DNA of 24,864 bases from a virus. Each line of letters opens with the position of its first letter. Within the stretch, counting starts at the first letter, position 1. Location of the stretch: IMG/VR virus record IMGVR_UViG_3300020721_000021, positions 1 through 24,864 of that record; one strand, written 5' to 3'. The notes beneath the pieces were generated by a model. The model saw nothing but the letters and a program-made list of their open reading frames with translations. It was not told the DNA's origin and did no database searches. Position numbers and translations under genes: made by a program. Positions 1-24,864 of the stretch are shown here, piece after piece.

Positions 1-1
1 C

Positions 2-733
2 CCCTCTGGTAGTTTATATTATATTGGAGAAGGAAGATCTAATAGACCATCTGAAAAACATAATAATGTAAAAACACCAGACCCATCATTAATTGTAATT
101 TTTTCTGATAATATTACAAAAGATACTGCTACCAATTATGAAATTATTTTAATAAATCATTATGGTAGAATTGATATTCATACTGGAATATTGATGAATA
201 AAACCAGTGGAGCAAATAATTGGGGACCGCTTGGAAAAGTATATGAAACAACACAATGTAAATTTTGCGGAGAACATTTTGCAAAAAATAGTGCAATTTT
301 GCTTCATGAAATGTTTTGCATTAACAACCCTAATAAGAAAATTCATAAATATGCCGGGAAAAAAATTACAAAGGCTCCATGTAAATACTGTAATAAATTA
401 TTTTCAATTGGTAATGGTATCGTATTTCACGAAACCTATTATTGTACTCACAATCCTAATAAAAAACCCCCATTAGTTAAATCAAAACCTGCAATTGTTA
501 GTTGTAAGTTTTGTTCATCAAATATTGCGACTAATAACATAAAGGCACACGAATCTAGATGTTTGCATAACCCAAATAAAATTGCGAATCCATTAACAGG
601 TAAATTAATTGAAAAAGAATCATGTCCATTTTGTCATCAACTGTTTGGACAAGGTACAGGAATCACTAGACATGTTAAATCATGTAAAGAAAATCCAAAA
701 CGAATAACTAGAAAATATAAAAAGTTAAAATAA
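2..733 (+). CDS. GIY-YIG homing endonuclease with four zinc fingers (5' end outside the window)
   Basis: The frame is open from the window edge, so the N-terminus is missing. The first visible residues, LYYIGEGRSNRPSEKH, match the second half of a GIY-YIG nuclease motif with its following Arg and His. Four C-x2-C-x(12-15)-H-x(4-5)-C modules follow, each ending in a linker like NPNK or NPKR. They are likely zinc-binding fingers used to recognise DNA. The plus orientation matches the other endonuclease genes here and opposes the resident minus-strand operon, whose 3' end lies 48 bp downstream. An ATG at 191 is internal and should not be taken as the start. Family call is strong; the target site is unknown. 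Confidence 0.8.
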   Translation, partial: PSGSLYYIGEGRSNRPSEKHNNVKTPDPSLIVIFSDNITKDTATNYEIILINHYGRIDIHTGILMNKTSGANNWGPLGKVYETTQCKFCGEHFAKNSAILLHEMFCINNPNKKIHKYAGKKITKAPCKYCNKLFSIGNGIVFHETYYCTHNPNKKPPLVKSKPAIVSCKFCSSNIATNNIKAHESRCLHNPNKIANPLTGKLIEKESCPFCHQLFGQGTGITRHVKSCKENPKRITRKYKKLK

Positions 734-781
734 TTGTATAAAGTTATTATCGAGTATTATTCATTTGTATTCCTATTGTTG

Positions 782-1102
782 TTAATTAACCCATCTTAGT
801 ATAAACCAAGTAGCGTCTTCTTGTTGTTCTATCAGCCATTTTGAATAATGGTTGATGTATTTTCCTTTTAAATTTTGTTCACACCATTCTTTTACATCGG
901 GTTCTATACACGATTCCGGTAATTCTACAAACTGCCAGTTTAAATTTAGTTTGTGTAAATCAAATATTATTTCTTTATCGATTTCTTTGCTAATTTGATC
1001 TGCCATTTCTGTTGACAATGGATCAATATCTATTATTGGTTCTACACTAAATTGTGCAGATAATATTCTTGATTTTGATGTGATTGGTTTTATTATAGAC
1101 AT
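782..1102 (-). CDS. Hypothetical 106-aa protein, last gene of the ligase operon
   Basis: A 106-residue soluble, acidic protein with no motif I recognise. The start is supported by AAGGA about 7 nt upstream of the ATG. It begins 17 bp after the stop of the small zinc-ribbon gene, so it is probably the promoter-distal gene of the operon driven from 3021-3049. The C-terminal half is rich in Trp and Lys and ends in FILRWVN. No function is proposed. Confidence 0.7.
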   Translation of the reverse strand: MSIIKPITSKSRILSAQFSVEPIIDIDPLSTEMADQISKEIDKEIIFDLHKLNLNWQFVELPESCIEPDVKEWCEQNLKGKYINHYSKWLIEQQEDATWFILRWVN

Positions 1103-1119
1103 CCATGTCCTTATTGAAT

Positions 1120-1263
1120 TTATCGTTGATATTTTATTAGTGGTTGTTGTTTTGGTTTTAATTGCCAGTCAAATTCTTTACAACAATCTACGCATATTTT
1201 TACATTGAGTGATGTAAACAATAACATCCTAGCACCACATATTGGGCATTCGACATTATTCAT
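1120..1263 (-). CDS. 47-aa zinc-ribbon protein
   Basis: A short gene whose product has C6-x2-C9 and C24-x2-C27 (plus C28), a typical zinc-ribbon or rubredoxin-like knuckle. Its ATG overlaps the preceding stop codon as TAATG, which strongly supports translation by coupling. The C-terminus is basic and Gln/Lys-rich. The partner is unknown; such ribbons in phages usually bind nucleic acid or stabilise small folds. Confidence 0.7.
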   Translation of the reverse strand: MNNVECPICGARMLLFTSLNVKICVDCCKEFDWQLKPKQQPLIKYQR

Positions 1264-1451
1264 TATAGGTCTTCTCGTAAATTACAGTTTATACAATATC
1301 GTTTTTGTGTACGTGAACGATAATACTCTGTAGTATGTTCTTTTGCTTCCATCCACATTGTCCATTTATGCCATTTAACCGAGCATTTCCAACTTTTAAC
1401 TAATAATGTTTTACCTTCTAATGCTCTAAATGTATTTTCTTTTGCATTCAT
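1263..1451 (-). CDS. 62-aa Trp-rich putative zinc-binding protein
   Basis: The start overlaps the DNA ligase stop as ATGA, so it is translationally coupled to the ligase. The protein is basic, with several Trp residues (SWKCSVKWHKWTMWME), a C-x4-H pair at residues 23-28 and C53-x2-C56 near the C-terminus, which together could bind zinc. Function unknown. It sits between the ligase and a second zinc-ribbon gene, so a role with nucleic acid is possible but only inferred. Confidence 0.65.
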   Translation of the reverse strand: MNAKENTFRALEGKTLLVKSWKCSVKWHKWTMWMEAKEHTTEYYRSRTQKRYCINCNLREDL

Positions 1452-2761
1452 AGTTTTTCACCTGGTTCAAATCCTCTGAAACTTTTAAAGCGTGGAAACC
1501 TCAAACTGTATGTCTCATCTTGATTTTGCGTTATTCCGTCAGCTCTTACCTCAACAAGCTGACCAATAATTTCATTACGGGATTCCCAAAAAGTAGATCT
1601 ATTATTATCATTAAACCCCCCACCAACGTTAACGGTAATCTGCCTTCCATCATCTTTTCCTGAACAGATAAATCCACCCAGTAGCCCTGTATTTTTGTCT
1701 TTTCCTTCATAAACACCAATTACCTCCAAAGTTATTTCAATAAATGGTTTAAGTTTGAGCCATGAAAATGTTCTCTTGCATTCATATGGTGCCAATGGAT
1801 CTTTTATCATTATCCCTTCATACCCACCATCAATTGCAGTTTTATTAATTTCAAGTAATCTACTATATCCTTCGTTTGTATCTAAGTCAACTAATTCTTG
1901 TTTAATCACTCGCACATTTAACATTTGCAAAAATAACTTATCTTGAAACCAATTTGTTAGATTTTCAGAACGTTTTTCTTGTGGTATTTTACAAATACCT
2001 TTTTCAAAGTCTGCTAAGGTAAGCATATCAAATAAATACAGAACTGCATCGTTTGTTAAAACATTCTCTTTTCTATACAGTTGTTTCATCATATCTTGAA
2101 AAGATGAACTCATTACTTCACCATCAAATACCATTGGTTCTGTAAATTTAGAAGCTGCAAAAGAAAATTGTTGTTTTATATGTTCAAAATTGAACAATTC
2201 TTTACCATTTCTACTAAAATGATTAACCTTACCAGTAGGATAAACGATAGTAATAACACGAACCCCATCCATTTTGATATCAATAAGTTTTTTTCCACAT
2301 ACTTTAGACTCATATTTTATACTATCTTGTGCAAGTTGGCAAGTAAACACAGGAACTTGGTATTGTGGATACTTTTTAGTTGTGTTGTTTAGTGTTTTTA
2401 TACTAACTCCACATCGCAGATCCTTAATAAGTATTCTACGATACCACTTATTCCATTGTTCTTGTGTTGCAGTTTCCATTAGTTGAATTACTGCATCTTT
2501 AGAAGCATTGCCAGTACAGGAACGATTAATAAATGTATTAGCAACATTTAAGAAATCGTCCCACGATAACCCAGGTCCAGTATCTTCAGTTTTTTCAGGA
2601 ACTTTTTTAATACCAAATGTAATCATAGCATCTAATGCTAGTTTACATCCATTAAAAAATATATCATTTGATGATATTATTTCTGTGCAGATAATACTTT
2701 TTTTTGCTAATCTACTATTGTCTGCTTCTAGTAAAGATATAACTTCCCAAGGTTCTTTCAT
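1448..2761 (-). CDS. ATP-dependent DNA ligase, T4 gp30 type
   Basis: Seals nicks in duplex DNA by AMP transfer during replication and recombination. The adenylation motif KMDG is at residues 163-166, followed by FDGEV near 212, EGIMIKDP and the KLKP motif V. The OB-fold follows, ending near RFPRFKSFRGFEPGE. I place the start at 2761 (437 aa), where AAAAGAGAA precedes the ATG and the ATG overlaps the upstream gene's stop (TGATG). The 27 residues readable upstream are that other gene in a different frame. This length is slightly shorter than T4 ligase, with a helical DNA-binding N-terminal domain. The gene is second in the operon from the promoter at 3021-3049. Confidence 0.93.
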   Translation of the reverse strand: MKEPWEVISLLEADNSRLAKKSIICTEIISSNDIFFNGCKLALDAMITFGIKKVPEKTEDTGPGLSWDDFLNVANTFINRSCTGNASKDAVIQLMETATQEQWNKWYRRILIKDLRCGVSIKTLNNTTKKYPQYQVPVFTCQLAQDSIKYESKVCGKKLIDIKMDGVRVITIVYPTGKVNHFSRNGKELFNFEHIKQQFSFAASKFTEPMVFDGEVMSSSFQDMMKQLYRKENVLTNDAVLYLFDMLTLADFEKGICKIPQEKRSENLTNWFQDKLFLQMLNVRVIKQELVDLDTNEGYSRLLEINKTAIDGGYEGIMIKDPLAPYECKRTFSWLKLKPFIEITLEVIGVYEGKDKNTGLLGGFICSGKDDGRQITVNVGGGFNDNNRSTFWESRNEIIGQLVEVRADGITQNQDETYSLRFPRFKSFRGFEPGEKL

Positions 2762-2919
2762 CAATTCTCTTTTGATACACCTAGTATCATTAAAAATATA
2801 CCAGCAATCACCGGTGAAAATATTAAACCAAGAACAAACCAACCAAGGCCATTCCGACCTCTATTATTAGCACCTACTGCAACAGCAATACATAGTGCAA
2901 ACCATAAAAACAACAACAT
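2761..2919 (-). CDS. 52-aa two-helix membrane protein
   Basis: The protein has two hydrophobic segments (residues 1-15 and about 25-47) around a polar turn, GANNRGRNGLGW. This pattern is common in small phage and bacterial membrane proteins (GRxGxxWfxlgl, then SPVIAG). GAGGG precedes the start and the stop overlaps the ligase start as TGATG. First gene of the operon. Function unknown. Confidence 0.7.
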   Translation of the reverse strand: MLLFLWFALCIAVAVGANNRGRNGLGWFVLGLIFSPVIAGIFLMILGVSKEN

Positions 2920-3020
2920 ATTATACCCTCTTTTTAACTATTTTTAATGATGTTGTATCCCTATTTGAGATATTAGATATTGATATATTCATAATTCGTT
3001 CCAATTTGATTAAAAATCAT

Positions 3021-3049
3021 ATTATACTAGATATAATTTATTTTGTCAA
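3021..3049 (-). promoter_or_regulatory. Sigma70 promoter of the ligase operon
   Basis: On the minus strand TTGACA (3049-3044) and TATAAT (3026-3021) are separated by 17 bp: a full consensus match. It drives transcription leftward into the 52-aa membrane gene and ligase. Confidence 0.85.
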
Positions 3050-3068
3050 TCGAAATTATATGATTTTT

Positions 3069-3137
3069 GATAAATAAAGATGTAGTTCACGGAACGTGGG
3101 GTTCCCAACTACTCTACAACTTGTCGGAGTCACAGCT
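3069..3137 (+). promoter_or_regulatory. Endonuclease leader: GATAAATA box, 5' hairpin and SD hairpin
   Basis: GATAAATA (3069-3076) resembles a T4 late promoter (TATAAATA). Five bases later a hairpin forms: GTAGTT (3082-3087) with AACTAC (3107-3112), and inside it GGAAC with GTTCC. A second weaker hairpin, ACTC (3111-3114) with GAGT (3127-3130), encloses the ribosome-binding site. The same layout, with compensatory stem changes, precedes three other endonuclease genes. Confidence 0.7.
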
Positions 3138-4178
3138 ATGTATTTATCATACGTGTATAGATTGACACACCAAAAATCTAACAAATTTTATATTGGATAT
3201 AGATATGCCAATATTGCATTAAAAATTCACCCTGAAGATGATATAGGTATACATTATTTTACTTCTTCTTCGTATATAAATAAATCAAATATTCATGAAT
3301 ATAATATAGAAATTTTGTTTAAATCCAAGAACCCAGAAGAATCATATGATTATGAAAACTCAACAATTCTTGAAAATTGGGGTGATCCTCTTTTATTAAA
3401 TAAACATGTATCTAATAATAATAAAAAGCGGTTTAAGAGCACCGTTGAAGGTATAGCACGGGTGCGAGAAATTAATAAAAATAAAAGATGGTTTAATAAT
3501 GGTAAAGAAGAACGTCATTGTCACATCTGTCCAAATGGATTTATAGATGGTAGATTATTTAATCCATTCCCAAAACAAACAAAAACTGTAAAAGGATACA
3601 TATGGTGTAATGATGGAATACATCAACGATTAGTATTACCCACTAACATCCCACAAGGATTTAAACCAGGAAGATTACCATCCAGTTCAGAAACAAATAA
3701 AAAAATAAGTGATACACTGAAAAAAGTATATATTCATGGAAAAAGATGGTATACGAACGGTACTGATTCTATTTTAAGTTTCGAATGTCCAGATGGGTGG
3801 TTTAATGGGCATTCATATGGTAGCGGTATATTAAAAAATAAGAGAACGTATAATTCATTTAAATGGTATACAAATGGAAGTATTAATAAAATGGTCAAAA
3901 CTAATGATGATATCCCATTGGGTTTTTGGCCTGGTAGATATAATAAACCTAAATGGTATACTGACGGTGTGAATACTATTCAGAGTGTTGTACCAATAGA
4001 AGGATTTATAGAAGGTAGGGTTTGTGAATTATGTAATAAACAAGTGACCCATAATACTTATAGAAGATATCATGGGCCAAAATGTAAATTAAATAATAGT
4101 GTTAAATTCTGGATGTCAATACCTTGTCAGCTAACCCAAATGCAACTGAGGAGTTGGCATCCATATAATTATCTCTAG
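3138..4178 (+). CDS. GIY-YIG homing endonuclease with five WYTNG repeats
   Basis: The N-terminus reads YVYRL then FYIGYRYAN (residues 5-24), a GIY-YIG nuclease signature, with a likely catalytic Glu in the YENS region near residue 73. Residues about 117-294 hold five repeats of about 23 residues with the pattern W-[YF]-x-[ND]-G, 9-12 residues, P-x-G-[FW]-x2-G-R. A zinc finger, C296-x2-C299 with His and Cys near 312-316, closes the conserved part. I start at 3138, not 3096, because the upstream 14 codons are the leader hairpin read as protein. The last 26 codons run antisense into the clpP 3' end. Confidence 0.82.
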
Positions 4179-4686
4179 CCATTGCCTGTTTCAATTCTTC
4201 AACTGTTTTTCCAGTATTTTTAGCATAAATTTCAGTTAAAAGATTATTTAATCTCACCATTTCTTCCATTTGAATTTCAGCATCCCATACAGTTCCACGC
4301 GACCCTCCTGAAACTGAATGTATCATATGGCTCGATCTAGGAAGAATAAAACGCTTCCCAGGTGTTCCAGAACTAGCTAGCAATGAACCCATAGAACAGG
4401 CAGTTCCTATCACTATAGTACAAATATCCGGTTTTATGAAATCCATCGTGTCTAGAATACCTAACCCACTTGTCACGCTGCCACCTGGGCTATTAATATA
4501 GAATTGAATCTCATCATTAGATTGACTTTCTAAGAATAACAACTGCGCAACTATAATACTTGCTGAATGTTCATTTACATCTGTATCTAACATAATAATT
4601 CGATCTTTTAATAATCGACTATAGATGTCATAAGAACGTTCACCGCGTGCTTCTTGTTCAACTACCATTGGTATCAATGCTGGCAT
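4102..4686 (-). CDS. clpP: ClpP-like ATP-dependent protease subunit
   Basis: A serine peptidase of the Clp family, 194 residues. The catalytic triad is complete and placed as in E. coli ClpP with a shift of one: Ser98 in GTACSMGS, His123 in [10 protein letters not shown], Asp172 in ARDNYMDA. The oxyanion motif NSPGGSV is at 65-71. There is no long propeptide. Phage ClpP forms are often capsid maturation proteases, but this one keeps the cellular length and may assemble with host Clp ATPases; both are inference. It has its own promoter at 4717-4745. Its last 77 bp overlap the 3' end of the opposing endonuclease gene. Confidence 0.92.
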
Positions 4687-4716
4687 TTTATTTCCTCTTG
4701 TGTTTAAGTTGTGTGT

Positions 4717-4745
4717 ATTATAGTTTATATTGTGTGAGTTGTCAA
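4717..4745 (-). promoter_or_regulatory. Sigma70 promoter of clpP
   Basis: TTGACA (4745-4740), 17 bp, TATAAT (4722-4717) on the minus strand; exact consensus. It lies in the 62 bp between the stop of the 58-aa coiled-coil gene and clpP. Confidence 0.88.
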
Positions 4746-4748
4746 TGA

Positions 4749-4925
4749 TTATTTTAAATCATCTACTTCTGCATTCAATAATTTATTTTGTTCGTCTATT
4801 TTGTGTTTAAGAACTTCAATAGTTTCTTCTAACTGTTCAATATGGTCGGCGACTTTTGCATAAAAATCTGCAGTATCAAATGCTGTTTGTCGTATCATGT
4901 TACTTATACTGAGTTCGTTAGTCAT
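4749..4925 (-). CDS. 58-aa coiled-coil protein
   Basis: A small acidic protein whose second half ([20 protein letters not shown] and onward) shows heptad spacing of Ile/Leu and should form a coiled coil. GGAG lies 6 nt before the ATG inside the end of the metallophosphoesterase gene, and the two genes abut. Function unknown; it is probably the last gene of the IF-1 operon. Confidence 0.72.
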
Positions 4926-5765
4926 TTATATCTCCAGTAAAAGATTAGGATTCCAACCTGTACGTTCATTGTATGAATCACCTTCATACCCACGAGGATT
5001 ACATACTAGTCGGGTAGTTCCTATTTTATAATCTAATACTTCATGGGTATGACCAAAAGTCCATAGTAAGATGTTTGGATTATCCAAAATAAAGCTAGAT
5101 AAATCACTATGGTATCCACCATTCATTTCATGATCTTTTTTATATTTCTCACTTATACTTAAATAACTTGGTGAATGATGTGTTACCACTACTACTTTTT
5201 TATCAGATGGCGCATTTTTTACAGCATTTTCTATATAAGCTAAAGAATTTTTATGACGATTGATTGTATCAGATATTCTTAATTTTCTATAATCAGCATT
5301 ATCATTTTTTATAGTAACGTAGTCATTCATTAGATATGGTAAATGGTACATGGTAAGTGGATCTTCTTTGTGACAATCTGTCCATAATGTCGCCCCTATA
5401 AATATAACATCATCTATAATAACTGATTTATTTTCTAAGAAATGTATGTTTGGATATTTTAAACATTCTTCTTTTAAATAATCCAATCCAGAATAAAATT
5501 TGCCACTATAAAATTCATGGTTTCCTGCTACATACACTACATTTTTAAATTTGTCAGAGCATGATTGTAAGAATTCTCTAAATTTAATAGCTTTAGAATG
5601 TCTAATTGCATTAAGAGAAAGTTCTGTTAAAGTTACAGGGTATTCATGTAAAATTTCAGCCATAAGAATATCACCAGAAAGTATTAATACATCTGCTTCT
5701 TGACTGTTTTCTATTTTAAGTGTACTAAATTCAAGATGTAAATCACTTATTACAGTAATTTTCAT
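4926..5765 (-). CDS. Metallophosphoesterase
   Basis: A calcineurin-like phosphoesterase of 279 aa. Visible metal-binding motifs in order are SDLHLEF (residues 7-13), LSGDI (about 29-33), GNHEFY, THHSPSY and FGHTHE. The family binds two metal ions and hydrolyses phosphomonoesters, diesters or nucleotides; the substrate here is not evident. It follows the IF-1 gene by one base, so they are co-transcribed. A second, different member of the family lies at 8027-8566. Confidence 0.88.
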   Translation of the reverse strand: MKITVISDLHLEFSTLKIENSQEADVLILSGDILMAEILHEYPVTLTELSLNAIRHSKAIKFREFLQSCSDKFKNVVYVAGNHEFYSGKFYSGLDYLKEECLKYPNIHFLENKSVIIDDVIFIGATLWTDCHKEDPLTMYHLPYLMNDYVTIKNDNADYRKLRISDTINRHKNSLAYIENAVKNAPSDKKVVVVTHHSPSYLSISEKYKKDHEMNGGYHSDLSSFILDNPNILLWTFGHTHEVLDYKIGTTRLVCNPRGYEGDSYNERTGWNPNLLLEI

Positions 5766-5766
5766 A

Positions 5767-5985
5767 TTATAACCTATATGTTACTCGACCACGTGTTAAA
5801 TCATACGGGCTTACTTCAACTTTAACTGAATCACCTTGTATAACACGTATTTTATGCTGTTTTAGTTTACCACCTAAGTAGCATAATAATATATGGTCAG
5901 TATTTTCTACTTGTACCTTAAACATATTACCTGGTAATACATCATTGACCTTTCCGGTCATTTCTATCATATCTGATTTACTCAT
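5767..5985 (-). CDS. infA: Translation initiation factor IF-1 homologue
   Basis: A 72-residue S1/OB-fold protein, the exact length of E. coli IF-1, aligning end to end. Shared features are IEMTGKV near the N-terminus, LPGNMFKVQVEN, the GGKLKQHKIRV stretch and the C-terminal VSPYDLTRGRVTYR. In bacteria IF-1 sits in the 30S A site and, with IF-2 and IF-3, controls start-codon and initiator tRNA selection. The gene starts inside the AbrB-like gene (8-bp overlap, ATGAGTAA) and abuts the metallophosphoesterase gene. Phage-borne IF-1 is uncommon. A general RNA-chaperone role is the main alternative. Confidence 0.93.
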   Translation of the reverse strand: MSKSDMIEMTGKVNDVLPGNMFKVQVENTDHILLCYLGGKLKQHKIRVIQGDSVKVEVSPYDLTRGRVTYRL

Positions 5986-6145
5986 TTTTCTGGATTATTA
6001 ATCCACCATCCTCCAATTTAATTGTTACGTTATCACCTGGGTTTAATCCAAGTTGTTTACAGATTTCCTCTGGTATCTTCATCAGAATATTATCAGGGTC
6101 ATCTGGTATATCAGTGAAGATATCTTCTACTTTATATACTGTCAT
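5978..6145 (-). CDS. SpoVT-AbrB domain protein, 55 aa
   Basis: A short protein with the swapped-hairpin AbrB pattern: ILMKIPEEICKQLGLNPGD, then NVTIKLEDGGLIIQK. Such domains dimerise and bind DNA as transition regulators or antitoxins (MazE-like). No toxin gene is seen beside it. The ATG overlaps the end of the upstream gene by 14 bp and the stop overlaps the IF-1 start, so it is embedded in the operon. It may regulate this operon; that is inference. Confidence 0.75.
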   Translation of the reverse strand: MTVYKVEDIFTDIPDDPDNILMKIPEEICKQLGLNPGDNVTIKLEDGGLIIQKNE

Positions 6146-6662
6146 TATCTTTATTTGGTATTACTACCCATCCTATTTTTTTAAGATCATTTTTAACTTC
6201 TTCAGTAATTATACTTTCACTAACAAATCCATTAACAAATGCAGTGTCTGATCTAAATCCAGAACAATACCAATCAATATAATCACCTTTTTCTTGAATA
6301 TCTGAAATTATTCCACCGGCATATCGCCAACTGCAACCCCAATATTGTTCTTTAAGAATATCCCAAGTATTATCTGGTTGAATAAATTCATTATTGCATA
6401 ATGCAGCATATAAATTTTGTGCATATGTATCAGATTTTTTTACTTTGTCAATGATCCATTCAGTTGAACGCAAGTCATATTCTAAATTATTTTTTTGCCA
6501 TTCTACATCATTTTCTCTTTCAATCTTTTGTTGTTCCAAGCTTAAAATTGAATTAAGATATTCATCTTCATTGGGATCTTTTCCTTCTTCCATTAATTGT
6601 TTTATCCTGTTAGTTTTTATAAATGACCCTTTTTCTGGGCTTATAGTTAATATTTTTGTCAT
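6132..6662 (-). CDS. Conserved phage protein of unknown function (176 aa)
   Basis: The central block YWGCSWRYAGGIISDIQ followed by GDYIDWYCSG is, from memory, a recurring phage family without known function. The N-terminal third is charged and probably helical. No Shine-Dalgarno is visible before the ATG at 6662, and the promoter at 6677-6704 would give a leader of only about 8 nt. An internal ATG at residue 24 (6593) has AGGATA upstream and is an alternative start. First gene of the IF-1 operon. Confidence 0.75.
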   Translation of the reverse strand: MTKILTISPEKGSFIKTNRIKQLMEEGKDPNEDEYLNSILSLEQQKIERENDVEWQKNNLEYDLRSTEWIIDKVKKSDTYAQNLYAALCNNEFIQPDNTWDILKEQYWGCSWRYAGGIISDIQEKGDYIDWYCSGFRSDTAFVNGFVSESIITEEVKNDLKKIGWVVIPNKDNDSI

Positions 6663-6676
6663 ATTGATTCATTTAT

Positions 6677-6704
6677 ATTATATAGCATTTATAGATAAAG
6701 TCAA
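6677..6704 (-). promoter_or_regulatory. Sigma70 promoter of the IF-1 operon
   Basis: TTGACT (6704-6699), 16 bp, TATAAT (6682-6677) on the minus strand. It lies inside the last codons of the 80-aa membrane protein gene, so transcription can start afresh within the longer RNA ligase transcript. Confidence 0.65.
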
Positions 6705-6920
6705 GAAGCTTTTTAATGCGCCGATAAAATAAATTATTAATAATCCGGCATTCACAAGAACCAAATTAAGTTCTTTAACCCGTATACTCCATATCATATA
6801 TAAGAATGAACCAGCATTTAACATATATATGTTTAAAGGATATATTTGAAAGCTGGTAAGAAGTGCAGCAACTAATGTTACTGCACATGCAACCCATTTT
6901 AATACAATATTAATTTTCAT
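6678..6920 (-). CDS. 80-aa membrane protein
   Basis: Three hydrophobic stretches (about residues 5-25, 30-46 and 52-75) separated by short polar turns, including RVKEL, suggest an inner-membrane protein. The start overlaps the RNA ligase stop by 11 bp. The sequence (LKWVACAVTLVAALLTS, then PLNIYMLNAGSFLYMIWSIRV) recalls small membrane proteins found in other phages, without known function. Confidence 0.72.
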   Translation of the reverse strand: MKINIVLKWVACAVTLVAALLTSFQIYPLNIYMLNAGSFLYMIWSIRVKELNLVLVNAGLLIIYFIGALKSFLTLSINAI

Positions 6921-7791
6921 AGTATTCTAAGAAGTTTCTAACCAATTCTAAGCGGGATTGCTCATCTAATAATGTAAATTCTTCAATATTTGATTGAATA
7001 TGGTCAATTAATGGATAATATTCTTCATCAACTTTTTCTTTTACATTATGTGCCATTAGCTTAGTTGTATTCTTATTACGAGCTACAAACTTTTTAACCA
7101 AATAATAAGGACTTTTGATTTTGGCACTTATTCCATCACTTGTATAGAATACAAAACCTTCATGTTTAACAGTTTTAATTGTATTCAATAATTCAGTAAT
7201 GGTGCAACTAGTTTTTTCAACATCAAAACATCCAAAGTCAATATTGACTGGTCTTTCAATTTTTGAACCATATAATTTAATTCGACACCCAAGAAAATAC
7301 ATTCCTTCGTGTTCTGGAATAATATGTGGATCATTTCTATGAACACATTCAAATATAAAAGTATATTCTGGAAGCATTTTACAAGTTTCACGATATTTTT
7401 CTATTGTTGGTTCAATTATTTCACGCGCCATTGTGACAAAATCAGAATCTGTAGTTCCAGTAGTTGATACTAATATATCATCATTATACCAAGTTACAGA
7501 TACCATAAATCCATTAATTTTACGATATGCATCAACAATAGTATCTGGTTCTAATACAGGCGACTTTGATTCAACCCCATAATTATAAATTTTAGTGAAT
7601 GGATATGAAACAATGTTGAAATCATCATCAACTAATGTTCCACGGCATTCTTCTAAATATTCATTCCATAAATTGTCATAAAATACTTTTTTCTTGTATT
7701 TTAAGACATAAACACCTGGATATGATGATTCTTTCATAGTTACTAAATTTGGATTATCTATTACAAATTGTTTTAATAAATTTCGATCCAT
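6910..7791 (-). CDS. RNA ligase, T4 Rnl1-like
   Basis: A covalent nucleotidyltransferase of 293 aa that joins 5'-phosphate and 3'-OH RNA ends. The adenylated lysine is K91 in the motif KING (KxDG in T4 Rnl1, with Asn replacing Asp). ECRGTLV (48-54), FIFECV with E148, HEGFVFY with E211 and AKIKSPYY (K224/K226) supply the other motifs. T4 Rnl1 repairs tRNA anticodon loops cut by host anticodon nucleases. With a large phage tRNA array here, the same role is likely, but no polynucleotide kinase/phosphatase partner is in the window. AGGAAAT precedes the start. Confidence 0.9.
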   Translation of the reverse strand: MDRNLLKQFVIDNPNLVTMKESSYPGVYVLKYKKKVFYDNLWNEYLEECRGTLVDDDFNIVSYPFTKIYNYGVESKSPVLEPDTIVDAYRKINGFMVSVTWYNDDILVSTTGTTDSDFVTMAREIIEPTIEKYRETCKMLPEYTFIFECVHRNDPHIIPEHEGMYFLGCRIKLYGSKIERPVNIDFGCFDVEKTSCTITELLNTIKTVKHEGFVFYTSDGISAKIKSPYYLVKKFVARNKNTTKLMAHNVKEKVDEEYYPLIDHIQSNIEEFTLLDEQSRLELVRNFLEYYEN

Positions 7792-7799
7792 TTTATTTC

Positions 7800-8009
7800 C
7801 TATTTGTTGCTAGTTTTACACAATGATTGAATTAGAAATGTAATACCCCACATTTGCAACCAAGAAACTTCACTAAGTAAAGAAAACGCTGGTACTAAGC
7901 AGCCATTCCATAATAACATCAATGGATATGACATCACCAAGCTAAGTAGAAATGCGGCTGCTATGATTGATATTATTTTAATAAATGCTACCTCATATAA
8001 ATTTTTCAT
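7800..8009 (-). CDS. 69-aa membrane protein
   Basis: Two hydrophobic segments (about 7-35 and 45-62) with the pattern YPLMLLWNGCLVPA and WLQMWGITFLIQSL. This resembles a widespread small phage membrane protein of unknown function. AGGAAA precedes the start. It is located between a metallophosphoesterase and the RNA ligase in the same operon. Confidence 0.75.
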   Translation of the reverse strand: MKNLYEVAFIKIISIIAAAFLLSLVMSYPLMLLWNGCLVPAFSLLSEVSWLQMWGITFLIQSLCKTSNK

Positions 8010-8026
8010 TGTTTTTTCCTGTTAAT

Positions 8027-8566
8027 TTAATGATGTTGTTTAATTTGTCCTGACAATGCATCATTAATTGCATCATCGAGAAGTGTTAAAATACTACCAG
8101 TTGTATCCATACCAACATTTCGTGCACGGTACTGTTCTAATCCACTTACCTTATCATGTAAATGACCATAGAAATGAACACTACCATAATGCATTTTAGC
8201 CCATTCACATATAGGGTAATGAAACATAACAATATCTCTACCATTATATTTTATTTCCAAATATTGGTGTATTTCTTCAAAACAATCACGAAATTGTTGA
8301 TGTGTTAATAAAATGTGATCGTGATTACCAATTATTAGTATTTTTCGTCCATTTAATCGTGAAATATAGCCAACTGCCTGTGCAACTGATAGAAAAGCAA
8401 TATCTCCCAACATATATACAAGGTCTTCTGGGTCAACCATGGTATTCCAGTCTACTACCATTGATTCATTCATATGAGTTACGTCATCATATACACGTGT
8501 ATTAGGACAAAAAGTCATAATTTTCTTATGTCCAAAATGGAAATCACTGCCTATCCAAGTTTTCAT
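8027..8566 (-). CDS. Metallophosphoesterase, second family member
   Basis: A 179-aa calcineurin-like phosphoesterase. Metal-binding motifs are SDFHFGHKKI near residues 7-16, MLGDIAFL, GNHDHILL, MFHYPI and FYGHLHD. This compact form is common in phages and may act on nucleotides or RNA termini; the substrate is unknown. The ATG overlaps the upstream stop as ATGA. Confidence 0.88.
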   Translation of the reverse strand: MKTWIGSDFHFGHKKIMTFCPNTRVYDDVTHMNESMVVDWNTMVDPEDLVYMLGDIAFLSVAQAVGYISRLNGRKILIIGNHDHILLTHQQFRDCFEEIHQYLEIKYNGRDIVMFHYPICEWAKMHYGSVHFYGHLHDKVSGLEQYRARNVGMDTTGSILTLLDDAINDALSGQIKQHH

Positions 8567-8814
8567 CGTTTATGTGTACTCCATTTAGTAACAAATGCAT
8601 CATATCCACGTTTATTATTAAAATATAAAGTGTTCATATTGTAATTAGATGCAAATAATGGGTTTAGTAGACCATCATATCGTCTTAATTCAGCTGTAAG
8701 AAGCATTTTATACATATCATAATTATCTGGATGTTTATTTTCTATATAATTTTGAATATTAATCCAAAATTTTGGTGGTTTTAATTTATCAAATTCTATT
8801 ATTACACTAGTCAT
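8563..8814 (-). CDS. Hypothetical 83-aa protein
   Basis: A soluble protein with aromatic residues and a basic C-terminus, KWSTHKR. AGGGACATAT precedes the start and the stop overlaps the next start as ATGA, so it is a real operon member. No recognisable domain. Confidence 0.68.
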   Translation of the reverse strand: MTSVIIEFDKLKPPKFWINIQNYIENKHPDNYDMYKMLLTAELRRYDGLLNPLFASNYNMNTLYFNNKRGYDAFVTKWSTHKR

Positions 8815-8842
8815 ATATGTCCCTAAGCTGGTATTACTGTTA

Positions 8843-9208
8843 CTACAGTGTTTTTTCTATCACTAGAGTATGATCACCACGTTTTACAGTAATATGTTTG
8901 TTATTTGAAAACTCCATCATAGTTTTTACGTTATCAGTTAGTATCTCATTCTTAATTTCATTAATATCAATACCTTTAACTCGTTCTAAGTATCGTATTA
9001 TAGCATGTTCTGACACCATTGGCAACTTATATGTTTCAATTAGCTCATTTAACTTACCTTGAACTTGCAAAATTTTACTTTTACACTTTTCAAGCTCAGC
9101 TAAGTTGTTTTCATCTATTAAATCTTGTTTAAGACGTCGTAGTGTAGCCATATGTTGTTTATATTTTTCAATTTTACTGTGTATTTCTTTAATTTTGTTG
9201 TTATCCAT
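8843..9208 (-). CDS. Conserved phage protein with coiled coil and SEHA-RYLERV motif
   Basis: I start at 9208 (121 aa), where AGAGATTAAC precedes the ATG. The 56 codons readable upstream cover the promoter and are not coding. Residues about 4-60 are a charged coiled coil. Residues 66-80 read SEHAIIRYLERVKGI, a motif I recall from small phage proteins of unknown role. First gene of the RNA ligase operon. Confidence 0.72.
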   Translation of the reverse strand: MDNNKIKEIHSKIEKYKQHMATLRRLKQDLIDENNLAELEKCKSKILQVQGKLNELIETYKLPMVSEHAIIRYLERVKGIDINEIKNEILTDNVKTMMEFSNNKHITVKRGDHTLVIEKTL

Positions 9209-9241
9209 GTTAATCTCTATGTTATGTGTTAGTAAAATTAA

Positions 9242-9270
9242 ATTATATAACATCAAACTATAAATGTCAA
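9242..9270 (-). promoter_or_regulatory. Sigma70 promoter of the RNA ligase operon
   Basis: TTGACA (9270-9265), 17 bp, TATAAT (9247-9242) on the minus strand; exact consensus, about 34 bp before the start at 9208. Confidence 0.87.
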
Positions 9271-9281
9271 TAAATAATTGT

Positions 9282-9404
9282 ATGAATGGACCAGAATATA
9301 AACAAATTATTAATAGATTAAAGAGTTCTGCTAAAAAACGTGGGATTGAATTTGATTTGACAACAGAAGTTGTCATTGCGGACTTTGTTTATAAGTTTTA
9401 TTGA
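9282..9404 (+). pseudogene. Remnant of an HNH endonuclease gene
   Basis: A 40-codon plus-strand frame reads INRLKSSAKKRGIEFDLTTE. This matches the start of a known phage HNH nuclease type, in which this helix precedes the Cys/His core. Here the core is missing and the frame jumps to what may be the C-terminal tail (DFVYKFY) before the stop. It is probably an internally deleted gene rather than a functional peptide. Confidence 0.45.
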
Positions 9405-9410
9405 ATTTTA

Positions 9411-9491
9411 TATAAATACATTATAAGGTGTTAGTCGCAGATTGCCGTCTCACTAACTCTAATCATTCTTACATTAATTACAGGAACTAAT
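9411..9491 (+). promoter_or_regulatory. Endonuclease leader: TATAAATA box and 5' hairpin
   Basis: TATAAATA (9411-9418) is an exact T4-type late promoter box. The hairpin GTTAGT (9430-9435) with ACTAAC (9452-9457), with AGA/TCT inside, follows 11 bases later. Compared with the other leaders both strands of the stem differ, with pairing kept. CAGGAA lies 7 nt before the ATG. Confidence 0.65.
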
Positions 9492-10210
9492 ATGACCAGC
9501 AATACTATTTATACACCATTTACTTATTGTATTACATTTACAATAACTGGGCAGAAATATTACGGTGTTCGATACGCAAAAAACTGCCACCCATCTCAAT
9601 TATGGACAACATACTTCACATCTTCATCTATCATTAAAAATTTAATTAATTTGCATGGAACTGATGTATTTTTATACGAAATAAGAAAAACGTTTTTATC
9701 TGCCACCGACGCATGTAATTATGAACATAAATTTTTAACAAAAATAAATGCTGCAAAAAATCCAAAATGGTTAAATTTATCAAATAGTGGAGGTAAGTTT
9801 CACTGCACTCCAGAAAGTTCAGCAAAATGCGGATTAAAACATAGAGGAAAAACAATGTCAGTTGAAACAAGAGAAAAGATAAGTAACTCATCAAAAGGAA
9901 GACAAAATGTAAGAAAGGGGAAACGTGGAATAGTAACAGATGAAGCTAAATTAAAAATTTCCACAGCTTTGAAAGGAATACCAAAACCTGCGAAAACATT
10001 ATGTTGTCCATATTGTTTATTGGAAGTTGTGGGAGCATCTAATGCTAAAAGATGGCATTTTGAAAATTGTAAAAAAATCCAAATTATATAAAACCGGTCA
10101 CACTACCAAAACCAATAATTTATTGTCCATTTTGTAGTGCTTCCAGTTCTAATAGATTAAATATGCAACGATGGCATTTTGAAAAATGCACAAATAAGTA
10201 TTTTGGCTAA
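9492..10210 (+). pseudogene. GIY-YIG homing endonuclease, frame broken at an A7 run
   Basis: The first frame gives 199 aa: a GIY-YIG-like N-terminus (FTYCITF, then KYYGVRYAKN), catalytic Glu in NYEHKFL, basic NUMOD-like repeats (SVETREKISNSSKG) and a zinc finger CPYC...HFENC. It stops at 10091. Reading one frame over from the A7 run near 10067, the finger continues as CKKNPNYIKP and then a second finger, CPFC...HFEKC, ending at 10210. The NPN linker and second finger match the array at 2-733. The longer frame also ends exactly on the neighbour's stop. One lost A, translational slippage or a sequence error could explain it. Confidence 0.75.
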
Positions 10211-10500
10211 TCACCTTTGATAGTTTTTAATAAATCGCGCTGTTCTTGCTTATATTGTTCGTATTTGTATTTTATTGGGTTTATTATACACCACAAAATC
10301 ATATATAAAAATGATATTAATAGTATTGACAGAAGTATACAACCTGCTATGAGTTTACTAGTTTCTTTATCAGTCATCATCATTGAAGGAATAGATATAC
10401 CAACAAGTGTTAGATATACTGGCCAAAAACTTATATTTTTACGAATATCAGCGATAAGCCATATAATAAAATACCATATTTTCTTAATATTATGTGTCAT
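10207..10500 (-). CDS. 97-aa membrane protein
   Basis: Two or three hydrophobic segments (about 7-18, 25-42 and 48-72) followed by a charged, probably helical C-terminal tail rich in Tyr, Gln and Lys. The start overlaps the previous stop as ATGA. Its stop codon overlaps the endonuclease stop on the opposite strand. Function unknown. Confidence 0.7.
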   Translation of the reverse strand: MTHNIKKIWYFIIWLIADIRKNISFWPVYLTLVGISIPSMMMTDKETSKLIAGCILLSILLISFLYMILWCIINPIKYKYEQYKQEQRDLLKTIKGD

Positions 10501-10685
10501 TTTGTATCCTGATTGTTAGTCAACCATTGTTCAGTATCTTCAATAATAGAAGTATCAATTATACCAGACATTATTGCATTGGCTACAATGTAGCCAATGT
10601 CTTTTAATTCTGATTGGGATAATCCATACCCTTGTTCCAACAAAACACCATTAATTCTACCTATGGTTTTGTCAATATAGTTCAT
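10497..10685 (-). CDS. Hypothetical 62-aa protein
   Basis: A soluble, acidic small protein with no recognised motif. It overlaps both neighbours by four bases (ATGA at each end), which makes it a translationally coupled member of the Ro60-like operon. Confidence 0.68.
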   Translation of the reverse strand: MNYIDKTIGRINGVLLEQGYGLSQSELKDIGYIVANAIMSGIIDTSIIEDTEQWLTNNQDTK

Positions 10686-11755
10686 ACGTCATATCTTGGG
10701 TTAGTTATCGTTGACATCATAATGCCATATGGTGTGAAATCACTCATATCAGCAGCTAATAATGCTTTTACAATAGCTGGACTAAATCCAGATACCAATG
10801 CAGCACCTGATTTATCAGCAGTTACTGGAACATTATCTGATGCATTGATATTCCAAAATACAACCTTTGGTACAACATATCCAGCAGTAGAATATTTTCG
10901 TTCTATCATTTGAATTGCACTATCATCATAGTTTCTGCAACAGTTAAATTGCATGTCTGACATTATCAATAACATTTCTGGCATTTCTGCTTGTGGTATA
11001 TTTAATTTAACTGCCATTTTCAATATTAAATCAAATGCAGCATGTAAATCAGTGCTCATACCCCAGTGTGATCCTATCATTTGTGAAGCTTTATTAACAA
11101 TATTGCCTTGAAGTGTTAATAACTCTGGTTTTTCACTAAATGTGATAAATGTATCTTTAAATTTACCAGCATTTTTGTCTGCTAAGTATAATCCCAATGA
11201 TACCGCAACGTCCATACAAGTAACTGAACTTTTAGAGTTATATCCACCTGCTGGGCAACTCATAGATCCGCTAACATCAACTAATGGTAAAATATTAGCA
11301 TCGCCGACAAAATTTGGTAATGCATTCCATTGTGCAATGATATGGTCCGTTTCTGCTTTAAATCCGTATCCACCGATACCTTTTAAAACATCATATGGAA
11401 ATACTGCACCGGCATTTACCTTAACTGATGTATCACCTTTAATTAAAGATTCAACATAGTCAGCAAATTTAGTAGTATGTCTATTAAATGCTTTTTTGTA
11501 TCGTGAACTAGCCAATGATGGTACATGACTAAAGTTAATATTATCCCAATCATTTGCACACATTTGTGTTTCAACGACTGAAGTTAATGAAACTAAAGTT
11601 TTACGATAAAATTTTGGAGACCATCCAAAGAATTTAATTAAGTCTCTGGCGATATTTCGCTTCGATGATTTTTCTCTAGGCATCCATTTTGCAGCTGTGT
11701 TTGCATCAAATAGCTGTGATTGTAATTTTTGTTTTAATTCTTCTTTTGCTGTCAT
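10682..11755 (-). CDS. Ro60-like protein, C-terminal half (vWA domain)
   Basis: 357 aa. Residues 15-100 (KWMPREKSSKRNIARDLIKF, then FYRKTLVSLTSVVE) look like the end of a helical DUF2828/TROVE-like repeat domain. Residues about 155-340 are a von Willebrand A fold with an intact metal site, DVSGSMS (D160, S162, S164), and the later MSTDLHAAF motif. With the 12595-13062 product it rebuilds one protein of Ro60-like architecture. An endonuclease gene lies between the halves. This half has its own promoter (11794-11822), ribosome-binding site and ATG, so it can be made separately. Its closest named family is DUF2828; Ro60-like function is inferred from architecture. Confidence 0.82.
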   Translation of the reverse strand: MTAKEELKQKLQSQLFDANTAAKWMPREKSSKRNIARDLIKFFGWSPKFYRKTLVSLTSVVETQMCANDWDNINFSHVPSLASSRYKKAFNRHTTKFADYVESLIKGDTSVKVNAGAVFPYDVLKGIGGYGFKAETDHIIAQWNALPNFVGDANILPLVDVSGSMSCPAGGYNSKSSVTCMDVAVSLGLYLADKNAGKFKDTFITFSEKPELLTLQGNIVNKASQMIGSHWGMSTDLHAAFDLILKMAVKLNIPQAEMPEMLLIMSDMQFNCCRNYDDSAIQMIERKYSTAGYVVPKVVFWNINASDNVPVTADKSGAALVSGFSPAIVKALLAADMSDFTPYGIMMSTITNPRYDV

Positions 11756-11793
11756 GATTGTACCTGTCAGGTTATTTGTTAATATAAAATTGT

Positions 11794-11822
11794 ATTATAC
11801 AATAGGTGAGAAGAAATGTCAA
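11794..11822 (-). promoter_or_regulatory. Sigma70 promoter of the Ro60-like vWA half
   Basis: TTGACA (11822-11817), 17 bp, TATAAT (11799-11794) on the minus strand; exact consensus. It lets the C-terminal half be transcribed independently of the N-terminal half. Confidence 0.87.
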
Positions 11823-11830
11823 GCAAAAAA

Positions 11831-11897
11831 GATAAATAAGTGTAGATCGCGGAATTAGCCGTTCCCATCTACTTTAATACTATGAAGGAGTATCAAC
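11831..11897 (+). promoter_or_regulatory. Endonuclease leader: GATAAATA box, 5' hairpin and SD hairpin
   Basis: GATAAATA (11831-11838), then GTAGAT (11842-11847) paired with ATCTAC (11867-11872), with GGAA/TTCC inside. Relative to 3082 and 16403 the sixth pair is changed on both sides. A second hairpin, ATACT (11877-11881) with AGTAT (11889-11893), holds AAGGAG in its loop and stem, so it may limit ribosome access. Confidence 0.75.
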
Positions 11898-12611
11898 ATG
11901 TCTATTTATCAATCAAAAACAATCCCGTTTACTTATTTAATTGGTTGGACTACCCATAATAAATGGTATTATGGTGTTCGATATGCAAATAATTGTCAAC
12001 CAGCAGACTTGTGGAATTCTTATTTTACAAGTTCAACAATAGTGAAAGATTTTAGAAAAAATCATGGAGAACCAGATATAATATTGATTAGAAAAACGTT
12101 TAAATCTAAACAAGATGCAATTATCTGGGAAGGTAAAATACTTTCTAGATTATGGAAGTTCAGAGATTTTTGGTTAAATAAAAGATTCTCTGCTACCAAA
12201 TTTATCCCAACTAAAGAATCTATCCAAAAATGTATAGATAGAAAAAACAATCGGTCATTGATTGAGCATCAACAGGTTATATTAAACATTTCAATTGGTG
12301 CTAAATGTGGTCATGCAAATATGACCGAAGAAACTAAAAAAATAAGATCTAAAAAAATTTCAGATGCAAATAAAAATCGTTCTAAAGAAATTATACAAAA
12401 AATATCTAATTCAGTTCGTAATATTGCAAAAAATAGATCTGATATTGAAAACCAAATAATAGAGGAAAAACGACGTATTACTAGAGAAAAAAACAAATTA
12501 CTAGGTAAAAAGAGAAAAATTCCCGTAGATATATCATATAGGTGTTGTATATATTGCAAACGCCAATTTGATCCTGGGAATTTTTCTAAACATATTAAAA
12601 CTTGTCAATGA
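11898..12611 (+). CDS. GIY-YIG homing endonuclease splitting the Ro60-like gene
   Basis: 237 aa. The N-terminus (PFTYLIGW, then KWYYGVRYANN) is GIY-YIG-like and closely resembles the enzyme encoded at 9492. The likely catalytic Glu is in IIWEGKIL. A long basic helical region (residues about 105-215) follows, with NUMOD-like TEETKKIRSKKISDANK. A C-terminal finger, CCIYC...HIKTC, ends the protein. The gene lies between two halves of the Ro60-like gene in opposite orientation, and its last 17 bp overlap the N-terminal half's 3' end. Start fixed by AAGGAG 7 nt upstream. Confidence 0.82.
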   Translation: MSIYQSKTIPFTYLIGWTTHNKWYYGVRYANNCQPADLWNSYFTSSTIVKDFRKNHGEPDIILIRKTFKSKQDAIIWEGKILSRLWKFRDFWLNKRFSATKFIPTKESIQKCIDRKNNRSLIEHQQVILNISIGAKCGHANMTEETKKIRSKKISDANKNRSKEIIQKISNSVRNIAKNRSDIENQIIEEKRRITREKNKLLGKKRKIPVDISYRCCIYCKRQFDPGNFSKHIKTCQ

Positions 12612-13062
12612 TTTTTTGACATTCTTCTTCCGTAAGAGAATCGATTTTTTTTAATAAACTTTTAGCGTTCAATCCTGCCTCAAGTGTGCTTTTTATTTTA
12701 GAGAAAGCCACTTGTTGTAGTTCTGGTTTTTTGAACACCAATAGGTCATCCCATCTTCCTATCTCAACTGTTTTATCAATTAAAGCTTTAGCAGCATCAA
12801 TATCAATAGTTTCTAAATGTGTTAGAATATCTCTGAACAATTTTCGTTCGCCAGAACCACCACGCACATCACGTGACCATAATGCAACTCGTAACGCTAG
12901 TTCTTTATTTTGGTAATATGCATCAGTAAATGCTGGAATTATATCTTTACCACGACTTGCACCTATTTTAAAGAATAATGAAACAACTGCATCACCTGTA
13001 TCATTATTACATTTCATGCCATTACTAGTGACTGTTTTGTTTGTATTTAATTTTGTAGTCAT
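12595..13062 (-). CDS. Ro60-like protein, N-terminal half (DUF2828/TROVE-like)
   Basis: 155 aa. The block DAVVSLFFKIGASRG, then LALRVALWSRDVRGGSGERK and EIGRWDDLLVF, is the signature I know from DUF2828 proteins, which combine helical repeats with a vWA domain as Ro60 does. The natural continuation would be the 10682-11755 product. The present C-terminal tail (from about residue 130) may have been recoded after endonuclease insertion. GAGAGATAAT precedes the ATG and a strong promoter lies at 13118-13145. Three E-element RNAs lie just upstream, in the same orientation. Confidence 0.8.
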   Translation of the reverse strand: MTTKLNTNKTVTSNGMKCNNDTGDAVVSLFFKIGASRGKDIIPAFTDAYYQNKELALRVALWSRDVRGGSGERKLFRDILTHLETIDIDAAKALIDKTVEIGRWDDLLVFKKPELQQVAFSKIKSTLEAGLNAKSLLKKIDSLTEEECQKIIDKF

Positions 13063-13117
13063 TTTATTATCTCTCAGGTTAGTGTGTTATTGTTTGCTGT
13101 TTCTAAACTATAGATGT

Positions 13118-13145
13118 ATTATAACAGATTTAATTTTTTTGTCAA
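13118..13145 (-). promoter_or_regulatory. Sigma70 promoter of the Ro60-like N-terminal half
   Basis: TTGACA (13145-13140), 16 bp, TATAAT (13123-13118) on the minus strand. Confidence 0.82.
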
Positions 13146-13151
13146 CTTATA

Positions 13152-13364
13152 TTATGCATAAAAATTGTCATATGCTTTATCTAAAACAATTTCAACAATT
13201 TCTTTATATTCACGATGTGGTAGGTTATTTAATTCATCGATAAGTTCTTGATTATTCTTAATTGCAAGTAACATCAGTTCTTCATCGATATCAACTGCGT
13301 AATCTAGATAATTTGCGACGTCAACAGTTTCTTTTACAAGTTGGTCAATCAATTCTAAAGACAT
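13152..13364 (-). CDS. Hypothetical 70-aa acidic protein
   Basis: A small, very acidic, probably all-helical protein (IDQLVKETVDVANYLDYAVD). Two ATGs are possible, at 13376 and 13364; I prefer 13364, which has GGA upstream, while the first has no ribosome-binding site. It lies between the E-element RNAs and the Ro60-like N-terminal half on the same strand. No known domain. Confidence 0.6.
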   Translation of the reverse strand: MSLELIDQLVKETVDVANYLDYAVDIDEELMLLAIKNNQELIDELNNLPHREYKEIVEIVLDKAYDNFYA

Positions 13365-13396
13365 TATAAGGTCCATTAATGTAAGGTGGATGGGGA

Positions 13397-13502
13397 AACA
13401 GGCTAGTGTTTGTTGAGTTTTTATACTGGTTCTTCCTTCCAGTGTGACCGGATATACCAGTCTAACATTATAAGTTGTATGGGTTGCTGTATCTAGCCTA
13501 AA
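13397..13502 (-). ncRNA. E element 7: Y RNA-like structured RNA
   Basis: Closing stem AGGCTAG/CTAGCCT (13400-13406 with 13493-13499), then ATA and CAGCA, and CCTGTTT at the 3' end. Inside, the minus strand has an anticodon-like CTTATAA (13468-13474), then hairpin GACTG/CGGTC with a 7-nt loop, which resembles a T-arm, and ACTGG/CCAGT, which resembles a capped acceptor. No D-arm is seen. Nearest E element to the Ro60-like gene. Confidence 0.6.
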
Positions 13503-13507
13503 TGTAA

Positions 13508-13562
13508 TAACAGGTTCCGTTTTTCATTTGCAGTGAAAGTATATGCTGAATGGAACCTAAAA
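13508..13562 (-). ncRNA. E element 6: Y RNA-like structured RNA
   Basis: Closing stem AGGTTCC/GGAACCT (13512-13518 with 13552-13558), then ATT and CAGCA, 3' CCTGTTA. The interior is one 5-bp hairpin, TTTCA/TGAAA, with the 7-nt loop CTGCAAA. This is the geometry and consensus of an anticodon arm (GCA, Cys), and the neighbouring tRNA-Cys has a loop differing by one base (CCGCAAA). Confidence 0.65.
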
Positions 13563-13564
13563 AC

Positions 13565-13655
13565 TGAATAGCTGTTGCCGTCATTTTACTTCTAACAGCA
13601 ATGAAGTATCTCTGGAGCGATTATTAGTCGCAATATTGTTTGCTGAAACTATTCA
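13565..13655 (-). ncRNA. E element 9: Y RNA-like structured RNA
   Basis: Closing stem TGAATAG/CTATTCA (13649-13655 with 13565-13571), then TTT and CAGCA. The interior has hairpin GCGA/TCGC (13617-13631) with the 7-nt loop CTAATAA, and hairpin GCTGTT/AACAGC. It lacks the AGG/CCT ends of its relatives but keeps stem length, spacing and CAGCAA. It follows tRNA-Cys directly. Confidence 0.5.
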
Positions 13656-13676
13656 TTTAAATTTAACTATTAAAAA

Positions 13677-13751
13677 TGGAGCTAAAGATGGGATTCGAAC
13701 CCACATTAAACGGTTTTGCGGACCGCTACATAGCCGTTCTGTCACTTCAGC
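13677..13751 (-). tRNA. tRNA-Cys (GCA)
   Basis: Acceptor GCTGAAG with CTTTAGC (one G-T pair), anticodon stem GCGGT/ACCGT with loop CCGCAAA, T-loop TTCGAAT, discriminator T and encoded CCA. It lies 7 bp after the groES stop. Confidence 0.9.
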
Positions 13752-13758
13752 GTATAAT

Positions 13759-14046
13759 TTATTCTATGATACCAAGAATTTCACTTTCATGCAATATAAG
13801 ATAGTCAACGCCATCAATTTTAATATCAATGCCAGTATCTTTTAAATACATTACTCGTTCACCTACTTTAACAGTAGTTGGTATAACATTACCATTTTCA
13901 TACTGTTTTCCATCACCAACTGCAACAACTTCGCTAGTAATTGTTCTTTCTTTTGAATCAGCAGCAATAATAATTCCAGATGCACTAACTTTAGTATCTA
14001 CTGTTTTCTTTACTACTACACGATCATATAATACTTGAAAATTCAT
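13759..14046 (-). CDS. groES: GroES-like co-chaperonin
   Basis: 95 aa, the usual GroES length. It begins with LYDRVVVKK, has an extended mobile-loop region near SASGIIIAADSKE, then SEVVAVGDGK and a C-terminal VDYLILHESEILGII strand pair as in Cpn10. It would cap host GroEL, as T4 gp31 and RB49 CocO do, allowing phage protein folding. The sequence is closer to bacterial GroES than to gp31. AGGAATAATA precedes the start. It is co-transcribed with the parvulin gene upstream. Confidence 0.92.
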   Translation of the reverse strand: MNFQVLYDRVVVKKTVDTKVSASGIIIAADSKERTITSEVVAVGDGKQYENGNVIPTTVKVGERVMYLKDTGIDIKIDGVDYLILHESEILGIIE

Positions 14047-14054
14047 TATTATTC

Positions 14055-14327
14055 CTATGCTGTTCTATTGATAATGTGATATCCAAATGATGTTTGGACT
14101 GGTTCACTTAACCCGCCAACATCTAAATCAAATGTTGCATTTTCAAATGGTGGTACCATTTGACCACGACCAAATGTACCTAAATTACCACCATTTTGTC
14201 CACTTGGACATTTACTATGTGTTCTAGCCAACATTCCAAAATCTGAACCTTCAATAAGTTGTTTATGTAAGATTTCTGCTTCTGAAAGAGATTGAACTAA
14301 AATATGTCTTGCTGTTACTTGTGTCAT
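14055..14327 (-). CDS. Parvulin-type peptidyl-prolyl isomerase (PpiC-like)
   Basis: 90 aa, a single parvulin domain. Visible motifs are ARHILVQS at residues 5-12, GSDFGMLARTHSKCPSG, GGNLGTFGRGQMVPPFE and TSFGYHIINR. It catalyses cis-trans isomerisation of peptidyl-prolyl bonds, presumably in the cytoplasm because no signal peptide is seen. AGAGGTAAT precedes the ATG. With GroES and ClpP it forms a small phage protein-quality-control set. Confidence 0.92.
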   Translation of the reverse strand: MTQVTARHILVQSLSEAEILHKQLIEGSDFGMLARTHSKCPSGQNGGNLGTFGRGQMVPPFENATFDLDVGGLSEPVQTSFGYHIINRTA

Positions 14328-14345
14328 TATTACCTCTTTTAATTT

Positions 14346-14467
14346 TAACAGGATACGTTTTTTATGGCGGATGCTCTACCAGCTGAGCTAATGTTATTAC
14401 TAACATATTGGATTTGAACCAATGACCATCTGCTTGTCAAAGTTGTATTGCTGAATGTATCCTAAAA
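14346..14467 (-). ncRNA. E element 4: YrlA-like RNA with permuted tRNA-like body
   Basis: Closing stem AGGATAC/GTATCCT (14350-14356 with 14457-14463), then ATT and CAGCAA, 3' CCTGTTA. Reading the minus strand, the interior runs: anticodon-like loop TTGACAA (GAC), GCAGA, T-arm ATTGG-TTCAAAT-CCAAT, ATGTTA, loop GTAA, TAACAT, TA, D-arm GCTC-AGCTGGTA-GAGC, A, TCCGC. This is a tRNA cut open in the anticodon stem and closed at the acceptor by a GNRA-type loop, which matches bacterial YrlA RNAs. The GCAGA/TCCGC stem has one C-A mismatch. No CCA end is possible, so it is not a working tRNA. Confidence 0.8.
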
Positions 14468-14468
14468 T

Positions 14469-14542
14469 TGGAAGCAGGTGATAGAGTCGAACTATCATCT
14501 CTGGGTTATGAGCCCAGAATTCTACCATTAAAATAACCTGCG
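14469..14542 (-). tRNA. Initiator-type tRNA-Met (CAT)
   Basis: Anticodon arm CTGGG-CTCATAA-CCCAG has the three G-C pairs diagnostic of initiator tRNA. Acceptor positions 1 and 72 are C and T and cannot pair, the other main initiator mark. T-arm GATAG-TTCGACT-CTATC, A14, GG and A21 are conserved, and CCA is encoded. The D-stem is weak (T-T at 10-25), and the 11-24 pair is T-A rather than the purine-pyrimidine of E. coli initiator. It ends one base before E element 4. Confidence 0.85.
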
Positions 14543-14552
14543 ATTGTTTATA

Positions 14553-15119
14553 TTACCATTTCCACAGTAATTGGTATCCTTCATATAAAAGAAGATTTCT
14601 ACCTGTTGATTTCATAAATTCTTCAACTAATTGGCCTTTACCAATGCGAGAAGCACCTTGCCCAAAGTTATCATCTACCGCAATTACTGTGGTTTCACCT
14701 AAACTACCTATAATAGCAGTTAATTCTTTTAAATGGTGTATACAACTTGGATAAGGGTTATTTCTATCAAAATCAAAACTGTCTAAATATAATAGATCTA
14801 TTTGTTTACCAGTTTTGTTAAATTCCCATAACCAAGATACACTATCACTTACATGTAAATTGCTTTTATTACTAACTTTGCTTTTAGCAAATTTGATATT
14901 AGAAGGATTTATATCAACTGAATGGAATTCTCCACCTTTATCGTTAATATATCTATCAAATATCAAGGTACTCATTCCATCACCAGCAAAGTTATCTTCT
15001 TGTCTAGCACATCCAGTTTCAACAATTAATGGATTGTTAATTGTATCCAAGTGTTCAATCATTATTTCAAATGATCGCTGACGTACATAAGTTTTGTTTA
15101 ACATTTCTTGTAATGTCAT
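14553..15119 (-). CDS. SAM-dependent methyltransferase-like protein
   Basis: 188 aa, Rossmann-type. LIVETGCARQ (about 31-40) is motif I, GEFHSVDINP carries the acidic residue that would bind the adenosyl ribose, and LLYLDSFDF and TVIAVDDNFGQG follow as later strands. It resembles the Methyltransf_24 group, often near glycan or small-molecule genes; the substrate is unknown. AAAGGCTAT precedes the ATG. It lies between tRNA-Gly and the initiator tRNA. Confidence 0.75.
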   Translation of the reverse strand: MTLQEMLNKTYVRQRSFEIMIEHLDTINNPLIVETGCARQEDNFAGDGMSTLIFDRYINDKGGEFHSVDINPSNIKFAKSKVSNKSNLHVSDSVSWLWEFNKTGKQIDLLYLDSFDFDRNNPYPSCIHHLKELTAIIGSLGETTVIAVDDNFGQGASRIGKGQLVEEFMKSTGRNLLLYEGYQLLWKW

Positions 15120-15134
15120 ATAGCCTTTATAAAT

Positions 15135-15208
15135 TGGAGCGGTCTAGGGGAATCCAACCCCTTTCTATGCCGTGGAAAGGCATGGCACGAGCAATATACC
15201 AAGACCGC
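15135..15208 (-). tRNA. tRNA-Gly (TCC)
   Basis: Acceptor GCGGTCT/AGACCGC, anticodon arm ATGCC-TTTCCAC-GGCAT, T-arm GGGG...CCCC with unusual loop TTGGATT, discriminator T and encoded CCA. The D-arm is poor and has no GG dinucleotide, so folding may be unusual. Confidence 0.82.
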
Positions 15209-15214
15209 AATATT

Positions 15215-15274
15215 TAACAGGATGTGTTTATTTTCGCCAATGAAATTGTTTTAATTGCTGAAAACATCCTAAAA
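15215..15274 (-). ncRNA. E element 1: Y RNA-like structured RNA
   Basis: Closing stem AGGATGT/ACATCCT (15219-15225 with 15264-15270), then TTT and CAGCAA, 3' CCTGTTA. The interior is short (CAAT/ATTG pairing possible) and has no clear anticodon-like loop. It is a 60-nt exact copy of 15503-15562; the two copies flank the 61-aa gene. Confidence 0.65.
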
Positions 15275-15296
15275 CTAATTATACCAGATATATTAT

Positions 15297-15482
15297 CTAT
15301 TCTGTTTCATCATACATACCAGATGCAATTTGATTGGAAATGTGTATAATTTCGGCTGATATTATCGTTCTGGTAACTTCATTTTGTTCTATTTTATACT
15401 GTTTATGTAAATTACTATACCTGTCAATTAGTTCACCCATAAATGTAAGTTTTTGTTTGTCTTTTGGAATATAAATTTGCAT
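15297..15482 (-). CDS. Hypothetical 61-aa protein
   Basis: A small charged protein, mostly helical by composition (IDRYSNLHKQYKIEQNEVTR). It is flanked on both sides by identical E elements, with E2 in its 5' untranslated leader. No clear Shine-Dalgarno is visible before the ATG beyond a weak GAGA. Function unknown. Confidence 0.6.
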   Translation of the reverse strand: MQIYIPKDKQKLTFMGELIDRYSNLHKQYKIEQNEVTRTIISAEIIHISNQIASGMYDETE

Positions 15483-15502
15483 GTGGTTCTCATTGTTGTT
15501 TA

Positions 15503-15562
15503 TAACAGGATGTGTTTATTTTCGCCAATGAAATTGTTTTAATTGCTGAAAACATCCTAAAA
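15503..15562 (-). ncRNA. E element 2: Y RNA-like structured RNA
   Basis: Identical over 60 nt to E element 1 (stem 15507-15513 with 15552-15558). It starts about 9 nt after the expected transcription start from the promoter at 15578-15606, so it is near the 5' end of that transcript. Confidence 0.65.
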
Positions 15563-15577
15563 TTATTTATTCTGTGT

Positions 15578-15606
15578 ATTATACAGTATTTTTATTTATT
15601 TGTCAA
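15578..15606 (-). promoter_or_regulatory. Sigma70 promoter of the E2/tRNA-Gly/tRNA-Met operon
   Basis: TTGACA (15606-15601), 17 bp, TATAAT (15583-15578) on the minus strand; exact consensus. It likely drives everything from E2 down to tRNA-Cys and the E elements at 13.4-13.6 kb. Confidence 0.87.
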
Positions 15607-15614
15607 GTGTTTTT

Positions 15615-15655
15615 GATAAATAATTATGGTAATTGAATTACTTCGAATAATTCAA
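15615..15655 (+). promoter_or_regulatory. Orphan endonuclease-type leader (GATAAATA plus hairpin)
   Basis: GATAAATA (15615-15622), then hairpin TTGAATT/AATTCAA (15633-15639 with 15649-15655) on the plus strand, placed like the endonuclease leaders. Only a 29-codon frame follows before tRNA-Thr on the other strand. It may be what remains after an endonuclease gene was lost, or a site never occupied. Confidence 0.4.
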
Positions 15656-15713
15656 AACCCAGTTCTAGAGGATCTAGGCTGTCCCATAATACATATTTAT
15701 ACTAGAGATGGTT

Positions 15714-15793
15714 AGCTAGGTATCGGACTCGAACCGATGTAGGTTTCCCGACGGCTTACAAAACCGTTGCAATTGCCACTATGCGAACCTAGC
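15714..15793 (-). tRNA. tRNA-Thr (TGT), long variable region
   Basis: Acceptor GCTAGGT/ACCTAGC, anticodon arm ACGGT-TTTGTAA-GCCGT, T-arm ATCGG-TTCGAGT-CCGAT. The variable region is about 12 nt (GGGAAACC inside), which is long for Thr. CCA is not encoded. Confidence 0.8.
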
Positions 15794-15800
15794 ATTATTC

Positions 15801-15953
15801 TTACTTTACTTTTGCACCACAAACAGTGCAGGTATAACCTTTTTTCTGATCTTCATTACATACTCGCATACCTTTACCATATGTTTCATCTTGAAACTTA
15901 GCTGCCGGTGTACCAGTACATCCACATCGTTTAACTTCTGCTGTTGTTGCCAT
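15801..15953 (-). CDS. 50-aa zinc-binding phage protein
   Basis: Cys10-x-Cys12 and a C-terminal CTVCGAKVK pair frame the block AAKFQDETYGKGMRVCNE. I recall this pattern (FQD, YGKG, CTVC) from conserved small phage proteins of unknown function. Four to five Cys suggest one zinc ion. The ATG overlaps the preceding stop as TAATG. Confidence 0.75.
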   Translation of the reverse strand: MATTAEVKRCGCTGTPAAKFQDETYGKGMRVCNEDQKKGYTCTVCGAKVK

Positions 15954-16135
15954 TATAAGCCTCTTTTAGTTAAAATTTTAATACGATTGTTATATTTACT
16001 TTTATCTTTAGGTCTACTTGATTTTTCAACCAATTCTTGTAATTTAGCTAATGAAAATCCAAGAAATCTAATTTTACCATTACGAGTTAAATTAGGTGCT
16101 TTTCTAGGTCTACTAGATTTACTTTGTATAGACAT
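15953..16135 (-). CDS. 60-aa basic conserved phage protein
   Basis: Strongly basic. The stretch PNLTRNGKIRFLGFSLAKLQ and the C-terminal NNRIKILTKRG recall a small phage family of unknown function. AGGATATAAT precedes the ATG. A nucleic-acid contact is plausible from charge alone. Confidence 0.72.
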   Translation of the reverse strand: MSIQSKSSRPRKAPNLTRNGKIRFLGFSLAKLQELVEKSSRPKDKSKYNNRIKILTKRGL

Positions 16136-16147
16136 ATTATATCCTAT

Positions 16148-16327
16148 TTAGTTGTTGTTGTCAAGTGGTTTATTACTTTCTTTATCAAATTTAGAAACTA
16201 ATCTTTCTTCATTATACACATCTAATACTTCTGTGTCAACCTTTTCTTTTTTACCAAAGATTGCATCCCAATTATCAGCATATTTTTTCATATCTGTAGG
16301 TCTTTGTCTACTGCCTTTACCAGCCAT
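16148..16327 (-). CDS. 59-aa conserved phage protein (GKGSRQRP type)
   Basis: The N-terminus AGKGSRQRPTDMKKYADNWDAIFGK matches a common small phage protein seen in many tailed phages, role unknown. The C-terminus is charged and low-complexity, ending in three Asn. GAGGAAAAAC precedes the ATG and a promoter lies at 16350-16377. First gene of a three-gene operon. Confidence 0.78.
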   Translation of the reverse strand: MAGKGSRQRPTDMKKYADNWDAIFGKKEKVDTEVLDVYNEERLVSKFDKESNKPLDNNN

Positions 16328-16349
16328 GTTTTTCCTCTTATTTTTGTAT

Positions 16350-16377
16350 ATTATAACATATTAAAATGTTTTGTCAA
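16350..16377 (-). promoter_or_regulatory. Sigma70 promoter
   Basis: TTGACA (16377-16372), 16 bp, TATAAT (16355-16350) on the minus strand; drives the three small genes ending at 15801 and probably tRNA-Thr. Confidence 0.83.
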
Positions 16378-16389
16378 TATTTATTTTTT

Positions 16390-16457
16390 GATAAATAAAG
16401 GGGTAGTTCGCGGAATTGGAGTTCCCAACTACTTTAATACTATCAAGGAGTATCAAC
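16390..16457 (+). promoter_or_regulatory. Endonuclease leader: GATAAATA box, 5' hairpin and SD hairpin
   Basis: GATAAATA (16390-16397), hairpin GTAGTT (16403-16408) with AACTAC (16427-16432) and GGAA/TTCC inside, then ATACT/AGTAT around AAGGAG. It is nearly identical to the 11831 leader although the downstream genes differ. Confidence 0.75.
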
Positions 16458-16757
16458 ATGAATATTTATACTTGTGACATGTGTCACAAGACTTTTCCAT
16501 CTATACAATCATTATCTGGTCATAAAAGAATGCATGGTCCATCTAATGGGTGCTTAACATTCATCAATCGAAGATTAAAACCAAAAAATATAAAATATTG
16601 TTTACATTGTAATAAAGAATTATTAGGTAAACAACCTAAATTTTGTAATCATTCTTGTGCTGCTTCACATAATAATAAAAAACGTATAGTATCAGATATT
16701 CAAAAAGAAAAAGTAGCAAAATCTTTAAAATCACGTTCAAGTATTCGTGAAAATTGA
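16458..16757 (+). CDS. Truncated zinc-finger endonuclease-like protein
   Basis: 99 aa from the ATG at 16458, fixed by AAGGAG 7 nt upstream; earlier codons are leader hairpin. A classical finger, CDMCHKTFPSIQSLSGHKRMH, is followed by YCLHCNKELL and KFCNHSCAASHNNKKR. The latter pair of knuckles is typical of the N-terminal part of phage HNH or NUMOD endonucleases. The catalytic part is absent and the protein ends abruptly where it overlaps the opposing gene, so it is probably a truncated homing endonuclease. Confidence 0.6.
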   Translation: MNIYTCDMCHKTFPSIQSLSGHKRMHGPSNGCLTFINRRLKPKNIKYCLHCNKELLGKQPKFCNHSCAASHNNKKRIVSDIQKEKVAKSLKSRSSIREN

Positions 16758-16898
16758 CATGCATCAGCATAGTCTTTAGTTTCAACTGCGTAATTGAATT
16801 TTTTTACAAATTGGTCAATCACCCTTATTTTAGATTCTAACTCAGAAGCATGAACATTAGAAGCAAATAATGCCGTTATAAGTAAAACTTTTTTTCAT
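16700..16898 (-). pseudogene. Exported small protein, frame broken at an A7 run
   Basis: The ATG at 16898 has AGGATACAAA upstream and a strong promoter. The first frame stops after 13 codons. If one A of the A7 run is skipped, the frame gives a clear Sec signal peptide, MKKVLLITALFASNVHA, then a mature part SELESKIRVIDQFVKKF with YADACQFSRILERD near the end, stopping at 16700. The last part is antisense to the truncated endonuclease gene. Either the gene is broken, slips during expression, or the A run is miscalled. Confidence 0.6.
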
Positions 16899-16931
16899 TT
16901 TGTATCCTAGATAAGTTGTGAGTAAGTGTAT

Positions 16932-16960
16932 ATTATATATCGTTTTTCAATGGCTGTCAA
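16932..16960 (-). promoter_or_regulatory. Sigma70 promoter of the exported protein gene
   Basis: TTGACA (16960-16955), 17 bp, TATAAT (16937-16932) on the minus strand; exact consensus. The -35 box overlaps the stop codon of the dioxygenase gene. Confidence 0.86.
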
Positions 16961-17406
16961 GTATAATTTGCAATCCAACCATTTGTATCTGTAAAAAACC
17001 GTATTGCTGAAAGATCTGGAGTTTCACCAGCATCAAACCAATGTTTCATATTAGCTGGTATACTTATTAGATCACCAGTGTTTACAGTTATTTCATAAAT
17101 GGTACTGCTATCTTTAATATAAAATGTAGCAGTACCATGAGTTATAAATCTCATTTCAAAATCAGTATGAGTATGTTCTCGAATAAATTCTTTTCTAATT
17201 TTGTTATAATTTATAGTTTTATTATTTAAAAATACTACATCATAGTATGGGACAGAATATTCATATTTTATATAATCAATTGTATCCAATGTTGTTGAAG
17301 TTGAAAAGGTATTTTTATATAAAACTCCAATTTCGTCTAATTTACAAGTTATGTCTTTAAAATCTGAAACTGTTGTATCTGTTGAATCATTGTATATTCT
17401 AAGCAT
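16957..17406 (-). CDS. mtnD: Acireductone dioxygenase (ARD) homologue
   Basis: 149 aa cupin. Metal ligands are all present: H78 and H80 in EHTHTDFEMRF, E84, and H122 in NMKHWFD. GDLISIPAN and the C-terminal AIRFFTDTNGWIANYT are typical of ARD. The family oxidises acireductone with O2 in methionine salvage, giving the keto-acid precursor of methionine (Fe form) or an off-pathway product with CO (Ni form). It is shorter than bacterial ARD (about 180 aa). I start at 17406, because the 29 codons before it lie in tRNA-Trp. No other salvage gene is in the window. Confidence 0.87.
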   Translation of the reverse strand: MLRIYNDSTDTTVSDFKDITCKLDEIGVLYKNTFSTSTTLDTIDYIKYEYSVPYYDVVFLNNKTINYNKIRKEFIREHTHTDFEMRFITHGTATFYIKDSSTIYEITVNTGDLISIPANMKHWFDAGETPDLSAIRFFTDTNGWIANYT

Positions 17407-17425
17407 ACTATTACTTATCAAAATT

Positions 17426-17499
17426 TGGCAGCGAGGGAGGGATTTGAACCCCCAAAAACGCGTTTGGAGCACGTCATGATACCATTTCATCACCTGGCT
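17426..17499 (-). tRNA. tRNA-Trp (CCA)
   Basis: Anticodon arm ACGTG-CTCCAAA-CGCGT, T-arm GGGGG-TTCAAAT-CCCTC, discriminator G, encoded CCA. Acceptor AGCCAGG/CCTCGCT has a C-C mismatch at 4-69. Confidence 0.85.
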
Positions 17500-17508
17500 T
17501 TAAATTGT

Positions 17509-17637
17509 TCACATCCTATCAGAATTACATTCACTAGGATTGTGAGAAAAATTAGAACACGGATTCATTGATGAAATCTCCATGTTCACGTACATAAAAA
17601 CTAATATTGCTAATATTATTAAGCCAAGTTCTTTCAT
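17509..17637 (-). CDS. 42-aa membrane-anchored peptide
   Basis: One hydrophobic segment (residues 4-16, LGLIILAILVFMY), then a polar Asn/Ser-rich tail with two Cys. AAGGGG lies 8 nt before the ATG, a strong ribosome-binding site. It could be a small inner-membrane or lysis-related peptide; there is no direct evidence. It lies between tRNA-Ser and tRNA-Trp. Confidence 0.62.
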   Translation of the reverse strand: MKELGLIILAILVFMYVNMEISSMNPCSNFSHNPSECNSDRM

Positions 17638-17684
17638 AATATACCCCTTAAATGATGTGTATATTATTATTTAGTCTTTAATAT

Positions 17685-17772
17685 TGGCGGAAGTGGTAGG
17701 ATTCGAACCCACGGACCCTCTCGGATCGACTGATTTCAAATCAGTTGTCGTAAACCACTTGACTACACTTCC
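17685..17772 (-). tRNA. tRNA-Ser (TGA)
   Basis: 88 nt with the long variable arm expected for Ser. Acceptor GGAAGTG/CACTTCC, anticodon arm ACTGA-TTTGAAA-TCAGT, T-loop TTCGAAT, discriminator G and encoded CCA. Confidence 0.93.
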
Positions 17773-17780
17773 ATAATTAT

Positions 17781-17885
17781 TTTGTTCCTCAATAGTATAT
17801 GTATTACTATGTAATCTATTGTTAAGGTATCTCTATAAGGCTGGGAATACAATAATTGTATTCCCTAGTATACCAAAGGAACAAA
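17781..17885 (-). ncRNA. Three-way-junction structured RNA
   Basis: P1 TTTGTTCCT/AGGAACAAA (17781-17789 with 17877-17885) closes two arms. One has GGTAT/ATACC, then an 11-base inverted repeat (GGGAATACAAT). The other has CAATAG/CTATTG, then ATTAC/GTAAT. Strand is assumed from the flanking lipoprotein and tRNA-Ser genes. It is unlike the E elements. No T-run follows, so it is not a simple terminator. It could be a processing or regulatory element. Confidence 0.55.
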
Positions 17886-17890
17886 TTTGT

Positions 17891-18160
17891 TTATTTATAC
17901 TGTAATTGTGTAAACAATCTGTCTAGTTTATTACCAGTAATAGTAATTGCAGCTTCAGCTTTTTGTGCAGCTGCTAATGCATTACTAGCAGACGTAAAAG
18001 CTTTATCAGCTGATACTTTAGCGGCACTTGCATCAGCAGAAACTGTTGCAGCATCTGATTTAATTGTATCAATCTGACTTTGTAATTTAGTTATATCAGA
18101 GTTAGTTGCACATCCTGTAATAGCAACTAATGCTACTAATAAAATACCTGTTAATTTCAT
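17891..18160 (-). CDS. Lpp-like lipoprotein
   Basis: 89 aa. Signal peptide MKLTGILLVALVAITGC with a lipobox ending at Cys17, followed by Ala/Ser-rich heptads (SADASAAKVSADKAF) that would form an alanine-type coiled coil like Lpp. It ends in LQYK, and C-terminal Lys is the residue by which Lpp attaches to peptidoglycan. It probably sits in the cell envelope; a role in superinfection exclusion or lysis timing is a guess. Confidence 0.82.
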   Translation of the reverse strand: MKLTGILLVALVAITGCATNSDITKLQSQIDTIKSDAATVSADASAAKVSADKAFTSASNALAAAQKAEAAITITGNKLDRLFTQLQYK

Positions 18161-18183
18161 TTATTATTTCCTTAAGTTAATTT

Positions 18184-18522
18184 TTATATTTGTTTAGTTT
18201 TAGCTAAACGAATGCGTTTGAATAATTGAATAACAAATTCAGATTCTGAAATTTGTATATCAGTTAGTTCTGGTGTTAATTGTAATGAGTAGCTAACTTC
18301 ATTATTTTTTAATACCACATTAGTTATATCAATACTTGCAATAGTAAAACATTCTGGTACATTAATACATATATCCATTAATCTCTCAAAGTGTTTATCA
18401 GCTTTTTCAAAATATTGTTCAACATATGATTTTAAATATACTGGTGTATCTTTTAATGTTTCAGTTTTATGATTACGATAGTTTCCAACTGAATTTACTA
18501 CTGTAGTTAATATATCTGTCAT
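18184..18522 (-). CDS. Hypothetical 112-aa protein
   Basis: I start at 18522, where AGAGATAAAA precedes the ATG; the upstream codons lie in tRNA-Gln. The protein is mixed alpha/beta by composition with no recognised motif. It follows tRNA-Gln in the transcript from the promoter at 18629-18657. Confidence 0.65.
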   Translation of the reverse strand: MTDILTTVVNSVGNYRNHKTETLKDTPVYLKSYVEQYFEKADKHFERLMDICINVPECFTIASIDITNVVLKNNEVSYSLQLTPELTDIQISESEFVIQLFKRIRLAKTKQI

Positions 18523-18542
18523 TTTTATCTCTATTATAGAAT

Positions 18543-18617
18543 TGGTAGGGGTACTAAGAATCAAACTTAGACCGACAGAATCAAAATCTGTTGTGCTATT
18601 CATTACACCATACCCCA
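18543..18617 (-). tRNA. tRNA-Gln (TTG)
   Basis: Anticodon arm ACAGA-TTTTGAT-TCTGT, acceptor TGGGGTA/TACCCCT with T-T at 1-72, discriminator A and encoded CCA. The transcription start should be about 5 nt upstream, so almost no 5' leader is removed. Confidence 0.9.
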
Positions 18618-18628
18618 ATTGTTGTTAT

Positions 18629-18657
18629 ATTATATCAATGTTTACTGCTTTTGTCAA
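18629..18657 (-). promoter_or_regulatory. Sigma70 promoter of tRNA-Gln
   Basis: TTGACA (18657-18652), 17 bp, TATAAT (18634-18629) on the minus strand; exact consensus, directly after the glycosyltransferase stop. Confidence 0.87.
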
Positions 18658-19368
18658 CTAGTTTTCTTGAACTGTTGAATTATATCTATCATTTTTTGTT
18701 AGCGCTATAGGTGGCATACAAGCATATGCAATCATATTTGGTAATTCTTCAATAATAGAATTATCAATACCACCATTTGGTCCACGATTGGTATCGTAGT
18801 CATGTAATGGAAAAATATTTTCTATTAAATACTTTGCTATTCTAGGTGTAATACTATAACAAACTAACCCAACTCCCCAATAACATCTAAAGAATTGCGG
18901 TATAATATCAGTTTGTTTAGTAATGTTTTCTATATTATGCAATACATATTCATGTTGATAATTTATTTCAGCTAACGCTATACCAGGACTTAATTCTAGT
19001 ATAATTTTTTGATCTAAATTCATTCCCCAGAATATAAAATCCCAATTTTCAAGTTTATTACTGTATTCTACCACTAATTCATTGAAATTTGGTACTAGAT
19101 AAGCATCATCTTCCAAAATTGTCATTGGAATGTTTAATTTAACACAGTCTTTCCATAATTCTAGATGTGAAAGTGCAACACCAACTGCACCATCTGTATA
19201 TCTTTCTGATACTGGCAGTGTAGCCAAAGTATTTTGCACTAATACATCACGAGATACTTGTTGACCATCTATTGCATTAAATCTTTCAAATTTAAACGAT
19301 GGATTATTCTTTTTAAACAATGTCAGTCGTTCAGGTGTTCTTAATAAATTGATTACTTTAAATTTCAT
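18658..19368 (-). CDS. Glycosyltransferase family 25 protein
   Basis: 236 aa. N-terminal FKVINLLRTPERL, GAVGVALSHLELWKDC and the metal-binding TILEDDAYLV are the GT25 (LPS beta-galactosyltransferase type) motifs. It would transfer a sugar from a nucleotide sugar to LPS or to a protein. In a phage this could alter host surface glycans to block superinfection, or decorate virions; no acceptor is evident. The -10 box ends 6 nt before the ATG, so the mRNA should start at or next to the ATG. Confidence 0.85.
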   Translation of the reverse strand: MKFKVINLLRTPERLTLFKKNNPSFKFERFNAIDGQQVSRDVLVQNTLATLPVSERYTDGAVGVALSHLELWKDCVKLNIPMTILEDDAYLVPNFNELVVEYSNKLENWDFIFWGMNLDQKIILELSPGIALAEINYQHEYVLHNIENITKQTDIIPQFFRCYWGVGLVCYSITPRIAKYLIENIFPLHDYDTNRGPNGGIDNSIIEELPNMIAYACMPPIALTKNDRYNSTVQEN

Positions 19369-19374
19369 ATCAGT

Positions 19375-19403
19375 ATTATATAGTATTTTTTACTATATGT
19401 CAA
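19375..19403 (-). promoter_or_regulatory. Sigma70 promoter, apparently giving a leaderless GT25 mRNA
   Basis: TTGACA (19403-19398), 17 bp, TATAAT (19380-19375); exact consensus. Only ACTGAT separates the -10 box from the ATG. Confidence 0.86.
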
Positions 19404-19404
19404 A

Positions 19405-19776
19405 TCACTTTGCAAATCTTTTTGAAGTCAATAATTCAGACAATTCATGGTCAAAACTACCATAATCGCTTCTTCTAGTTCCATATATAGATACTGGAAC
19501 AATTATACCAACACATGTTAGTGTATCTTCTAATGATTCCTCTCTAAAATACGACCAAGGATATGGATTACTGCCATGATCAAACAATTTTAGTATATTA
19601 GTCATTTGTTGACTAGTACCACCGTTCAAAACAAATGTAGTTTTATGGTTTACTGCCCAATCGTGAAGCATATGGTTATTAGTGTAATTATTGTTTATTT
19701 CTTGTAAACAATGTAATGCTTGTATACCATTTTGTATTGAACTCAAGTACATATTCGTTAAAAAGTATGCCCTCAT
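19405..19776 (-). CDS. Conserved phage protein of unknown function (123 aa)
   Basis: The blocks NMYLSSIQNGIQALHCL, LHDWAVNHKTTFVLNGG and LTCVGIIVP recur in phage proteins I recall. The IQxGIQAxH helix followed by a Trp and a beta strand faintly recalls the Pth2 peptidyl-tRNA hydrolase fold, but I would not assign that function. The start overlaps the upstream stop (ATGA). Confidence 0.7.
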   Translation of the reverse strand: MRAYFLTNMYLSSIQNGIQALHCLQEINNNYTNNHMLHDWAVNHKTTFVLNGGTSQQMTNILKLFDHGSNPYPWSYFREESLEDTLTCVGIIVPVSIYGTRRSDYGSFDHELSELLTSKRFAK

Positions 19777-19958
19777 TTCATTTTTTCCAAATTATCAAAT
19801 CGTAAATAGTTGTCAATAGCTGATGATAGCTTTGCCAACGTTTTTTTTGTTTCATTAAAGTCTAATCTGACTTTATTCATTCTTGCAGGAGCAAGTAATT
19901 TATTATATTTTTCCATCCAAAATTCGATGGGTTCTAAATCCGTTAATTTATCTTTCAT
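19773..19958 (-). CDS. Hypothetical 61-aa protein
   Basis: Small basic, helical protein (FNETKKTLAKLSSAIDNYL). AGGAGAATT precedes the ATG, one of the strongest ribosome-binding sites here. Its stop overlaps the next start. It follows tRNA-Leu in the same direction. Confidence 0.68.
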   Translation of the reverse strand: MKDKLTDLEPIEFWMEKYNKLLAPARMNKVRLDFNETKKTLAKLSSAIDNYLRFDNLEKMK

Positions 19959-19976
19959 TATAATTCTCCTATAAAT

Positions 19977-20054
19977 TGGTACCTCCTCTCAGATTCGAAC
20001 TGAGACTAAACGGATTCTAAGTCCACTTCCTCTACCAAGTTGGGATAAGGAGGC
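19977..20054 (-). tRNA. tRNA with Leu anticodon (TAG) but short variable arm
   Basis: Acceptor GCCTCCT/AGGAGGT, anticodon arm GTGGA-CTTAGAA-TCCGT, T-arm CTCAG-TTCGAAT-CTGAG, encoded CCA. Bacterial tRNA-Leu normally has a long variable arm; here it is 5 nt. The D-stem is only 3 bp. Confidence 0.82.
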
Positions 20055-20062
20055 ATTAAAAT

Positions 20063-20136
20063 TGGTACCCGATGGTGGTATCGATCCACCGTTTTAGTCT
20101 TATCAGGACTATGTTCTACCTTTGAACTAATCGGGT
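20063..20136 (-). tRNA. tRNA-Ile (GAT)
   Basis: Acceptor ACCCGAT/ATCGGGT, D-stem GTTC/GAAC, anticodon arm TAGTC-CTGATAA-GACTA, discriminator A, encoded CCA. The T-loop is ATCGATA, lacking the usual T54. Confidence 0.9.
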
Positions 20137-20143
20137 GTAAGTT

Positions 20144-20188
20144 TGGAGGTAATAGAAAGAGTTGAACTTTCACTTTACGCCGTATGAA
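20144..20188 (-). tRNA. 3' half of a split tRNA (CAT)
   Basis: Loop TTCATAC, GGCGT, AAAGT, T-arm GAAAG-TTCAACT-CTTTC, TATTACC, T and encoded CCA. The acceptor strand pairs perfectly with GGTAATA at 20910-20904 on the far side of the endonuclease gene. The matching 5' anticodon strand (ACGCC) is not found next to the 5' half. Confidence 0.75.
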
Positions 20189-20203
20189 AGATTCCTCTTA
20201 CTC

Positions 20204-20842
20204 TTAAAGTATCTGACTAAATGTAAATCTATCTTCTTTTATTGCTTTAATTTCTTTATCTTTTAAAATAATTAAGTTATCAACACTTTTCCATTTTTGC
20301 GTATCTCTTTCAGTTTCATATCCTTTGACCTCAATATAAATATCTAACTCTTCTAAGTAAAAGTCCGGGAAATACTTGTGTACTCCTCCGTTCCATTCAT
20401 AATCAAAATATCTTACCCGTTTTGTCCACTTGATATGTTGTTTATCTAACCATATCGCAACGATGAGTTCCCAACTACTATGCATCCACTCGTCTTTGTA
20501 TAGAGATTTTTTAGCTCTACCGCAAAAATTCTTATATGAATAAGATTCAGGATGATTTTCTATATTCTTCTGTGCTTGAATCTTCATATGCAAAGACCAC
20601 TCTGCTCGTTTTTCAGCAGTCCAATATAAATCTGATTTAACTTTTTGTTTAGTTAAAGATTCTTTGCTACGAGGTTGGGCTGTACCTTTGATATACTGAT
20701 TTGATTTTTTTCTTTTACTTTGAAACTCTTTACTCTCAAACGGACTTTTTTGTCTGTCAGGGTTTTTCTTACACAATCTTTCATGGTTAATCAATGAATT
20801 ATTGTTCTTACATTCTTTATTACAAAATTTACATATTAACAT
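20204..20842 (-). CDS. PD-(D/E)XK homing endonuclease inside a tRNA gene
   Basis: About 212 aa. The N-terminal finger CKFCNKECKNNNSLINHERLC with linker KKNPDRQK is like those of the GIY-YIG enzymes here. The C-terminal nuclease has SSWELIVAIWLDKQ, KYFPDFYL (PD) and IYIEVKGY (ExK), the PD-(D/E)XK core also used by the tRNA-intron enzyme I-Ssp6803I. I prefer the ATG at 20842, since the one at 20854 touches the AAGGAG with no spacing. The gene occupies nearly all of the insert, leaving little room for a group I intron core. Confidence 0.82.
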   Translation of the reverse strand: MLICKFCNKECKNNNSLINHERLCKKNPDRQKSPFESKEFQSKRKKSNQYIKGTAQPRSKESLTKQKVKSDLYWTAEKRAEWSLHMKIQAQKNIENHPESYSYKNFCGRAKKSLYKDEWMHSSWELIVAIWLDKQHIKWTKRVRYFDYEWNGGVHKYFPDFYLEELDIYIEVKGYETERDTQKWKSVDNLIILKDKEIKAIKEDRFTFSQIL

Positions 20843-20886
20843 TTGGTAGTGCATCTCCTTCTAGTATTTATGTTTTTTTGAAAAAA

Positions 20887-20910
20887 GCACTACCATTATG
20901 CTATATTACC
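20887..20910 (-). tRNA. 5' half of the split tRNA (CAT)
   Basis: GGTAATA, TA, D-arm GCAT-AATGGTA-GTGC. It matches the 3' half at 20144-20188 by a 7-bp acceptor. GGTAGTGC (D-arm) can also pair with GCACTACC at the endonuclease start, forming an 8-bp hairpin around its AAGGAG. Confidence 0.75.
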
Positions 20911-20978
20911 ATATATTAAAACACACTGGCTTGGAATTTCAGCAAATCATGTTATATTTTCAATGTGTTTTAATATAT
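20911..20978 (-). repeat. 15-bp inverted repeat between tRNA-Lys and the split tRNA
   Basis: ATATATTAAAACACA (20911-20925) and its complement (20964-20978) form a perfect stem. One arm abuts the split tRNA's first base and the other meets the CCA of tRNA-Lys. It probably sets processing of the two tRNAs. Confidence 0.7.
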
Positions 20979-21054
20979 GGTGGAACCGATGGGGCATGAT
21001 CCCATAACCTATCGCTTAAAAGGCGATTGCTCTATCCAATTGAGCTACGGTTCC
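20978..21054 (-). tRNA. tRNA-Lys (TTT)
   Basis: Acceptor GGAACCG/CGGTTCC, D-stem GCTC/GAGC, anticodon arm ATCGC-CTTTTAA-GCGAT, discriminator A, encoded CCA. The T-loop is the unusual ATCATGC. Confidence 0.92.
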
Positions 21055-21147
21055 AATAGTTTGTCAGTTTCTTTATTTTGTTTTCGTTTCATAATTGTTT
21101 CCTAAATTAAAATTGGTGCTACTATTATGCTATCATAATGCCTATTT

Positions 21148-21221
21148 TCGGGAATACTGGATTCAAACCAGTGGCTTCACCGCCCCAAACGGTGCACTCT
21201 ATCAGACTGAGTTAATTCCCG
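21148..21221 (-). tRNA. tRNA-Pro (TGG) with an extended end helix
   Basis: Acceptor CGGGAAT/ATTCCCG, anticodon arm CACCG-TTTGGGG-CGGTG, T-loop region CTGG-TTTGAAT-CCAG. The leader (21222-21232) and trailer (21138-21148) are perfectly complementary for 11 bp, extending the acceptor to 18 bp. CCA is not encoded. The precursor must be opened or cut within a long duplex. Confidence 0.88.
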
Positions 21222-21237
21222 AAAATAGGCATTAAAT

Positions 21238-21312
21238 TGGATTCCCTAACGGGATTTGAACCCGTGTTATTGGAGTGAAAATCCAATATCCTAACCGCTA
21301 GACGATAGGGAC
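21238..21312 (-). tRNA. tRNA-Glu (TTC)
   Basis: Anticodon arm TTGGA-TTTTCAC-TCCAA, T-arm ACGGG-TTCAAAT-CCCGT, encoded CCA. Acceptor GTCCCTA/TAGGGAA has G-A at 1-72. Confidence 0.88.
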
Positions 21313-21325
21313 AAAACTTAAGAAT

Positions 21326-21607
21326 GAAGTAATTCGCATTCACGCCGCTTAGGTATCAACAAATTACTTCATAATTTAAAAAATTGTGTAAAGTTGCTGG
21401 CGTTCCAACATTCTATTGCAAACGTTCCTGGTGATCAATTCCAGTATGTAAGCTTACCTTCGTCAATCTTATTACAATCACCGCCTCAGGTGTACCTGAT
21501 ATTTTATTGGGCATTAATTGTACATAATTGACTTACAGTCATAGACATGTATCCAGCTTTTACCATCCCACGACACTTTACTTTGCCGTATTGAACTATT
21601 AAGTTCA
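21326..21607 (-). ncRNA. Structured untranslated region, no gene found
   Basis: Downstream of the promoter at 21614 there is no credible frame for about 280 nt. Several stems are visible: GAACT/AGTTC at the 5' end (21589-21602), TGACT/AGTCA, CAGGT/ACCTG, GGTGAT/ATCACC enclosing TGTAA/TTACA, GTTG/CAAC, and the 9-bp GAAGTAATT/AATTACTTC (21326-21370). It may be a non-coding RNA or decayed tRNA-like units. No family recognised. Confidence 0.45.
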
Positions 21608-21613
21608 AGTTCT

Positions 21614-21641
21614 ATTATACTTACAATAAAATTATTGTCAA
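21614..21641 (-). promoter_or_regulatory. Sigma70 promoter of the tRNA-Glu/Pro/Lys/Ile/Leu array
   Basis: TTGACA (21641-21636), 16 bp, TATAAT (21619-21614) on the minus strand, directly after tRNA-Asp. Confidence 0.83.
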
Positions 21642-21650
21642 GTATTAATT

Positions 21651-21725
21651 TGGCGCCTCGTAGGGGAATCGAACCCCTTTATCTCAGTAGACAGCCGAGC
21701 AGAATAACCAATATCTGAACGAAGC
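21651..21725 (-). tRNA. tRNA-Asp (GTC)
   Basis: Acceptor GCTTCGT/ACGAGGC (one T-G), anticodon arm CTCGG-CTGTCTA-CTGAG, T-arm AGGGG-TTCGATT-CCCCT, discriminator G and encoded CCA. It is followed by the promoter of the next tRNA group. Confidence 0.9.
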
Positions 21726-21732
21726 AATAATT

Positions 21733-21790
21733 TACAGGATGCACTTTTGCCTTTTATGAGAAGAAAGTGATTGCTGTAGGCATCCTAAAA
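21733..21790 (-). ncRNA. E element 3: Y RNA-like structured RNA
   Basis: Closing stem AGGATGC/GCATCCT (21736-21742 with 21780-21786), then CTA and CAGCAA, 3' CCTGTAA. The interior stem CACTTT/AAAGTG continues as CTT/AAG and is capped by the 7-nt loop CTCATAA, identical to the initiator tRNA-Met anticodon loop. It lies 2 nt after the CCA of tRNA-Tyr. Confidence 0.65.
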
Positions 21791-21792
21791 TT

Positions 21793-21886
21793 TGGTGGGT
21801 TCCTGGCGACTTGCACACCCTGTCCTAATACTACCCCACCGTTTTTTAGACGGATGATTTACAGTCATCTGGCGGGAAAGGAACCC
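21793..21886 (-). tRNA. Aberrant tRNA-Tyr (GTA)
   Basis: Acceptor GGGTTCC/GGAACCC, anticodon arm GATGA-CTGTAAA-TCATC, variable arm CCGT/ACGG, discriminator A and encoded CCA. The D region is too short (no GG, no 3' D-strand). About 18 extra nt starting TGGGG lie between the variable arm and the T-arm, and the T-loop reads TGCAAGT. The GGGG could pair with CCC of the D region. Confidence 0.65.
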
Positions 21887-21945
21887 AATTTTTATAACAC
21901 TCTCCTGCTATGCATTTTAACTGATTCGTAGTCAGTGAAGAATGT

Positions 21946-22050
21946 ATATTAAAACATACTATAACGGACTTGAACCGTCCACTCAGAGTGCTATGCATTG
22001 AGCTGTTCTCCCAACAAGGCATATTATTAGCCTTAAGTATGTTTTAATAT
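21946..22050 (-). ncRNA. tRNA-like element with 15-bp end helix
   Basis: ATATTAAAACATACT (21946-21960) pairs perfectly with 22036-22050. Inside, on the minus strand, are AGGC/GCCT, TTGGG/CTCAA, CACT/AGTG and a T-arm GACGG-TTCAAGT-CCGTT. No standard anticodon with T33 can be placed. Just downstream, 21920-21936 forms an isolated anticodon-like arm, ACTGA-CTACGAA-TCAGT (Arg ACG). It may be a decayed or rearranged tRNA-Arg. Confidence 0.45.
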
Positions 22051-22104
22051 TGAACCACACATTACTATGACACTAGCCACATTATTGCATATCTCGACTA
22101 CAAT

Positions 22105-22201
22105 AACAGGGGATGTTAATTCATCCTTTCATAATATATGGTTTAATATTACTATCCCATCGATAGTATGTCTATTGATATTATCTCCAGAACCCCCTGT
22201 T
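22105..22201 (-). other. Inverted-repeat element, no gene
   Basis: AACAGGGG (22105-22112) and CCCCTGTT (22194-22201) can close a roughly 97-nt domain holding a 7-bp hairpin TACTATC/GATAGTA (22150-22168) and GGATG/CATCC. No frame of note. Strand is assumed from the array direction. It may be a further structured RNA in the tRNA transcript. Confidence 0.4.
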
Positions 22202-22244
22202 TTTTAAACGTTTATAGTGTGTTTTGGGTTCATCAGGTGTACCA

Positions 22245-22273
22245 TTTTATATCACTGTTTGTGTGTTTGTCAA
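22245..22273 (-). promoter_or_regulatory. Weak sigma70 promoter before the tRNA-Tyr/Asp group
   Basis: TTGACA (22273-22268), 17 bp, ATAAAA (22250-22245). The -35 box is perfect but the -10 box is poor. Confidence 0.45.
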
Positions 22274-22303
22274 CTACTTTTTTAAGGAGTCTAAAAACCA
22301 GAA

Positions 22304-22380
22304 AACCCTGAGAGTTTTCACTTTCAGGGTTCTTTGAACAACTAACTTAAACTTTATAAATTATGTCTTCAAAGAACCCT
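22304..22380 (-). terminator. Possible translation-coupled attenuator
   Basis: Two exclusive hairpins share AACCCTGA (22331-22324). Hairpin I pairs AGGGTTCTTTGA (22380-22369, inside the last codons of the 42-aa gene) with TCAAAGAACCCT (22337-22326). Hairpin II pairs AACCCTGA with TCAGGGTT (22311-22304), followed by a T-rich tail (TTCTGGTTTTT). A ribosome at the stop codon would block I and favour II. Confidence 0.55.
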
Positions 22381-22489
22381 TACGATACTCCGGTGCACTA
22401 TTAAGATCAATAGATAAACCAAACCATACAGGCGAACAAATGCCCATAGTTGTATAAGGTTTTAGCTGTTGATGTAATTGTGTTTTCAT
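22361..22489 (-). CDS. 42-aa peptide, possible leader peptide
   Basis: AGGAATTTTGATACA precedes the ATG. The peptide (MKTQLHQQLKPYTTMGICSP and onward) has no known motif and no run of a single amino acid. Its transcript begins near 22531 with a 5' hairpin ACAGTTG/CAACTGT (22512-22529), and its last codons form one arm of the attenuator-like structure. It could be an ordinary small protein or a sensor of translation. Confidence 0.6.
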   Translation of the reverse strand: MKTQLHQQLKPYTTMGICSPVWFGLSIDLNSAPEYRKGSLKT

Positions 22490-22537
22490 TGTATCAAAAT
22501 TCCTTTTATAAACAGTTGACCCCAACTGTTGATATGT

Positions 22538-22566
22538 ATTATACTCTTATTTATACTTTGTGTCAA
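22538..22566 (-). promoter_or_regulatory. Sigma70 promoter of the 42-aa gene and tRNA array
   Basis: TTGACA (22566-22561), 17 bp, TATAAT (22543-22538); exact consensus. Confidence 0.86.
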
Positions 22567-22579
22567 GCACTATTTTAAA

Positions 22580-22638
22580 AAAGTTTAGCTATCTTTTAGA
22601 TAGTATTTTTATTTAGTAAATACGCAAAAAAGATAGCT
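22580..22638 (-). terminator. Intrinsic terminator after dam
   Basis: AGCTATCTTTT (22638-22628) pairs with AAAAGATAGCT (22597-22587), with inner GTATTT/AAATAC-type pairing, followed by AAACTTTTTT on the minus strand. It lies between the dam stop and the next promoter. Confidence 0.7.
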
Positions 22639-22672
22639 ATAATAGGTGTATTTTACACTATTTCTTAAATAA

Positions 22673-23482
22673 TTATAGTTTTTTATACAAAGCCAATAGT
22701 TCTTTGGCTTTTATTCGGTTATTACCCTTAGATGAAATAGATCTTTGAACATCAAATTCAAAGATCATAGCTTCGGAGTAATTCTCTAAAGTCCAATCAG
22801 TACTATGATTTGATATTAATACGGGAACATCTTGTTCGCGTAGTGATATTGCCAAATCTCGTAACTCTTCTTGGTCTTGTATGTTAAACCCACCAACCGT
22901 ATACGATGTAAAGTATGCAGTATCAGTAAGTGGCACATATGGTGGGTCACAATAGTAAACATCACCATAAACAGGATTTTTCATGGTAACTCTAAAATCT
23001 GCATTAATAAATGTTGCTGTTTTAGATTTTTCATAAAATGCCTTCATTTCATTTTCTGGAAAATATGGTTTATCATATTTACCAAATGGAACATTAAATC
23101 CACCTTTTTTATTGTATCTGCATAATCCATTAAAACAATGTCTATTAAGATAAAGAAACAATGCAGATTTTAAACGTATATCCAATGTGGTATTAAACAC
23201 CACTCTATTTTTTAAATATTCATCTTGTGTATTATTAGATGATATAAAGAAAGTTTTACAATAATCTATAAATTGTTGACCTTCTGTTTGTAGATGTTTA
23301 TATAGATTTATAATATCATTGTTGGTATCTGCTAACAGATAATCATCAAATTCAGTATTCATAAATACTGCACCAGATCCAACAAAAGGTTCTACTAATC
23401 TATTTCCAGATGGTAGTACCGTATTAATTTTTTCACATAAACGAGTTTTTCCACCAGCCCATTTTAAAAATGGTTTTTGCAT
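22673..23482 (-). CDS. dam: DNA adenine methyltransferase (Dam type)
   Basis: 269 aa, class D12 N6-adenine methylase. KWAGGK (7-12) and FVGSGAVF (33-40) bind S-adenosylmethionine; DPPY (179-182) is the catalytic motif; SNHSTDWT and the C-terminal RIKAKELLALYKK fit T4 and E. coli Dam. GATC is the likely target, by family. It would protect phage DNA from restriction or mark it for repair and packaging. AAGGATAC precedes the ATG and a terminator follows. Confidence 0.93.
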   Translation of the reverse strand: MQKPFLKWAGGKTRLCEKINTVLPSGNRLVEPFVGSGAVFMNTEFDDYLLADTNNDIINLYKHLQTEGQQFIDYCKTFFISSNNTQDEYLKNRVVFNTTLDIRLKSALFLYLNRHCFNGLCRYNKKGGFNVPFGKYDKPYFPENEMKAFYEKSKTATFINADFRVTMKNPVYGDVYYCDPPYVPLTDTAYFTSYTVGGFNIQDQEELRDLAISLREQDVPVLISNHSTDWTLENYSEAMIFEFDVQRSISSKGNNRIKAKELLALYKKL

Positions 23483-23513
23483 ATAGTATCCTTAATATGT
23501 TTCTATTATTAAT

Positions 23514-23542
23514 ATTATATATTAATTTTTGATATATGTCAA
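23514..23542 (-). promoter_or_regulatory. Sigma70 promoter of dam
   Basis: TTGACA (23542-23537), 17 bp, TATAAT (23519-23514); exact consensus, directly after the kinase stop codon. Confidence 0.87.
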
Positions 23543-23546
23543 TATA

Positions 23547-23996
23547 TTATAGTGTTGTTATTAAATCTATATAACTAGTAGTTAAATCATTTACTATTTT
23601 TGTACTCCACATATCAGAATCTTGTTCGGTAACTCTAAAATGATAATTCTCAGGTGGTATAAACATCTTATTAGTATTGTCAAATCTACCACTGTTAATG
23701 GTATCAACCCATATTATTATATTTGGGTTTATTTCATCTCTAAATTCTGGCAACGGTGCCACCATATCTATTATAATATATCCAGTAAGATGTTTATCAG
23801 CACATTCTTTCATTCGTTTAGCTTGTCGTAATCTTCCTTCATATGAAAAATCCCAATCATCTAATTTTTGTCTAAGAAAGTCAGCATTATACCAATTTAC
23901 TGTATATCCTATATTTGTAAGTTTGTTTGTTATTTGTTCTGCTAGTGTAGTTTTTCCTGTGCCGGGTAAACCACATACCAATATTACTTTTTTCAT
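23547..23996 (-). CDS. P-loop kinase, adenylylsulfate kinase-like
   Basis: 149 aa. Walker A GLPGTGKTT at residues 9-17. NADFLRQKL and the GRLRQAKRMKECAD helix match the APS kinase (CysC) pattern GDNVR...R..R, followed by IIIDMVAPLPEFRDEI and IIIWVDT. It may phosphorylate adenylylsulfate, a nucleotide or RNA ends; related phage proteins are often annotated as APS kinase without proof. It could also partner the RNA ligase, but it lacks a clear polynucleotide kinase signature. Confidence 0.78.
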   Translation of the reverse strand: MKKVILVCGLPGTGKTTLAEQITNKLTNIGYTVNWYNADFLRQKLDDWDFSYEGRLRQAKRMKECADKHLTGYIIIDMVAPLPEFRDEINPNIIIWVDTINSGRFDNTNKMFIPPENYHFRVTEQDSDMWSTKIVNDLTTSYIDLITTL

Positions 23997-23997
23997 A

Positions 23998-24294
23998 TTA
24001 TTTCATAGAAATTATCTTTTGTACAGAAAAATAAGGTTTAATAATATTCATAAAAGATTTAAAGTCATGAATACCACCTACTAATCCAGGTGCAGGACTA
24101 TTATCACCAAAAGTATAAAAATACCAAGAATCAGAATGTTCACTTACATATAACGATCCATTTTTAGATTTCTTTACATGAGTTTTAAAGAATTTCTTTA
24201 ATTCATCAGGTATATGTCTACCATTATACCCACCAATATGAATATTAATAGGTTTTTCTCTAAATTTATTTTCTATAATTTGATTTATTTTCAT
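23998..24294 (-). CDS. Hypothetical 98-aa protein
   Basis: I start at 24294, where AAGAGTAATATT precedes the ATG; earlier codons read through a hairpin-rich leader. The protein has NIHIGGYNGRHIPDELKKFF, YVSEHSDSWYFYTFGD and PAPGLVGGIHDFKSF, which looks like a compact alpha/beta fold, but no family is recognised. It is co-transcribed with the kinase. Confidence 0.65.
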   Translation of the reverse strand: MKINQIIENKFREKPINIHIGGYNGRHIPDELKKFFKTHVKKSKNGSLYVSEHSDSWYFYTFGDNSPAPGLVGGIHDFKSFMNIIKPYFSVQKIISMK

Positions 24295-24318
24295 AATATT
24301 ACTCTTAATAATGTATTT

Positions 24319-24347
24319 ATTATAATAAGTAGAACTAAAGTTCTCCA
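24319..24347 (-). promoter_or_regulatory. Possible promoter of the 98-aa gene
   Basis: TATAAT (24324-24319) with TGGAGA 17 bp upstream (24347-24342), a 4/6 -35 match. Hairpins AGAAC/GTTCT and AGTGGT/ACCACT overlap or precede it. Confidence 0.4.
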
Positions 24348-24419
24348 GTGGTTCACTTACGTTCACCACTATTATCTATCAATAATATTATAATTATTAT
24401 CTTTTAATACTATTCATCT

Positions 24420-24864
24420 AGATTACGATTTACGGATTTTTGCCCCCAAAATGGGAGCAAAATACATAATTTCATCTGAGTTGACTTCATTACCTAGCGT
24501 TACACTAATTACAGAGGCGGTTGGCCAGTACCTCGAAGTGCGTCTTTTGTTTCTATGTTCCAACGGTGGTATTAGGAAAACACGCTAGTCGCATTCCTAA
24601 TACGTCTGGGAATTACCCAGTCTTTTAGCCTTGTTTTTTTTATTCAAATTACCGAAATTGGTTTTACTTAAGGCGTATCCAATCATCATCCACAACACGA
24701 GGTGTGGGTAGTCAGTAAAGTCGCTGCTTTTGCTCAGCTGTTTCCCTCCATGCGAAGAACATTCCATTTCCTGGGGCACCCATTAATCTACCGGTGCGAG
24801 TATTTCAAAAGTGTTTGCCTATGGAGCCTAATGATTGCCTAAGATTTGCCTAAGATGGTATTAT
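24420..24864. other. GC-richer, structured, apparently non-coding segment
   Basis: Visibly richer in G and C than the rest, with no convincing gene on either strand. Stems include TTTTGC/GCAAAA around CCC/GGG (24448-24472), CTAGCGT/ACGCTAG, CTAAT/ATTAG, GTTGG/CCAAC, the alternative GTATTAGGAA/TTCCTAATAC, CTGGG/CCCAG followed by a T-rich tract, CCACA/TGTGG and GCACC/GGTGC. At the very end the minus strand has four TAGGC repeats 11-12 bp apart. It could be one or two non-coding RNAs, or imported DNA. Confidence 0.4.

Follow-up and report, generated by a model that had tools for sequence, protein, structure and literature searches.

The locus described here lies on the minus strand of the window, that is, of the whole stretch of 24,864 nucleotides analysed (IMG/VR virus record IMGVR_UViG_3300020721_000021), within a tRNA array in which the minus-strand order is tRNA-Glu, tRNA-Pro, tRNA-Lys, the 5′ half of a tRNA, an open reading frame (ORF), a tRNA 3′ half, tRNA-Ile and tRNA-Leu. 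The features of the locus are collected in Table 1. The resident 5′ half stops after the D-stem, and the acceptors of the two resident halves form seven Watson-Crick pairs out of seven; because of this pairing, together with the CAT anticodon of the 3′ piece, they are recognised as the two ends of a single tRNA. Re-reading of the sequence agrees with a preliminary description of this DNA as to the position of both parts, the perfect 7-bp acceptor, the D-arm in the 5′ part, the T-arm and CAT anticodon in the 3′ part, the absence of the 5′ anticodon strand, and the presence between the halves of a same-strand endonuclease gene (216 aa) that fills nearly the whole insert. The same broken arrangement recurs in two more contigs (3300020724_000225 and 3300020688_000014), which rules out an assembly artefact.

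Table 1. Features of the interrupted tRNA locus and of the second CAU tRNA of the same phage (positions in the window)
Feature	Position	Strand	Details or basis
Resident tRNA-CAU, 5′ half	20887..20910	(-)	GGTAATATAGCATAATGGTAGTGC; acceptor 1-7, U8 A9, D-arm
GGTAGTGC, 3′ part of the D-arm and 5′ arm of a predicted hairpin over the endonuclease start	20887..20894	(-)	Folding
TAAATA, T4-type late-promoter-like motif in the hairpin loop	20865..20870	(-)	Sequence
AAGGAG, likely ribosome-binding site	20855..20860	(-)	Read from sequence
GCACTACC, 3′ arm of the predicted hairpin, reverse complement of the tRNA D-arm	20845..20852	(-)	Sequence, folding
Putative homing-endonuclease gene	20204..20854	(-)	216-codon ORF; likely start ATG 20842-20840; C2HC zinc finger and PD-(D/E)XK
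Putative degenerate, element-borne 5′ half of a replacement tRNA	20189..20217	(-)	Holds the endonuclease stop codon; aligned to the tRNA-Met of L007
Resident tRNA-CAU, 3′ half	20144..20188	(-)	TTTCATACGGCGTAAAGTGAAAGTTCAACTCTTTCTATTACCTCCA; anticodon loop TTCATAC, T-arm, acceptor TATTACC, T73, CCA
Second CAU tRNA, intact, same phage	14469..14542	(-)	Loop CTCATAA

At the split locus, ARAGORN called no tRNA and the Rfam scan returned only a sub-threshold full-length tRNA match (20147-20218; 20.2 bits for a cut-off of 29). By ARAGORN, Rfam and folding alike, contiguous sequence yields no four-arm cloverleaf, and the test for a functional tRNA is not met. The tRNA of the window is inferred to be most likely dead, which is one branch of the earlier suggestion that it was either dead or rescued in some unusual way; rescue does have a counterpart in relatives, in the form of a second whole tRNA and not of splicing. 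Two further features of the window are an acireductone dioxygenase (ARD) domain gene within the tRNA array (16957-17415, minus strand; Pfam 1.7e-30) and, at 24646-24802 on the minus strand, a Polynucleobacter-1 RNA (Rfam, 66.5 bits), which perhaps hints at a freshwater betaproteobacterial host.

The protein encoded between the halves combines an N-terminal C2HC zinc finger (C4, C7, H20 and C24) with a C-terminal nuclease domain in which the active-site residues E125, D160, E171 and K173 are all intact, three of them (E125, D160 and K173) being invariant in eight family members. It matches phrog_15137 (endonuclease; 1e-27), and a profile built from eight relatives has structures of T7 endonuclease I among its matches (1m0d, E 4e-9), the E, D and E-x-K positions being aligned; this meets the definition of a PD-(D/E)XK, T7 endonuclease I-like nuclease (E...D...E-x-K, restriction-like fold). 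The preliminary description had placed it in the class of I-Ssp6803I; the PD-(D/E)XK part of that assignment holds, whereas the likeness to I-Ssp6803I is confined to the fold (VIA Z 4.7). No sequence similarity to I-Ssp6803I was detected in phmmer or profile searches, 2OST being absent from the profile hits, and membership of that group is not supported by sequence; in sequence, T7 endonuclease I is the closest match of the nuclease domain. In the AlphaFold model (mean pLDDT 74.7) the nuclease domain is well ordered, and the best VIA matches include PD-(D/E)XK enzymes such as VSR (Z 7.4) and I-Bth0305I (Z 7.6), the latter a homing endonuclease. These Z values are middling and Foldseek found no significant match of the whole model in the PDB; the assignment is carried by the sequence evidence and not by the structural scores. 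A GIY-YIG domain, as in SegB, is not supported, the Pfam, PHROG and profile matches being to endonuclease I-like families, and single-sequence phmmer matches (a serotonin receptor and others) were set aside as spurious.

An IMG/VR scan with the 5′ half found the uninterrupted tRNA in relatives, a search proposed in the preliminary description. Intact tRNA-CAU genes are present at L114 (2463-2537) and L115 (3425-3499), both reading GGTAATATAGCATAATGGTAGTGC-GCCTCC-TTCATAC-GGAGT-AAGGT-AGGGGTTCAAGTCCCTT-TATTACC-ACCA, with the first 24 nt identical to the 5′ half of the window; the L115 gene, like its counterpart in the window, has tRNA-Ile(gat) after it. Because of these uninterrupted homologs, the tRNA gene of the window is taken to have been whole formerly, and chance pairing of two tRNA fragments is ruled out. 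The two phages are more distant from the window than are the members of the other empty-site pairs from each other.

The test for a homing gene, namely presence and absence at one site in near-identical relatives, is met by three pairs (AM101/AB-Navy1, PhaxI/STP55 and cp19/Det7). In Acinetobacter phage AM101, the nuclease gene stands where AB-Navy1 has an intact tRNA-Met, with flanks about 99% identical; since 37 nt and 42 nt are identical and overlap by 2 nt (AT), the sequence comparison places a clean insertion of the AM101 cassette at CA|T|AA. The cassette is found at this site in nine records, and many of the relatives listed end at the same base. For PhaxI versus STP55 and cp19 versus Det7, the resident 5′ half is kept and the remainder has given way to the nuclease gene and a whole, different CAU tRNA, the right junction lying at or near the CCA end. 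The site of CkP1 is a tRNA-Met in Karamvirus relatives. At the level of sequence comparison, the empty-site pairs speak directly for movement into tRNA genes and for a replacement that is brought along; transfer by the element's own action remains an inference. Directly before the target tRNA-Met, AB-Navy1 (L117, 995-1069) and AM101 (L026, 1294-1368) have a tRNA with a CTA anticodon, annotated as tRNA-Pyl and possibly an amber suppressor, and the record of Det7 annotates in its array (L111, 3210-3298) a pseudo tRNA with 'a possible 15 bp intron'.

About 110 loci of the nuclease family were gathered by protein similarity alone, 67 of them non-redundant with a usable start, and the relatives in these 67 are located in tRNA arrays. 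In many loci the 5′ half of a tRNA, as a rule cut off within the anticodon loop, lies just upstream of the gene: remnants end in ...GGAAACTC (L006), ...GGCGGCTCA (AsFcp_1) and ...GTGGACTCAT (AM101) and, for other isoacceptors, in CTTCT (Arg, L027), CTTC (Arg, L099), TTTG (Thr, L093), CTG (Phe, L071) and CTCTT (Lys, L109). Remnants that end in the anticodon loop and have the anticodon of the replacement include L027, L099, L093, L071, L109 and many Met loci. The stop codon of the nuclease gene falls inside the next intact tRNA at 29 of the 67 loci (about 7 expected from tRNA coverage), often at U8-A9-G10 or just inside the D-arm, and the overlapped tRNA is a CAU tRNA in 15 of these 29 cases, compared with 34 of the 433 other tRNAs in the same loci (Fisher p 8e-9). 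At L098-L100 the nuclease gene is separated from the remnant by the intact tRNA-Arg. The anticodons of remnant and intact tRNA mostly agree where readable; a general rule to that effect fails at L052 and L068 (both tRNA-Asn). In several Met loci position 34 is a T, perhaps derived from the insert. Since AM101, CkP1 and AsFcp_1 have both tRNA halves and no replacement tRNA beside the endonuclease gene, the replacement tRNA is common, not universal.

Some loci of the family have additional peculiarities. The nuclease frame crosses the entire next tRNA-Met gene before its stop at L006 (5616-5693) and L021 (5619-5695). Stray 3′ ends of another tRNA, consisting of T-arm and acceptor, lie downstream of the replacement tRNA at L044, L076 and L009; these second scars are probably from the resident tRNA. 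CAU tRNA-like genes missed by ARAGORN, in which the D-arm looks degenerate and the variable arm is long (e.g. GGACTCTTATCGGCTCTCGCTCATAACGAGTAGAAACCGTAATTGGTTACATACAGGTTCAAGTCCTGTAGAGTCCAC), overlap or adjoin the nuclease gene at L034 (~2030-2110), L036 (~2620-2720), L041 (~970-1060) and L040 (upstream of the gene).

The 29 nt that precede the resident 3′ half in the window can be interpreted by comparison with L007, the nearest relative (nuclease 58% identical, gene frameshifted). There, the order is a remnant (GGTGCTG...GACTAATGC), the nuclease gene, a complete tRNA-Met (GGTCAGGTATCTTAAG...; 3857-3932) that begins inside the end of the nuclease gene, and a resident 3′ end (CAGCACC). Window positions 20250-20189 are homologous to the end of the L007 gene plus the 5′ half of its replacement tRNA, and the alignment of the last 29 nt (20217-20189), broken only by small gaps, continues beyond the stop codon as far as the anticodon loop (AGTCAGATACTTTAAGAGTAAGAGGAATCTTTCATACGG); the stop codon occupies nearly the same tRNA position in both. 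The acceptor of the resident 3′ half, fully paired with the stranded 5′ half, pairs at only 4 of 7 positions with the carried one, and the composite of carried 5′ half and resident 3′ half does not fold as a tRNA cloverleaf. The simplest history would be homing from an L007-like donor with a right-hand crossover, itself inferred, in the shared TTCATACGG, so that the replacement failed and a carried 5′ half was fused, at the anticodon loop, with the resident 3′ half into a chimera unable to fold as a tRNA; alternatively, the carried tRNA half may have decayed. The left break in the window lies after the D-stem, whereas in most relatives it lies in the anticodon loop, and this counts against the explanation favoured here.

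A plain insertion, without any history of replacement and with the 29 nt before the 3′ half being only the end of the gene, appears unlikely. It would be in keeping with AM101, CkP1 and AsFcp_1, where both halves stand without a second tRNA beside the gene, and with the weak pairing of the acceptor in the window chimera, but it does not account for the match of these nucleotides to the L007 replacement tRNA beyond the stop codon, interrupted only by small gaps, nor for the nearly identical position of the stop in that tRNA. It is much harder to maintain that the split tRNA is still made, its halves pairing through the acceptor and being cut out and joined as RNA, for example by a phage RNA ligase. 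The acceptor halves do pair completely in L007 as in the window, despite three differing pairs; in AM101, CkP1 and AsFcp_1 both strands of the anticodon stem are retained and a T4-type RNA ligase is encoded, and the window phage itself has an RNA-ligase gene (6910-7791, minus strand; T4-type RNA ligase / tail fibre attachment homolog, phrog_562, 2e-48). Against this, T4-type phages have an RNA ligase anyway, for which reason the enzyme was also discarded as a mark of the loci without replacement, the three tested notwithstanding; the window lacks the 5′ anticodon strand and a cloverleaf fold, and the conserved halves of AM101, in view of its flanks, may only mean that the insertion is young.

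The remaining possibility is scarcely credible, namely a group I intron whose core has been greatly reduced, on the pattern of the I-Ssp6803I-bearing intron in the Synechocystis tRNA-fMet gene. The site is similar, in the anticodon region of a CAU tRNA, and the nuclease belongs to the same broad superfamily, but the ORF fills the insert, and neither the window, where a permissive E-value was also applied, nor nine related loci gave an Rfam match to a group I or II intron; moreover, the whole tRNA that follows the gene in PhaxI and cp19 would be needless for an intron. A group I or II intron was consequently rejected, and the view of the preliminary description that there is no room for an intron core, for which an Infernal scan had been suggested, is upheld, as is its account of a tRNA gene interrupted, in the absence of an intron, by a homing-type endonuclease of the PD-(D/E)XK class.

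The stranded D-arm may have acquired a role of its own. GGTAGTGC can pair with GCACTACC over the start of the endonuclease gene, the region 20895-20835 being predicted to fold at -16.4 kcal/mol (z -3.9), and an RNA that starts at TAAATA forms no such hairpin (-0.9 kcal/mol). In L007, a different D-arm (CTAATGC) faces a different, matching partner (GCATTAG). Across the family, TAAATA occurs within 90 nt upstream of the start at 34 of 67 loci, where about 9 would be expected, mostly at -20 to -40, and the start region folds with z below -2 in 24 of 68 cases and above 2 in none of the 68. The test for hairpin regulation of the T4 type (a hairpin over the ribosome-binding site, absent its 5′ arm from the late RNA) is met, if only by sequence and folding. 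Transcripts reading through from the tRNA array would accordingly stay untranslated, while late transcripts starting near TAAATA would be translated, late expression and regulation being inferred. I-TevI, SegB and mobE are known to have the same arrangement, with a hairpin at the ribosome-binding site relieved by a late promoter (PMC2988022); the window differs from them in that the broken tRNA supplies the 5′ arm.

The best explanation for the insertion, the empty sites, the tRNA overlap, the broken chimera of the window and the role of the hairpin, taken as a whole, is considered probable. A free-standing, T7-endonuclease-I-like PD-(D/E)XK homing endonuclease would have inserted into a CAU tRNA gene, as a member of a family that targets the anticodon arm of tRNA genes, mostly CAU, where DNA cleavage is inferred. 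Insertion would strand the resident 5′ half as a scar, and the cassette would usually carry a complete tRNA, mostly of the same anticodon, overlapping its 3′ end, by which the host phage would keep its tRNA, although rescue in vivo is inferred. The family therefore behaves like a break-and-replace homing element, in the absence of cleavage or expression data. Whether it goes further and constitutes a natural cleave-and-rescue element is evenly balanced: the nuclease would break competitors' tRNA genes at the anticodon arm and supply an isoacceptor locked in place by the stop within the tRNA (often U8-A9-G10), loss of the cassette would cost the tRNA, and the window would be a recombinant with a failed rescue half.

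In codon supply, as in the evasion of tRNA-cutting defences, phage tRNA genes play a central part, and the fast change of their arrays is unexplained. If the explanation is true, tRNA turnover would be driven directly by a widespread family of nucleases that break a tRNA gene and put their own isoacceptor in its place, and synthetic cleave-and-rescue gene drives would have a natural counterpart in this family. Lazarusvirus allows the idea to be tested directly, since it includes phages with and without the insert that agree at about 99% of positions around the site. There may also be a bearing on the origin of mobile introns, since the nuclease sits at a tRNA site similar to that of an intron-borne enzyme, without an intron. 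The open-access full texts searched contained no description of homing genes that interrupt tRNA genes at the anticodon, lack an intron and bring a whole replacement tRNA.

T7 endonuclease I is not a mobile element but a resolving enzyme for branched DNA. It is the best sequence-profile match of the window nuclease (PF05367; PDB 1m0d and 1fzr), with the catalytic residues in register, and the latter differs from it by the added zinc finger and by insertion in tRNA genes. I-Ssp6803I resides in the group I intron of the Synechocystis tRNA-fMet gene (Bonocora and Shub 2001, cited in PMC1995217) and is likewise a PD-(D/E)XK homing endonuclease at the anticodon region of a CAU tRNA gene; its gene lies in a self-splicing intron and the tRNA survives, whereas in the window no intron was detected and the tRNA is broken, and relatives of the window carry a replacement tRNA. 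SegB, a free-standing T4 homing endonuclease of the tRNA region that cuts within tRNA genes (PMC2988022, PMC13096335), resembles the present case in its location in a phage tRNA array and in its hairpin relieved by a late promoter. It is a GIY-YIG enzyme located between tRNA genes, and the passages of these two papers that were consulted contain no report of its splitting a tRNA gene or carrying a replacement tRNA. A free-standing homing endonuclease also splits a phage gene in the case of mobE in nrdA of phage Aeh1, where the protein halves assemble to a working enzyme (PMC2988022); in the window, the split gene encodes an RNA, not restorable by simple assembly. Finally, in fungal mitochondria, the Allomyces atp6 element and the Glomus mobile ORFs with a foreign C-terminus are endonuclease elements that insert, bring a replacement part of the gene and leave the native part as a remnant (PMC3630166). 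These concern mitochondrial protein genes, with a LAGLIDADG enzyme in the atp6 example, whereas the present family occupies phage tRNA genes and usually brings a whole replacement tRNA that overlaps the stop codon of the nuclease gene.
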